From assembly GCA_007692665.1 (NCBI GenBank), contig REBP01000056.1, positions 1 through 64,000 on the forward strand: a stretch of DNA of 64,000 bases. The letters are read 5' to 3'. The notes under the pieces were generated by a model that saw nothing but the letters and a program-made list of their open reading frames with translations, had not been told where the DNA came from and made no database searches. This DNA is from Gemmatimonadales bacterium (lineage in GTDB: Bacteria > Gemmatimonadota > Gemmatimonadetes > Longimicrobiales > Gaopeijiaceae). Shown piece after piece: positions 1-64,000 of this stretch. The position numbers and the translations under genes were made by a program. Position 1 is the stretch's first letter. Each line of letters opens with the position of its first letter.

Positions 1-2776
1 CGAGACTGCGGCCGAAGCCCTCCCAGTCACCGGCCCGGAGCCGCGATTCCGCCTCGTCGAGAAGGCGGAGCGCCTCGGGAGAACCGGGCACGGCGGGAGC
101 ACCGGGCACGACGGGCACCGCCGGGGTCGGGACCACCGGGGCGACCAGGGGTGCGTCCGGGTCCAGCGGGTCCGGCGCTTCCGGATCCACCGCATCTCCC
201 GGATCTCCCGCCGTGCCGCGAATCACGCGCACCGCCCCGGCCAGCGTGGGTTCCATGGCCACGCGGCGCCCGTCGCTCACGATGTAACGGCGGATTTCCG
301 GGATGGGGTTCGCCGCGGCGGCGAGGAAGACGGGGGACATGTACAGGAGGGTGCTTCCCACCGGAACCAGGTGCAGGTGTCCGGTGGACACGTCGCTTCC
401 CCCCCGGCGCCAGAGGGAGAACTGCTCCGAGATGGCAGCGTCCTGTTCCACCAGCGCCGCGACCTGCGGCGGCCCGGCGACCTGGTCTTCCTGGGGGACA
501 TCCCACAGGGTCAGCTCCCCGCCTTCCACGGTCCAGGTTCCGGCCAGGAAGGCCGCCAGGTTGCGGCGGCGATCGGGGATGAAGACGGTGGAGAGGGCCC
601 AGCTCTCCTCCGTGTCGCCCGGAAGGGTGAGGAGCCCGTATTCCGGACGGTACTGCACGGCTCCGGCAGCATCCGGGATCTCCACCGGGATCCCCCAGGC
701 CTCCTGCTGCGCGTGAAAGACGGGTGGGGCCTCCTGGTGGTAGCGGAGGAGCACGCGGACCTGCAGCTCCATGAGCCACCGCGAATAGCGCAGGTGATCC
801 CGAAGACTTTCCGGCATCTCGTCCAGCGGCCGGATGAGGCCCGGGAAGGCGCGGGACCACCCCTCGAGAACCGGGTCGGCCGGATCCGAGGCGTAGAGCC
901 GGGTTTCGCCCGTCACCGCGTCCACCGTGGCCTTCACCGAGTTCCGCACGTAATTGGCATCGGCGCGGAAGGCCACGGGGTGGGCCACGGCCAGGGGGTA
1001 GCGCCGGCTCACCGTGAAGCCCTCCATGATCCAGACGATGCGCCCCTCCCGGATCACCGAATACGGGGCCTCCGGGAGATGGAGGAAGGGGGCCAGGGCC
1101 CGGATCCGGCTTGTCACGTCCCGCCGATGCTGGAGCCGGGAGTCGGGACCGACCTCGTCGGAGATCAGGATGTTCAGGTCCTGGAAGTGCCACGCAAGGG
1201 CCGCTCGGCGAAGCAGGGAGCCCGCGCGGATGCCCCGCGGGAAGTCCACCCCCGGAACCCCGGGGGATCCGTCGGGGGCCAGGAAGGCTTCGGGGCCGGG
1301 GGTCACGATGGAGTAGAGCTGGCCCGAGGCCCCGACGTGGACCTGGGGGCGCTCCAGGCGGAGTTCCGGCGGGACCTCGGAACTGGCCCGGAATTCAGGC
1401 GGCAGGGCTCCGAGCCAGGTCGGCATCCGGCCCTGGGGGTCCTGTCGGTGGAGGGGGCCGGCCACGGCACCCTGCCCTGTCACGAAACGCTCGCGAAGGT
1501 GCAGGTTCTGCCAGGTCCGGTCCGGGATGGAGTCGGGCTCGATCTCCCGGACTCCCAGCGCCACCGGGGTGAATTCCCCGGGCTGGTTCGGGGTGGGGTA
1601 GTGCGTGAAGGTGACCCCCGCGAAGCGGTAGTACTGGAAGCGGGCCTCCACCTCCTGGAAGGTCTCCTGCAGTGTCTTCGGCGTCCACACCGGAAGGCGA
1701 GCGAGGCGCTCCTCCGCCAGCGACCAGTCGTCGGACCCGGGGGGCTGGTAGGGAAGCCGGACCCGGGTCATGTCCCCCAGCCAGAACCCTTCACGGGTGG
1801 CGGCTACCGCCCGCTCGATGTGAGGGGTTTCCTGTACCAGTTCGTTGGGCTGGACCTGGAACCGCTGGACGAAGCCCGGCCAGAGCTGGAGGAGGAGCAC
1901 CGACAGGATGGCCAGGGCACCGATCCCTGCGAGCCCGGGCAGGAGCCGTCCCCGGAGGGCGCCCCACGCGGCCGCGGAGGCGGTGACGAAGGCCAGGAAG
2001 GCCGTGAGGCGGTACGCGGGGATGCGTGCGCGGAGGTCCGTGGCGCCCACGATCCCCTGCACGCCCGACGTTCCGTCGGCGAGGAGGAGATGGGGGGAGA
2101 GCAGGAGCCGCAGGCTCACCAGGAGGAGGAAGGCCGCGAGGAGTCCCGCCAGGTGCCGCGCGGCGCCGGGGTCGGCATCCACCCTGCCCTGCCCGAAGCG
2201 AAGCCTCCCGGAACCGGCGTACCCTGCCGAGACGATCACCGCGGTGAACACGACCAGGACCATGGCCCAGGTCAGCGCCCCGGTCAGGAAGGGAAGCCGG
2301 AAGAAGTAGAATCCCAGGTCCGATCCCAGGACCGGGTCCGGCGTTCCGGTCTCCGGTCCCCGCAGGGCAAGCAGGATCTGCAGCCCGGTTCCCGATGGAA
2401 TGGCGGCTGCGAACCAGAAGCCGGCCAGAACTGCTGCCCCGATGACCCCCCAGCGCAGGTACACGGCCGGGAGGCGTTCCTGGAAGACGAGATCGCCTAC
2501 ACGGCGGCGGATCTGGAGGTTGGAAAAGGTCCGCGCAACGGGACGCAGGTTGGCGCCGACCACGAGGGCGGTGAGAAGCGCCGTCACCGCACGGGCGCCC
2601 CACTCCCACAGGGTCCGGGTCCAGAAGACGCCGGTGGCGTCCACGGACTGGTACCAGAGGTGATTGACGTAGAGCGCGACCCCCGAGCGCAGAAACAGGA
2701 GGGCGACCAGAACCGCGAGGAAGCCCGCGATGAGGCTGCGCCCCCGGGGGAACCCGACCCGACGGAGTTCAGACAT
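1..2776 (-). CDS. UPF0182 family large membrane protein (3' end cut by window edge)
   Basis: Reading leftward from the ATG at 2776 there is one open frame with no stop to position 2, about 925 residues. The N-terminal part has several hydrophobic segments (for example residues 10-30, then around the LTALVV and VIGAAVLAGFWF stretches) and the family-like stretch GSDLGFYFFRLPFL. The visible end contains LLDEAESRLRAGDWEGFG, which resembles the C-terminal helix of UPF0182/COG1615 proteins, so probably only a few tens of residues are missing. These are large proteins of roughly 900-1000 residues with multi-pass N-terminal membrane segments and a big extracytoplasmic domain; their function is not known. 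Its ATG overlaps the phosphomannomutase stop by 8 bases, so the two are probably co-translated. Confidence 0.85.
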   Translation of the reverse strand, partial: MSELRRVGFPRGRSLIAGFLAVLVALLFLRSGVALYVNHLWYQSVDATGVFWTRTLWEWGARAVTALLTALVVGANLRPVARTFSNLQIRRRVGDLVFQERLPAVYLRWGVIGAAVLAGFWFAAAIPSGTGLQILLALRGPETGTPDPVLGSDLGFYFFRLPFLTGALTWAMVLVVFTAVIVSAGYAGSGRLRFGQGRVDADPGAARHLAGLLAAFLLLVSLRLLLSPHLLLADGTSGVQGIVGATDLRARIPAYRLTAFLAFVTASAAAWGALRGRLLPGLAGIGALAILSVLLLQLWPGFVQRFQVQPNELVQETPHIERAVAATREGFWLGDMTRVRLPYQPPGSDDWSLAEERLARLPVWTPKTLQETFQEVEARFQYYRFAGVTFTHYPTPNQPGEFTPVALGVREIEPDSIPDRTWQNLHLRERFVTGQGAVAGPLHRQDPQGRMPTWLGALPPEFRASSEVPPELRLERPQVHVGASGQLYSIVTPGPEAFLAPDGSPGVPGVDFPRGIRAGSLLRRAALAWHFQDLNILISDEVGPDSRLQHRRDVTSRIRALAPFLHLPEAPYSVIREGRIVWIMEGFTVSRRYPLAVAHPVAFRADANYVRNSVKATVDAVTGETRLYASDPADPVLEGWSRAFPGLIRPLDEMPESLRDHLRYSRWLMELQVRVLLRYHQEAPPVFHAQQEAWGIPVEIPDAAGAVQYRPEYGLLTLPGDTEESWALSTVFIPDRRRNLAAFLAGTWTVEGGELTLWDVPQEDQVAGPPQVAALVEQDAAISEQFSLWRRGGSDVSTGHLHLVPVGSTLLYMSPVFLAAAANPIPEIRRYIVSDGRRVAMEPTLAGAVRVIRGTAGDPGDAVDPEAPDPLDPDAPLVAPVVPTPAVPVVPGAPAVPGSPEALRLLDEAESRLRAGDWEGFGRSL

Positions 2777-4157
2777 TCACACCCTGGTCCCGGAGCCAGC
2801 CTTCCACTTCGTTCCGGATCTCGGCGAGCCGCTCCTCGGTGCGGGCTTCGAAGCGGGCGACGATGATCGGCTGGGTGTTGGAGGAGCGGAGAAGTCCCCA
2901 TCCGTCGCCGTAGAGGATCCGGGCCCCGTCCACCGTGATGACATCGTGGGTCCTGGAGAAGTGGGCCACCGCCCGCTCCACGATCTCCACCTTCCGGTCC
3001 TCGCTCACGTCGATGCGAATCTCGGGGGTCGAGATGTACTGCGGAAACGCGTCGACCCGTTCCGAAAGGGGGGGGCCGCCGTCGTTCAGCAGTTCCAGGA
3101 GACGGAGCGCATCGTACAGGGCGTCGTCGATGCCCAGGTACTCGTCGGCAAAGCAGATGTGACCGGAGAGTTCCCCGCCCAGCGGTGCCCCGGTCTCCCG
3201 CATCTTCTCCTTGATGAGGGAGTGACCGGTCATCCACATGAGCGCCTTCCCTCCGGCGGCCTCGTAGACTTCCGGAAGGACCTGGGAGCACTTGACGTCG
3301 AAGATGAGGAGCTGGCCCGGCCCGCGGCGGCGGAGCACGTCCAGCCCGTACAGGAGGAGGAGGATGTCGCCGCGGATGATCCGCCCCCGGTCGTCCACGG
3401 CGCCGATGCGGTCCGCGTCCCCGTCGAAGCCGATGCCCACGTCCGCCCCGTGCTCCAGGACCAGGCGCTGGACGTCCACCATGTTCGCGTCCACCGTCGG
3501 ATCCGGATGGTGGTTGGGAAAGGTGCCGTCGGATTCGCAGAAGATGGGGATGACCCTGGCCCCGGCCCGGGCCAGCAGCCGCTCTGCCACCACGGACCCG
3601 GTCCCGTTTCCGCAGTCCACCACCGCCGTGACCTTCTGCTGCAGGTCGAAGCGCCCCCCGACATCCTCCACGTAATGATCGAGGACCGGATTATCGATGC
3701 GCTCCCCCGCAGGCGCGCCGGACGCGAGGGCGTCGGACGCGATGCGGTCCCGGAGCTTCGTCACGCCCTCTCCGTACACGGAGCGACCGCTCCGGGTCAT
3801 CTTGATGCCGTTCCACTCCGCCGGGTTGTGGGAGCCGGTGACCTGGAGGGCCCCGGCTGCGCCCAGCGTCTTCTCGGCCCACCAGGTGACCGGGGTGGGC
3901 ACGGTGCCCAGGTCGAGAACGTCGACTCCTCCCTCGGTGAGGCCTGCGATGAGGGCGTCGGCGAGTTCCGGCGAGGACGGGCGATTGTCGGCACCCACCA
4001 CGATCCGTGGGCGCGGATCCGATTCGTTTCCGGGCACGGCGTGATGGAATTCCGCCGCGTAGGCGCGACCGATGAGGTGGGCGAGGTCGGAGGTGAGGTC
4101 CTCCCCCACGATTCCTCGAATGTCGTACTGCCGGAAGATATGGTCGGGAAGTTTCAT
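2769..4157 (-). CDS. manB: Phosphomannomutase/phosphoglucomutase (ManB/AlgC type)
   Basis: 462 residues, the usual length for the alpha-D-phosphohexomutase family, which interconverts hexose 1- and 6-phosphates for polysaccharide and nucleotide-sugar synthesis in the cytoplasm. The four hallmark segments are visible in order: the phosphoserine loop TGSHNPAEWNGIK, the metal-binding loop DGDADR, the sugar-specificity loop GGELSGH, and a C-terminal phosphate-binding segment around ILYGDGWGLLRSSNT. The N-terminal FRQYDIRGI is typical of the AlgC/ManB branch. Whether mannose or glucose phosphate is preferred cannot be read from sequence. It lies about 105 bases downstream of nuoN on the same strand and overlaps the UPF0182 gene. 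Confidence 0.93.
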   Translation of the reverse strand: MKLPDHIFRQYDIRGIVGEDLTSDLAHLIGRAYAAEFHHAVPGNESDPRPRIVVGADNRPSSPELADALIAGLTEGGVDVLDLGTVPTPVTWWAEKTLGAAGALQVTGSHNPAEWNGIKMTRSGRSVYGEGVTKLRDRIASDALASGAPAGERIDNPVLDHYVEDVGGRFDLQQKVTAVVDCGNGTGSVVAERLLARAGARVIPIFCESDGTFPNHHPDPTVDANMVDVQRLVLEHGADVGIGFDGDADRIGAVDDRGRIIRGDILLLLYGLDVLRRRGPGQLLIFDVKCSQVLPEVYEAAGGKALMWMTGHSLIKEKMRETGAPLGGELSGHICFADEYLGIDDALYDALRLLELLNDGGPPLSERVDAFPQYISTPEIRIDVSEDRKVEIVERAVAHFSRTHDVITVDGARILYGDGWGLLRSSNTQPIIVARFEARTEERLAEIRNEVEGWLRDQGVNV

Positions 4158-4262
4158 GTCGTCACCGGGTCCGGATCGAGTTCGGGATTGGCTGGCCGGG
4201 CGTCGGTCCGCCTGTCGCGGCTCCTGCTCGCACGGATTCAGGTCGTGCCTCTATCTCTTCCC

Positions 4263-5762
<1,500 letters not shown>

Positions 5763-5768
5763 GCCGCT

Positions 5769-7550
5769 TCAGTCCTGATCCCCGAAGGTGACCGAGTAGA
5801 TCCGGGTGGGTGTTCCCGCCCGTACGAGGGGGGCCTGGTCCGAGCCGAAGGCGGACGTGCTTCTTCCGAGTTCGGCCTCGTCGGTACGGACGGGTTCCGG
5901 CAGGCGCTCCGGGACCGGTGGCGGTGCCAGTTCGAGCGGGGCCAGGAGCACCTGATCCCCTGCCGCCTCCGCGGCTCCAGGAACCGAGGCCAGCTCTCCG
6001 CGCTGCCGGTGGGCCTCCGCCGCACTTCGGAGCGCGCCGGTCTGACCCTCCTCGACCCACTCCACGATGGCGTTCACGCCGGGGCCCATCCGGTCCAGGA
6101 CCGGCGCCGGGTAGACGCCGAGGGCGATCATCAGGAAGAGGAGGGGCGCAAGCACCGTGATCTCGCGGGCCGAGAGGTCCGGCATCGTGCGGTTTTCCTT
6201 CCCCTCGAGCTTGTTGAAGAGCATGCGCTGCACCATGGGGAGCATGTAGAAGGCCGCGAAGATCACGCCCGTCGCCCCCAGGAAGGCAATGACGGGGTAG
6301 CGCTCGTAGGTGCCCAGGAGCGCCAGGAACTCGCCCACGAACCCGCTCGTGCCGGGCACCCCGATGGACGCCATGGCGGTGAGCACGAGGGCCGTGGCCA
6401 GGAGGGGCGCCACCCGGGCCAGCCCCCCGAACGCCGCGATCTCGCGGGTGTGCCGCCGCTCGTAGAGCATGCCCAGGATGAGGAAGAGGGCGCCCGTCGA
6501 GATCCCGTGCGAGATCATGACCATGAGGCCGCCCTGCAGGCCGTTCACCGTGAGAGCGAAGATCCCGAGGATCACGAACCCCATGTGCGCCACCGAGGTG
6601 TACGCCACGAGCTTCTTCGCGTCGGGCTGCACCGCCGCCACCAGGGCCGCGTAGATGATGCCGATGACCCCCAGCGAGAGCATGACCATCACCACCGTCG
6701 GGTGGGCCGAGGCCTCGGGGAAGAAGGGGAGGACGAACCGGAGGAACCCGTACGTCCCCATCTTGAGGAGCACGGCGGCCAGCACGACGGAGCCCGGCGT
6801 TGGCGCCTCCACGTGGGCATCGGGGAGCCAGGTGTGGAGCGGGAAGACCGGCACCTTGATGGCGAAGGCCAGCGCAAAGGCCCCGAAGAGCCAGAGTTGC
6901 TCCGTCAGCGACAGCGGCGTTCCCAGCAGGTCCAGCACGTGGAACGACATGAAGCCGTTCACGATGCTCGCCTGCCAGTACAGGTAGAGGATCCCCACCA
7001 GCATCAGGAGGGAGCCCAGCGCCGTGTACAGGAAGAACTTGACCGCCGCGTAGATCCGCCGCTCCCCTCCCCAGATGCCCACGATGAAGTACATGGGGAC
7101 CAGGGTGAGCTCGAAGAACACGTAGAACAGGAACAGGTCCATGGAGGCGAAGACCCCCACGATCCCGGTCTGGAGCAGAAGCATCAGCGCATAGAAGCCC
7201 CGCTGCCGCTCCCTGATGTACTTGAACGACCCGAGGATCGCCACCGGCATGGTGAAGGCGGTGAGCAGGATCATGAAGAGGCTGATCCCGTCGATTCCGA
7301 GGGCGTAGTTCACCCCCCACATCTCCACCCAGGGGGTGGAACTCGTGAGCTGGAAGAGCGGCCCGGCCGCATCGAAGCTGAACAGGAGCCCCAGGCTCAG
7401 CACGAAGAGCCCCAGCGTCCAGCCGAAGGCCACCTCCCGCGCCTTCTCCTCGCCTGCCATGAGCACCACGGGGATGCCGGCCAGGGGGAGCCAGATCAGC
7501 GCGTGGAGGATCCAGCTGTCGAACACGAGTCCGTCGAAGATTCCCGTCAT
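5769..7550 (-). CDS. nuoM: NADH-quinone oxidoreductase subunit M
   Basis: 593 residues. The first ~500 are a normal NuoM proton-antiporter domain with the motifs VEAPTPGSVVLAAVLLKMGTYG and VQPDAKKLVAYTSVAHMGF. The C-terminus continues for roughly 90-100 residues beyond the last hydrophobic helix as a Pro/Ala/Glu-rich tail ending in RIYSVTFGDQD, which typical NuoM proteins lack. The tail is in frame up to the stop just before nuoN, with no frameshift evident. It acts in the complex I membrane arm. The gene starts 10 bases after the nuoL stop. Confidence 0.96.
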   Translation of the reverse strand: MTGIFDGLVFDSWILHALIWLPLAGIPVVLMAGEEKAREVAFGWTLGLFVLSLGLLFSFDAAGPLFQLTSSTPWVEMWGVNYALGIDGISLFMILLTAFTMPVAILGSFKYIRERQRGFYALMLLLQTGIVGVFASMDLFLFYVFFELTLVPMYFIVGIWGGERRIYAAVKFFLYTALGSLLMLVGILYLYWQASIVNGFMSFHVLDLLGTPLSLTEQLWLFGAFALAFAIKVPVFPLHTWLPDAHVEAPTPGSVVLAAVLLKMGTYGFLRFVLPFFPEASAHPTVVMVMLSLGVIGIIYAALVAAVQPDAKKLVAYTSVAHMGFVILGIFALTVNGLQGGLMVMISHGISTGALFLILGMLYERRHTREIAAFGGLARVAPLLATALVLTAMASIGVPGTSGFVGEFLALLGTYERYPVIAFLGATGVIFAAFYMLPMVQRMLFNKLEGKENRTMPDLSAREITVLAPLLFLMIALGVYPAPVLDRMGPGVNAIVEWVEEGQTGALRSAAEAHRQRGELASVPGAAEAAGDQVLLAPLELAPPPVPERLPEPVRTDEAELGRSTSAFGSDQAPLVRAGTPTRIYSVTFGDQD

Positions 7551-7560
7551 GTCGCCGGCC

Positions 7561-9744
<2,184 letters not shown>

Positions 9745-9748
9745 GCCC

Positions 9749-10042
9749 CTACCACTTGAGGAGGTTGAAGTTGTCCACGTTCACCGTCTCGTAGTGCCGG
9801 AAGACCGCAATGATGATGGCGAGCCCCACGGCGGCCTCGGCGGCGGCCACGGTCATGACGAAGAACACGTAGAGCTGCCCCTCGATGCCCAGGTAGCGCG
9901 AGAAGGCCACGAAGGAGAGGTTCACCGCGTTCAGCATGAGCTCGATGCTGAGGAACATGATGATGGCGTTCCTGCGCACGAGCACCCCCACCGTCCCGAT
10001 GACGAAGAGGAGCGCACTGAGGACCAGCGCTTCGACCAGCAT
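9749..10042 (-). CDS. nuoK: NADH-quinone oxidoreductase subunit K
   Basis: 97 residues with three hydrophobic helices, the expected size and topology of NuoK (Mrp/MnhC-like). The acidic residue in the second helix segment [16 protein letters not shown] is the conserved membrane Glu implicated in proton transfer. It lies between nuoJ (3-base gap) and nuoL (4-base gap). Confidence 0.96.
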
Positions 10043-10045
10043 GGC

Positions 10046-10570
10046 TCAGACCCTCTGCTTGGCGATGGCGATGGCACCCACGAGCGCCATCAGGAGGAGA
10101 ATGCCGGTGAGTTCGAACGCGACGACGTAGTCGGTGAAGAGCGGGTGCGCGATGGCTCCCACGGCCCCCTGCTCGGCGAGGAGCGCATCCATGCCCTCGG
10201 GCCCCGGAAAGAAGGCATAGAGCGGGTGGTCGCCGCTTCCGCGGAACTGGCGGGCCAGGAATCCGGCCATGACGCCGGCCACGACGAACGCGGCCACCAT
10301 CCCTGCGCCAAAGGTGAAGTCCTTCCTGAAGTCATGGCCCAGGTTCAGGAGCATGATGACGAAGAGGAAGAGCACCATGATGGCGCCGGCGTAGACCATG
10401 ACCTGGATCGCGGCCAGGAAGTGGGCCTCGAGGAGCACGAAGATCCCGGCCACCGAAAAGAGGGTGGCCAGCATGAAGAGCAGGCTTCCCACCGGACTCC
10501 TGGCCAGGACCACGCCCAGTCCGCCGCCCAGGGCCACCGCGGCGAACACGTAGAAGAGAACGTCAACCAT
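10046..10570 (-). CDS. nuoJ: NADH-quinone oxidoreductase subunit J
   Basis: 174 residues with five predicted hydrophobic helices. The conserved third-helix segment AIQVMVYAGAIMVLFLFVIML, which contains the pi-bulge region and Tyr that move during turnover of complex I, is clear. Position between nuoI and nuoK is canonical. A loop of about 30 residues between helices 4 and 5 (FRGSGDHPLYAFFPG onward) is slightly longer than minimal homologues. Confidence 0.95.
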   Translation of the reverse strand: MVDVLFYVFAAVALGGGLGVVLARSPVGSLLFMLATLFSVAGIFVLLEAHFLAAIQVMVYAGAIMVLFLFVIMLLNLGHDFRKDFTFGAGMVAAFVVAGVMAGFLARQFRGSGDHPLYAFFPGPEGMDALLAEQGAVGAIAHPLFTDYVVAFELTGILLLMALVGAIAIAKQRV

Positions 10571-10582
10571 GGAGCGCCGGCC

Positions 10583-11083
10583 TCACTCGGAACGGGGGTC
10601 GGAAGGGTCCCACAGGAGCGTCGACGGGTGGTCCTGCTGCATCAGCCGGTCCAGGTCGTAGACGAAGCGCTCCCGGGTGTACTCGGCGTTCTCGAAGTGC
10701 TGGCCCACGTGGATCGCCTCCACGGGGCAGACCTCCTGGCACATCCCGCAGAAGATGCAGCGGAACTCGTCGATCTCGTAGACGATGGGATACCGGTTCC
10801 CCATGTCGTCCTCGCCCCCCACCAGCCGGATGCAGTTCGCCGGGCACACGGTGGGGCAGAGGCCGCAGGCCACGCACTTGGGGCGGCCGTCGGCATGCAC
10901 CTCCATGACGTGGGTGCCCCGCCAGCGCGGAGAGAGTTCGAGGGGCTCCTCCGGGTACTGGAGGGTCACCTTGTCGGGGTTGATCATGTGCTTGAAGGTC
11001 AGCCCCATGCCCTTGAGGGCGGACCTCAGGTAGGAGGTCTGTCCCGGGGCGGGGCGCCGAAGCACCTTGACGGTTGCAGGCAT
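10583..11083 (-). CDS. nuoI: NADH-quinone oxidoreductase subunit I (2 x 4Fe-4S ferredoxin-like)
   Basis: 166 residues. Two perfect ferredoxin motifs, CVACGLCPTVCP and CIFCGMCQEVCP, bind clusters N6a and N6b, which pass electrons to N2 in NuoB. The N-terminal hydrophobic/charged stretch (LRSALKGMGLTFKHM) is the usual amphipathic anchor to the membrane arm. Located between nuoH and nuoJ. Confidence 0.97.
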   Translation of the reverse strand: MPATVKVLRRPAPGQTSYLRSALKGMGLTFKHMINPDKVTLQYPEEPLELSPRWRGTHVMEVHADGRPKCVACGLCPTVCPANCIRLVGGEDDMGNRYPIVYEIDEFRCIFCGMCQEVCPVEAIHVGQHFENAEYTRERFVYDLDRLMQQDHPSTLLWDPSDPRSE

Positions 11084-11120
11084 GGTCAGTGTCCTTGGCG
11101 AGTCGCGAAGAGAAGACGCA

Positions 11121-12434
11121 TCAGAGATCGCCCGAAGCCGGGGAGCCGGCGGGCAGGACCCGGCGCACCCCGGCCCCGGAGGGCACCGGGCTCCGCGGGG
11201 CCGGCGGCGCAGGCTCGCGGGTGGAGCCGGAGATGATCCGGTCCCGATCCACGGCGAAGACGAAGATGCCGGTGCAGAGAAGGCTCACCAGCGTCAGGAC
11301 GGCGCCGAAGAGGAAGCCCTCGATCCCCACCTGGTCCAGCACGAGGATCGTCGCGGCGATGATCATGACGTACGCCAGCGCGATGGGGAGCATGACCTTC
11401 CACCCCAGGTGCATGACCTGGTCGTACCGGAAGCGCGGAAGCGTCCATCGGACCCACATGAAGACGAGAATGAAGAAGAGCGTCTTCACGATGAAGCTCA
11501 GCAGCGTGAGCAGCGTGATCCAGAGCGCCGGCGCCGCGGCAACGGGCGCCCCGTCGGCTCCGAACCCGGAGATCAGCATCCCCTGGTACCAGAACATGTG
11601 GTCACCGCTCCAGAACGGGATGCTCCACCCCCCCAGGAAGAGGGTCGCCATCAGCGCCGAGGCGGTGAGGATGTGCGAGAACTCGGCGATCATGAACATG
11701 GAGAACTTCATGGCCGAGTACTCGGTGTGGTACCCGGTCACGAGCTCGGATTCGGCCTCGGGAAGGTCGAAGGGGAGCCGGTTCGTCTCGGCGAAGGCCG
11801 AGATGACGAAGAAGATGAAGGCCAGGGAGAGGGGGAACAGGTACCACATGCCGAGAAGCTGCTGCTGCCAGACGATCTCGGTGAGGGTCACGTTTCCGGC
11901 GAGCATGAACACCGGGATCAGCGACAGCCCCAGCGCCACCTCGTAGCTCACCATCTGCGACGAGGACCGCACCCCGCCCAGGAGGGCGTACTTGTTGTTC
12001 GAGGCCCATCCCGCGAGGAAGAGCCCGTAGACTCCCAGCGAGGAGAGGGCCAGCACGTACAGGATGCCGATGGGAATGTCCGCCACCACCATGCCCACCA
12101 CGCCCCAGGGGGTGGGGAGGGGGGCGGCGAAGGGGATCACCGCGAAGGTCACCACCGCGGGGATGATGGCCAGCATCGGCGCCATGATGAAGAAGGGCCG
12201 GTTCGCCGTGGCCGGCATCGTCTCTTCCTTCAGGAAGTTCTTGATGCCGTCGGCAACCGGCTGCAGGAGCCCGAAGGGACCCACCCGGTTCGGCCCCAGG
12301 CGGTCCTGGATGAAGCCGGCCACCTTGCGTTCGGTGAGCGTCATGAACGCCACCACCGCGAGGGAGACGGAGAAGACCAGGAAGACCTTGATCGACGACG
12401 AGATCGCGAAGGCCATGGGGGAGAGTTCGTGCAT
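11121..12434 (-). CDS. nuoH: NADH-quinone oxidoreductase subunit H
   Basis: 437 residues, with eight or nine hydrophobic helices. The quinone-chamber loop ETNRLPFDLPEAESELV, followed by GYHTEYS, is fully conserved, as is ERKVAGFIQDRLGPNRVGP near the N-terminus. NuoH forms the quinone entry site at the foot of the membrane arm. The C-terminus has about 35 extra Pro/Ala-rich residues after the last helix. The gene is separated from nuoG by 52 bases. Confidence 0.96.
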   Translation of the reverse strand: MHELSPMAFAISSSIKVFLVFSVSLAVVAFMTLTERKVAGFIQDRLGPNRVGPFGLLQPVADGIKNFLKEETMPATANRPFFIMAPMLAIIPAVVTFAVIPFAAPLPTPWGVVGMVVADIPIGILYVLALSSLGVYGLFLAGWASNNKYALLGGVRSSSQMVSYEVALGLSLIPVFMLAGNVTLTEIVWQQQLLGMWYLFPLSLAFIFFVISAFAETNRLPFDLPEAESELVTGYHTEYSAMKFSMFMIAEFSHILTASALMATLFLGGWSIPFWSGDHMFWYQGMLISGFGADGAPVAAAPALWITLLTLLSFIVKTLFFILVFMWVRWTLPRFRYDQVMHLGWKVMLPIALAYVMIIAATILVLDQVGIEGFLFGAVLTLVSLLCTGIFVFAVDRDRIISGSTREPAPPAPRSPVPSGAGVRRVLPAGSPASGDL

Positions 12435-12486
12435 TCCGAGGCGTCTCTCTAGGGGCGGGATTCCGGGGATGCGAAGGCCACGACGC

Positions 12487-14154
12487 TCAGGCGCCGGGGA
12501 GCGGGACGGGATCGTTCACGAGGGCGCCGCGCGTACCCAGCTCCTCGTAGCGCAGTCCCTGGAAGACCGCATGGTCATCTGCCAGCCGCTGGAAGGCTTC
12601 GGCGGCGCTCTCGGGTACCGTGCCGTCGCCCAGGACCGCTGCCGCGACGAGGTCGAGCACCTGCCAGGCCGGTCGGGCCTCTCCGTGGGTATGGAGCCCG
12701 GGCCAGAACCGCTGGACCCGGCCCTCGAAGTTCGTGAAGGTGCCCTCGGTCTCGGCATGGGTCACCGTGGGAAGCAGGCAGGTGACGGCCTGGAGCTGTC
12801 GTGGCACCTGCGGCCCCAGGAAGGCGAACACCCGCGCGGCGGCGCCGAAGTCCGGCGCCATGTCGTCCAGGTCGTCGCCCATGACGACGAGAATGCCCTC
12901 GAAGCCGACGAGGTCGTCCAGGCCGCCGGTGGCATCGTCGCTTCCGACCCTGGACATCTGGAGCAGTTCGGCTCCCCGGACGTTCGGTGCCAGGTCGCGG
13001 CGACGCACGAGCTTCGGGAAGCCGGGGAGCGGGAGTTCCTCGTCGGTGCGGGGGGAGCGGAACACGATCCGGCCGCCGCCGAGGGCATCGACGAAGCGGC
13101 GGAGCGCCCCCAGGTCCTCGTTGGAGGCGAACGGCGAGGCCACGGCCCTGACCTCCGCGCCCTCGGCGCGGGCATCGACCAGGAGGTCCGCCAGGTCGCC
13201 CAGGACCGATTCCCAGCTTCCTGCCTCGGGGAGCGACTGGGCGAGGGCGATGTCCCCTGCCCCGTTTCCGCCCGCGTGCCGACCCTCTCCCGGCTTCGGG
13301 AGGAGGAGGCGGCCGCTCCGGTTCATCCACTCGTAGCGATGCCGGCCGTAGTCGCACATCCAGTGCTGGTTGACGTCGGGGTTGTCCCGCGGCTTCAGGC
13401 GCTGCACCAGGTTGTCGCGGACGTGGAGCTCGATGTTGCACCCCTGCGAGCAGTTGGGGCAGATCGACGGGATCCGGTCCAGGTCCCATGCCCGCGCCTT
13501 GTGCAGGAAGTCCTTGGAGACCAGTGCCCCCACCGGGCAGATGTCGACGATGTTCCCCGCGTAGGGGGAGCCCTCGACGCCCTCCTCGAAGAAGGTGTCG
13601 ATGACCGAGCGGTTACCGCGCTCCACGACGGTGAGGCGGGGATCCTGGGCCTGCTCGTTCATGAACCGGACGCAGCGCGTGCACATGACGCACCGGTCGC
13701 CGTAGAAGAGAACGTCGCCGCCGAAGTCGTCCCGCCCCAGGACCCGCTTGGGTTCGCGGCTCCGACCCTTCGGGCGCCCTTCCTCGTGCACGTAGTCCTG
13801 GAGCTTGCACTCACCCGACTGGTCGCAGATGGGGCAGTCCAGGGGGTGGTTCTTCAGGTAGAACTCCAGCACGCCCCGGCGCTGGGTCTTCGCACTCTCG
13901 CTCTGCGTGTGCACGACCTGGCCGGGGGTCACCGTGGTGACGCAGGACGCCTGCAGCTTCGGCGCGCCCTCCACCTCCACCAGGCAGAGGCGGCACTGGG
14001 CCGGGGCCGAGAGCCCCGGGTGGTAGCAGTAGTGCGGGATCCGGTTTCCCATGGCCTCGGCGGCCTGGAGGATCGTGGTCCCCTTGGGAACCGTGACCTC
14101 CAGCCCGTCGATGGTCAGGGTGACGGTCTCCACCATGGTTGCTTGGTCCGACAT
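12487..14154 (-). CDS. nuoG: NADH-quinone oxidoreductase subunit G, short form
   Basis: About 555 residues if started at the ATG at 14154; a second ATG 18 bases further in (MVETVTLTIDG) is an alternative, and neither has a strong ribosome site. The N-terminal ~210 residues carry the 2Fe-2S ligands (CYHPGLSAPAQCRLC), the His/Cys 4Fe-4S site and the CxxCxxC...C site. Next comes CPNCSQGCN with a fourth Cys exactly 27 residues later, the pattern of the extra N7 cluster known from Escherichia coli and Thermus. The molybdopterin-oxidoreductase-like C-terminal domain is much shorter than in those species (783-908 residues in total there), yet it ends cleanly before nuoH. Confidence 0.92.
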   Translation of the reverse strand: MSDQATMVETVTLTIDGLEVTVPKGTTILQAAEAMGNRIPHYCYHPGLSAPAQCRLCLVEVEGAPKLQASCVTTVTPGQVVHTQSESAKTQRRGVLEFYLKNHPLDCPICDQSGECKLQDYVHEEGRPKGRSREPKRVLGRDDFGGDVLFYGDRCVMCTRCVRFMNEQAQDPRLTVVERGNRSVIDTFFEEGVEGSPYAGNIVDICPVGALVSKDFLHKARAWDLDRIPSICPNCSQGCNIELHVRDNLVQRLKPRDNPDVNQHWMCDYGRHRYEWMNRSGRLLLPKPGEGRHAGGNGAGDIALAQSLPEAGSWESVLGDLADLLVDARAEGAEVRAVASPFASNEDLGALRRFVDALGGGRIVFRSPRTDEELPLPGFPKLVRRRDLAPNVRGAELLQMSRVGSDDATGGLDDLVGFEGILVVMGDDLDDMAPDFGAAARVFAFLGPQVPRQLQAVTCLLPTVTHAETEGTFTNFEGRVQRFWPGLHTHGEARPAWQVLDLVAAAVLGDGTVPESAAEAFQRLADDHAVFQGLRYEELGTRGALVNDPVPLPGA

Positions 14155-14246
14155 GCGTTCCAGGTCCGGTTGAAGGCGGGCCGCTGGGCGGTCCGGTGGG
14201 GACGAGCGTGCTCGGGAAGGAGAGGCGAGGAAGGGTGCGTCGGCCG

Positions 14247-15539
14247 TCAGGCCGCGCCCACCCGTTCGCCCCTCCGGATGAGTGCGAGGTAGTCGTCGCG
14301 GAACTTGGCGATGGAGGAGGCCACCGGGGCCGCCGCCGAATCGGAGAGGACGCAGATCGTGGTCCCCGTCATCTGGTCGCCCAGGTCCAGGAGGGTGTCC
14401 AGGTCCTCCTCGGTTCCCCGGCCCTCCTCGATGCGCCGGAGAATCCTGGCCATCCACTGGGTCCCTTCGCGGCACGGCGTGCACTGTCCGCAGGACTCGT
14501 GGGCGTAGAAGTCCACCATGCGCCGAACCTGCTTCACGAGGTTCGTGGAGTCATCCATGATGATGACCGAGGCGCATCCCAGCATGGATCCGGCCTCCAC
14601 CACACCCTCGTAGTCCAGCGTGCAGGCCTCGCACTCGGCGGCGTTCATGATGGGGACCGACGAGCCGCCGGGAATCACGGCCTTGAGCGTCCGGCCGGGC
14701 CGGAGCCCTCCGCAGACGTCGTGGATCAGCTCCATCAGGGGAAAGCCCAGCGGAAGCTCGTAGTTGCCCGGGCGCACCACGTGGCCGCTCACGCAGAAGA
14801 GCTTCGTTCCCGGCGACTTCTCGGTCCCCTGCTCCCGGTACCAGGCGCCGCCGTGGGTCATGATGTGGGGGATGGCGCAGAGCGTCTCGACGTTGTTGAT
14901 GGTCGTGGGACGCCCGAAGGCCCCCACGGCAGCCGGGAAGGGCGGCTTGACCCGCGGAAGCCCGCGGCGGCCCTCCAGCGAGTTCATCAGCGCCGTTTCC
15001 TCGCCGCAGATGTAGGCCCCTGCCCCGCTGTGGACGGTGATGTCGATGGAAATGCCCGATCCCAGGATGTTCTCCCCGATGAAACCGGCGGCGTAGGCTT
15101 CCTCGACGGCCCTTGCCAGCACCTGGACGGCCTCGAAGAACTCCCCGCGACAGTAGATGAAGACGTGGTCCGCCTGGATCGCGTGCGCCGCGATGAGGCA
15201 CCCCTCGATGAGCTGGTGGGGCGACCACCGGAGGAGTTCCCGGTCCTTGAAGGTGCCGGGCTCGGACTCGTCGGCATTGCAGCAGAGGTACTGGAGCCCG
15301 GTCTTTTCCTTCGGCATGAAGGACCACTTGAGCCCGGTGGGGAAACCCGCTCCCCCCCGACCCCGCAGCCCCGAGGCCTTCACCTCGTCGATGACCGCCT
15401 CCCGGCTCATGGAAAGCGACTTCTCGAGGGCCTTGTAGCCGCCAAGTGCCTTCCACCCCTCCAGGGTGCGGGCCGACGGATCGCCCCACCCCCGGCTGAG
15501 GATGCGGACTTCGCGCTCGTGCTCGTATGGAAAGGCCAT
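14247..15539 (-). CDS. nuoF: NADH-quinone oxidoreductase subunit F (NADH/FMN-binding)
   Basis: 430 residues from the ATG at 15539, which has a good ribosome site (AAGGGGG) and overlaps the nuoE stop by one base (TAATG). The Gly-rich NADH/FMN loop GLRGRGGAGFPTGLKW, the segment GAGAYICGEETALMNSLEG, and the N3 cluster ligands SCGQCTPC with a later TTICVL cysteine are all present. NuoF oxidises NADH and starts the electron chain of complex I. Confidence 0.97.
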   Translation of the reverse strand: MAFPYEHEREVRILSRGWGDPSARTLEGWKALGGYKALEKSLSMSREAVIDEVKASGLRGRGGAGFPTGLKWSFMPKEKTGLQYLCCNADESEPGTFKDRELLRWSPHQLIEGCLIAAHAIQADHVFIYCRGEFFEAVQVLARAVEEAYAAGFIGENILGSGISIDITVHSGAGAYICGEETALMNSLEGRRGLPRVKPPFPAAVGAFGRPTTINNVETLCAIPHIMTHGGAWYREQGTEKSPGTKLFCVSGHVVRPGNYELPLGFPLMELIHDVCGGLRPGRTLKAVIPGGSSVPIMNAAECEACTLDYEGVVEAGSMLGCASVIIMDDSTNLVKQVRRMVDFYAHESCGQCTPCREGTQWMARILRRIEEGRGTEEDLDTLLDLGDQMTGTTICVLSDSAAAPVASSIAKFRDDYLALIRRGERVGAA

Positions 15540-16213
15540 TATTCCCCCTTCTTCCGGAGCCGCTCGAGAATGGCCGGCACGCTGTCGGGCGTGACGTTCT
15601 CGTAGTAGCGGGAGTTGATCTGCACGGCCGTCGGCGTGCCACAGGCAGCCAGGCACTCCACCTCGGTGACGGTGAAGTCCCCGTCGGCGGAGGTGCTGCC
15701 AAGCTCGGTCCCCGTGTGCTTCAGGAACGAGGCCAGGACCTCGTCGCCGCCGCACAGGTTGCACGAGATGTTCGTGCACACCTGGATGAGGAACCGGCCC
15801 ACCGGGCGCTTGTTGTACATGGTGTAGAACGACGTGACACCCCGGACATACGCCTCGGGAAGGTCCAGGAGAACCGCGACCTCCCGCATCGTCTCGGGGG
15901 AGATGTGGCCGCGAAGCTCCTGCGCCAGGTTCAGCGCGGGAAGAAGCGCCGCCCGGGACTCCGGGTACCTGGAGAGAATCTTGTCGAAGCGCTCGCGGTA
16001 CGGGCCCTCGAAGAGCGGGGCCTCCGGGGACTTCTCGACCTTCATGTAGGGATAGGTCGCTGCGCCGGACGCGTGACCGCCGTCTGCGGGGCGCACCCCC
16101 ACGTAGTCGTCCCCGCGGACCTGCTCCTCGGAGAGATCGAAGGCACCGGTGTTGCCGGCCCAACCGGGATTCCGGAAGGGGACGGGGCCGCTGGAACTGG
16201 ACGTTTCGCTCAC
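15539..16213 (-). CDS. nuoE: NADH-quinone oxidoreductase subunit E (2Fe-2S)
   Basis: 224 residues from a GTG at 16213 that shares four bases with the nuoD stop (GTGA). The thioredoxin-like 2Fe-2S domain has the N1a ligands: CTNISC and, further on, CLAACG. The first ~60 residues (Ser/Pro/Gly-rich, no motif) precede the conserved core, which starts near residue 70 and makes the protein longer than the usual 160-180. An internal start is possible but none is better supported than the overlapping GTG. Confidence 0.94.
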   Translation of the reverse strand: MSETSSSSGPVPFRNPGWAGNTGAFDLSEEQVRGDDYVGVRPADGGHASGAATYPYMKVEKSPEAPLFEGPYRERFDKILSRYPESRAALLPALNLAQELRGHISPETMREVAVLLDLPEAYVRGVTSFYTMYNKRPVGRFLIQVCTNISCNLCGGDEVLASFLKHTGTELGSTSADGDFTVTEVECLAACGTPTAVQINSRYYENVTPDSVPAILERLRKKGE

Positions 16214-17487
16214 CGGTCGATCTCTCCCAGGACGATGTCGAGGCTGGCATTCACCATGATCACGTCGGCGAGAAGGCCGCCCTCGACGAGCTTCGGGATC
16301 ACGGAAAGGTTCACGAAGGATGGGGGGCGGATCCGCCACCGGACCGGCTTCGATCCGCCGTCGCTGACCACGTACATGCCGAGTTCCCCCTTGGAGCCTT
16401 CCACGGCCATGTAGGACTCGCCGGCCGGCGCCTTGATGCCTTCCATCACCAGCTTGAAGTGATGGATCATGGACTCCATGTCGTTCATCAGGTCGGTCTT
16501 GGACGGCAGGCTGACCCGCGGATCGGCGACGTTGATGGGGCCCTCGGGGAGGCGGTCCAGCGCCTGGTGGAGGATGCGCGCGGACTGCCGCATCTCCTCG
16601 ATCCGGACCATGTACCGGTCGTAGCAGTCCCCGTGCTCCCCGATGGGGATGTCGAAGTCGTAGCTCTCGTAGTCGTAGTAGGGACGGTCCTTCCGGACGT
16701 CGTAGGGCACCCCGGAGGCACGCAGGTTGGGCCCGGAGAATCCGTAGTTCAGCGCGTCCTCGGCGGAGATGATCCCCACGTTCTGGGTGCGCCCCAGGTG
16801 GATCCCGTTGGTCGAGAGGAGGAACTCGATCTCGTCCAGCGTCTTCACGACCCCGTTGGCAAACTCCCGCACGCCGGTGTCCCATCCCACGGGGATGTCG
16901 GCCATCATCCCCCCGATGCGGGTGGCCGACGTCGTGATCCGTGCGCCGGTGTAGGCTTCGTGCAGGGTATAGACCTTCTCCCGCTCCTGGAAGGCGTAGA
17001 GGAAGGGGGTGAACGCTCCCACGTCGATGGCCCACGTCCCGAGCCAGAGCAGGTGCGAGAAGATCCGGTCCAGCTCCATGCAGATGACCCGCACGACCCG
17101 GCAGCGCTCGGTGACCTCGATGCCCATCATCTTTTCCACGGCCATGGCGTAGGCGCAGTTGTAGATGAGGGGTGCGAGGTAGTCCATCCGGTCGGTGAGG
17201 GGGACCACCTGGTTCCAGTCCCGGTACTCGCCGAGCTTCTCGAAGGAGGAGTGCAGGTAGCCGATGTGGGGCACGCACCGGACCACGGTCTCGCCGTCCA
17301 GCTCGAGGAGCAGCCGGAGGACCCCGTGGGTGGCGGGGTGCTGGGGCCCGATGTTGATGAGCATGTTCTCGGAGTCCAGCGTCGGCTCCGGGAGATCGGT
17401 GGGTGCCATCATGCCGCGGGCGGGCCGGAAATCGGGGCCCATCTCCGGGGTACGGCTGATCTCGAGTTCAAGAGTTCGCTTGGACAT
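16210..17487 (-). CDS. nuoD: NADH-quinone oxidoreductase subunit D (49-kDa type)
   Basis: 425 residues from the ATG at 17487. The N-terminal NIGPQHPATHGVLR loop, which lines the quinone site with its conserved His, and GYLHSSFEKLGE are intact. The C-terminal ASLDIVLGEIDR is the typical end of the family. NuoD sits with NuoB at the quinone-binding pocket of complex I. nuoC and nuoD are separate genes here, not fused as in Escherichia coli. Confidence 0.97.
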   Translation of the reverse strand: MSKRTLELEISRTPEMGPDFRPARGMMAPTDLPEPTLDSENMLINIGPQHPATHGVLRLLLELDGETVVRCVPHIGYLHSSFEKLGEYRDWNQVVPLTDRMDYLAPLIYNCAYAMAVEKMMGIEVTERCRVVRVICMELDRIFSHLLWLGTWAIDVGAFTPFLYAFQEREKVYTLHEAYTGARITTSATRIGGMMADIPVGWDTGVREFANGVVKTLDEIEFLLSTNGIHLGRTQNVGIISAEDALNYGFSGPNLRASGVPYDVRKDRPYYDYESYDFDIPIGEHGDCYDRYMVRIEEMRQSARILHQALDRLPEGPINVADPRVSLPSKTDLMNDMESMIHHFKLVMEGIKAPAGESYMAVEGSKGELGMYVVSDGGSKPVRWRIRPPSFVNLSVIPKLVEGGLLADVIMVNASLDIVLGEIDR

Positions 17488-17537
17488 GGCTCTTCTGTCG
17501 GACGGGGAAGGAAGGAGGGAGCGACCGCGCCCCTGCC

Positions 17538-18263
17538 CTAGCTCTTCCGCGGTTCCTCGACGGAGGGATCGGTCTGTGTGGACATCGGCGCGCGGCCGCC
17601 GGCGAACTCCTGCCAGGGCACGAGCTGCGGCGTTCGCCCCGCCCCCATCTCGGACGGCACGTAGTAGTCCTCCGGATCCTGCGAGAGCGCCCGGCGGGTC
17701 TGCTCGGCGCGGCTGAACCGCCCACGGAGCGGGAAGTCCTTTCGGAGCGGATGCCCCTCCTGGTACCCTTCGGGCATCAGGATCCGGCGGGGATCCGGGT
17801 GGTTGCGGAACGTCACACCGAACATGTCCCAGACCTCCCGCTCCAGCCAGTTCGCGCTCTGCCAGATGGGGACGATGGACTCGATCTCGAGGCCGTCGAG
17901 GGGGAGCTCGGCCTTGAGGCGCAGGTGCCGACGGTACGGGATCGAAAAGAGCTGGTAGACCACCTGGATCGGCCGGCCACCGCCGTAGTCCACTGCGGTG
18001 ACGTCGGACAGGTAGTTGTAGTTCTGGTCCGGGTCCTCCCGCAGCCACTGGAGGATCTCGAACGAACGGTCCGGGGCGATGAACACGACGTGCTCGTCGC
18101 CTGCCACCAGTTCGTGGCCCAGGATCGCGTCGCCGAAGTGCGCGTCAAGGGCCACCACCGACGGATGCGCCGCACGGAGGTTGGCGGGCATGGCGGGGCT
18201 CCCCGGCAGGCCCTGTTCAGGCGACTCCGGGTCCGGAGTTCCGGATCGGGATGGATCGCTCAT
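17538..18263 (-). CDS. nuoC: NADH-quinone oxidoreductase subunit C (30-kDa type)
   Basis: 241 residues. The 30-kDa core with NWLEREVWDMFGVTFRNHPDPRRILMP and the end of the motif GHPLRKDFPLRGR is clear. About 28 Ser/Pro-rich residues precede it and about 30 follow it. NuoC is a peripheral-arm scaffold subunit next to NuoD. The gene begins 22 bases after the nuoB stop. Confidence 0.95.
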   Translation of the reverse strand: MSDPSRSGTPDPESPEQGLPGSPAMPANLRAAHPSVVALDAHFGDAILGHELVAGDEHVVFIAPDRSFEILQWLREDPDQNYNYLSDVTAVDYGGGRPIQVVYQLFSIPYRRHLRLKAELPLDGLEIESIVPIWQSANWLEREVWDMFGVTFRNHPDPRRILMPEGYQEGHPLRKDFPLRGRFSRAEQTRRALSQDPEDYYVPSEMGAGRTPQLVPWQEFAGGRAPMSTQTDPSVEEPRKS

Positions 18264-18285
18264 GGAAGACTTCCTTCTGGAAGGA

Positions 18286-19008
18286 TCAGGGGATCCGGTC
18301 GCCCGGTCGCTCGGTCGGCATCGTCTGGACCAGGCCCGAGGCCCGATTCTGCCGTGTGGAGTTCCCGAAGGGGAGGGAGAGCGCCGCGACTTCCACGGCG
18401 CTGGCCCGCGGCCGTCCGACGTCCGCCGCCGGTTCGGAGCGGTGCTCGTGGTGCCGGGACAGGGTCTCCCCCCGGATCTTTTCCTGGATCATCATGAGAC
18501 CGTAGATGAGCGCCTCCGGCCGCGGCGGGCAGCCGGGCACGTAGACGTCCACCGGGATGATGGTGTCGATCCCCTGGACCATGGAGTACACGTCGAAAAC
18601 GCCGCCCGAGGAGGCGCATGCCCCCATGGAAACGGACCACTTGGGCTGGGGCATCTGGTCCCAGATCCTGCGAAGCACGGGGGCCAGCTTGTAGGGGACC
18701 CGTCCGGCGCAGATCAGCACGTCCGCCTGCCGGGGAGAGAACGACATGCGCTCCATCCCGAACCTGGCCAGGTCGTTCTTGGAGGCCGCGGAGGCCATCA
18801 TCTCGATGGCGCAGCACGCGGTCCCGAACGGCATGGGCCACAGGGAGTTCCGGCGCGCCCAGTTGACGACGAAGTCCACCCGCGTCGTCAGGAAGGTCGG
18901 ACTGCCCTCCCCGAAGATTCCGCGCATGAGTCCGCCGGATTCGGAGCCTTCGCCTGAGGCGGGTGCCGCATCGGCCCCCGCGCCCGTCGATCGGATGACA
19001 TCACTCAT
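18286..19008 (-). CDS. nuoB: NADH-quinone oxidoreductase subunit B (N2 cluster)
   Basis: 240 residues from the ATG at 19008, which overlaps the nuoA stop (ATGA). The N2 iron-sulfur ligands appear as [15 protein letters not shown] and [11 protein letters not shown]. The N-terminal 30 residues are low-complexity and the C-terminal 40 (after MMIQEKI) form a Ser/Pro-rich tail not needed for the fold. NuoB carries the last cluster before quinone. Confidence 0.96.
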
Positions 19009-19361
19009 TCCCAGTCCAGCCCTCCCTTCTTCCACTCGTAGACGAAGCCCACCACCAGGACCATCATGAAGATGGAGACGGCGACGAAGCCTCCCCAGCC
19101 CAGGGCCCGCATTTCCACGGCCCACGGAATCAGGAAGATGGCCTCGAGATCGAAGATGATGAAGCTGATCGCCACCATGTAGAACTTCACCGAGAACCGG
19201 GCCCGGGTGTCTCCCAGCGGGATCATTCCGGACTCGTACGGCATGTCCTTTTCCGGCGTGGCGCGGCGCGGGTTCAGCACCTGCGATGCCACCACCATGC
19301 CCACCGCGTTCAGAACGGACACGCCGAAAAGCATGAGTACCGGGAGGTAGGCAGAGGACAT
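19005..19361 (-). CDS. nuoA: NADH-quinone oxidoreductase subunit A
   Basis: 118 residues from the ATG at 19361, with three hydrophobic helices. The conserved [10 protein letters not shown] loop and [15 protein letters not shown] helix identify NuoA. It is the first gene of the operon; the promoter-like elements lie about 50-80 bases upstream. No good ribosome site is visible (the sequence before the ATG is GAATTTCC). Confidence 0.96.
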
Positions 19362-19729
19362 GGAAATTCGGGGCGTCAGACGTGAGATTTGCAAGGAATT
19401 TAGCGCCCAAATGTACCCGAAAGACGGGCGGAATGTCAACCCGACGGCCCGGCCCTGATCCAGGGGGATGCGGGGTTTGTTCGGGGTTGGAGGCCGCGGC
19501 CCGGGCCGGTCCCCGGGAGGGTCCCTCCCGATGGATCCCGAGGGGTTTCCCTGCGTCGCACCCCGGCCTATGTTGCGGCCGCGATCACGCCCCGCCCCGG
19601 CCGCCGGCCGTCGCGGGGCGTCCGTCGCCCGCCGACGGGCGCAGCCGCATTCCCGGTACGTCCGGACGGCGTGTGCGACGGCCCCGCCGGTTCTCCCCCC
19701 TCTTCCCCACCTGGAAACCCACGCCCACC
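19362..19729. other. Divergent intergenic region nuoA / dcd
   Basis: A 368-base gap between divergently read genes. The left 80 bases hold the nuo promoter. The rest is very GC-rich, with short palindromes such as GGGAGGGTCCCTCCC but no T-tract. A weak plus-strand pair TTTCCC/TATGTT (17-base spacing, ending near 19573) could serve dcd, but is not convincing. No RNA gene or conserved reading frame was recognised. Confidence 0.6.
19410..19439 (-). promoter_or_regulatory. Promoter of the nuo operon
   Basis: On the minus strand TTGACA (19439-19434) and TACATT (19415-19410) are separated by 18 bases, a near-consensus housekeeping sigma-70 pattern. The expected start would lie near 19403, giving about a 40-base leader before nuoA. 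It is the only good promoter pattern in the gap upstream of the operon. Confidence 0.65.
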
Positions 19730-20284
19730 ATGACCATTCAGAGTGACCGATGGATCCGCCGCATGGCCGAAGATCACGGCATGATCGACCCCTTTTCCGC
19801 AACGCAGGTCCGGGACGGGGCGATCTCCTACGGCGTCTCGTCCTACGGGTACGACACGCGCGTGGCACCCGAATTCAAGGTCTTCACGAACGTCCACAAC
19901 GTCGTCGTGGACCCCAAGGAATTCGATGATCGGTCCTTCGTGGACGTGAACGGGCCCACCTGCATCATCCCTCCGAACTCGTTCGCGCTTGCCCGCACGG
20001 TGGAATACTTCCGGGTGCCGCGGGACGTCCTGGTCCTGTGTGTGGGAAAGAGCACGTACGCCCGGTGCGGAATCATCGTGAACGTCACCCCCCTCGAGCC
20101 CGGGTGGGAGGGCTTCCTGACCCTCGAGATCTCGAACACGACCCCGCTCCCCGCCAAGATCTACGCCGACGAAGGCATCGCGCAGCTGCTGTTCTTCCGC
20201 GGGGTGGAGGAGCCGGAGGTGACCTACGCGGACCGGAAGGGGAAGTACCAGAACCAGGTCGGGGTCACGCTCCCCCGCATGTGA
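19730..20284 (+). CDS. dcd: dCTP deaminase
   Basis: 184 residues from the ATG at 19730. Trimeric dUTPase-fold enzyme that deaminates dCTP to dUTP for thymidylate synthesis. Visible landmarks are [11 protein letters not shown] near the N-terminus, GKSTYARCG (the phosphate-binding Ser/Arg region) and [17 protein letters not shown], which includes the catalytic Glu segment of the family. Length is normal. Further upstream in-frame starts exist, but homology begins at this ATG. Single gene on the plus strand; the neighbouring FKBP gene converges on it. Confidence 0.94.
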
Positions 20285-20369
20285 GGCCGGAGGGGAGGCG
20301 AGCGGAGCCCGTGAAGCCCGGCAGCGAATGTCCCGGGACCGTCCCGACCCCGCCCCTCCCCGACCCCCG

Positions 20370-20861
20370 TCAGCTCACGATTTCCACCAGGTGGATCTCG
20401 AAGACCAGCCAGGCGTTGGGCGGAATGGCGCTGGATGTAGGCCTTGACCCGTACCCCAGGAACGACGGGATGAGGACGGTCCGAACGCCACCCACCTGCA
20501 TGCCGCGTGCGCCTCGGTCGAACCCCTGGATCATCTCCCCCGAACCGACGGTGAAGGCGAGAGGCGGCCTGCCCGAACCGTCCAGGGAGCTGTCGAAGCG
20601 CGTGCCGTCGGTGAGGAACCCCCGGTAGTGCGTCCGAATGTAGTTGCCGACGGCCACGGTGGCTCCGGTTCCCTCCTGGTCGTCGCGAACCCAGATCCCC
20701 GAGGGAAGCTCGGTGAAGTCCGCCGGGTCGATTCCCAGCGAGGGCGCCCACTGCACCTCCTCGAACTGGAGGACGGGGAAGGTCGGGCCGTCGGAGCATC
20801 CTCCGAGCAGGAGGAGAACGATCACGGCGGGGAACAGGCGTGTCAATGTGAACCGCTTCAT
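20370..20861 (-). CDS. FKBP-type peptidyl-prolyl isomerase, lipoprotein
   Basis: 163 residues. Signal peptide with lipobox LLGGC, Cys at about residue 22, so an envelope-anchored lipoprotein. The FKBP domain fills the C-terminal ~110 residues: THYRGFLTDGTRFDSS, then SGEMIQGFDRGARGMQVGG, ending with AWLVFEIHLVEI. It would catalyse prolyl cis-trans isomerisation in the periplasm. The start is 4 bases after the stop of the amidohydrolase gene, so the two are probably co-transcribed. Confidence 0.92.
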   Translation of the reverse strand: MKRFTLTRLFPAVIVLLLLGGCSDGPTFPVLQFEEVQWAPSLGIDPADFTELPSGIWVRDDQEGTGATVAVGNYIRTHYRGFLTDGTRFDSSLDGSGRPPLAFTVGSGEMIQGFDRGARGMQVGGVRTVLIPSFLGYGSRPTSSAIPPNAWLVFEIHLVEIVS

Positions 20862-20865
20862 ATGC

Positions 20866-22671
20866 TTAATCCGGTTGAGCTGATGTATTTTGTTCGTGCA
20901 CGATCCGCCCGTTCACCACCGTGAGATCCACGCGGATATGCTGGATCTCCGACGGCTCCGAACTGCGGGGGTCTCGATCCAGGACCACGACGTCGGCGAG
21001 GAAACCCGGCTCGAGGCGGCCTTTGCGATCCTCGGTACCCTCGGCCCACGCGTTGTTCACGGTGTAGGCACGGAGCGCGGTTTCCACGTCGATGCGCTCC
21101 TCGGGAATCCACCCTCCCGAAGGTTCGCCCTCGGGGGTCTGCCTCGTCACGGCGGCGTAGATCCCCATGAGCGGGTTGGCCGTGTACCAGGAGGCCTGGG
21201 TTCCGGGCCAGTCGCTCCCGAACGAAAGCATGACGCCCGCCTCGTCCAGGGTGCGGAACGCATAGGTCCAGCGGATGCGGTCCGGGCCGATCCGCTCTTC
21301 CATCCAGCGCATGTCGTCGATGGCGTGAAACGGCTGGACTTCGGCGATGACACCCAGGGAAGCCATCCGTGCCGCGGTCTCCGGACCCCGGAGGTGCTGC
21401 GCATGGATGATCCGGAACCTCCGGTCTTCCCGGGGGCCGTTCACCTCCTCCACGCGCTCGTAGAGAGCCAGGAGGGTGTCGATGGCGAAGTCGCCGATGG
21501 CGTGGACCTGGGGCCAGTACCCTGCCCGATCGGCCTCGAGGAGGAGCCGCTCCATGTTCCCCGGCGGGTTCATCATGTCCCGCCAGATCCCGAAGCCCCC
21601 GGTATGGTCGAACGGCTCGTGAAACATGGCCGTCGACGCTCCCATGATGCCATCGACGAACCCCTTGTAGCCCCCGAGCATGAGGAAGTCGTTCCCGAAG
21701 TTGCGAGGCAGGCCCAGGGCCGCCTGGTGTTCGAAGCGGTCCAGGGTCGGGCGGGCATAGATCCGGGTGGTGAGTTCTCCCGCCTCGAGGAGGTCCTGGT
21801 ACACTCCGAACATTTCGGGAGGCGTGATGTCGTGGATGGTCGTCACGCCGTAGCGCCGGAGATCGGCAAGTCCTTCCCTGGCTTCGGCCAGCATGAGTTC
21901 CCGGCTCTTCTCCGGGACGACGTCGAGGATGCGCCGAGCGGCGTCCGGCTCGAGGCGGCCCGTCGGGACACCTTCCTCGCACTCGACCCCGGACCATCCG
22001 CAGTCCGCACCCGCGGCTTCGAGGGCCAGCGCGTTGGCCAGGAAGGCGCTCCGGTCCCACCGGTTCAGGAGAACGGGGTGGTCGGGCGTGATCCCGTCGA
22101 GGCCCGAGCGGTCCGGAGCGAATGCCTGGCTCCCGGCCGGGTCGTCCTCCGCACCGGCAGCGCCTGCGCTTCCCCGGGCCCAGGCCTCGTAGGCCCCCCA
22201 GTTCCCCCCTGTGATCCAGGAACCCGAGGGTACCCGCTGCACCGCCTCACCCACCCGGCGAAGGAGGGTCTCCTCGTCCGCCGCGTCGAGGAGGTTGACC
22301 CCCAGGAGGAGCGCCCCAGCCTGATTGAAGTGGGTGTGGTTGTCGATGAAACCCGGAGCGACGAACCGTCCGTCGAGCTGGATCACCCTCGTGTTCGCAC
22401 CCCGGTGGCCGTCCACCTCGCCGACGCTTCCCACGGCCAGGATCCGGTTGCCCCGGAGCGCAATGGCCTCGGCTTCGGAGGCGTTCTCGTCACCGGTCCA
22501 CACGATGCCACCCGTGAGAATGAGATCGGCAGTGCCGCCGGAGCCGTCGGCGGCGCCCAGGCCGCGCTCCGGTTCGCATCCGGAGAGGAGGAAGGCGGCG
22601 ATTCCGGCCAGGACAAGGATCCCGGCGTGAATCGTTCCGGAGGGGGCGAACCGAATCGATGGGGTAGCCAC
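20866..22671 (-). CDS. YtcJ-like amidohydrolase, predicted lipoprotein
   Basis: About 601 residues from a GTG at 22671 preceded by AGGAG at good spacing. The N-terminus is a signal sequence ending FLLSGCEPERG, a lipobox, so the enzyme is probably membrane-anchored outside the cytoplasm. The metal-dependent hydrolase core follows: FVAPGFIDNHTHFNQAG (HxH metal ligands), a LHAIGDFAID-type motif (here VHAIGDFAIDTLL), IHAQHL and a C-terminal SDWPG. This is the amidohydrolase-3/YtcJ group; the substrate cannot be inferred. It lies 64 bases downstream of sdhB. Confidence 0.88.
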   Translation of the reverse strand: MATPSIRFAPSGTIHAGILVLAGIAAFLLSGCEPERGLGAADGSGGTADLILTGGIVWTGDENASEAEAIALRGNRILAVGSVGEVDGHRGANTRVIQLDGRFVAPGFIDNHTHFNQAGALLLGVNLLDAADEETLLRRVGEAVQRVPSGSWITGGNWGAYEAWARGSAGAAGAEDDPAGSQAFAPDRSGLDGITPDHPVLLNRWDRSAFLANALALEAAGADCGWSGVECEEGVPTGRLEPDAARRILDVVPEKSRELMLAEAREGLADLRRYGVTTIHDITPPEMFGVYQDLLEAGELTTRIYARPTLDRFEHQAALGLPRNFGNDFLMLGGYKGFVDGIMGASTAMFHEPFDHTGGFGIWRDMMNPPGNMERLLLEADRAGYWPQVHAIGDFAIDTLLALYERVEEVNGPREDRRFRIIHAQHLRGPETAARMASLGVIAEVQPFHAIDDMRWMEERIGPDRIRWTYAFRTLDEAGVMLSFGSDWPGTQASWYTANPLMGIYAAVTRQTPEGEPSGGWIPEERIDVETALRAYTVNNAWAEGTEDRKGRLEPGFLADVVVLDRDPRSSEPSEIQHIRVDLTVVNGRIVHEQNTSAQPD

Positions 22672-22735
22672 GCTTTCGACTCCTGCCTGGAGGTGGGACC
22701 TGACGACGCTCCGGGTACGGCGGCGGTCGCCGGGT

Positions 22736-23509
22736 CTACTGTCCCGCGGTCGCTGCGGGGGAACCCACGCCACCCAGCGTGGCCCGGATCGTGTCGCGGT
22801 TGAGGCGGGCAATGTAGTCCACGCTGATCCCCTTTGGACAGACGACCTGACAGGCTCCGTGATTCGTGCAGTTGCCGAAGCCCTCGTCATCGTGCACCGC
22901 TACCATGTCCAGCGCCCGACCGAGGCGCTCCGTCTGCCCCTGGGGAAGGTAGGAAAGGTGCGCCGCCTTCGCGGCGGTGAAGAGCATGGCCGAGGCATTC
23001 GGGCAGGCGGCCACGCAGGCCCCGCAGCCGATGCAGGCCGCAGCGTCGAAGGCGCGGTCGGCATCGGGCTTCGGCACGGGGGTCGCGTTCGCATCGGGAG
23101 CACTCCCCGTGCGGATCGAGACATAGCCGCCGGCCTGGACGATGCGGTCCAGCGCAGCGCGCTCCACCACCAGGTCCTTGAGGACGGGGAAGGCCCGGGC
23201 CCGGAACGGCTCGATCCAGACCTCGTCGCCGTCGGCGAAGGACCGCATGTGGAGCTGGCATACCGTCGTCATGTCGTGCGGCCCGTGGGCGATCCCGTTG
23301 ACGACCATTCCGCAGGACCCGCAGATCCCCTCCCGACAGTCATGTTCGAAGGCGATGGGGTCGCCCCCCTCGCGCGTGATGTTCTCGTTGACGAGATCCA
23401 GCATCTCCAGGAAGGACATGCTGCCGTTGATCCCGACGGCCTTGTAGGTCTGAAAGTCGCCGGCGGCGGAAGTCCCTGCCTGGCGCCAGACATGGAGTGT
23501 CAGATCCAT
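22736..23509 (-). CDS. sdhB: Succinate dehydrogenase iron-sulfur subunit
   Basis: 257 residues. Contains the three cluster motifs in order: 2Fe-2S ([10 protein letters not shown]), 4Fe-4S ([12 protein letters not shown]) and 3Fe-4S (a Cys, then HGACQVVCP). Sequence style ([18 protein letters not shown]) matches SdhB of the Bacteroidota/FCB B-type enzymes. It transfers electrons from the SdhA flavin to the membrane cytochrome. ATG overlaps the sdhA stop by one base (TAATG). Confidence 0.96.
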
Positions 23510-25422
23510 TACTTGTAGCTCCTCTGCGAGAGCGGCACGTGTTCGAAGGTGAGGGGCTCCTCGTGACGAACGGGCGCATTGCCCACGCCCGTGAACTCCC
23601 ACACCGCACTGTGGGCGAAGTTCTCGTCGTCTCGGCGAGCTTCTCCTTCCTCGGTCACGTGTTCCTCCCGGAAGTGTCCGCCACACGACTCGTCGCGCGT
23701 GAGGGCGTCATGGCACATGACCTCGGCGAACTCGAGAAAGTCGGCCACCCTTCCGGCCTTCTCGAGAGACTGGTTGAGCGAGGCGCCGCTGCCGGGAACC
23801 AGGACGTTCTCCCAGAACTCCTCCCGGAGCTGCGGTATTTCCTGGAGGGCCTTCTTCAGACCCGCCTCGTTCCGCGCCATCCCGCAGTGATTCCACATGA
23901 TGCGGCCCAGCTCCACATGGAAGGAGTCCACGGTGCGGCTCCCGTTGATGCCCAGGAGGAGCTGCTGCCGTGCCTCCACCTCCTTCACCACTCCCTGCGC
24001 TGCGAGGGCGCTCGCATCCGCATCCGCACGGGGAGCCTCGGCCAGGTAATTGCCCACCGTGAGCGGGGCGATGAAATACCCGTCGGCCAGACCCTGCATG
24101 AGGGCGGACGCACCGAGACGGTTGGCCCCATGATCCGAGAAGTTCGCCTCCCCGATGCAGAACAGCCCCGGGAGCGTGGTCTCGAGGTCGTAGTCCACCC
24201 AGAGTCCGCCCATGGTGTAGTGCGGGGCTGGATAGATGCGCATGGGGCGCTCATAGGGATTTTCGCCGGTGATCTTCTCGTACATCTCGAACAGGTTCCC
24301 GTAGCGCTCGGACACCACATCGCGCCCGAGCCGCTTGATGGCATCCGCAAAGTCCAGGAAGACCCCGTTCTTCAGGTCGCCGATTCCGTGTCCGGCGTCC
24401 ACCATCTCCTTGGCCCTCCGGGACGCGATGTCCCGCGGCGAGAGATTCCCGAAGGAGGGGTAGAGGCGCTCCAGGTAATAGTCGCGTTCGGATTCGGGAA
24501 TGTCGGAAGCCGGGCGGGTGTCCCCGGCGCGGGCCGGCACCCAGATGCGTCCATCGTTCCGGAGCGATTCGCTCATCAGGGTGAGCTTGGACTGGTACTC
24601 TCCACCCTGCGGGATGCAGGTCGGATGGATCTGCGTGAAACTGGGATTCGCAAAGCCGGCTCCCCGCTTGTGGGCCCTCCACGTGGCCGTGACGTTGCAC
24701 ATCATGGCATTGGTGGACAGGAAGAACACGTTGGAGTACCCGCCCGTCCCGAGGACCACGGCATCCGCCATGTGAGCCTCGATCTTCCCCGTCACCAGGT
24801 GCCGTGTCACGATGCCCCGGGCCCGGCCGTCCACGACGATGACGTCCAGCATCTCGGACCGGTTGTGCATCTTCACCGTGCCGAGGGCGATCTGCCGCTC
24901 CAGCGCCTGGTACGCGCCCAGAAGGAGCTGCTGGCCGGTCTGTCCCCGGGCATAGAAGGTCCGGGAGACCTGCGCGCCGCCGAAGGACCGGTTGGCGAGG
25001 AGGCCGCCGTACTCCCGGGCGAAGGGAACGCCCTGGGCCACGGCCTGGTCGATGATGTTCAGCGAAAGCTCCGCGAGGCGGTACACGTTCGCCTCGCGGG
25101 AGCGGAAGTCGCCTCCCTTCACCGTGTCGTAGAACAGGCGATAGATCGAGTCGCCGTCGCCCTGGTAGTTCTTTGCCGCATTGATGCCGCCCTGGGCCGC
25201 GATGGAATGGGCCCGGCGCGGGGAGTCATGGAAGGTGAAGCACTGGACGTTGTAGCCGAGTTCGCCCAGCGTCGCGGCGGCGGCGCCGCCCGCAAGCCCC
25301 GTTCCCACGACGATGACGTTGTATTTCCGCTTGTTCGCCGGGTTCACGAGTTTCATGTCGAACTGCCGGCGGGTCCACTTCTCTTCCACGGGACCGGACG
25401 GAATCCTGGCGTCGAGTTGCAT
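23509..25422 (-). CDS. sdhA: Succinate dehydrogenase flavoprotein subunit
   Basis: 637 residues, normal for B-type SdhA. The FAD-binding [19 protein letters not shown] loop, the covalent-FAD region [16 protein letters not shown], the substrate loop around [12 protein letters not shown], and [22 protein letters not shown] are all visible. It oxidises succinate to fumarate on the cytoplasmic side. Located 10 bases after sdhC. Confidence 0.97.
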
Positions 25423-25432
25423 GTCGTCCGCC

Positions 25433-26116
25433 TTAACGGAGTGTCAGAATGCCGGCCATCACGCCAACGGGTACCGCTGCGTAGCCGACGAAGAGTAGAA
25501 TCGAGAGCCCTGCTGCCAGGGGTCGCCGAACACGCGTCACCCGGGGATTCTGGACTCCCAGCGTCGTGAACACGCTCCAGAGGCCGTGATACAGATGAAG
25601 CGAGAGGGCCCCCACCGCCACGAGGTAGAAGAGGGCCACCGGCGTGTTCTGGAAGCCGATGACGACGTTCTGGTAGACGGAGCCATAGGCGAAGTCGGAA
25701 TGGACGTTCCCCGTCGTGAAGTGGAGGATGTGGTAGATCACGAACAGGAGAATGATCACCCCTCCCCAGCGGAGGGTCCGGGAGGCGTACGAGAACACCT
25801 GCGAATCGTTCTTCCGATAGGCCACGTCCCTGGCGGCACGGCTCCTCCGCCAGAGCTGGAACGCCGCGACCATGTGGATCCCGACGGCCAGCAGAAGCAC
25901 GATGCGCGTGATCCAGAGGGCGCCGTATTCGGGAAGAATCGGCGAACCCAGTCCCTTCAGGAACACCGCGTAACCGTCCATGGATTCGGGACCCTCGAAC
26001 ATCTTCAGATTCCCGATCATGTGAACGACAACGAACCCCGCCAGAAGAATGCCCGAAACCGCCATCAGGAACTTCTTCCCAATCGAGGACTGGTACAGAG
26101 TCACGGCCTGCCGCAT
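25433..26116 (-). CDS. sdhC: Succinate dehydrogenase cytochrome b subunit (single-polypeptide B-type)
   Basis: 227 residues with five hydrophobic helices and several helix-embedded histidines ([29 protein letters not shown]) suited to bind two hemes b. This is the sdhC b558 family: one membrane subunit, no separate sdhD. A clear ribosome site, AAGGAG, precedes the ATG. First gene of sdhCAB; malate dehydrogenase is 92 bases upstream on the same strand. The 92-base gap contains the 10-mer TTCAGGAAAG twice (26159 and 26208), probably by chance. Confidence 0.94.
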
Positions 26117-26208
26117 TGAAGCGTCGCTCCTTCGTGGTCAGCCTTCAGCATGGAACGTTTCAGGAAAGAGGGAGCACCGCGCAGAGGGCGAAGCGCCTCC
26201 CGTTCCGT

Positions 26209-27223
<1,015 letters not shown>

Positions 27224-27282
27224 CAGAAGACAGTACCCGCAGGAGTGGGGTGCGGGTCAACCGGAACCGGGAGCCCGAAGCG

Positions 27283-27885
27283 TCAGTCCTGACCGCCGGG
27301 AGGGCCGCCCCGGCGGGCTCCGGCCTGGGCTTCCATGCGGCGGATCGATTCGCTGAAATCCTCCCGCAGCTGGTGAAGGCGGAGCAGCTGCGACACCGAC
27401 AGGACTTCAAGCAGTCGATCCTCCTCGGACCGCTGCACGTCGACCTCGCGCGCACGCAGCGCCCTCGACCGGTCCAGGAGTCGACGGGCCTCGGCCTCGG
27501 AGCCGCCCGCCTCTGCATGGCGCTCGAGGGCCTGCCGAAGCTGGAAGCGCTCCCGCATCATCTCCCCGCGGGTCGAGCGAAACTCGCCCATGATCGTCCG
27601 GACCGCCGCCATCTCGTCGGGGGAGAGCCCGAGCTCCCTGGACATGCGACGCTCGAAGTCACGCTGGATGCGAGCCATCATCTCCTGGCGCGTTTCCGAT
27701 GCGGAGGTCGAACCTGGACGTGACTGCTGGGCGAGGACCTCCGCGGCTCCGAGCGCCGGGAAGGGCGACCCCGAGGCCGATGGCAGGAGGGCGACGAGGA
27801 GCGCCAGGGGGAGGGTGACCCGGAGCGGGGCCCGGCTCCGCCCTCGGGAGCGAGCCCTGCCGGTGCATGTCCTGGCGCGCGTCAT
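27283..27885 (-). CDS. Spy/CpxP-like periplasmic heavy-metal/stress protein
   Basis: 200 residues. An Arg-rich start followed by a hydrophobic segment (VTLPLALLVALLPSASG) forms a signal peptide. The mature part is almost all helix: ELGLSPDEMAAVRTIMGEF, then a long charged coil rich in Arg and Glu ending in an LRLHQLREDF segment. This resembles the LTxxQ/Spy-type metal-sensing or chaperone proteins, but the LTxxQ pairs are not exact, so the family is inferred. Its ATG overlaps the anti-sigma stop (ATGA), suggesting it belongs to the same stress module. Confidence 0.6.
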   Translation of the reverse strand: MTRARTCTGRARSRGRSRAPLRVTLPLALLVALLPSASGSPFPALGAAEVLAQQSRPGSTSASETRQEMMARIQRDFERRMSRELGLSPDEMAAVRTIMGEFRSTRGEMMRERFQLRQALERHAEAGGSEAEARRLLDRSRALRAREVDVQRSEEDRLLEVLSVSQLLRLHQLREDFSESIRRMEAQAGARRGGPPGGQD

Positions 27886-28445
27886 GGATCGATTCCCGCT
27901 ACGAGGAGCGCCAGGGTCTCGTCGGAAACACCGTCGAGATAGGGGGCGCCGGCCACGAGCCAGTCTTCGGCCCAGAGTTCGGCGGACTGGGCGTCAAAGG
28001 CGGCCAGGACGGTCCCGCCATCCTGCCCCGGCGTACCGCCGCGAGCCACGAGTCCCATGCCCACGGCCAGTACCAGGACCGCGGCGGCCGCCGCCGGATT
28101 CGCCCACCACCGGCTCCACTGTGGGGCCCGCCGAGATGCGCGGAAGGGAACCACGTCCGGGTCGTCGACTCCCGCCGGACCAGACGCGAGAGGCCTCGAC
28201 CCCAGCGCCCGGGCCACGACCCTCGCGGCGAGGTGCGCCGGCGGGGACGGCCGGGAAGCGCTCAGAAGCTCGAGAAACGCGAGTTCATCGGTGCATTCCG
28301 CGCAGTCCGCCAGGTGCGCATCGAGGTCCGCATCGGGAACCTCGGACGCGCCGGAGGGATGCACTCCGGACAGGCGGAGCGGAAGGTGCTCTCGCACCCT
28401 CTCGCATCCGATGGCCTTGTCCCTGCCCTCACGTTCGTGATTCAT
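27882..28445 (-). CDS. Zinc-finger anti-sigma factor, membrane-bound
   Basis: 187 residues. The N-terminal zinc-binding anti-sigma signature is present: Cys14, then HLADCAEC (His44, Cys48, Cys51), the HxxxCxxC pattern of ZAS domains. One hydrophobic helix at about residues 112-130 would anchor it in the membrane, leaving a short extracytoplasmic C-terminus. It overlaps the sigma-factor gene by 17 bases, so it very likely holds that sigma factor inactive. Confidence 0.88.
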   Translation of the reverse strand: MNHEREGRDKAIGCERVREHLPLRLSGVHPSGASEVPDADLDAHLADCAECTDELAFLELLSASRPSPPAHLAARVVARALGSRPLASGPAGVDDPDVVPFRASRRAPQWSRWWANPAAAAAVLVLAVGMGLVARGGTPGQDGGTVLAAFDAQSAELWAEDWLVAGAPYLDGVSDETLALLVAGIDP

Positions 28446-28995
28446 CTGCCCACTCCCTGAGCTTGCGGATCCCGTGGAAATAGTTCACCCGGGCCGCGCC
28501 CTCGGTGGAATCGGTGGCTTCGGCCACCTCGCGGAAACTGAGTCCGTCGTAGAGCCGCAGCCACACGCTCAGCCGCTGCTTTTCCGGGAGCCGGTCCATG
28601 AGCCTCCGGACACGATCGACCTCGCCCTGCGTCTCGAGGGCCTGACCCGGGGCTGGGCGATCGTCGGCCACCTCCATCCCGGTTTCCAGTCCCTGTTCCT
28701 TCCTCCGCCCTTCCTTGCGGTGCCTCCCCAGCATCTCGTTTCGAGCGATGGCCAGGAGCCATGTCCGAAACGACGAGTCTCCCCGGAATTGCGGGAGCGA
28801 TCGCAGGGCCTTCACCAGTGCATCCTGGGCCAGGTCAGCCGCCTGGTCCTCGTCCCCGGTTCGCGCGAGCAGGAAGCGAAACAGCACCCCCTGATGCCGC
28901 TGAACCAGTTCGGCCAATGCGTCGGCATCTCCGTCCCTGGCGCCGGCGACCAGAATCCGGTCATCGTCTTCCGGGAAACGGGATGTCAGTGTCAC
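28429..28995 (-). CDS. ECF sigma factor (sigma-E/RpoE-like)
   Basis: 188 residues, GTG start at 28995. Region 2 with DLAQDALVKALRSLPQFRG and TWLLAIARN (core and -10 recognition) and region 4 with LPEKQRLSVWLRLYDGLSFREVAEA (helix-turn-helix for -35) are clear; there is no region 1 or 3. It directs RNA polymerase to a stress regulon and pairs with the downstream anti-sigma gene. A preceding HU gene on the same strand ends 88 bases upstream. Confidence 0.92.
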   Translation of the reverse strand: MTLTSRFPEDDDRILVAGARDGDADALAELVQRHQGVLFRFLLARTGDEDQAADLAQDALVKALRSLPQFRGDSSFRTWLLAIARNEMLGRHRKEGRRKEQGLETGMEVADDRPAPGQALETQGEVDRVRRLMDRLPEKQRLSVWLRLYDGLSFREVAEATDSTEGAARVNYFHGIRKLREWADESRT

Positions 28996-29083
28996 GTTCA
29001 GGAGATGTGGGCGCGGGGCACTTCGTTAAAACGCTCGGCCCGGGTGCATCGAACGGAGCGCGAGACGCGCGAGAGCAACGGGG

Positions 29084-29392
29084 TCAGGACCCCTCGCCCC
29101 GGGCCCTGGCGCTCTTCTCGACGCGGGTCCGCAGATGCTTGGACGGCTTGAACACGGGGACATGCCGGGGCGGCACTTCGACCGAATCCCCGGTGCGGGG
29201 GTTTCGAGCCATCCGCGACTTCCGGGCCCGAACCTTGAACGTGCCAAATCCGCGGATCTCGATGTTTTCCCCGTTGGCAAGCGCCTTCTTGACCGCGTTG
29301 AGGAAGCCATCCACCACCAGGGCGCAATCCTTCTTCGTAACGCCGGGGCCGATGGCCTCCGACACCTGTTCCACGAGGTCTGCCTTCGTCAT
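29084..29392 (-). CDS. HU/IHF-family DNA-binding protein
   Basis: 102 residues. N-terminal [13 protein letters not shown] helix, IEIRGFGTFKVRARK and ARNPRTGDSVEVP, with the intercalating proline at residue 65, define the family. A basic C-terminal tail (about 12 residues) follows the fold. It bends or packs DNA as a dimer. The start codon overlaps the carA stop (ATGA), an unusual pairing of a nucleoid protein with pyrimidine/arginine synthesis. Confidence 0.93.
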   Translation of the reverse strand: MTKADLVEQVSEAIGPGVTKKDCALVVDGFLNAVKKALANGENIEIRGFGTFKVRARKSRMARNPRTGDSVEVPPRHVPVFKPSKHLRTRVEKSARARGEGS

Positions 29393-30576
29393 CCTTCCTC
29401 CCGTGCCCGGGCCTCCATGAGGCCGATGAACTGATCGAATAGATAGTGTGAGTCGTGCGGTCCGGGAGCCGATTCCGGATGGTACTGGACGGAGAAGACC
29501 GGCAGGTCGGTGTGCCGAAGTCCCTCGACCGTCCCGTCGTACAGGTTCAGGTGCGTGACCCGAAGGCCCGGGGCCCCGGGGATCGAGCCGTCCTCGGCGA
29601 CTCTGACCGCGAACCCGTGGTTCTGTGCCGTGATCTCCACGGTTTCCCGGTCCAGCGCCTTCACCGGGTGGTTTCCGCCGTGGTGACCGAAGGGGAGCTT
29701 GTAGGTTTCCCCTCCGAACGCCCTGGCGATGAGCTGGTGCCCGAGGCAGATCCCGAAGACCGGGGTTCCCTGCCCTGCGAGACCCAGGATGGCCGCCTCG
29801 GCTGCGGCCACGGCCGCCGGGTCACCGGGCCCGTTTGAAATGAAGAGGCCGTCCGGTTCCAGTTCCAGGACTTCCTCCAGGGATGTCCCCGAGGGGAGGA
29901 CGGTGACCCGGCATCCTCGCTCGGCCAGGAATCTCGGCGAATGGGCCTTCACCCCGAAGTCGAACGCGGCCACGTGGAAACGCTCCGGCCCCCGGGCCGG
30001 CACGACGTACCGTTCGGAGGTCGAGACGCCGCAGGCCAGGTCCAGCCCCTCCATGCGTGGATGCGCCTGGATGCGCTCCATGAGTTCCGATTCGGACACG
30101 GTGGCGGGGGCGATGGCTCCCCGCATTGCGCCTCGTGTCCGGATGTGCCGGGTGAGTGCCCGGGTGTCGACCTCCGTGATGGCGGTGACGCCGTGACGCG
30201 CAAGGTAGTCCGGGAGGTCTTCCGTGCTCCGCCAGGAGGACGGGATCCGCGAGGTCTCCCGCACGATGAATCCCGACGCCGCGGGGGCCGGTGACTCCTC
30301 ATCCTCGGAGTTCACCCCGTAATTGCCGATGAGCGGGTAGGTCATGGTGACCAGCTGCCCGGTGTAGGAGGGATCCGTGAGGATCTCCTGGTACCCGGTC
30401 ATCGAGGTATTGAAGACAACCTCGCCGAGGGCCGGCCCGGAGGCGCCAAATCCGGTGCCGTCGAACCGGCGTCCGTCTTCGAGGAGCAGGTAGGCCGGCT
30501 TCCGGCCCGGGGTATCGCTGGACAATGGCAGGTCCGATGGATGGGAGTGGGGAATTCCGTGCGGGGGGGACGACAT
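29389..30576 (-). CDS. carA: Carbamoyl-phosphate synthase small subunit (glutaminase)
   Basis: 395 residues. The CarA N-domain ([34 protein letters not shown]) is followed by a class I glutamine amidotransferase domain with nucleophile motif GICLGHQ and HPE near the C-terminus. It releases ammonia for CarB. carB is not in this window. Homology starts about 25 residues after the ATG at 30576; no other ATG or GTG lies in that stretch, only a TTG. The promoter pattern ends 7 bases before the ATG. Confidence 0.94.
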
Positions 30577-30582
30577 GATCGG

Positions 30583-30610
30583 AATGTAGAGCCGGGGGTC
30601 GTAGCGTCAA
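30583..30610 (-). promoter_or_regulatory. Promoter of carA, implying a leaderless mRNA
   Basis: Minus strand TTGACG (30610-30605), 16-base spacer, TACATT (30588-30583). A transcript starting 6-8 bases after the -10 box would begin at or next to the A of the carA ATG at 30576. No ribosome site is visible between the box and the ATG. Confidence 0.5.
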
Positions 30611-30706
30611 GCGGCACCGTCGCTTCGGGTTCCCCCCCGGGCAGCTTCCGACTAGAGTGTGGGATCGCCGAAGTCCCCCCTGGTCCTCCCCTGTTCCCTG
30701 CCTTCC

Positions 30707-31285
30707 ATGCCCCTTCCATCCGACGCCCCCCGCCTGGTCATCCATGCCGACGAATCCTGCCTGGGAAACCAGTTCGTGGATCGCGACAACCCCGGCGGGG
30801 CCGCCGGACTGGTGGAACACTGGCGCGGTGATCGCTGGGAACGGAGGGACTTCTGGCTTTCGGAGCCGGGGACCACCAACAACCGCATGGCGATCCGGAG
30901 CGCCATCGAGGCTCTGACGGCGCTCAAGGTGCCCTGCCGGGTCCGGTTCGTCTCCGATTCCCAGTACCTGGTGAAGGGAATGAGCGAGTGGATCGAGGGG
31001 TGGAAGCGCAGGGGGTGGAAGCGAAAGGCCGGGCCCATCGAGAACGTGGAGCTCTGGCAGGAGCTCGACCGCGCCGCCGCGCGCCACGAGGTGGCCTGGG
31101 CGTGGGTCAAGGGGCATGCCGGACACCCCCGCAACGAGTACGTGAACGACCTGGCCGTCCGGGCGGCGAAGGAGCAGATCGCCTCCGGCGGCCTCGTCCC
31201 CTCGGAGTTCGAGGCGTGGCTCGAGGACCAGCGTGACCGGCGGGGTCGCTACATGGACTTCATGGAGTTCGCGCCCCCGTCCTGA
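30707..31285 (+). CDS. rnhA: RNase HI family protein with altered active site
   Basis: 192 residues from the ATG at 30707; an earlier in-frame start at 30659 adds 16 non-homologous residues. The RNase H core is recognisable: ADESCLGN (Asp15), [18 protein letters not shown] (Asp84), [18 protein letters not shown] (His137, Asp148). The Glu that normally follows NNRM (Glu48 of Escherichia coli) is Ala62 here, and the Gly after the first Asp is Glu16. Insertion [10 protein letters not shown] replaces the usual NPGPGG. A C-terminal extension of about 35 residues follows. It probably cuts RNA in RNA-DNA hybrids, but activity is unproven. Confidence 0.82.
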
Positions 31286-32004
31286 CCGGGCCCGCCGGCG
31301 CCCCCGGCTTCCCTGACCTCCCATCCCCCTTCGGGAGCGAAGCGACGCGCGAAATGATGAACGATGCGCTCCTCCACGTCCCGGCGGTCGGGCGGTGCGG
31401 GGAGGAGTCGGGCCAGCGAGGTGACGTCGCGTCCACGCAGTCCGCACGGGACAATGGAGGCAAACTGCGCCAGGTCCGTCGTGATGTTGAGGGCGAATCC
31501 GTGCGACGTGATCCACCCTGACGAGACCCGCACCCCGATGGCCGCCACCTTTCCCGCCTCGGTCCAGACCCCGGTCATTCCCGCCGTCCGGGTCCCCTCG
31601 ATGCCCCAGTCCGCCAGGGTGTCGATGAGGACGCCCTCGAGGTCTCGAAGGTACCGGTGCAGGTCCCGTCGATCGGGGCGCCCCGCCCCAGGCTTGAGAT
31701 CCAGGACGGGGTAGCCCACGAGCTGTCCCGGACCGTGGTAGGTCACGTCGCCGCCCCGCCCGGCCTCGAAGAGTTCCACCCCCATGGCGGCGAGTTCCCC
31801 GGGCGTCCGAAGCAGGTTCGCGGGATCGCTTCCCCGCCCCTGCGTCACGACGTGGGGGTGCTCGAGGAGGAGCAGGCGATCCGGAATCTCGCCCCGTCGC
31901 CTCCGATGCACCCACGCCTCCTGGATTTCGAGCCCCCCGGAATACGGAATCCGGGGGGCTCGAAAGATCTCCAGAACGGAGGAAACGTCCGGCGGCAGGG
32001 TCAT
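31249..32004 (-). CDS. lipB: Lipoyl(octanoyl) transferase
   Basis: 251 residues from the ATG at 32004 (GGAG upstream). LipB moves octanoyl groups from acyl carrier protein to lipoyl domains. Seen: LLLEHPHVVTQGR, GGDVTYHGPGQLVGYPVLDL, the catalytic Lys in GKVAAIGVRVS, and the catalytic Cys in SIVPCGLRG. It lies 20 bases downstream of the E2 gene whose lipoyl domain needs this modification. Its 3' end overlaps rnhA by 37 bases on the opposite strand. Confidence 0.94.
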   Translation of the reverse strand: MTLPPDVSSVLEIFRAPRIPYSGGLEIQEAWVHRRRRGEIPDRLLLLEHPHVVTQGRGSDPANLLRTPGELAAMGVELFEAGRGGDVTYHGPGQLVGYPVLDLKPGAGRPDRRDLHRYLRDLEGVLIDTLADWGIEGTRTAGMTGVWTEAGKVAAIGVRVSSGWITSHGFALNITTDLAQFASIVPCGLRGRDVTSLARLLPAPPDRRDVEERIVHHFARRFAPEGGWEVREAGGAGGPGQDGGANSMKSM

Positions 32005-32024
32005 CGCTCCGGCCGCGCCTGGAC

Positions 32025-33479
32025 TCAGGCGTCCTCGGGGAAGCCCTCGAGGGTCTCCTTGAGGCGGGCCAGGAAGCGTGCGGCGTCGGCGCCGTCCACG
32101 ATCCGGTGGTCGTACCCGAGGGAGAAGATGGCGCGCTTCCGGATCGCGATGGCGTCGTTGCCCGTCACCGGGTCGACGACGGCGACCACCCGCTTCTCGA
32201 TGGCCCCGGTGCCCAGGATCCCGGCCGTTCCCTTCGGAATCACCGGGAGCCCCACCATGGTACCCATGACGCCGGGGTTCGTGATGGAGAACGTCCCGCC
32301 CTGGATCTCGTCCGGGGCGAGCTTCCGGTTCCGGGCCCGCTCGGCCAGGTCCACGACCTTCCGCCCGATCCCCACCAGCGAGAGGTCGTCGGCGTCCCGG
32401 ATCACCGGCACGATGAGGCCCGGATCCAGGTCCACGGCCAGCCCGATGTTCACGTTCCCCCGGAAGATGATGTTGTTCCCGGAAGCGGTGGCGTTCACGC
32501 TCGGGAACTCGCGGAGCGTCCGTGCGACGGCCCAGACCACGAAGGCGGTGTAGCTCACCCGGGCGCCCTGCTCGGCCCACTTCTTCTTGTGGGCGCCACG
32601 GACGCGATCGATGGCCGTGAAGTCGATCTCGATGAAGGAGTGCACGTGGGGCGCCACACGCTTGGCCACGACCATGTGCTCCGCGGTGAGACGGCGGATC
32701 TTGTCCATCGTCTCCACCCGGTCGGCCTCGCGCACCGGGAACTCCGGGTGCTGCACCTCGCTGTAGAAGCGCTTCCAGAGGTCGGACGGGGCTCCACCCG
32801 AGGGGGCCGGCGCGGGGGCCTGGGGCCGGGGCGGCGCGGCAGCCGGAGCGGGTGCCGGAGACGGGGCGGCGGCGGGCTTCGAAGCCTCCTCCTCGAGGAA
32901 CGCCTCCAGGTCCTGCTTCGTGACCCTGCCTGCATGTCCGGTCCCGGAAACCGAGGCGATGTCCACCCCGTGCTCCTCGGCCATGCGGCGCACGACCGGG
33001 GTGGAACGCTGCTTCAGTCGCTCCTCGGCCGACTCCACCTCCGCCGGATCGGCGGAACCCGACGCCTGCTCGGGAGCCTTCTCGGCCGCGTAGAGCCCCT
33101 CGGGGGAGGCGGCGGCTTCAGTTCCGGTCGTGGAGGGCTCGTCCTCATCCTCCTGCGCGTCATCGCCATCGTCCCGCGCACCTGCCCCTGCACCGTCCGC
33201 CTCGTCGCCCCCGGAGGCTTCGGACACCGCGGCGCCGCCCTCGGTGTCGATCCAGGCCACGATGGTCCCCACCTCCACGGTGGCGCCCTCCTCCACGGCG
33301 ATCTCCACCAGCGTTCCCGACTGGGGTGCCGGAATCTCGGCGTCGACCTTGTCGGTCGAGATCTCGAGAATGGGTTCGTCTCGCTCGACGGTGTCTCCGA
33401 GCTGCTTCAGCCAGCGGGAAACGGTTCCCTCGGCGATGGACTCGCCCATCTGGGGCATGGGGACTTCGATACGGGCCAC
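32025..33479 (-). CDS. 2-oxoacid dehydrogenase E2 acyltransferase (lipoyl-bearing)
   Basis: 484 residues, GTG start at 33479. Domains in order: one lipoyl domain (residues 1-80, lipoyl Lys44 in STDKVDAEIP), an acidic linker, a peripheral-subunit-binding domain (about 145-185, STPVVRRMAEEHGVD), an Ala/Pro linker, and the catalytic domain from about 235, ending with the active-site DHRIVDGADA. This is the single-lipoyl class used by branched-chain or 2-oxoglutarate dehydrogenases; sequence alone does not decide which. E1 and E3 genes are not adjacent. Confidence 0.92.
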   Translation of the reverse strand: MARIEVPMPQMGESIAEGTVSRWLKQLGDTVERDEPILEISTDKVDAEIPAPQSGTLVEIAVEEGATVEVGTIVAWIDTEGGAAVSEASGGDEADGAGAGARDDGDDAQEDEDEPSTTGTEAAASPEGLYAAEKAPEQASGSADPAEVESAEERLKQRSTPVVRRMAEEHGVDIASVSGTGHAGRVTKQDLEAFLEEEASKPAAAPSPAPAPAAAPPRPQAPAPAPSGGAPSDLWKRFYSEVQHPEFPVREADRVETMDKIRRLTAEHMVVAKRVAPHVHSFIEIDFTAIDRVRGAHKKKWAEQGARVSYTAFVVWAVARTLREFPSVNATASGNNIIFRGNVNIGLAVDLDPGLIVPVIRDADDLSLVGIGRKVVDLAERARNRKLAPDEIQGGTFSITNPGVMGTMVGLPVIPKGTAGILGTGAIEKRVVAVVDPVTGNDAIAIRKRAIFSLGYDHRIVDGADAARFLARLKETLEGFPEDA

Positions 33480-33535
33480 GTGGGTTTCTCCGTGATTCCG
33501 GTGTCGGGTGCGTGGGGTGCGGGGACAGCCTTTCT

Positions 33536-33563
33536 AAGCTACCCCGGGTCGGTTCATTGGCAA
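33536..33563 (-). promoter_or_regulatory. Promoter of the E2-lipB unit
   Basis: Minus strand TTGCCA (33563-33558), 16-base spacer, TAGCTT (33541-33536), about 55 bases before the E2 start. It lies just downstream of the secG terminator, consistent with a separate transcription unit. Confidence 0.45.
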
Positions 33564-33582
33564 GGTTTCAGCATCCGGGCAC

Positions 33583-33616
33583 GAAAACGACGCCTCTGGG
33601 AAATCCCGCAGGCGTC
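33583..33616 (-). terminator. Intrinsic terminator after secG
   Basis: On the minus strand the inverted repeat GACGCCT...AGGCGTC (33616-33589), with an inner GGGA/TCCC pairing, is followed by GTTTTC. A strong GC stem plus a short T-run, 80 bases past the secG stop, fits Rho-independent termination. Confidence 0.6.
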
Positions 33617-33696
33617 GCCGTCGCGTGCCGTCCTGTCAGGGCCGGAGGGCCTGCAGGGGCACGGGTGTACCGCTCGTTCCGAGAATGCGGATCGCG

Positions 33697-34074
33697 TCAG
33701 TTTCCGTCGGGAGCTCCACCACCGCCGCCGGCGGGGGGTGCGGCGCCTCCGGCACCTTCGCCTCCCCCGGGCAGGACCGGTGCCGGCGCCGCAGGGGCGG
33801 TCTGGAACTCGGACTGGAGGATCGAGCCCGGCTCCTGACCCCGCGACGACAGGATCGCGAGGATGAGGGCGAGGATCATGAAGGCGGCGCCCGACACCCA
33901 GGTGGCGCGGGTGAGGAAGCTCGTGGCCTGGCGTCCGCCGAGGACGCCCTCGGTCATGGTTCCGCCGCCGCCACCCATGGCAGCGAGTCCCCCGCCCTTC
34001 CCTGCCTGAAGCAGGACCACGACGGAAAGAAAGAGAGCGTCCAGGACCAGAAGCGTCAGAAAGAAACCGTACAT
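33697..34074 (-). CDS. secG: Preprotein translocase subunit SecG
   Basis: 125 residues with two hydrophobic helices (about 2-22 and 57-78) separated by the conserved LLQAGKGGGLAAMGGGGG loop. SecG helps SecA-driven protein export through SecYE. After helix 2 there is a long Ala/Pro/Gly-rich tail of about 45 residues, longer than usual and of low complexity. The gene sits downstream of tpiA with its own promoter and terminator. Confidence 0.92.
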   Translation of the reverse strand: MYGFFLTLLVLDALFLSVVVLLQAGKGGGLAAMGGGGGTMTEGVLGGRQATSFLTRATWVSGAAFMILALILAILSSRGQEPGSILQSEFQTAPAAPAPVLPGGGEGAGGAAPPAGGGGGAPDGN

Positions 34075-34177
34075 TTCGTACTCGTCCCCCGTGCGGGGTG
34101 GAGGTTGGGCCGGATGGTCCCTGGGCCGAGTCGACGACCCGCGTTCCGGAATCGAGGGCCAGGGATGCAGCTATGAA

Positions 34178-34205
34178 AGATCAGGGGACGCGCAGCGGGT
34201 GTCAA
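34178..34205 (-). promoter_or_regulatory. Possible promoter of secG
   Basis: Minus strand TTGACA (34205-34200) is consensus and sits in GTTGACACCCGC, the same 12-mer as at mdh. The -10 box is weak: TGATCT at 16-base spacing (34183-34178) is the best choice. It lies just past the tpiA stop. Confidence 0.4.
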
Positions 34206-34226
34206 CGCCGCCCCGGGGGCGAGGGG

Positions 34227-35059
<833 letters not shown>

Positions 35060-35063
<4 letters not shown>

Positions 35064-36376
35064 CTGGCTCCTCCGTCGGTAGAACCACCGGTCCGGACCT
35101 GCGCCGGGGCTTCGTCCGGCGCGTCGTCAGGGGCGTCTCCGTCGACGTCTGCGACCTCGTCGACGACCTCGAGTACGGACACGCCGGGGAGCTCCTTTCC
35201 GGCCATGAGATCGAGGGAGGCGCCCCCGCCCGTGGAGATGTGCGTCATCCGGGCGGCAACGCCGGCGGCCTCGGCTGCGGCGGCGGAGTCACCCCCGCCC
35301 ACGACCGAGAGCGTGCCCTGGTCCGTGGCATCGGCGAGGATCCTCGCGATCTCGAAGGTCCCCTCGGCGAAGGGCGCCAGCTCGGCGACCCCCATGGGCC
35401 CGTTCCAGACCACGGTTCCGGCCCCCCGGATCTCGGACGCGAACAGGGCCCGCGTTGCCGGACCGATGTCCCCGATGCGGTCATCCGTCCCCACGTCATC
35501 CCGATCCACGATCCGGGTCTGTGCCGACGGGGAGATCTCGGACGCCACCACCACGTCGACCGGAAGCAGGATCTTGTCGCCGCCCCGTTCCAGCAGATCT
35601 GCCGCCATCTGAACCCGGTCCTCTTCCACAAGCGACTTGCCGGTGTCGAGTCCCAGGGCCCGGAGAAAGGTGTTCGCCATGGCACCGCCCACGAGCAGGC
35701 GGTCCACCGTGGGGAGGATGGCCTCGATGAGATCGATCTTTCCGGAGATCTTGGCGCCGCCCATGACCGAGACGAAAGGTCGCACCGGGGACCGGAGGGT
35801 GTCGCGGAGGAAACGGATCTCGCGCTCCATGAGGCGCCCCGCGACAGCGGTTCCTCCGCCCGCGCGAATCACCGTCGGAGCTCCCACGTTCGAGGCGTGG
35901 GCCCGGTGGGCCACCCCGAAGGCGTCGCCCACGAAGAGATCGCCCAGCTCGCCGAGCGCTGTACCGAACGCCGGGTCGTTCGATGTCTCGCCCGGGAAGA
36001 ACCGGATGTTCTCGAGGAGCACGACCTCGCCGTCCTCCAGCCCTGCCACCCGCGTCGCCAGCTCGGACGAACCGGGGGCCTCGGTGAGGAGCGGCACGTT
36101 CCACCCCGTCGCATCCTCCAGCCAGGCGGCGACGGGGGCCAGGGAGCCGGCCGGGTCCGGAGCGCCGTCAGGGCGTCCGAGGTGGGAGACCAGGATGACC
36201 CGCGCGCCTGCATCCACGAGCAGGCGGAGGGTGGGGAGCGTGGCCTCGATGCGGATGGGATCGGTGATCCGCCGGTCGTCGTCGAGGGGCACGTTGTAAT
36301 CCACCCGGACCAGGACGCGGCGACCCCGCAACTCTGCCGCCTCCAGGTCCGAGAGCGTGCGGGTTCGCTGGGCCAC
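35060..36376 (-). CDS. pgk: Phosphoglycerate kinase
   Basis: 438 residues, GTG start at 36376. RVDYNVPLDDDRRITD, VILVSHLGRPDG, the middle PFVSVMGGAKISGK and the nucleotide-site SVVGGGDSAAAAE are typical. The ~45-residue acidic tail after GGGASLDLMAGKELPGV exceeds the usual C-terminus, which normally ends at this helix. It makes ATP from 1,3-bisphosphoglycerate. Three bases separate it from gapA. Confidence 0.96.
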
Positions 36377-36379
36377 CGC

Positions 36380-37408
36380 TCAGCCCTCGGAACGGGCGGG
36401 GAGCTTCTCGCCCACCAGGCGAACCAGGTCCACGACGCGGCACGAGTACCCCCACTCGTTGTCATACCAGGCGAGCACCTTGACCATGCGCTTCCCGGTG
36501 ACGGCGGTGGATCCGGCGTCCACGATGGAGGAACGCGAGTCCCCGGTGAAGTCCACCGAGACCAGCGGGCGGGACTCCACCCCGATGATGCCCTTGAGGG
36601 GACCGGAGGCGGCGGCCTCGAAGGCTTCGTTCACGCTCTCGACGGTGATGTCCTTCCCCACCGTGCAGGTCAGGTCGACGATGGACACGTCCGGGGTCGG
36701 GACCCGAATCGCCATGCCGTCGATGCGCCCCTTCATCTCGGGGAGGACCAGCGAGGTGGCGCGGGCCGCACCCGTGGTCGTGGGGATCATGGACATGGCG
36801 GCGGCACGGGCACGCCGGAGATCCTTGTGCGGGGCGTCGAGGATGCTCTGGTCGTTGGTGTAGGCATGGATGGTCGTCATCAGGCCCTGCTCGAACCCGA
36901 AGGCGTCGTGGAGAACCTTGACGACAGGTGCCAGGCAGTTCGTCGTGCACGAGGCGTTCGAGATGACGTCATGGGCCTGGGGGTCGTAGCGGTCCTCGTT
37001 CACGCCCAGGACAATGGTGATGTCCTCGTTCTTGCCCGGGGCGGAGATGATGACCTTGCGGGCCCCCGCCTCCAGGTGGGCTGCGGCGGCGGAGCGCTCG
37101 GTGAACCGCCCGGTGCACTCGATGACGACGTCGACGTTCATCTCCTTCCAGGGGAGCTGGGCGGGGTCGCGTTCCGCCAGCACCCGGACCTGCTTTCCGT
37201 TGATGCGGATGCCGTCGCCATGGGCCTCGACCGAACCGGACCACGTGCCATGCACCGAGTCGAACTCGAAGAGATGGGCAAGGGTCTCGTTATCGGTGAG
37301 GTCGTTTACGGCAACGAACTCGAGGTCGTCGCGGCCGGACTCGATTGCCGAGCGGAGAACCAGTCGTCCGATGCGCCCGAACCCGTTGATTGCAACCCGA
37401 ATCGCCAT
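36380..37408 (-). CDS. gapA: Glyceraldehyde-3-phosphate dehydrogenase, type I
   Basis: 342 residues. [11 protein letters not shown] binds the dinucleotide and AVNDLTD, with an Asp, favours NAD. Active-site Cys154 in [12 protein letters not shown] and His181 in [10 protein letters not shown] are present; ends with [15 protein letters not shown]. First gene of gap-pgk-tpi. A good ribosome site (GGCAGGAG) precedes the ATG. Confidence 0.97.
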
Positions 37409-37487
37409 GTGTGGAACTCCTGCCCCTCAGCGGGGGCGTCTCGTGTCGGGAGCCGGGTGGGGTCCGGAGCCCGAGGCGACCGATGGG

Positions 37488-38321
37488 TCACCTCGTGGGC
37501 CCCGGGGGTCCCTCGGACCGGATCCATTTTTCGAAGAAGCCCGGGGGAGGCAGAAGGGAACGGGTCCCTTCCTGCTCGACCGGGAGCGCTCTGCCGTAGG
37601 TGGCGAGGTGAACGCCATCCAGGCCGATCTCCCCGAGGGCAAGTGCCGCGGCGGAAGCCGTTGCACCGGTGGTCAGCACGTCATCGATCAGGACCACGAC
37701 GTCCGCCTTTCCAGCGTTGAAACGAGCGGTCCGAACAGGCGAAAAGGCCCCGCTGACGTTAGCCATCCGCTCCGCCCGATGCAAGGCAACCTGGCTCTCC
37801 GACGACCGTGTCCGCTGCAGCAGTTCGTGAACGTCGCCGCCGCCGCGGCGCGCCAGGGCCCGGGCAAGGACCTCGGCCTGGTTGTAGCCTCTCCGGCGCG
37901 CCCTGGCCGGGGTGGTGGGGACGGGAACCAGGAGCCTCCGGCCCCCCGCGCCTGCCGAGGGAAGCACACGCAGCATGGTCCTCGCCATCTCGTCGGCCGC
38001 CTCGGGCCAGCCCCCGTACTTGAGGGCATGGACCAGGTCATCCGCCGGGGGTGCCAGGACCGCCGCGAACCGGGCGCTCCGGATCACGGCAGGCCAGTCC
38101 TCGCATGCCGGGCACGTGGCGGGGGCGGGTGCCCCCTCCCGGAGAGCGGAACGCGGGGCGCTGCACCGGGGACAGGCCGGCCGGGATGCCCCCCGAACGC
38201 GGGCGGCGCACCCCGGGCACAGATGGCGCCGCTCCGGCTGCACCGGGCCCATCCATGACCCGCAGGCAACGCAGGCGGGGGGCAGCACCAGATCGACCAG
38301 GCGCCGACGAAGCGAAGTCAC
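37488..38321 (-). CDS. comF: ComF-like phosphoribosyltransferase-fold protein
   Basis: 277 residues from a GTG at 38321 that overlaps the aroE stop (GTGA). An N-terminal zinc-ribbon-like set of cysteines (CVACGSW, CPGC, CPRC, CPAC) is followed by the PRTase fold: VPVPTTPARARRRGYNQAEVLA and the phosphate-binding VVLIDDVLTTGATA. ComF members support DNA uptake or repair in competent bacteria, but many non-competent species have them and their activity is not settled. It is the last gene of a tightly packed run. Confidence 0.88.
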   Translation of the reverse strand: MTSLRRRLVDLVLPPACVACGSWMGPVQPERRHLCPGCAARVRGASRPACPRCSAPRSALREGAPAPATCPACEDWPAVIRSARFAAVLAPPADDLVHALKYGGWPEAADEMARTMLRVLPSAGAGGRRLLVPVPTTPARARRRGYNQAEVLARALARRGGGDVHELLQRTRSSESQVALHRAERMANVSGAFSPVRTARFNAGKADVVVLIDDVLTTGATASAAALALGEIGLDGVHLATYGRALPVEQEGTRSLLPPPGFFEKWIRSEGPPGPTR

Positions 38322-39196
38322 GGTCGGTCGGCCTCCGCCCGGATCGCCGCGAGTTCCCGAAGGAACACATCCCGGGGGGCCGGAATGCCCCACCACCGCT
38401 CGAAAGCGGCCATCCCCTGTTCCACCAGCATCCATCCGCCATCGGCGGCCGGGTGCCCGGCGGCCCTCGCACCCCGGACCCAGCGTGTCTCCCCGGGGCG
38501 ATACACGAGGTCCAGGACGGCCGCCCCGGACGGGAGTTCGTCCACGGGCAGGGGAAGCGCATCGTCTTCGTCGAGACCGAGGCGCGTTGCGTTGATGACC
38601 AGGGACAGGGGAGCACCCCTTGAAGCATCGTGCGGATGGGAGGGCAAACCGTCCGGGTCCTCCACCTGCACGGGCATCGGGAAGGGAGCCATTTCATCGA
38701 CCAGGGCACGGGCCCGAGCCGCGGTTCGGTTCCGGATGCGGACCGACCCCACCCCGGCTTGCTCCAGCGCCGCCAGAACCGCGCGGGCGGCTCCCCCTGC
38801 TCCGATGAGCAGAACGTGGCGGTCCCGAAGCCCGGCGGGGTGATCGGTCAGAAGCGCGTCGAGTGCCCGCCGAACCCCGATCACGTCGGTATTGTCTCCG
38901 TGCACCCGGCCGTCCGCCAGCCAGAAGGTGTTCACGGCTCCCGTTCGATCGGCGGCGGGCGTGCGGCGGTCCACCACCCGGGCGGCGGACTCCTTGTGCG
39001 GGAGGGTCACGTTCCCGCACCCGCCGCTCCGGGCGATGCCGCCAAGAAGCCCGGGCAGATCCTCTTCCGTGGTCCGAAGGGCGAGGTAGGTCCCCGCGAC
39101 CCCGGAGGCCCGGAAGGCGGCATTCTGGATCCGGGGTGACAGTGAATGGCGGACCGGGTTCCCGAGGAGCGCGACCAGGCGCGGATGAGGTTCCAT
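38318..39196 (-). CDS. aroE: Shikimate dehydrogenase
   Basis: 292 residues. GNPVRHSLSPRIQN, the substrate-binding NVTLPHKESA with its catalytic Lys, GAVNTFW, GDNTDVIG with the catalytic Asp, and the NADP loop LLIGAGGAARAVLAAL are all in place, and NRT after the second strand suggests NADP. It makes shikimate for aromatic amino acids. Starts 13 bases after the ispD fusion gene stop. Confidence 0.95.
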   Translation of the reverse strand: MEPHPRLVALLGNPVRHSLSPRIQNAAFRASGVAGTYLALRTTEEDLPGLLGGIARSGGCGNVTLPHKESAARVVDRRTPAADRTGAVNTFWLADGRVHGDNTDVIGVRRALDALLTDHPAGLRDRHVLLIGAGGAARAVLAALEQAGVGSVRIRNRTAARARALVDEMAPFPMPVQVEDPDGLPSHPHDASRGAPLSLVINATRLGLDEDDALPLPVDELPSGAAVLDLVYRPGETRWVRGARAAGHPAADGGWMLVEQGMAAFERWWGIPAPRDVFLRELAAIRAEADRP

Positions 39197-39209
39197 GGAG
39201 GCCGCCGGG

Positions 39210-40424
39210 TCAGGGTTCCAGGGAGTCGGCCAGTCGATCGAGGAGTCCGGAGATCAGTTCCTCCAGCTCCCTCCACGTCACCTCGTAGGCCTCGGCGTCC
39301 CCGCCGAACGGATCTGCCACCCCCCGCTCTCCCGGCTCGGGATGGAGGCTGCCGCGGGAGGAAAACGAGGACAGGAGCCCCGCCCGATCCCCGCCCCCGG
39401 CCCGGTGCACGACTTCCAGGTGGGAGGCGGACATGGTGAGGATCAGGTCAGCCCATTCGAGGAGTTCCTCGGACAGGGGCGCCGAGCGATGGGCCGAGAG
39501 GTCCATCCCCTTCCGCACCGCTGCTTCCAGCGCCCCGTCCGAGGCCGGGGCCCCCGGGTAGGCGGCCACCCCGGCGGAGCGGACCTCGATGCGTTCCCAC
39601 CCGCGGGACGCGGCCTGGGCCCGGGCAAGCAGTTCCGCAATGGGGCTCCGACAGGTGTTTCCCGTGCAGACGAAGAGGAGTCGGAAGCGTCGCTCGGCGC
39701 GCTCCAGAAACAGTTCTGCCACGGCAACGTCCTCCGGATAGGTCACCTTCAGGTTCCAGGCGGCGCCCTCCACCATGCGGACCCTCCCGCCGCTTCGGGC
39801 GAACAGGGCCGCGTCATCGGTGGCGGCAGCGCCGTCCTCGACGGCCTGTCGGTAGGCTTCCAGGAGGGCTTCGCGGGGGAAGGCCTGGGGCGTCTGGGCC
39901 CGCCACATGCTCTCGCGGTCAGGCGTGGAGACCACGCGGCCGTCCGGAGCCACCTCCTTCAGCGTGTCGATGACGGGCCAGCCGGCGACGGCGCCCTCTC
40001 CGGTGCGGGCCACGCGCAGGCATCGGTCGATGATCTCCCGGCTCACCAGGGGGCGAGCGGCGTCGTGGACGAGGACTGTCCGAACCTCGGGGCGCAGCGC
40101 CGAAAGCGCCGCCCGGACCGAGTGGAGCCGGGTCCCTCCTCCTGCCACGATCCGGATCCGGGGATCCATGCCGGTGAGCCAGGCAGGGAGCGCGCCAAGG
40201 TCCTCGGCGGGCACCGCGATCCCGATGGAAACCACGTCCGGATGCGCCAGGAAAGGCCGGAGGGTGCGCTCGAGGAGAGGACGACCGCCCACCTCGAGAA
40301 AGGCCTTCTTCGTTCCCCCCATGCGGGCGCCGGATCCGGCCGCAGGAATCGCAACGCCCACGTCCCGGGTTCCCGGCGCCTCCGGACCGCTTGAAGCCGA
40401 CGGATCAGAAGGGATCGAAGTCAT
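39210..40424 (-). CDS. ispD: IspD cytidylyltransferase fused to low-molecular-weight protein tyrosine phosphatase
   Basis: 404 residues in one unbroken frame from the ATG at 40424. Residues 22-240 are IspD, the CTP-dependent step of the non-mevalonate isoprenoid pathway: PAAGSGARMG with Lys39/40, VHDAARPLVS, RAQTPQAF, TDDAALF and Lys226. Residues 247-402 are a complete LMW-PTP domain: FVCTGNTCRSPIAE, with catalytic Cys253 and Arg259, and the general-acid DPFGG at Asp371. The joint is a short charged helix (ERAERRFR). The start overlaps the dnaB stop by 20 bases. An independent internal start for the phosphatase is not obvious. Confidence 0.92.
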   Translation of the reverse strand: MTSIPSDPSASSGPEAPGTRDVGVAIPAAGSGARMGGTKKAFLEVGGRPLLERTLRPFLAHPDVVSIGIAVPAEDLGALPAWLTGMDPRIRIVAGGGTRLHSVRAALSALRPEVRTVLVHDAARPLVSREIIDRCLRVARTGEGAVAGWPVIDTLKEVAPDGRVVSTPDRESMWRAQTPQAFPREALLEAYRQAVEDGAAATDDAALFARSGGRVRMVEGAAWNLKVTYPEDVAVAELFLERAERRFRLLFVCTGNTCRSPIAELLARAQAASRGWERIEVRSAGVAAYPGAPASDGALEAAVRKGMDLSAHRSAPLSEELLEWADLILTMSASHLEVVHRAGGGDRAGLLSSFSSRGSLHPEPGERGVADPFGGDAEAYEVTWRELEELISGLLDRLADSLEP

Positions 40425-41829
40425 CGTATCCTCCTCCGCCCCCGGGATGGGCCTCCGCCGGCTCGGGTGCCACGTCGTCGAACCGGGTATATGCCTTGTG
40501 GAAGTAGAGGTCCACCGTGCCCGTGGGCCCGTTTCTCTGCTTGGAGACGATGAGTTCCGCCTTCCCCTCGAGGGAGTTGCCCTCCGCGTCCCTCCCGTCG
40601 GAGGAGTAGTACTCGGGCCGGTAGAGGAACATGACGATGTCGGCGTCCTGCTCGATGGAGCCGGAATCGCGAAGATCGGAGAGCTGGGGTCGGTGGTCCG
40701 TGCGCTGTTCCGGTCCCCGGGAGAGCTGGGACAGGGCGATGACGGGGACATCGAGTTCCCGGGCCAGCCCCTTCAGTCCGCGGGAGATCTGGCTGACCTC
40801 CTGCTGACGGCTCTCGACACGGGATCCGCCGCCCATGAGCTGGAGGTAGTCGATGACGAGGAGCCCGAGTCCCGCTTCCGCCTTGAGACGCCGGGCCTTC
40901 GCGCGCATCTCCAGGACCGAGCCCCCGGGGGAGTCGTCGATCCAGATCGGCGCCGTATTGAGCTTTCCGCCCGCCGTCGCGATGCGCTGGTAGTCGGAGG
41001 GTGTAAGCCGTCCACCGCGAAGGCGCTGCTGGTCCACCCGGGCCTCGGCACAGAGAAGCCGCTGCACGAGCTGGGACTTGGACATCTCCAGCGAGAAGAT
41101 CGCCACGGGGACCTTGTGCTCGATGGCCGCACTCTGGGCGACGTTCAGGACCCACGACGTCTTTCCCATGGACGGACGCGCAGCGACAATGACCAGGTCG
41201 CCCGACTGGAGCCCCGTGGTCATCCGGTCCAGGGATGCGAAGCCTGTCGGCACCCCGGTGAGGGTCCCGTCGCTCTTCTGGAGCTTCTCGATGTTCTCGA
41301 AGGTGTCCCAGAGGAGGTCCTTGATCCAGGTAAAGCCGCCCCGGTCATGGCTCTCCGCGACCTTGAAGACTCGCTGTTCGGCCTCGTCCACGATCTCCTC
41401 GACGGTGCGCTCGCCGGGCTCGTAGACGTCCTGGATGGTTCGTGTCGAGGCCTCGACCAGCCGCCGGAGCAGCGCCTTGTCCCGGACGATGCGGGCATGG
41501 TACTGGATGTTGGCCGCCGTGGGGACCGCGTCCAGCAGTTCGGCCAGGTACTCCATCCCTCCCACCCGGTCGAGCTCGCCCGACGTGCGGAGCAGGTCGC
41601 CCAGCGTGACCACGTCGACCGCCGTGCGCTGTTCGTGCAGGTTCCGCATGGACCGGTAGAGAACCCGGTGACCCTCCCGGAAGAACATGGTCTCGTCGAC
41701 CACGTCCTCGATGCGCAGGATGGAATCCGGATCGAGGAGGACGCCCCCGAGGACCGAGACCTCGGCCTCCATGGAGTAGGGCGGCTCCCGGTCAAAGCCG
41801 GGGTGACGCGTTCGGTTCTCGGGATTCAC
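40405..41829 (-). CDS. dnaB: Replicative DNA helicase DnaB
   Basis: 474 residues from a GTG at 41829 that overlaps the udg stop (GTGA); an ATG at 41898 would add 23 residues before the conserved PPYSMEAEVSVLGG. The N-terminal DnaB domain, GVPTGFASLDRMTTGL, Walker A ARPSMGKTSW, Walker B LLVIDYLQLM and ALSQLSRGPEQR are all present. Hexameric helicase at the replication fork. No intein or insertion. Confidence 0.96.
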   Translation of the reverse strand: MNPENRTRHPGFDREPPYSMEAEVSVLGGVLLDPDSILRIEDVVDETMFFREGHRVLYRSMRNLHEQRTAVDVVTLGDLLRTSGELDRVGGMEYLAELLDAVPTAANIQYHARIVRDKALLRRLVEASTRTIQDVYEPGERTVEEIVDEAEQRVFKVAESHDRGGFTWIKDLLWDTFENIEKLQKSDGTLTGVPTGFASLDRMTTGLQSGDLVIVAARPSMGKTSWVLNVAQSAAIEHKVPVAIFSLEMSKSQLVQRLLCAEARVDQQRLRGGRLTPSDYQRIATAGGKLNTAPIWIDDSPGGSVLEMRAKARRLKAEAGLGLLVIDYLQLMGGGSRVESRQQEVSQISRGLKGLARELDVPVIALSQLSRGPEQRTDHRPQLSDLRDSGSIEQDADIVMFLYRPEYYSSDGRDAEGNSLEGKAELIVSKQRNGPTGTVDLYFHKAYTRFDDVAPEPAEAHPGGGGGYDDFDPF

Positions 41830-42623
41830 GTCGGTACGTCCTCGCCGTCCAGGATGCGTCGGAGGAGCTGAAGATCCTCCCAGGTGGGTCGGGTCCATCC
41901 GGAATTCCGGAGAAGGGCCGCCGGGTGATACGTCACGACCAGGGGAATGCCTTCGTAGCGGAAGACCTGGCCTCGGAGCCGTCCCAGGGTGTCACCTCGC
42001 CCGGTGAGCAGCTGGCCGGAAAATGTCCCGACCGCGAGGATGACCTCCGGCCGCACGAGCTCGATCTGGCGACGGAGGTACGGTGCGCACGACTCGATCT
42101 CGGCCTTTTCCGGATTCCGGTTGTCCGGGGGACGGCACTTGATCACGTTGCAGATGTAGACGGACTCGCGTCGCGAAAGGTCGACGGTCCGGAGCAGCAG
42201 GTCCAGAAGCTTCCCCGCGGCCCCGACAAAAGGCTGACCCGTGGCGTCCTCGCTGGCCCCCGGCGCCTCCCCCACCACCATGACCCGGGCATCGGGATTC
42301 CCGTCGGCGAATACCGTCTGCGTTCGAGTCTTCGAAAGTCCGCAGCGCACGCACCCTGCGCACACCTCCTCCACCTCGGCCAGCGTCCCGGGGAGGGAAA
42401 GGTCGTTGTCCGACGTGGGCGACGCCATGGGTGCGGGGGCCGCGCCGGCCGGACGACTCCGGAAGCGTGCCAGGGAATCGAGCACCTCGCGCGTCCCGGC
42501 CTCCGCCAGGAGGAGGCTGTTCTCTCCGAATTCGACGCGCTGGCGAAGAAATCGGGCCACACCCGCCGCCGTCGCCGTGTCGCGGGCCGCCGGGCCTGCG
42601 TCCGCTTCGCCTTCCGCAATCAT
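41826..42623 (-). CDS. udg: Family 4 uracil-DNA glycosylase (4Fe-4S)
   Basis: 265 residues. The conserved domain starts near residue 78; before it is a ~75-residue Ala-rich extension. Cysteines C88/C91/C94 (CAGCVRCGL), the active loop GEAPGASEDATGQPF, FVGAAGKLLD, and NVIKCRPPDNRNP with a following ESCAPYL Cys match the iron-sulfur family 4 enzymes. It removes uracil from DNA. It shares four bases with dnaB, coupling repair and replication genes. Confidence 0.93.
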   Translation of the reverse strand: MIAEGEADAGPAARDTATAAGVARFLRQRVEFGENSLLLAEAGTREVLDSLARFRSRPAGAAPAPMASPTSDNDLSLPGTLAEVEEVCAGCVRCGLSKTRTQTVFADGNPDARVMVVGEAPGASEDATGQPFVGAAGKLLDLLLRTVDLSRRESVYICNVIKCRPPDNRNPEKAEIESCAPYLRRQIELVRPEVILAVGTFSGQLLTGRGDTLGRLRGQVFRYEGIPLVVTYHPAALLRNSGWTRPTWEDLQLLRRILDGEDVPT

Positions 42624-42633
42624 GAGCGGTCTC

Positions 42634-43920
42634 TCATGAGCAGTCTCTCTCGGCGGTCAGCCGTTCCTCCACCCGGTCCAGGATCGAACGGGCGAAGTCC
42701 TCCTTGGAGGCCAGGGGAATCGGCTCCGGGGTGTTCGGCGCCATGCGGTCGAGGATCCATCCGCGGTTGGTCGAGGCGTCGAAGCCGGCGCCGGGTTCAC
42801 CCGCGGGGTTCGCAACGATCCAGTCGAACGCCTTGGCATGGAGTTTCTGTCGGGCGTGCGTCATGAGGTCGTCGGTCTCGAGGGCGAAGCCGACGCGCAG
42901 CGTACCGGCCGGCCCATGGCCCCGGGTCTCCATGGCGATGTCGGGATTCTCCACCAGGTCGACGTTCCAGCGGGGGGGCGTACCGGCATCGGCTTCGGGA
43001 TCCTGTCCCGAGCCGCGTTTCCGCTTCCCTTCGAGAGGGGAGGCGGGTCGGAAGTCCGACACGGCGGCCGCGAAGATCTGCAGCTGGGCGGATCCGGCTC
43101 GGGGGACCACCGCGTCCCGCATCTCCCGGGCGGTCTCGACCCGGATCACCTCGACACCCTCGGGGACCGGAAGGGACACGGGCCCGGCAACGACGGTGAC
43201 GTCGGCCCCCCGGAGCCAGCACTCGCGGGCCAGTGCAAACCCCATGCGGCCGGACGATCGGTTCCCCAGGTAGCGCACCGCATCCACCGGCTCCCGCGTG
43301 GGGCCTGCTGTCACGAGCACCCTCAGCCCGATCCAGGGGGGGGTCCGGCCGAGTGCGCGGCCGATCTGCTGGACCAGCGACTCGGGCTCCACCATCCTTC
43401 CGGGCCCCTCGGCCTCGCCCGCTGCCAGTGCGCCGTCGGCGGGTCCGAGCAGGGTGTAGCCCAGGACCTCGGTCAGGTGAGCCGCATTTCGTGTCGTCTG
43501 GGGGTGACTCCACATCCGGCTGTTCATGGCCGGAGCCAGGAGCACCGGTGCCCGGGTGGCAAGGAGAACGGCCGTGACGAGGTCGTCGGCCCGGCCCTGC
43601 GCCGCCCGCGCCATGAGGTCAGCCGTGGCGGGCGCCACGAGGACCACGTCCGCCTCCTGGGCCACGCGGAGATGCCGGGCTGCACCCTCGGCGGACCAGA
43701 GCGAATCCAGCACCGGGCGCCCCGTGACCCCCTCGAAGACGAGGGGGCGCAGGAAAGCCGACGCACCCTCGGAGAGGAGAACATCGACTTCGACCCCGAG
43801 ACGGGTGAGGTCCCGGGCCAGCGTCACGGACTTGTAGCAGGCGATGCCGCCCGTGACCGCCAGCACCACGCGGCGGCCCTCCCAGGGAGGGCTCGGCACG
43901 AGCGTGGGGCGGGCGGTCAC
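42634..43920 (-). CDS. coaBC: Bifunctional CoaBC (phosphopantothenoylcysteine synthetase/decarboxylase)
   Basis: 428 residues, GTG start at 43920. CoaC half (about 15-190): VTGGIACYKS, active His83, APAMNSRMW. CoaB half: VTAGPTREPVDAVRYLGNRSSGRMG with later NPDI and KRK. Coenzyme A pathway steps two and three. The usual LACGxxGxGRM decarboxylase lid reads LAAGEAEGPGRM here: the Cys is Ala167 and there is one extra residue. Gene order gmk-rpoZ-coaBC is common in bacteria. Confidence 0.93.
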   Translation of the reverse strand: MTARPTLVPSPPWEGRRVVLAVTGGIACYKSVTLARDLTRLGVEVDVLLSEGASAFLRPLVFEGVTGRPVLDSLWSAEGAARHLRVAQEADVVLVAPATADLMARAAQGRADDLVTAVLLATRAPVLLAPAMNSRMWSHPQTTRNAAHLTEVLGYTLLGPADGALAAGEAEGPGRMVEPESLVQQIGRALGRTPPWIGLRVLVTAGPTREPVDAVRYLGNRSSGRMGFALARECWLRGADVTVVAGPVSLPVPEGVEVIRVETAREMRDAVVPRAGSAQLQIFAAAVSDFRPASPLEGKRKRGSGQDPEADAGTPPRWNVDLVENPDIAMETRGHGPAGTLRVGFALETDDLMTHARQKLHAKAFDWIVANPAGEPGAGFDASTNRGWILDRMAPNTPEPIPLASKEDFARSILDRVEERLTAERDCS

Positions 43921-43924
43921 CGCC

Positions 43925-44140
43925 TCAGCCCTCGGTGCCCCGGCGTCCCACGAGGCGGAACTCGATCTGCCCCGAAGTCAGGGCTTCGAGGGAACGGGTG
44001 GTGAGTTTCTTCTCGGATCCCAGCGGCTTCAGGTCGCGGGGGAGAGCGTTCAGCTCCCGGGTATACTTCGCGGCTACCAGCACGCCCAGGTACTTGCTCT
44101 GGGTCGACTCGGCCACTTCCTTCGGCGTGAATACGCGCAT
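43925..44140 (-). CDS. rpoZ: RNA polymerase omega subunit
   Basis: 71 residues from the ATG at 44140 (MRVFTPKEVAESTQSKY). The helical LGVLVAAKYTRELN resembles the omega core LVxxAAxRARQL. Short, but its place between gmk and coaBC matches the conserved location of rpoZ, so the call rests on both. An in-frame upstream ATG at 44200 would add 20 unconserved residues. Omega assists assembly of RNA polymerase. Confidence 0.75.
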   Translation of the reverse strand: MRVFTPKEVAESTQSKYLGVLVAAKYTRELNALPRDLKPLGSEKKLTTRSLEALTSGQIEFRLVGRRGTEG

Positions 44141-44178
44141 GATCTCGGGTTCCTTCACTGTTCGGGGATTCCTGCGTG

Positions 44179-44223
44179 GTCCTGCACCTGCGTCCTGCAC
44201 CTGCTTCGTCCTGCACCTGCTTC
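44179..44223. repeat. Short tandem repeat in the rpoZ upstream region
   Basis: Three head-to-tail copies: GTCCTGCACCTGC (44179-44191), then GTCCTGCACCTGCTTC twice (44192-44207 and 44208-44223), all perfect. They lie in the 177-base gmk-rpoZ gap, just beyond the extended rpoZ start, so they would be in the transcribed leader on the minus strand. Confidence 0.9.
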
Positions 44224-44317
44224 GTCGTGGAGCGGCACCTTCCGGTGTCGTCCCGCACCATGGAGAAAGGCGTACTCGCCGCTCCGCGTCAAGCTCCGGC
44301 GCCGGTGCGGACAGCCC

Positions 44318-44977
44318 TCAGGCGCCCGCCTTCCTCATGACGTCGTCGATCTGGCCCCTCAGGCGAACCAGTTCGCCCTCGAGGTCCAGGGCCCGGCTGG
44401 GACGGTGACTCTCGGCCTCGACAATGGCCCGCACCCTGGAGATGGCGCGGTCCAGGTCGTCATTTACCACGATGTAATCGAAGTGACGGGCCTCGGCGAG
44501 TTCGTCCTGAGCTGCGGCCAGACGGCGTCGGACCTCGTCCATGGCTTCGGTCCCCCGAGCGGTCAGCCGTCCCCAGAGTGCACTGGCGGAGGGCGGGAAG
44601 ACGAAGATCAGCACCGCCTCGGGGGCGCGCTCCCGGAGCTGACGGGCCCCCTGCACGTCGATGTCGAGGACCACGTGTTCTCCCCGGGCCGCCGCGGCCT
44701 CCAGGTTGCGGCGCGGCGTTCCGTACAGGTTCCCGTGCACCTCGGCCCATTCGAGGAGTTCGCCCCCCTCGATCATGGCCTCGAAGGCCTCTCTCGACAC
44801 GAAGTCGTAGTCGACCCCATCCGACTCGTCGCCCCGGGGGGGGCGCGTCGTCGCCGAAACCGAAAAGACGAACCGTGCGAACCGCTCCACCAGCGCGTGG
44901 GCGATCGTGGTCTTCCCCGTGCCGCTGGGCGCAGCGAGGATGAGCGGACAGGGACGATACGGGAGCCCGGTGATCAC
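44318..44977 (-). CDS. gmk: Guanylate kinase
   Basis: 219 residues, GTG start at 44977 sharing GTGA with the yicC stop. P-loop APSGTGKTT, SVSATTRPPRGDE, GVDYDFVSREAF and the GMP-binding GELLEWAEVHGNLYG are typical. Converts GMP to GDP. An unusual Ala in IVNDDL is replaced normally by Asn/Asp; nothing points to loss of function. Confidence 0.96.
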   Translation of the reverse strand: MITGLPYRPCPLILAAPSGTGKTTIAHALVERFARFVFSVSATTRPPRGDESDGVDYDFVSREAFEAMIEGGELLEWAEVHGNLYGTPRRNLEAAAARGEHVVLDIDVQGARQLRERAPEAVLIFVFPPSASALWGRLTARGTEAMDEVRRRLAAAQDELAEARHFDYIVVNDDLDRAISRVRAIVEAESHRPSRALDLEGELVRLRGQIDDVMRKAGA

Positions 44978-45888
44978 TCCAGATTCTCCAGCTGTTCCCT
45001 CAGTCGCTCGATCTCCTCCTTGAGGACAACCACGGACCGTGCGATCCCGGCGTCATTGGCCTTCGATCCCATCGTGTTCGCCTCCCGGAGGATCTCCTGC
45101 ACGATGAATCCGAGGCGCTTCCCGACCCCGTCGGGGCTCCCGTCGTGGACCGTGTCCCTGAACATGGCGAGATGGGAGCGGAACCGCACCACTTCCTCGT
45201 GGATGTCCCACCGCTCGGCCAGGTGTGCGATCTCACGGGCAACCCGCTCCTCGTCCACGTCCATGCCCTCCGGAAGGAGCCGGTCGATGGCCTCCCGGAT
45301 CCGGTCCCGTTCACGCTCCATGCGCCCCGGGGCCGCCGCCTCGATGGCCTCCACCTCGGATTCCATGGCCCGGAGGCGGCCCAGGAGGTCCTCCCCCATG
45401 CGTTTCCCCTCGGCTCTCCGCATGTCGACGGCGGCGGAAGCGGCGGCTTCCACCACCGCATCCACGTCTTCCGCATCGATCTCGGGAAGCGTGCGGTCCC
45501 GCTCCGGCGCCCGGAAGAGGTCCCTGAAGGTGAGGATGTGACCGATCTCGACGGTCCCCGCCAGCTCGAGTTCGTCACGGGCCTCGAGGATGGCGTCCCG
45601 GTAGGCGCGGGCGCGATCCATGTCCACCACGACGGCAGGGGCGGTCTCCTCCTCTCCGTTTTCGTCCCGGACCACCGACAGCGTCAGGGAGATGTTTCCG
45701 CGGGTGAACGATTCCCGGAGCTTCCGCTCGATGGCCGGTTGCAGGCGCTCGAATCCGGAGGGGGCCCGCACCTGGAAGTTGAGGAACCGGTGGTTCACCG
45801 TTCGCACTTCGGCGCGCAGGCGCCCCGCAGGGGTGGGGCGTTCGGCCTCGCCGAACCCGGTCATGCTCCTCAGTTTGCCATGGCTCAT
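44974..45888 (-). CDS. yicC: YicC/YloC family endoribonuclease
   Basis: 304 residues. RSMTGFGEAE near the N-terminus, VRTVNHRFLNFQVR, FTRGNISL and the C-terminal GFIVQEILREANTMGSKAND followed by VVLKEEIERLREQLENLE identify the family, shown for the Escherichia coli member to have RNase activity. Start at 45888 rather than the internal ATG because the family usually has a few residues before SMTGFG. Its promoter ends only about 10 bases before the ATG. Confidence 0.93.
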   Translation of the reverse strand: MSHGKLRSMTGFGEAERPTPAGRLRAEVRTVNHRFLNFQVRAPSGFERLQPAIERKLRESFTRGNISLTLSVVRDENGEEETAPAVVVDMDRARAYRDAILEARDELELAGTVEIGHILTFRDLFRAPERDRTLPEIDAEDVDAVVEAAASAAVDMRRAEGKRMGEDLLGRLRAMESEVEAIEAAAPGRMERERDRIREAIDRLLPEGMDVDEERVAREIAHLAERWDIHEEVVRFRSHLAMFRDTVHDGSPDGVGKRLGFIVQEILREANTMGSKANDAGIARSVVVLKEEIERLREQLENLE

Positions 45889-45897
45889 AAGCCTTCA

Positions 45898-45926
45898 AGT
45901 CTAGCGGAAGGGGTCGACCTTCCCAA
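45898..45926 (-). promoter_or_regulatory. Promoter of the yicC-gmk-rpoZ operon
   Basis: Minus strand TTGGGA (45926-45921), 17-base spacer, TAGACT (45903-45898). Transcription starting 6-8 bases after the -10 box would leave a 2-4 base leader before the yicC ATG at 45888. Confidence 0.45.
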
Positions 45927-46039
45927 AGGGGCGCGGGGGAAACGTGCCCCGAAGGGGCGCATTCCGGGAATGGATCTCGTCGAGGTCGGTTCCAGTTCAG
46001 CTCGGGTCCGGCCGGCTCCGCGTGAGGGTCGGGCCCGGG

Positions 46040-48088
46040 TCAGTTCCACATCGTCCATCGGACACCGTACATGACCCGGGTCTGGGGCTGAACCCGACCC
46101 GGAAGATCGGCGTTGTCCTGCCGGAGCGTGAAGTTCTCCCAGTGGATGAATACCCGGACCGTGACGACCCGGAACTGGAGCCTCGCGAACCAGCTCTGCA
46201 TGTAGGGGGCCTGGCCGGGGAGCACCCCGTCCACCCCCCCCAGCCCGTCGGATACGGGGAGATTCATGGGGTCGCGCCCCCGCAACCCCACGTCCGCCCA
46301 CACCTCGAGGTTGCCGTCGTACCCCTCCCGGTACCAGTCCAGCTGGCCGGTCCAGCTCCGCTCCGGGAGATAGCGCCAGGCCTCTTCTCCGCTCGCATTC
46401 CAGAACTGCCCCGTTCCCGAAAGCGCGAGCCCCGAAAGGAGCGGGCTCAGGGGGACACGACCCTGGACCTCGACCCCGCTCCGGATACCCCCGGGGAGGG
46501 TCACCCCTTCCCGATCGAAGGGGAGGCCCAGCGGAGGGAGGAAGTCGGCCTGAACCCGGACCCAGGCCGCCGAGAGGTCCACCGCACCCCGCTGGAACCG
46601 GGCCCCGGCACGGAGGCCGTCCCGCTCGAAGAAGCGCACGGGATCGAAGGGGGCCGCCACGGGCTCCGCGGCGGGAGGCGAAAAGGTCGGAGCCGGGACC
46701 ACGAAGGGGAGCCCCCGGCGCGCGTGCTCCGCCTCGGCGAAGACGGAGACCCCGGCGCGGGGCGCGCTCCACCCCCGGACCGACCACCCCATCCCTGCCC
46801 CGCTGGCCGCCGGGAGTTCCGATCCCCGACCGGAGAGCGCCACCTCCGACCACCCCTCCCGGTCCAGTCTCGCCGACACGCCCCCGATCCCCTCCACGTT
46901 CCCGGCAAACCCCGCCTCCACGCGGTGGAGGGGCCATCCTTCGCCGGAATGCCGGGACGCACCCACCCAGGCTCCAAGCGGGCCCTCCGGTTGGCGCCAC
47001 ACGACGCGCCCGCCCACACTTCCCCGGGCCTCGTCGGGAAGGAGCGTGGCGGCCGCGGGGTCCGCCCGGTCTCCCAGGCTCGCCCGGGATCGAAGGACAT
47101 GCAGGTTCGCCGTCAGCGACTCCGAAACCTCCCACCCCATCCGTGCGCTCAGCTCCGAGCGGCCCACCTCTCCGGGTTCGTAGGTATCGACGGGGCGTCG
47201 GGCCGTGCGAGAGCGGTATTCGAAGGCCACGCCCAGTCCCTCGACCGGGAAGAGCGAGTAGCGGAAGCGGCTCCCGAAGGCTGCCCCGGGTTCGGCGCGG
47301 AGGGGACCGTCGGAGTCCACGCGGTCCAGGGCAACGAGAAGGGTCCCCCCGAAGGCGTCCGGATGAACGAAGCCGGCCCGGAAGACGTTCGTGCGGAGGT
47401 CTCCGGTGCCCACGTCGAGAAGGGTGAAGGGTCGGGGGTCGTCGACCTGGTGGGTCGTCAGGTGGATTCTCACCTCGCCGGGTCCCCGTTCCAGCCGAAC
47501 CCGCTCGAGCCCCGTCATCCCCACCAGCGCCAGGTCCACGACCCCGCTCTCCAGGGGGGCATCCTCCACCCCGTCGAGGAAGACGCGAACCTGCCCTCCT
47601 CCCGCGCCGAAGGCCGATATCCCCACCGGCGCCCCGATGTCGCCGCCACGCACCATGGTCATGCCCGGCACGAAGGAGAGCAGGTCGTGAAGCGTCAGCG
47701 CGGAGGCGGCCAGGAGCGCTTCGCGGTCCCACTCCCATACGCCCTGTTCCACGCCGGCGGGAAGGGGGATGCGACCCTGGGGGACGTTCCGGGGGAGTAC
47801 CTGCCGGACGGTGTCCGTCGGCGGGTCCTCGGGAGCCACCCGGGGCTCCGCCACCGTGATCGTGTCCGCCACCGTGATCGTGTCCGGGGCGGGGATGGTG
47901 TCGGGGGTTGGGGTGGGAAGGGGAATGGGGAGGACCGGCGGCGGCACCTGGGCTGCCGCCACCGATGGCGCGACCACGGCCACGGCCAGGGCCGCTCCCC
48001 CCAGCGAGGCGAGGGGGAGAAGCCAGGCCAGGAGAAGGCCGGCGTATCGGATCATGTCCGGAAGGGGTCGGTGCATGGGGTCGGCCAC
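46040..48088 (-). CDS. TonB-dependent receptor-plug outer-membrane protein
   Basis: About 682 residues; GTG at 48088 or ATGs at 48076 and 48055 are possible starts, the last giving the cleanest signal peptide (MIRYAGLLLAWLL... ending in a VAAAQ site). A Pro/Thr-rich linker with a tandem DTITVA repeat is followed by a plug-like domain (LHDLLSFVPGMTMVRGG, VRVFLDGVEDAPLE, GLERVRLERGPGEV) and then many alternating beta-strand segments ending in RVMYGVRWTMWN, an aromatic barrel end. Substrate unknown. Smaller than classic receptors and without an obvious TonB box. Confidence 0.75.
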   Translation of the reverse strand: MADPMHRPLPDMIRYAGLLLAWLLPLASLGGAALAVAVVAPSVAAAQVPPPVLPIPLPTPTPDTIPAPDTITVADTITVAEPRVAPEDPPTDTVRQVLPRNVPQGRIPLPAGVEQGVWEWDREALLAASALTLHDLLSFVPGMTMVRGGDIGAPVGISAFGAGGGQVRVFLDGVEDAPLESGVVDLALVGMTGLERVRLERGPGEVRIHLTTHQVDDPRPFTLLDVGTGDLRTNVFRAGFVHPDAFGGTLLVALDRVDSDGPLRAEPGAAFGSRFRYSLFPVEGLGVAFEYRSRTARRPVDTYEPGEVGRSELSARMGWEVSESLTANLHVLRSRASLGDRADPAAATLLPDEARGSVGGRVVWRQPEGPLGAWVGASRHSGEGWPLHRVEAGFAGNVEGIGGVSARLDREGWSEVALSGRGSELPAASGAGMGWSVRGWSAPRAGVSVFAEAEHARRGLPFVVPAPTFSPPAAEPVAAPFDPVRFFERDGLRAGARFQRGAVDLSAAWVRVQADFLPPLGLPFDREGVTLPGGIRSGVEVQGRVPLSPLLSGLALSGTGQFWNASGEEAWRYLPERSWTGQLDWYREGYDGNLEVWADVGLRGRDPMNLPVSDGLGGVDGVLPGQAPYMQSWFARLQFRVVTVRVFIHWENFTLRQDNADLPGRVQPQTRVMYGVRWTMWN
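47847..47882. repeat. 18-bp perfect tandem repeat within the TonB-plug gene
   Basis: TCCGCCACCGTGATCGTG occurs twice head-to-tail (47847-47864, 47865-47882). It encodes the repeated six-residue unit DTITVA in the linker after the signal peptide and is a likely site of slippage-driven length change. Confidence 0.95.
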
Positions 48089-48089
48089 A

Positions 48090-49715
48090 TCAGGTGACGT
48101 GGCCCTGAACCCACTCCAGGAGGAGCCGGGTGGGGACGCCGAATCCGCCCTTGCGCTGCCAGGGGGCGATGGGTTCGCCGTAGGCGGTCCCCGCGATGTC
48201 GAGGTGAGCCCATGGTGTGTTTCCGACGAACTCCTTCAGGAACATGGCGGCAGTGATGGAACCGGCGGGTCGCCCTCCGACGTTCTTCAGGTCCGCCACC
48301 GGGCTGTCGAGCTGCTTCCGGTACACGTCCCAGAGCGGAAGGGGCCAGCACCGCTCGCCGGACCGGTCCCCCGCCTCGCGGAGGGCAGTGACCAGCTCCT
48401 CGTCGGTGCCGAAGAGCGCCGATGCCTGGTGCCCCAGTGCAATCACGCAGGCCCCGGTAAGGGTCGCGCAGTCCACCATGGCCCGGGGAGAGAACCGCTC
48501 CACGGCGTAATCCAGCGCGTCCGCCAGGATGAGGCGCCCCTCGGCGTCGGTATTGATGACCTCCACCGTCTTCCCGGCCCGGGTGTGAATGACGTCGCCG
48601 GGCTTCGTGGCGCGCCCGTTGATGGTGTTCTCCGACGACGGTACCACGCCCACCACGTTCAGGGGGAGGTTCAGGATGCCGATGGCCTTCATGGCCCCGA
48701 GCACCGCCGCCCCGCCCGACATGTCGAACTTCATGTCCTCCATGCCCGCGGCGGGCTTGATGGACACCCCGCCCGTGTCGAAGGTGAGGCCCTTTCCCAC
48801 GAGGACGAGGGGGGCATCCCCCCCCTTGCCCCCGCGGTGCTCCAGGACGATGAAACGGGGCTCATGCTCGGAGCCCGCGGCCACCGAGAGGAGCGCGCCC
48901 ATCTTCTCCGTCTCCATTTCCCGGGGGCCGAGAATGGTGGAGGCGAAACCATGGTCCGCGGCGAGCTGGAGTGCCGCCGCCGCAAGGTGCTCGGGGGTGG
49001 CGACATTGCCGGGGCGCTGCTGCAGCGTCCGGGCGAAGTTCTCCCCCTCCGCAAAGGCGAGCCCGGTACGGACCGCAACGGCCCGGTCGGCGTCGTCCGG
49101 ACCACCCGCTTCGGGCGAAAGGTCCAGCGCGACGGACGCCTCGTCCACCAGGGGCGGCAGGGGACGGTCGGGCCCCGACGCGGGCTTCTGCATGGAGCGG
49201 AGTTCGCGGAAGTCCCAGGCGGCCAGCGCGAGCCCCTCCGCCGCGGCCCGGAGAGCCTCGAGGGCGGGATCCGGCGCCTGGTCGCCCCCGGAGGGCGCTC
49301 CGGCGCCCACTTCCAGAGCCCCGGCTGCGGCGCGTCCGGGTACCGGCACGACCAGGTGCAGCGACGTGATCCGCAATTCCTCGGCCCGTCGAACCGCCCG
49401 TGCCGCAAAGGCCCGCACGGCCCCTGGGTCGGTCTTCTCCGCATCCCCCAGCCCGACAAAGAGGAAGCGGCGGAGCTCGGTGGGTGAAACGGCGTCGGCC
49501 GCCTCGCCTGCCGCACCGGGACCGTAGAAGAGGAGCGAGGATTCGGGGCGGCCGTCGAAATCTCCGGCAGCGCGGGCCCGGGAGAAGGCGCCGTTCAACG
49601 CCTGGTCGAGGGCCCGGGCCGCTGGCGAGAGCTGGCCATCCCCCGCGTGAACAGCGACGGCAACGAGGGGGGAATCGACGGCGTCGGGATTCTGTTCGAG
49701 AATGCGGATCTTCAT
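48090..49715 (-). CDS. pepA: Leucyl aminopeptidase (M17 family)
   Basis: 541 residues from the ATG at 49715. The N-terminal macro-like domain is followed by the catalytic domain: LVGKGLTFDTGGVSIKPA (metal/catalytic Lys and Asp), MKFDMSGGAAV, and the signature NTDAEGRLILADAL. Two-zinc enzyme that trims N-terminal residues. It ends two bases before the next gene. The AT-rich upstream region suggests its own promoter, though no clear box pair was found on this strand. Confidence 0.95.
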   Translation of the reverse strand: MKIRILEQNPDAVDSPLVAVAVHAGDGQLSPAARALDQALNGAFSRARAAGDFDGRPESSLLFYGPGAAGEAADAVSPTELRRFLFVGLGDAEKTDPGAVRAFAARAVRRAEELRITSLHLVVPVPGRAAAGALEVGAGAPSGGDQAPDPALEALRAAAEGLALAAWDFRELRSMQKPASGPDRPLPPLVDEASVALDLSPEAGGPDDADRAVAVRTGLAFAEGENFARTLQQRPGNVATPEHLAAAALQLAADHGFASTILGPREMETEKMGALLSVAAGSEHEPRFIVLEHRGGKGGDAPLVLVGKGLTFDTGGVSIKPAAGMEDMKFDMSGGAAVLGAMKAIGILNLPLNVVGVVPSSENTINGRATKPGDVIHTRAGKTVEVINTDAEGRLILADALDYAVERFSPRAMVDCATLTGACVIALGHQASALFGTDEELVTALREAGDRSGERCWPLPLWDVYRKQLDSPVADLKNVGGRPAGSITAAMFLKEFVGNTPWAHLDIAGTAYGEPIAPWQRKGGFGVPTRLLLEWVQGHVT

Positions 49716-49724
49716 GTACACCTT

Positions 49725-49754
49725 TTGGATACGATTATTTGCATCAGGTATTTT
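49725..49754 (+). promoter_or_regulatory. Possible plus-strand promoter between pepA and the SDR gene
   Basis: TTGGAT (49725-49730), 18-base spacer, TATTTT (49749-49754), in the only markedly AT-rich patch of the 292-base divergent gap. It would give the SDR gene a leader of roughly 250 bases. An inverted repeat, CAGGT/ACCTG (49745-49762), overlaps the -10 box. Confidence 0.35.
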
Positions 49755-50007
49755 GTGACCTGTGCTTGCCGTGCCCGTCATGCCACCTGCCCGCACAGGC
49801 TGCGGGCCGGCCGCCGGACTCCTGCATTCGGGGAAGGCCCGCGGTCCCGCGGCACTGCCGGAAGCCCGGGAAGTTAGGGGGAGGTCGGGAGCAGGGGCAA
49901 CTCCCTCGGGCCCCTGGCAACGGGCACAGGCGGGCGGGTGCCGGGTAGCCGCTCGACCGGCGGGATCCCGAGGGGACCCGGTCTGAACCCTGAACGAGGA
50001 AGAACCG

Positions 50008-50769
50008 ATGGAGGAGGCGAAGGTGTCCGGAGGCGCCAGGGGCGTTGCGGGTGGGGGTCTGGAGGGGCGCGTGGTCCTGGTCACCGGGGGTTCCGGGGGG
50101 CTGGGACGGGCAGTGGTCCGATCCTTTGCCGAGGCGGGGGCCGATGTCCATGTGCCGATCTTCGACGCCGGGGAGGTCGCGGGGATCGAGGCGTACCTGG
50201 ACCGGCACCTCGAAGGCGGGATGCGGGGGGTCCGCCTGCACCACGACGTCGACCTCACCCGCGCGGCGTCGGTCGGCGCGCTTTTCGATCGGCTCCCCGA
50301 CGTGCAGGTCGTGGCGAACCTGGCAGGCGGGTTCGCCATGTCTCCCGTGGGCGAGACGGATCCGGAGACGTGGGACCGGATGCTCCGCCTGAACGCCACG
50401 ACGGCCTTCCTCGTGAGTCGGGCCGCCTTCCCTGCCATGCAGCGCGCGGGGTTCGGGCGCATCCTGAACGTGTCGGCCTTCCCTGCCCTGGACCGGGGCG
50501 CGGCGCAGATGACGGCCTACGGCGCCGCGAAGGCGGCGGTGCTGAACCTCACGCAGGCCCTGGCCCGGGAGGGAGCTGCGCACGGGATCACGGCCAACGC
50601 GATCCTCCCCTCCGTCATCGACACGGAGGCGAACCGCGGGGACATGCCCGACGCAGATCGCTCGAAGTGGCTCGCCCCGGAAGAGATTGCCGCGGTCCTC
50701 CGCTTCCTGGCTTCCGACGAGGCCGCCATCGTCAACGGGGCGGCGATCCCACTCACGCGGGACGGGTAG
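50008..50769 (+). CDS. Short-chain dehydrogenase/reductase
   Basis: 253 residues; ATG at 50008 with GAGGAAG upstream. Rossmann loop VTGGSGGLGRAV (TGxxxGxG), NLAGG, and the catalytic Ser156, Tyr171, Lys175 (YGAAK). C-terminal NGAAIPLTRDG is the family's usual end. The substrate is not predictable. The loop after strand 2 (VPIFDAGEVAG) lacks the basic residues of NADPH-specific members, so NAD is possible. Single gene, upstream of the iron transporter on the same strand. Confidence 0.9.
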   Translation: MEEAKVSGGARGVAGGGLEGRVVLVTGGSGGLGRAVVRSFAEAGADVHVPIFDAGEVAGIEAYLDRHLEGGMRGVRLHHDVDLTRAASVGALFDRLPDVQVVANLAGGFAMSPVGETDPETWDRMLRLNATTAFLVSRAAFPAMQRAGFGRILNVSAFPALDRGAAQMTAYGAAKAAVLNLTQALAREGAAHGITANAILPSVIDTEANRGDMPDADRSKWLAPEEIAAVLRFLASDEAAIVNGAAIPLTRDG

Positions 50770-50776
50770 GCGGAGC

Positions 50777-50822
50777 GGGACAGGCGGACGGGACAGGCGG
50801 GCGGCTCAGGTGGGCGGCTCAG
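50777..50822. repeat. Two short direct-repeat pairs after the SDR gene
   Basis: GGGACAGGCGG occurs at 50777 and 50790, and GGGCGGCTCAG at 50799 and 50812, each 13 bases apart. They look like local slippage repeats in the gap between the SDR stop and the iron-transport operator. Confidence 0.8.
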
Positions 50823-50887
50823 CGTGGCGGGATGGCGGGACGAATGCGCCTCGAGATGCCGATCCGGGCACCCCGTCCGGAGTCCCC

Positions 50888-50926
50888 TTTACAGTCCCCG
50901 GGGTTTGGTTGAGATTGGTTCTCAAC
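50888..50926 (+). promoter_or_regulatory. Fur-box-like operator and promoter of the iron transporter
   Basis: A perfect inverted repeat GTTGAGATTGGTTCTCAAC (50908-50926; 7-bp arms, 5-base centre) contains TGAGATTGGTTCTCA, which fits the 7-1-7 Fur pattern TGA.AAT-N-ATT.TCA at most positions. It overlaps the expected -10 of a weak promoter with TTTACA at 50888-50893, so a bound repressor would block transcription. Position about 73 bases before a ferric-iron binding-protein gene supports Fur-type control. Confidence 0.6.
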
Positions 50927-50998
50927 AAGCTGCTGTGGGCCTTCGCTCATGGCCTGTCGCGCTCTCCGTTCGACTCCCGTCCCCCTGCCAGGATCCCG

Positions 50999-52084
50999 AT
51001 GACCGCTCAAGGTGGCTTTTCCCGTGCCTTCCTCACCCGCTTCGGGTCCGTGGCGCGGATTCGGCGTCTCCTGCCGGCTCTTCCCCTGGTGGTGGGGCTC
51101 CTCGTCCTTCCCGGGTGCGGGAATTCCGGCGAGCCGGTGGTGAACGTCTACAGCCACCGGCACTACGACACCGACGAGGCGCTCTTCCAGCGCTTCACCG
51201 AGATGACGGGCATCGAGGTCCGGGTCGTGAGCGCGTCGGCCGATGAACTCATCGCCCGCCTCGAGCGCGAGGGTGAGGCTTCCCCTGCCGACGTGCTCAT
51301 CACGGTGGACGCAGGGCGCCTGCACCGCGCGAAGGAGCGGGGCCTCCTCCGGTCGGTTTCGTCGCGGGAGCTGGAGTCCGCCGTGCCCGAGGCGCTCCGG
51401 GACCCCGACGGCTACTGGTTCGGCCTCACGAAGCGGGCCCGCATCATCGCGTATGCCCGGGACCGGGTGAACCCTGACGACGTGCAGACCTACGGGGACC
51501 TCACCGACGAGCAGTGGGCCGGTCGAATCGTGGCCCGGTCCTCGGAGAACATCTACAACGTGTCCCACCTGGCCTCCATCATCGCCGCAAACGGGCCCGA
51601 GGTCGCCGATGCCTGGGTGCGGGGCGTCGTGGCGAACTTCGCACGGGCCCCGCAGGGGAACGACACGGACCAGATCCGGGACGTGGCGGCGGGGGTCGGG
51701 GACCTGGCCCTCGTGAACAGCTACTACGTCGGGCGACTCCTCAACGGTGAGGACGAGGCCGGGCGGGAACTGGCGAGGCAGGTGGGGCTGATCTTCCCCA
51801 ACCAGGGGGGGCGCGGTACCCACATCAACGTGAGCGGCGCCGGGGTGACCCGCCATGCCCCGAATTCCGCGAACGCCATCCGTCTCCTCGAGTTCCTGGT
51901 GAGCGAGGAGGCCCAGCGGGCCTTTGCCGAGGGGAACTTCGAGTACCCGGTGCGGGAAGGGGTGCAGTGGGCCCCGACCCTGGCGGAATGGGGAGACTTC
52001 CGGTCCGACCCCCTTCCCCTCTCCCGCCTCGGTGAACTGAACAACGAGGCCGTCCAGATCTTCGATCGAGCCGGGTGGCGCTGA
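50999..52084 (+). CDS. Ferric-iron ABC transporter, substrate-binding lipoprotein
   Basis: 361 residues from the ATG at 50999. A basic start, hydrophobic segment and lipobox VLPGC (Cys40) mark a lipoprotein. The type II periplasmic-binding fold follows: VVNVYSHRHYDTDEALFQRF is typical of FbpA/FutA, and NSYYVGRLL holds the paired tyrosines that bind Fe(III). IFPNQGGRGTHINVSG completes the site. It would deliver iron to the permease coded just downstream; start overlap is 10 bases. Confidence 0.9.
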   Translation: MTAQGGFSRAFLTRFGSVARIRRLLPALPLVVGLLVLPGCGNSGEPVVNVYSHRHYDTDEALFQRFTEMTGIEVRVVSASADELIARLEREGEASPADVLITVDAGRLHRAKERGLLRSVSSRELESAVPEALRDPDGYWFGLTKRARIIAYARDRVNPDDVQTYGDLTDEQWAGRIVARSSENIYNVSHLASIIAANGPEVADAWVRGVVANFARAPQGNDTDQIRDVAAGVGDLALVNSYYVGRLLNGEDEAGRELARQVGLIFPNQGGRGTHINVSGAGVTRHAPNSANAIRLLEFLVSEEAQRAFAEGNFEYPVREGVQWAPTLAEWGDFRSDPLPLSRLGELNNEAVQIFDRAGWR

Positions 52085-53781
52085 TCTCTCCACCCGCATC
52101 CTCGGCCACGGCGCGCCGCCTGGCCCGTTTTCGCGATGACTTCCGTCCTCGTTTCCGGGTCACGCTGACACCGTGGACGGTGGCCATGGTGGTGGTGGTC
52201 CTCCTCGTGCTGCTCCCCCCGGCGGTCATCCTGGGGGGGGTGTTCGCAGGGGGGAGCGAGACCTGGGACCACCTGGCGGCCACCGTGCTCTGGCTCTACC
52301 TGTGGAACTCCCTGGCCCTGGTGGTGGGGGTGGGTGCAGTGACGCTGGTGGTGGGCGTGTCCACCGCCTGGCTGGTCTCCACCTGCGACTTTCCGGGACG
52401 ACGGTCCTTCGAATGGGCCCTCATCCTTCCGCTGGCACTCCCCACCTACATCATGGCGTTCACGTACGCCGAACTGCTGGCGCACGGGGGGACGGTGCAG
52501 CAGACGCTCCAGCTGGTCTTCGCCCCGGAGACGACGGCCCGCCTCCGCACGGGGCTCATGTCGCTTCCCGGCGCGGGCCTCATGATGGCCCTGGTGCTCT
52601 ACCCCTACGTCTACCTGATCACCCGGACCTCCTTCCAGAAGCAGTCCGGGGGAATCCTCGAGACCTCGCGCATCCTCGGCAAGGGCCCGTGGGAAACGTT
52701 CTTCCGCGTCGCCCTCCCCCTGGCCAGGCCCGGGATCGTGGCCGGCGTCACCCTCGTGCTGATGGAGGTTCTGAACGAGTACGGCGCCGTGAAATACTTC
52801 GGCGTCTCCACCTTCACGACGGGCATCTTCCGGGCCTGGTTCGCGCTGGGTGACGGTCCGGCGGCGATCCGGCTCTCGGCCTCCCTCCTCGTGCTCGTCT
52901 TCGCGCTGATCCTGGTGGAGCGGGCCCAGCGCGGGAGGGCGCGGTTCGACCAGGGCTCCAGCCGGTTCCGCCCCGTGCCCCGGTACCCGCTCCGGGGGAT
53001 GCGGAGGTGGGCGGCCTTCGGGGTGTGCGCCGTTCCGGTGCTGCTCGGGTTCGCGGTCCCGGTGGGGCAGCTCCTGGTCTGGGCCGGGCAGGTGGCGCCC
53101 GAGGCGCTGGACCGGAGGTTCCTCACGCTGGCGATGAACTCGTTCGGGCTGGCCTCGGCTGCGGCCCTCCTGGCGGTCCTGGCGGCGCTGGTCATCGTCT
53201 ACGCGGTCCGGCTCTCGCCCACGCCCCTGCTCCGGCTGGGTTCCCGTGCCTCTTCGCTGGGCTACTCGATCCCCGGAGCCGTGGTGGCGGTGGGGGTGCT
53301 GATTCCCTTCCTGTGGGTGGACCGGCACCTGGCGGCCCTTCTTCGGCCGCTGGTGGACGGACCTGTCGGCCTCGTGCTCACGGGGACGGTGGCGGCGCTC
53401 ATCTTCGCCTACGTGGTCCGGTTCCTGGCCGTGGCGCTGAACCCGGTGGATTCGGGGTTCGAGCGGGTGTGCGGGAACCTGGACGAGACCTCCCGGTCCC
53501 TCGGTGCCTCGCCCCTGCGCACCCTCTGGAAGGTTGACCTCCCGCTGCTGCGCGGCACCCTGGTGGCGGCGGGGCTCCTGGTCTTCGTGGACGTGCTGAA
53601 GGAGCTTCCCCTCACCCTCATCCTGCGACCCTTCAACTTCGACACCCTCGCCACCCGGGCCTTCCAGCTCGCATCGGACGAGCAGGTGGCCCGCTCGGCG
53701 CTCCCCGCCCTGCTCATCGTGGCGGTGGGGACCGTGCCGGTCATCGTCCTGTCGAGGATCATCGCACGCCAGCGGGTCTGA
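52075..53781 (+). CDS. Ferric-iron ABC transporter, fused double permease
   Basis: 568 residues, GTG start at 52075. About 12 hydrophobic helices in two similar halves, each with an ABC-permease EAA-type loop: ETSRILGKGPWETFFRVALPLARPGI in the first half and a matching ETSRSLGASPLRTLWKVDLPLLRGTL in the second. This is the FbpB/FutB single-chain permease. The companion ATPase gene that normally follows is absent: the next gene is on the other strand. Confidence 0.92.
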   Translation: MALISPPASSATARRLARFRDDFRPRFRVTLTPWTVAMVVVVLLVLLPPAVILGGVFAGGSETWDHLAATVLWLYLWNSLALVVGVGAVTLVVGVSTAWLVSTCDFPGRRSFEWALILPLALPTYIMAFTYAELLAHGGTVQQTLQLVFAPETTARLRTGLMSLPGAGLMMALVLYPYVYLITRTSFQKQSGGILETSRILGKGPWETFFRVALPLARPGIVAGVTLVLMEVLNEYGAVKYFGVSTFTTGIFRAWFALGDGPAAIRLSASLLVLVFALILVERAQRGRARFDQGSSRFRPVPRYPLRGMRRWAAFGVCAVPVLLGFAVPVGQLLVWAGQVAPEALDRRFLTLAMNSFGLASAAALLAVLAALVIVYAVRLSPTPLLRLGSRASSLGYSIPGAVVAVGVLIPFLWVDRHLAALLRPLVDGPVGLVLTGTVAALIFAYVVRFLAVALNPVDSGFERVCGNLDETSRSLGASPLRTLWKVDLPLLRGTLVAAGLLVFVDVLKELPLTLILRPFNFDTLATRAFQLASDEQVARSALPALLIVAVGTVPVIVLSRIIARQRV

Positions 53782-53829
53782 CGCGGAGGAGCGGAGCGGG
53801 CGGCCATGCGTCGGACTCCCGCGATCTGA

Positions 53830-56046
53830 TCAGTGCAGCGTTGCGCCGGATCCCGGCTCGGGGTCAGGGTCGGGATGCCTGCGCACGGCCAGGCGGCGAG
53901 CCTCCGACACCAGGGAGTCGGGGTGGAACGGCGCGGGGATGAGTGCCACATCCGAAGGAATGCGCCCCGCCTGGCGGATTCGGGCCAGGACAGCGTCCTC
54001 GGCCCCGGACCTGAGCCTGCGATCGAGCAGGATTCCCCCGAGGTAGGGGTGGATCGCGCGCCCGGTTCGGAGGAGGTCCACCCCTTCCCCGCCGTCGTCC
54101 AGCACACGCTCGGTCACCAGGAGCGAGGCCGACGGCGCCTGCTCCCGGACCAGCCGAATCCCCTCCGGGCTCCCCTCCGCCACGAGGACCATGAATCCGG
54201 CCCCTTCGAGGATGCGTCGGAGGAGTCTGGCGGTGTGGGGCTCATCCTCCACGACCAGTGCGAGCGGAGGCGCGTCCCCCGCGGCGGCGGCGCCATGGGA
54301 GGCCTCCTCCGCATCGCGCGTCAGCGGCGCATCGCGGGGGTTGGTACCGGCGAGGGGGAAGTTCAGGACAAACCGTGACCCCTTCCCCTCGGTGGAGGTC
54401 ACGTCAACCCATCCGCCATGTCCCTCCGCGACCGCCTGGACGAAGGGAAGGCCGAATCCGTCGGAAGGCTCCCCCCGGGTCGTGAACCAGGGTTCGAAGA
54501 TCCACGGAAGGTTGGAGGGGGCAATGCCGTTGCCCCGGTCCTCGACGATGAGGCGGGCAACCTGGCGGCCACCCACGACGTCGCCCCGCTGCACGGCCAC
54601 GCGGACCCGCTCCCCGGGAACCGACGCGGCCCGCGCATTGCGGACGAGTTCCTCCAGGCAGCGCTGCAGGAGTCGGGGCTGCGCCACCATGTGGACCGGC
54701 TCGCTCGCCGGAGCGTAGAGGAGCCCCACGCGGTCGCCGGTGAGCTTGCCCAGGCGGACCGCCAGCCCCCCCACCATGGCGTTGAGTTCGGTGGCGGCGG
54801 GATTGGCGAGCCCGTTTCTCGCCCAGATCAGGAAGTGCTCGAGCTCCAGACGCGATTGCTCGAGTGCCTCCCTGGCATCGTTCAGCAGCGTCATCGCGGC
54901 GCCGTTGGAGCCGAGGTGGGATTCGAGAAGTGTGAGGGTCCCCTGCTGGACATCCAGCCAGTGCAGGACATCGCGGGCGGTGCGGGATCCGAGGATGCCG
55001 GTCCGTTCCAGCGTCCGGAGTCGCTGCAGTCGGGCCCGGAGCTCCCTTCGATGGCCGAATGCCCCGGCCAGCGCGGGCTCAGGGCTCTCCGCCGGGGTGG
55101 TCTCGGCTCCTGACCTCGCCTCCGTACCCGTCGGCCCGGTGACGGCGGGGGGCTGCCCCGGTCGCGGACAGGCTGTCCGAAGCGAAGGGCATTCCTCGAT
55201 GCGCACGTGGCCGGTGCGAGCGGCAGGCTCCGGGGACTGCTGCGGCGCGGCCCCTTCGGCGGCCCCCTCGGCATGTGCTCCGGCCCCGGCGAGGGATTCC
55301 GGACCCGGCTCCCCGGCGGGCTGCGCGACGGTGGGGGACGGCGCCGGGGTCGTGGCGTGAAGCTGGCCCCGGGACAGGACCTCCAGGGCCGCGTGGGGCT
55401 CGATCGAGGCGGTGACACCCTGCGAGGTCGGCGTCACCGCGGTCCCCACCCGTCCCCAGTGGCGTTCGAGCCGAAACCCCAGCGTGGCCGCCTGTTCGCG
55501 GTCACGGGGCGTCCACCGCCTCGGACCCTCCACCTCCTCGAAGGCCAGGAATCCTGCCAGCTGACCCCGGTGGCGGATGGGCACGGCGAGAAGCGAGCGG
55601 ATGCCGGCTTCGCCCAGGTAGTTGCCCAGGACCGGGGTGGGGGGTGGTCCGGACCGGACGTCTTCCATGGCGAGGATGGAGAGCCGCTCCAGCAGCCGCC
55701 AGGTTTCCCGCCCGAGCTCGTTCGGAGCGGCCACGTCGTCCTCGTGGGTCCGGGAGCTCCGATGGAACCGGGTCAGGCAGCGAACCGGCATTCCTGCCGG
55801 TCCCATCCGCCAGATCGCCGTGCGTTCCGCACCGAGAATCTCGGCCCCTTCCCGGGCCAGCCCCCGGAGTACCCTGAGCGGGTCGGGGTCCTGGTCCACG
55901 CGGGCCAGCCCTCCGCCGGCGCGCTCGATGACGACGGGACTCAGGGGTACGGCACCGCCGTGACGCGGACGCGTCATGGGAGAGGCGCCTCGGAAAGGGG
56001 CGCCATCGCTCGGTTCATGGGCATCGGGGAGACGCTTCGGGGACAT
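53830..56046 (-). CDS. GAF-histidine-kinase-pseudoreceiver hybrid sensor
   Basis: 738 residues from the ATG at 56046. Residues ~50-200 are a GAF domain (AEILGAERTAIWRM, GIRSLLAVPIRHRGQLAGFL). A Pro/Ala-rich linker of about 110 residues follows. Residues 330-415 are helical without a canonical His box. Residues 455-565 are a HATPase: N-box CLEELVRNARAA, VEDRGNGI, GFGLPFVQAVAEGHGG. Residues 595-720 are receiver-like with the acidic pair Glu600/Asp601, but the phospho-acceptor position is Glu646 and the conserved Lys is Ala705. No output domain. Confidence 0.8.
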   Translation of the reverse strand: MSPKRLPDAHEPSDGAPFRGASPMTRPRHGGAVPLSPVVIERAGGGLARVDQDPDPLRVLRGLAREGAEILGAERTAIWRMGPAGMPVRCLTRFHRSSRTHEDDVAAPNELGRETWRLLERLSILAMEDVRSGPPPTPVLGNYLGEAGIRSLLAVPIRHRGQLAGFLAFEEVEGPRRWTPRDREQAATLGFRLERHWGRVGTAVTPTSQGVTASIEPHAALEVLSRGQLHATTPAPSPTVAQPAGEPGPESLAGAGAHAEGAAEGAAPQQSPEPAARTGHVRIEECPSLRTACPRPGQPPAVTGPTGTEARSGAETTPAESPEPALAGAFGHRRELRARLQRLRTLERTGILGSRTARDVLHWLDVQQGTLTLLESHLGSNGAAMTLLNDAREALEQSRLELEHFLIWARNGLANPAATELNAMVGGLAVRLGKLTGDRVGLLYAPASEPVHMVAQPRLLQRCLEELVRNARAASVPGERVRVAVQRGDVVGGRQVARLIVEDRGNGIAPSNLPWIFEPWFTTRGEPSDGFGLPFVQAVAEGHGGWVDVTSTEGKGSRFVLNFPLAGTNPRDAPLTRDAEEASHGAAAAGDAPPLALVVEDEPHTARLLRRILEGAGFMVLVAEGSPEGIRLVREQAPSASLLVTERVLDDGGEGVDLLRTGRAIHPYLGGILLDRRLRSGAEDAVLARIRQAGRIPSDVALIPAPFHPDSLVSEARRLAVRRHPDPDPEPGSGATLH

Positions 56047-56171
56047 GGGAATCTCGGGACGGTGGAGGCGGGGAACCTTCACCTTCCCCTGGGAATGAGC
56101 CAACCTATGGAAACATTTGTAGTCGAGCAAGGATCTTCCTGCGCCGCACCAGGGGCGTGAAGCGCGCGGCT

Positions 56172-56564
56172 CTATCCCTGCCGCCGCCCCCCGAGCACGT
56201 CCTCGACGAATCGCCGATCCGTCGGGGCGAGGGGCAGGCACAGGGCTTCCTCGCGGGTGGCCCAGCAAAGTTCCGTGTGCTCCAGGGGCCGTGGGGCACC
56301 GGCCACCGTCACATCCCGAAAACGGATCTCGAAGGGAGAGTCCGGGTCATGGTACGCGGCGAGGAGTGCACCCACCGCCATGACGCGCACCCCGAGCTCC
56401 TCGGCAAGCTCCCGGACCATGGCTTCGGACTCCGTCTCCCCTTCCACCAGCTTGCCTCCGGGGAACTCCCAGAGCCCGCCGTGGCGTTTTTCCGGAGGGC
56501 GGAGGGCGAGAAGCACGCGGGTCTCGCGCCGGATCACCGCGGCCACGACGGGGATGGGCCTCAC
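56172..56564 (-). CDS. mutT: MutT-type Nudix hydrolase (8-oxo-dGTPase-like)
   Basis: 130 residues, GTG start at 56564. Complete Nudix box, GGKLVEGETESEAMVRELAEELGV as GX5EX7REUXEEXGU, preceded by GLWEFPG, the MutT feature. It likely removes oxidised nucleotides; substrate preference is inferred from similarity to MutT. Starts 15 bases after the S10 peptidase stop, on the same strand. Confidence 0.88.
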   Translation of the reverse strand: MRPIPVVAAVIRRETRVLLALRPPEKRHGGLWEFPGGKLVEGETESEAMVRELAEELGVRVMAVGALLAAYHDPDSPFEIRFRDVTVAGAPRPLEHTELCWATREEALCLPLAPTDRRFVEDVLGGRRQG

Positions 56565-56579
56565 CGGGTCAGCGCCGGG

Positions 56580-58103
56580 TCAGCGGTAGATGGCGGGGGT
56601 CCCCGCCGGGGGAATCGCGTCCAGGATGAACTCCCGGACATGCTGGTTGGACGTGGCCAGGTCTTCCTGCCGAAGGTACATCATGTGGCCGCTCCGGTAG
56701 GTCTCGAAGCGGAACCGGTCCTGGAGGCGCCCCGAGGGATCCATGTTCCACATGGTGTACTTTGCGGAGAAGTAGTCGGTGCCGCCGTCGTAGTACCCGG
56801 CCTGGATCATGACCTTGAGGTACGGGTTCTCCGCCATGGCGCGGCGCAGCGCTTCCCCGGTGTTGTCCGGGGTCCGGGGCCAGGGGCTCACGGGCCCGAA
56901 GATGTTGTAGCTGAGGTCCGTCACCACCTGGAGGTCGTTCCGGACGTAGATGTTCATGGCCGGGGTGAAGGCGTGGTTCCAGGCCGTGAGGGCGGGATCG
57001 AAGTCGTGGGTGAGGCCGTCGTCCTCGCGGTCGATCCCCTTGTAGCGGGCATCCAGGCGTCCGACGGTCTGCCCCTGGTCCCGGAGCAGTTCCTTCCGCC
57101 ACCTCGTGACGGGAATGGCCAGGTTGTTGTTCAGCACGTAGGTCTCGCTGACGCCGGCGTAGCGGGCGACCTGGCGGGCGATCTCCCGGCGGCTGTCCGA
57201 GTCCAGGAACCCGCCCCGGGCCAGCGCCGGAATGTACTCCTCGATGGTGAAGCGTTCGACCTCGGGGAGAAATTCGTCCAGGTCCCTGTTCTGCAGATCG
57301 GGCTCCAGCGCATTGTGGAACCACGCGGTGGCGGCGTAGTGCGGAAGGAAGAGGGCATTGCCGGCCGGCCCCCCTGCGTCCACGCCCATCCCCGTGGGGG
57401 ACACGAGGATGACGCCGTTCAGGTACATCCAGTGCGAGCCCTGCAGGCGCTGGGCGAGGCCCGCCACCCGGTTCGTGCCGTAGCTCTCCCCGATGAGGAA
57501 CTTCGGGCTGGCCCATCGGTTCCGGCGGGTCACGAAGGTCTCGATCCAGGCGGCCAGGTAGTTGATGTCGGGCTGCACCCCGAAGAACTGGCGGGGATCG
57601 ACGCCGGGGAGCGCCCGGGAGAAGCCGGTGTTCACCGGGTCCACGTAGACGATGTCCGCGACGTCGAGAATCGAGTGGGGATTTTCGCCCACGCCGTAGG
57701 GCTGCACCGGGAATCCCTCGTCATCGATGTTCAGGAAGCGCGGACCGGTGTACCCGATGTGCATCCAGACCGAGGCGGACCCGGGGCCCCCGTTGAACGA
57801 GATGACGAGCGGCCGGCGGGAGCGGTCGTCGATCCCCGAGCGCTCGTAGTACGTGTAGAAGAGGGAGGCGATGGGCTCGCCCTCGTCGTCCCAGACCGGC
57901 TGAAAGCCTGCCGTGGCCTCGTAGGCGATCCGCTCCCCGAGGATCGAGACGGTGTGGGAGGTCGTGACGGCCTCGTCTACCGGGACCTGGCGCTCCTGTG
58001 CCTGCAGAGGGCCTGCCGTGACGAACCCTGCTGCCAGCGGAACCAGCAGGAGGAGGCCGAGGGGAACAGGGGCGCGACGAGGCCCGAGCGGGGGGACATG
58101 CAT
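56580..58103 (-). CDS. S10-family serine carboxypeptidase-like protein
   Basis: 507 residues from the ATG at 58103, with a signal peptide (LGLLLLVPLAAGF, ending near LQAQE), so exported. Oxyanion/loop segment VISFNGGPGSASVWMHIGYTGP, nucleophile GESYGTNR and a C-terminal SGHMMY His are the S10 motifs (GESYAG in plants and yeast). Acidic residue is expected near YYDGGTDY. Many bacterial members are of unproven activity. Confidence 0.88.
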   Translation of the reverse strand: MHVPPLGPRRAPVPLGLLLLVPLAAGFVTAGPLQAQERQVPVDEAVTTSHTVSILGERIAYEATAGFQPVWDDEGEPIASLFYTYYERSGIDDRSRRPLVISFNGGPGSASVWMHIGYTGPRFLNIDDEGFPVQPYGVGENPHSILDVADIVYVDPVNTGFSRALPGVDPRQFFGVQPDINYLAAWIETFVTRRNRWASPKFLIGESYGTNRVAGLAQRLQGSHWMYLNGVILVSPTGMGVDAGGPAGNALFLPHYAATAWFHNALEPDLQNRDLDEFLPEVERFTIEEYIPALARGGFLDSDSRREIARQVARYAGVSETYVLNNNLAIPVTRWRKELLRDQGQTVGRLDARYKGIDREDDGLTHDFDPALTAWNHAFTPAMNIYVRNDLQVVTDLSYNIFGPVSPWPRTPDNTGEALRRAMAENPYLKVMIQAGYYDGGTDYFSAKYTMWNMDPSGRLQDRFRFETYRSGHMMYLRQEDLATSNQHVREFILDAIPPAGTPAIYR

Positions 58104-58302
58104 CTGGAAAAACCTTCGTTCGTGGGGGGCGGCGTCAGGGCGCGGGACGATCTCGGGATGCGGACCATCCGGAAGGACAATGCGGCACCGGCCCCGGACG
58201 ATCAAGGCCGCCGCCCGAACGGGCCGGCCGGAGGCCCCTCGGACGCCTGTCGGGGGCCCGTCGGCGGCCCCGCTGCCTCTGGCACGATTCCTCCAATGAA
58301 CC

Positions 58303-58333
58303 CCGGTGGCGGGATCCAGTCCCGCCGGGTTTT
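58303..58333 (+). terminator. Terminator-like hairpin in the leader of the CBS gene
   Basis: GGCGGGA (58308-58314), loop TCCAG, TCCCGCC (58320-58326), then GGGTTTT. The stem is GC-rich, with further CCGG/CCGG pairing beyond a bulge. It sits 33 bases before the CBS start codon on the same strand, with no plus-strand gene upstream, so it would be in that gene's own leader and could act as an attenuator. Confidence 0.5.
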
Positions 58334-58365
58334 CCCCCGGTCTTTCTCCTCGAGGTACCACCGCA

Positions 58366-59148
58366 ATGAGCACTTTCCAGGTCCCGGTTTCCCTGTACAT
58401 GACCACGCCCGTGGTGACCGTGAATGCCAACGCCTCCCTTGGCCAGGCCCATGCCCGCATGGAGGAACACGGCATCAGCTCCCTCGTCGTGCGGGATCCC
58501 GACTCGGGCGCCATGGTGGGCCTGATCAGCCGCGACAACCTCCTGCGGGTGGGGCGAATGGAGGCGGGAACGCGTCCCTCCGATGCCACGTTGACCCTCC
58601 CGGATCGCCCGATTTCGGCCGAAATGTCCCACGACGTGGCCACGGTGGCCCCGGACGCCCACCTCTCTGCAGCCGCCGCCCTGATGGTCAGGGATCGGAC
58701 TCACCGCGTGCCCGTGGTGGTCGACGGTGAATGCGTCGGGATCGTGACCACGCGGGACCTCATGCGCGCCCTCGAGGAAAAGCGCGGGAACCACCAGGTC
58801 TCGGAGTTCATGTCGCACCCGGTCTTCACGGTGCGCGCCGAGGAGCCGGTCTCCCTGGCGGTCGAGCGTCTCGAGCGGGCCCGGGTCACCGGTCTCGTCG
58901 TGGTGGAGAACGACTGGCCGGTGGGAATCTTCACGCAGGTGGAAGCGCTGGAATCCCGCGACGTGCCGCGGAACACGGCGGTGGAAGACGTCATGAGCCC
59001 CCGCATCCTCGCGCTCCGGCCGGACACCCTGCTTCACCGCGCAGCGGCGCAGGCAGCGGCCACGCGGGTGCGGCGGGTCATCGTGCAGGACGGGGACCGG
59101 CTGGCGGGCATCCTCACCGGACTCGACTTTGCCCGCGCGGTGAGCTGA
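58366..59148 (+). CDS. Four-CBS-domain protein
   Basis: 260 residues from the ATG at 58366. Four CBS units can be seen by their repeat signature: MTTPVVTVNANASLGQAHARM, then MSHDVATVAPDAHLSAAA, FMSHPVFTVRAEEPVSLAV and VMSPRILALRPDTLLHRAAA, each ending in a VGxxT/D-like strand. CBS pairs bind adenine nucleotides and regulate partner proteins; this one has no enzymatic partner domain. Gene has a terminator-like hairpin in its leader. Confidence 0.9.
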   Translation: MSTFQVPVSLYMTTPVVTVNANASLGQAHARMEEHGISSLVVRDPDSGAMVGLISRDNLLRVGRMEAGTRPSDATLTLPDRPISAEMSHDVATVAPDAHLSAAAALMVRDRTHRVPVVVDGECVGIVTTRDLMRALEEKRGNHQVSEFMSHPVFTVRAEEPVSLAVERLERARVTGLVVVENDWPVGIFTQVEALESRDVPRNTAVEDVMSPRILALRPDTLLHRAAAQAAATRVRRVIVQDGDRLAGILTGLDFARAVS

Positions 59149-59251
59149 GGTCTGGACGGAGACGGGGTGGGGGGTCAGGTTGGGGCAGTACCGCATCCGG
59201 CGGGTCCGAGGCCTGGACCCCGCCCTCTCCTGCTCCCCACCCGGTCCCTCC

Positions 59252-59986
59252 ATGCGCTCCCCTGTCCCCGTTTCCCGCCTTCGCCCTGGCATCGCGGCCC
59301 TTCTGGGGATTCTTGCGCTTGCAGGATGTGATGGCAGCAATCTCTTCGTGGACCGCCCCATCACGGCGCCTCCACCCCCCGCCGTGGACGCTCGTGCCGA
59401 GGTCCTCCGGTACGTGGAGGAAGCCACGCTCCTGGTCGCGGACGACACGCAGCTCCGGTTCCGGTGGATGAGCAGCCAGCCTCGCCTGATCCTCCCGGCC
59501 TCGCTGCCGGTGCGTGAGCGCGAGGCATTTCGTCGCGCCGCGGGGATGATCCGGGCGGCCGGCGGCCCCACCTTCCTCGAGGTGACTTCCGGCCAGGAGG
59601 CGGGCGCCGTCCTGGTGGAGGCCTTTTCCCCGGGTGCCTACCGTGCCCTCGACCCCACGCGACCCTGGTCCTTCAGCCGGACCTTCGTCACCGCCACCGT
59701 GGAAACCGGGATCACCGAGGTGAGGGTGGCCGTCTCCCTCGAACTGGAGGGTCCGGTCCTCGACCGGGCGGCCCTCCATGCCCTGGGCCATGCCATCGGC
59801 CTCATGGGGCATCCGGCCTTCCCCGGAGCGACCTTCGTCATGGCCTCTTCCCCCGACGGCAGTGCCCCGCCCACGGTCTTCCACCCGTGGGAGGCGGCGG
59901 GCATCCGGTTCCTCTATGCGCCGGCGATCTCGGCGGGCATGTCCCGCACCCGGATCCGCGCCGCCTTCCAGGGATTCACGCTGTAG
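59252..59986 (+). CDS. Lipoprotein with degenerate zinc-protease motif
   Basis: 244 residues from the ATG at 59252. A lipoprotein signal with lipobox LALAGC (Cys26). The mature domain is of unknown fold but includes HALGHAIGLMGHP at residues 176-188, which aligns to the metzincin HExxHxxGxxH, except that the catalytic Glu is Ala177 and the third His is one residue late. So it looks like a protease relative that may have lost activity. Overlaps the converging doxX by 11 bases. Confidence 0.7.
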   Translation: MRSPVPVSRLRPGIAALLGILALAGCDGSNLFVDRPITAPPPPAVDARAEVLRYVEEATLLVADDTQLRFRWMSSQPRLILPASLPVREREAFRRAAGMIRAAGGPTFLEVTSGQEAGAVLVEAFSPGAYRALDPTRPWSFSRTFVTATVETGITEVRVAVSLELEGPVLDRAALHALGHAIGLMGHPAFPGATFVMASSPDGSAPPTVFHPWEAAGIRFLYAPAISAGMSRTRIRAAFQGFTL

Positions 59987-60470
59987 GCGGCACGTCCCCC
60001 ACCGGGGCCGTCTCCGCACCCCCCGGAGCCGTTCCGGCGCTGCCTGCGACCGCCTCCCGCTCCCGGGCCCGTGTCTCCCGCCGCGCCAGGACGCCGTCCA
60101 CGGAGAGCGCGCCTCCGCCCCGAAGGACGAGGTACAGGAAGACGAAGCAGTAGAGCGCGGCCAGGGACCCGCTGTTGGCATAGGGCCAGAAGCCCTGGGG
60201 CGCGTGGGCGATGAAGTAGGCGAAGGCCATGAGGCCCGCGCAGAGGAAGGCCACCGGGCGCGTGAAGAGCCCGATCATGATCAGGAGTCCGCCGAAGAAC
60301 TCGATGCCTCCGGCGAAGAACCTGAGATCCGGAAAGGCCACGACGGAGCCCCCGAACCAGCCGTAGAGCTTGGCGGCGCCGTGCTGGAAGAACAGAAAGC
60401 CGGTGACGAAGCGCAGCACGTTCAGCGCCAGCGGCTCCAGTCGCGAGAAGGTGGGAATGGACGTCGGCAC
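59976..60470 (-). CDS. DoxX family membrane protein
   Basis: 164 residues from a GTG at 60470; an ATG at 60557 gives 193. Four hydrophobic helices: FVTGFLFFQHGAAKLYGWFGG, GGIEFFGGLLIMIGLF, VAFLCAGLMAFAYFI and LAALYCFVFLYLVL. The DoxX family has been linked to redox or thiosulfate metabolism, but this member's role is unknown. The tail after the last helix is Arg then Ala/Pro-rich. Confidence 0.85.
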   Translation of the reverse strand: MPTSIPTFSRLEPLALNVLRFVTGFLFFQHGAAKLYGWFGGSVVAFPDLRFFAGGIEFFGGLLIMIGLFTRPVAFLCAGLMAFAYFIAHAPQGFWPYANSGSLAALYCFVFLYLVLRGGGALSVDGVLARRETRAREREAVAGSAGTAPGGAETAPVGDVPPTA

Positions 60471-60666
60471 GGTGCGGAACCCCTTTCGTGGGTGGAAGTC
60501 GGCCCGGAAGCGCCTTGACGAAGTCGTCCCGGTGCTGTCAGGGGGAGGGGGTACCATGGAAGGGTGCGGAAGGTCCGGGAGCGGTTTCCGACTTGCGGAA
60601 CGGGCCCTCCGGACCCTATCTCCCGACCCTGTGCCTGCCCCCCGCGTCCCGAGTTGATCCCTCCCC

Positions 60667-61878
60667 ATGCCTCCCAGCAAGACCCAGCGCTGGCTCGATC
60701 TCATCGCCGTCCTCCTGGGTCGGCGATTCCCCGTCTCGGTGGAATTCCTCCTGCTGGAAGTCCCCGCCTACCGGGCCGACCTGGAAGCCGTGGGCGAGGA
60801 CGCCGACGAGGAGACCCGGACCCGCGCCATGGGCTCGGTCCGCCGCAAGTTCGAGCGCGACAAGAAGGAACTCCGGCGCCTCGGGATTCCACTCGAGACG
60901 GCCTCCCTCCAGATGCCGGGGGGGGAGCGTGGGGAAGGCTACCGGATCCCCGCCGCCGGGTTCTACCTTCCCCTTCTGCGCGTCGTGACCGGCTCGGGTC
61001 CCGCACCGGCCCCCGACGCGACCCCCGCCCCCGGTACCGGCTCCCGCCCCCGCACCGTGGAGCTCACCGAGAAGGAGGCCCGCACGGCCCTGTCGGCGCT
61101 TCGCCGCATCCTGGAACTCCCGGCCTTTCCCCTGGAGCGCGAGGCCCGGACCGCGCTGGGCAAGCTCACCTTCGACCTCGATCCGGCCCTGGACGAGGCC
61201 CTGCCGATCCGGGTGCTGGAGCGGGCCGGCGGGGCCGATCCCGCCCACCTCCTCCCCCTGCTCATGGAAGCGCTCCTTGAACGCAGGCGGCTCACGCTGA
61301 GCTACCGCGGACCCCGGGATCCGGCGCAGGACACCCCGTCCGCCCGCGAAGTGGAGCCCTGGGGCCTCTTCTTCCAGTGGGGGGCCTGGTACCTCCTGGG
61401 GCACGACCCCCGCCGCGAGCCCCCGGTCCGTCTCTTCCGCGTGGACCGGATCCAGGAAGCGGGAATGAACATGGCCCGCCCGGGAACGGCGGACTTCGAG
61501 CGGGACCCGGCGTTCGACGTGAGCCAGTGGATGGATCGATCCGCCTGGGAACTTGGAACGGAGGATGCGGAGGCCCAGGCGGTCCGGGTGCGCTTTCACC
61601 CCCCGCTGGACCGGCTGGCCGAGCGCAACGACTGGGGGGAGGCGGTGGAGCCGGCCGATGCCGGTGCGGATGCCGGTTCCGGTGGCGTGAACGTCGCGGC
61701 CCGCCCCCCCGGTTCGGTTCGGGAGTTCCGGGCCCGGAGCCGGGCGCCCTTCCTGCGCTGGGTTCTCTCTCACGCCGGAGAGGCCGAAGTCGTTTCCCCG
61801 CCCGATGCCGTGAAGGAACTTCGTGCCCTCGCCGCCCGCATCGCGGCCCGGCATGCGCCTGCCGGGGGGACGTCGTGA
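60667..61878 (+). CDS. WYL-domain transcriptional regulator (PafB-like)
   Basis: 403 residues. N-terminal helix-turn-helix (residues ~1-80) followed by a linker and the WYL domain near residues 190-300, with EVEPWGLFFQWGAWYLLGHDP and LFRVDRIQE. A C-terminal WCX-like extension (VRVRFHPPLDRL, FLRWVLSHAGEAEVVSP) resembles regulators such as PafB. They sense ligands, for example single-stranded DNA in the PafBC case. Its stop overlaps the next WYL gene (GTGA). Confidence 0.9.
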   Translation: MPPSKTQRWLDLIAVLLGRRFPVSVEFLLLEVPAYRADLEAVGEDADEETRTRAMGSVRRKFERDKKELRRLGIPLETASLQMPGGERGEGYRIPAAGFYLPLLRVVTGSGPAPAPDATPAPGTGSRPRTVELTEKEARTALSALRRILELPAFPLEREARTALGKLTFDLDPALDEALPIRVLERAGGADPAHLLPLLMEALLERRRLTLSYRGPRDPAQDTPSAREVEPWGLFFQWGAWYLLGHDPRREPPVRLFRVDRIQEAGMNMARPGTADFERDPAFDVSQWMDRSAWELGTEDAEAQAVRVRFHPPLDRLAERNDWGEAVEPADAGADAGSGGVNVAARPPGSVREFRARSRAPFLRWVLSHAGEAEVVSPPDAVKELRALAARIAARHAPAGGTS

Positions 61879-62972
61879 GCGGCCCCGATCGGGATACTGC
61901 GGGGTCGGTCCTGTCACGACTCCTCGTCAGCATTCCCACGGCTGCGGCCGGGGGCGAGGGGGGCGTGGAGATCCGGGAGCTGGCCGAGGCGCTGGGCGTG
62001 GACCCCCCCCGCCTCCTCCGGGACTTCACCGAGGTATGGGAGCGGGGGTTCTACCTTCGGGCCGGACTCGGCGACCAGCTCTCCGTGGCCATGGACGCCG
62101 ACCGGATCCGGGTCTGGACCACCGGCGAGTTTCGTCGACCCGTCCGCCTCACCACCCCCGAGGCCGTGGCGCTGGAGCTGGGGATGCGCATGGTGAGTGG
62201 CGATGCCGCCACCCGGGCCCTTTCCGCACGGCTCCTGGACGCCCTCCGGGGAGATGGCACGCAGGCGCAGGCACAGGGCGCGAACGCCGCAGGGGAGCCG
62301 GACACGCCGGCCCACCGGACGATCGGGCGGAAGATCGGTGTCCCCGCGGCGGACCCGGTGGCCGACCCGGTCCTGGCGGCGGTGGAGGCGGCGCTCCGAA
62401 GCGGCGACCTGCTCCGCATCCACTACCGACCTGCCGGCCGTGAGGTGGAGATCCGTCGCCTCCTTCCCGGACTTCTGGCCCACGCCGAGGGAACGTGGTA
62501 CGTGGTTGGGCGCGACCTCGACCGGATGGCCCCCAGGATCTTCCGGTGTGACCGCATCCTCGAGGCGGCCTCCCCCCGGGACCCTGAACCTCCCGCCCCC
62601 CTGACCCCCGGAGAACGGGCTGAATTCGACGGCTTTCTCCAGGACGGCAGGGTCTTCATGCACCCCGGTGCCGATCCCGATGCCGATGGCGATGTCGCCC
62701 CCGGTGCCGATCCCGATGCCGGGCCTCGTGCGGCTCCTTCTCCCGGGGACGAGGCCCGCGTTCGCTACGACGCCGACATCGCTCCCTGGATCCGCGAGCA
62801 CGGATACGAGAACGTCGAGGAGGAGGCCGGCGGGAGCCTGGTGGTGACCCACCGGGTCCGGAGCCCCGACTGGCTCGTGCGTCACGTCATGTCGTACGCC
62901 GGAAGTGCGGAGATCCTCGGGCCTTCCACCCTCCGGGCGAGGGTGGCCGAAGCGTTACGTGGCCTTCATTGA
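61875..62972 (+). CDS. WYL-domain regulator (PafC-like), second of a pair
   Basis: 365 residues from a GTG at 61875. Has a HTH-like N-terminus (LVSIPTAAAGGEGGVEIRELAEALGVDPPRLLRDF), the WYL signature TWYVVGRDLDRMAPRIFRCDRI and a C-terminal WCX-like part (WLVRHVMSYAGSAEIL). A low-complexity Asp/Gly/Ala/Pro segment around residues 270-290 contains repeats. It forms the classical tandem PafBC arrangement with its neighbour. Confidence 0.87.
   Translation: MSGPDRDTAGSVLSRLLVSIPTAAAGGEGGVEIRELAEALGVDPPRLLRDFTEVWERGFYLRAGLGDQLSVAMDADRIRVWTTGEFRRPVRLTTPEAVALELGMRMVSGDAATRALSARLLDALRGDGTQAQAQGANAAGEPDTPAHRTIGRKIGVPAADPVADPVLAAVEAALRSGDLLRIHYRPAGREVEIRRLLPGLLAHAEGTWYVVGRDLDRMAPRIFRCDRILEAASPRDPEPPAPLTPGERAEFDGFLQDGRVFMHPGADPDADGDVAPGADPDAGPRAAPSPGDEARVRYDADIAPWIREHGYENVEEEAGGSLVVTHRVRSPDWLVRHVMSYAGSAEILGPSTLRARVAEALRGLH
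62663..62720. repeat. 22-bp direct repeat within the WYL gene
   Basis: The same 22 bases occur at 62663-62684 and 62699-62720, separated by 14 bases (period 36). They encode the repeated PGADPDA part of the linker, which points to a recent duplication in a low-complexity segment. Confidence 0.9.
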
Positions 62973-63002
62973 CCGGGGGGGTGACCAAGGTCATATTTCG
63001 GA

Positions 63003-63683
63003 ATGAACGCTTCCTCCGCACGTCGCCCCCGGCGCCCTCGTCGGCGCACCCGTCTCTCCACCGACCAGGTTCGTGACCGCCTGTACGAGAGCGCCATGGC
63101 GCGCTTCCGGGAGCAGGGCTACGACGCCACCTCGGTTTCGGAACTGACCCGGGCCGCCGGCGTGGCCAAGGGAACCTTCTTCAACCACTTCCCCACCAAG
63201 GAACACATCCTGGCGTCCTGGTTCCGGGGCGTCTGGGAAGGCGAGGCCCGGGCGCTGGCCGCCGAGGGCGTCGGGGGCGCCGATGCCGTGGTCACCCAGG
63301 TGGTCCGGATCGTGGCACGGCTCGAGGAGGATGCGATCCTGGCCGGGGCGCTGGTGGCCCGCATCGCCGACCTCCCCGGCGGCGAGCCCGGCGGCGAGAA
63401 GGACGAGGCCCCGGTGGCGAGGCCCCTGGACCAGGTCCGCGCGTGGTTCGTGGATCGGATCCGGGAATGCCTTCCCATGGTGGTCCCGATCCGTGAGGTT
63501 TCGGATGCCGATCTGTCGGCGCTCCTTGTCGGGGCGCTGGTGGAGACGCTCCGGGAGGCCTTCCTCACCGGGCAGTCCGCAGCCACGGCCGGGCCCCGAA
63601 CCCGGGTCGAGGTCCGCGCCGGCGTCCGGGTCGAGGCCCGCATCGATTTCCTGCTGGCATCGGCGGGTCTCCGGGGAGTCTGA
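63003..63683 (+). CDS. TetR-family transcriptional regulator
   Basis: 226 residues. After an Arg-rich start (RRPRRPRRRTR) the TetR helix-turn-helix is clear: AMARFREQGYDATSVSELTRAAGVAKGTFFNHFPTKEHIL (in parts). C-terminal ligand-binding domain of unknown specificity. Located between the WYL pair and a sensor gene; what it controls is not visible. Confidence 0.9.
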   Translation: MNASSARRPRRPRRRTRLSTDQVRDRLYESAMARFREQGYDATSVSELTRAAGVAKGTFFNHFPTKEHILASWFRGVWEGEARALAAEGVGGADAVVTQVVRIVARLEEDAILAGALVARIADLPGGEPGGEKDEAPVARPLDQVRAWFVDRIRECLPMVVPIREVSDADLSALLVGALVETLREAFLTGQSAATAGPRTRVEVRAGVRVEARIDFLLASAGLRGV

Positions 63684-63734
63684 GCCGGAAGGGGGGCGCC
63701 CGGCCCCGCCATCCCTGGCTGCAAGGAGTCCCCG

Positions 63735-64000
63735 GTGTTCCCCTCCGATCCCGAACACCTGGCCCTGATCCTCCGGGCAATTCCGGAATTCGTCGTCGTG
63801 CTGGACACGGATGGCTACATCCGGTACTTGAACCGGCCGGAGCCCGGGCAGGAGCTGGTCGAGGCCGTGGGGCGTCATGTCCGGGAGTTCACGCCCCCCG
63901 ACACCCTGGCACAGTTCGACGACCATCTCGCGGCGATGATCCGGACCGGCGAGGCCCAGGCGTACGACGCCGAGGTCGTCTTTCCCGACGGATCCCGCGC
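63735..64000 (+). CDS. PAS-domain sensor protein (3' end beyond window)
   Basis: Start of a gene read from GTG at 63735, with an excellent ribosome site (AAGGAG, 6-base spacing). The first 88 residues form a PAS domain: LRAIPEFVVVLDTDGYIRYLNR, then VGRHVREFTPPDT, and AEVVFPDGSR at the edge. The effector domain lies outside. Probably a histidine kinase or diguanylate-cyclase-type sensor. Confidence 0.75.
   Translation, partial: MFPSDPEHLALILRAIPEFVVVLDTDGYIRYLNRPEPGQELVEAVGRHVREFTPPDTLAQFDDHLAAMIRTGEAQAYDAEVVFPDGSR

Follow-up and report, generated by a model that had tools for sequence, protein, structure and literature searches.

The window, the 64,000-nucleotide stretch of contig REBP01000056.1 from a Gemmatimonadales bacterium that was analysed here, encodes a protein that is almost certainly an RNase H1 of the LC9 type, in which the catalytic glutamate is Glu16, located where strand 1 ends, and no longer a residue of helix A, an arrangement like that of RNase H2. 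The protein belongs to the published atypical 'DEDN' kind of RNase H1, so its site is already explained. Our additions to what has been published are small, namely that in the samples searched the type appears confined to Gemmatimonadota, and that the fourth active-site position has changed repeatedly between Asn, Asp and His.

The gene and its closest known protein

Reading of the open frames in the window revealed a 192-codon frame (Table 1) whose product matches the Pfam family RNase_H (PF00075) at 1.7e-32 (113 bits, curated cut-off 25.8). This was the sole Pfam match at a threshold of 0.001, and RNase_HII (PF01351) was not matched. With the NCBIfam model NF001236 (ribonuclease HI equivalog) the protein scored 151.4 bits against a cut-off of 160, just short of what that model demands, so that it falls outside it, though it is clearly related. 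Profile search of the host genome gave one PF00075 match, the rnhA-like gene itself, and no second canonical RNase HI was found there with PF00075; one RNase HII (PF01351), with the active site GVDEVGRG, is encoded on another contig. The rnhA-like gene sits between two genes that we take, from their protein sequences, to be carA-like and lipB-like. Among the neighbourhoods of 38 RNase H loci (several of them cut short or same-genome duplicates, and one the ordinary-site locus L023), 28 had a carA match close by and 25 a lipB match. The rnhA and lipB-like frames are convergent, on opposite strands, and overlap at their ends by 37 bases (31249-31285).

The best match among solved structures by sequence is 4ibn (2.8e-53; 55% identity over 171 aligned columns), whose PDB title is 'Crystal structure of LC9-RNase H1, a type 1 RNase H with the type 2 active-site motif'. 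The same structure is the best match of the AlphaFold2 model (33 aligned sequences, mean pLDDT 92.5, pTM 0.88) by Foldseek (1.3e-22) and by VIA-align 2 (Z 24.4, rmsd 2.3, 185 aligned; next Z 20.9), and the top listed structure matches are RNases H1, which identifies the fold as type 1. The initial annotation had named an already characterised homologue with the same residues as evidence against its view of an unusual enzyme, and LC9-RNase H1, published as a type 1 RNase H with the glutamate in the type 2 place, is such a homologue. The two proteins carry D-E, Ala, Asp, His and Asn in the same alignment columns, DESCLGN followed by a longer loop, and an SGGLV C-terminal extension. Their alignment contains 9 gap positions; the loop after DESCLGN is longer by one residue in the window protein, and LC9-RNase H1 has insertions further on that the window protein lacks. 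LC9-RNase H1 also differs in source, being metagenome-derived according to the title of its paper (Nguyen et al. 2013, FEBS Lett 587:1418).

Residues of the active site

The initial annotation had given the catalytic set as Asp15, Ala62, Asp84 and Asp148. Alignment agrees with the first three, and likewise with the replacement by Ala of the glutamate that normally follows TTNNRM and with Glu16 in place of Gly after the first aspartate. The fourth assignment has to be moved by one residue: NEYVNDLA aligns without gaps to NERCDELA of E. coli, with Asn147 at Asp134 and Asp148 at Glu135, and the neighbour of the fourth position (Asp148 here) is variable, being D in 33 of the 85 moved-glutamate relatives described below. 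This gives a site of D15-E16-D84-N147 plus the usual His137; with Ala62 and Asn147 at classical places, the departure from the classical four is at two positions and not at one. The protein thus lacks both the helix A glutamate and the aspartate at E. coli position 134 of a canonical DEDD site, and E16, A62 and N147 place it with the LC9 type (DEDN).

Table 1. Coordinates in the window of the rnhA-like gene and of its active-site codons and family features.
Feature	Position	Strand	Basis
rnhA-like gene, LC9/DEDN-type RNase HI, 192 aa	30707..31285	+	open frame, Pfam, 4ibn match, AlphaFold2 model
Asp15 and Glu16 codons, strand 1 end (first Asp and relocated Glu)	30749..30754	+	alignment; model strand 9-18
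Additional loop, residues 22-28 (QFVDRDN), a feature of the family that varies in length	30770..30790	+	columns 22-26 empty in 21/21 ordinary-site sequences
Ala62 codon, at E. coli Glu48 place, within helix 58-72	30890..30892	+	alignment; model
Asp84 codon, at E. coli Asp70 place	30956..30958	+	alignment; invariant there
His137 codon, at E. coli His124 place	31115..31117	+	alignment; invariant there
Asn147 codon, at E. coli Asp134 place	31145..31147	+	alignment; N 61, D 21, H 3 of 85 relatives
C-terminal extension, residues 157-192, S-G-LV-S-F--W signature	31175..31282	+	relatives; LC9 shares extension

Comparison with E. coli RNase HI (RnhA) revealed a common fold (Z about 18.6-20.9 against the window model) and counterparts of Asp10, Asp70 and His124. 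However, Glu48 is replaced by Ala, Gly11 by Glu and Asp134 by Asn, and the window protein has an extra loop and a C-terminal extension. With RNase H2 (that of Thermotoga maritima and the host RNase HII) it shares adjacent Asp and Glu. The T. maritima structure shows this pair where strand 1 ends, as does our model, in which strand 9-18 bears Asp15-Glu16 and helix 58-72 bears Ala62. RNase H2 is nevertheless of another family, has its fourth carboxylate elsewhere and, according to PMC9719913, is without the type 1 histidine, unlike the window protein.

Exchange of the two glutamate places among relatives

In an alignment of 82 rows, D-E-A-D-H-(N/D/H) was found in 67 complete sequences and D-G-E-D-H-D in 13, the other two being partial. 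The 82 loci behind it included 30 of the 36 matches of one search and 30 matches (L053-L082) fetched by the pattern TTNNRMA, which requires the alanine, so that only the Glu16 of the latter is an independent observation; L002, an RNase HII, was without a match. Among 38 Gemmatimonadota genomes without the exact pattern, 30 had a PF00075 match, and the 29 loci newly read from them comprised 20 of the D-E-A type with small changes around TTNNRM, eight with D-G-E-D-H-D and one fragment (a further match, the second copy in G137, was left out of the locus set). After removal of 2 identical and 3 incomplete rows from the 111 aligned, 106 distinct complete sequences were counted. Glu16 with Ala62 occurs in 85 of them and Gly with Glu in 21, with no mixed case, and Asp15 is D in all 106. 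The two glutamate places are thus strictly exchanged, and the suggestion that a nearby acidic residue may take over is supported; every one of the 85 relatives lacking the helix glutamate has E16. Such an exchange over many genomes backs the interpretation published for a single crystal structure. Judged by sequence, the residue set of the window protein is not a product of chance, as it recurs across the phylum.

On a tree built without the trait columns, the switch between the two states required one change (SH-aLRT 99); this is a quick tree in which long branches meet among the ordinary-site rows. The fourth position behaves differently: within the 85 relatives it is N in 61, D in 21 and H in 3, with 15 changes on the same tree. 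We consider it fairly probable that the glutamate moved once, in an ancestor, that the moved form became the standard RNase HI of most Gemmatimonadota, and that the fourth ligand was thereby released to change repeatedly between Asn, Asp and His, 'DEDN' then being one state of a 'DED-x' family. If so, the phylum would document how a two-metal site is rebuilt in nature. The family also supplies naturally occurring sequences in which the need of RNase H for each metal ligand could be tested.

The insertion noticed at the outset, which follows N21, is real, columns 22-26 being filled in none of the 21 ordinary-site sequences, and the proposal of a distinct subfamily is supported. A C-terminal extension with an invariant tryptophan is likewise specific to the moved-glutamate family (W171 in 85/85, S160 and G162 in 82/85); it is mostly absent in the other 21 sequences.

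Expected activity and distribution

The window protein is expected to be active, with metal binding and cleavage proposed by analogy with its LC9 relative and with RNase H2. Glu16 is in the chain position that corresponds to the glutamate of T. maritima RNase H2, which makes it most likely that the RNA strand is hydrolysed by the ordinary two-metal mechanism, Glu16 taking the part of Glu48. Asp15 and Asp84 would hold the two metals, Glu16 beside Asp15 would hold metal B and read the 2'-OH, His137 would have its usual part, and Asn147 would stand in for the less critical fourth carboxylate. E. coli RNase HI with D134N keeps activity. Mutant structures of that enzyme at Asp134 exist (1kvc, D134N). 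For LC9-RNase H1, mutational support for the moved glutamate has reportedly been obtained.

The initial annotation had allowed that the enzyme may bind hybrids without cutting. Such a dead RNase H would account for the lack of acidic residues at the E. coli Glu48 and Asp134 places, two of the four classical carboxylates, yet the complete relatives of the moved-glutamate type retain D15, D84, His137 and the new Glu16, the gene is the only one of its Pfam family in a genome whose phylum carries the type widely, and LC9, with the same site, is by its published title an RNase H1. We regard loss of cleavage as very improbable. An annotator relying on the four classical positions would mistake this enzyme, the usual RNase HI in most of a phylum, for an inactive one. 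A substrate range shifted towards RNase H2, with cutting at single ribonucleotides, might be proposed because the type 2 glutamate place is carried; however, the protein is type 1 in its fold, His137 and Trp-rich region, a separate RNase HII is encoded in the genome, and the LC9 enzyme is said to have properties like those of an ordinary type 1 RNase H, which leaves this shift only a slight chance, if marginally a better one than the loss of cleavage. Sequencing or assembly error could be suspected in a source assembly of 258 contigs, but the same residues in many other assemblies refute it, and its probability is negligible. The LC9-type enzyme with Glu16 as the catalytic glutamate is thus the reading adopted here.

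In the phylum Gemmatimonadota, 333 of 395 genomes contain the pattern TTNNRMA, and the moved-glutamate type with an altered motif is carried by at least 20 of the remainder; most of the phylum has this enzyme as its standard RNase HI. Another class of the phylum (family f11) has the ordinary site in all six sampled genomes. Moved-glutamate relatives at 52-77% identity (L003-L011) come from organisms named Gemmatimonadetes, Gemmatimonadota, Gemmatimonadales, Gemmatimonadaceae, Gemmatimonas or plain 'bacterium'. Two other phyla were searched by pattern. In that of G402 (the genome of L013, Planctomycetia), DESCLGN was found in 3 of 294 genomes, and these matches are due to chance, since none is in an RNase H frame; in that of G406 (the genome of L020, Dehalococcoidia), TTNNRMA plus one residue was found in 0 of 301. 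In the samples searched, confinement of the type to Gemmatimonadota is therefore only indicated. Literature search for Gemmatimonadetes plus RNase HI found no paper, and we know of no named member of the phylum with measured RNase HI activity.

Phage or plasmid origin of the gene was considered and rejected, the best plasmid and phage matches being only 44-48% identical (best 10 of 796 and of 1,265 records; one plasmid record in the 60-80% identity band lay outside the matches inspected). Relatives of the window protein were searched for in viral contigs, and none was found. Two genomes of the same family, G013 (locus L023) and G187 (locus L083), encode an ordinary-site RNase HI (DGED.D) and are without the TTNNRMA pattern. 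At L023 the carA and lipB neighbours were not found, which suggests replacement by an unrelated copy.
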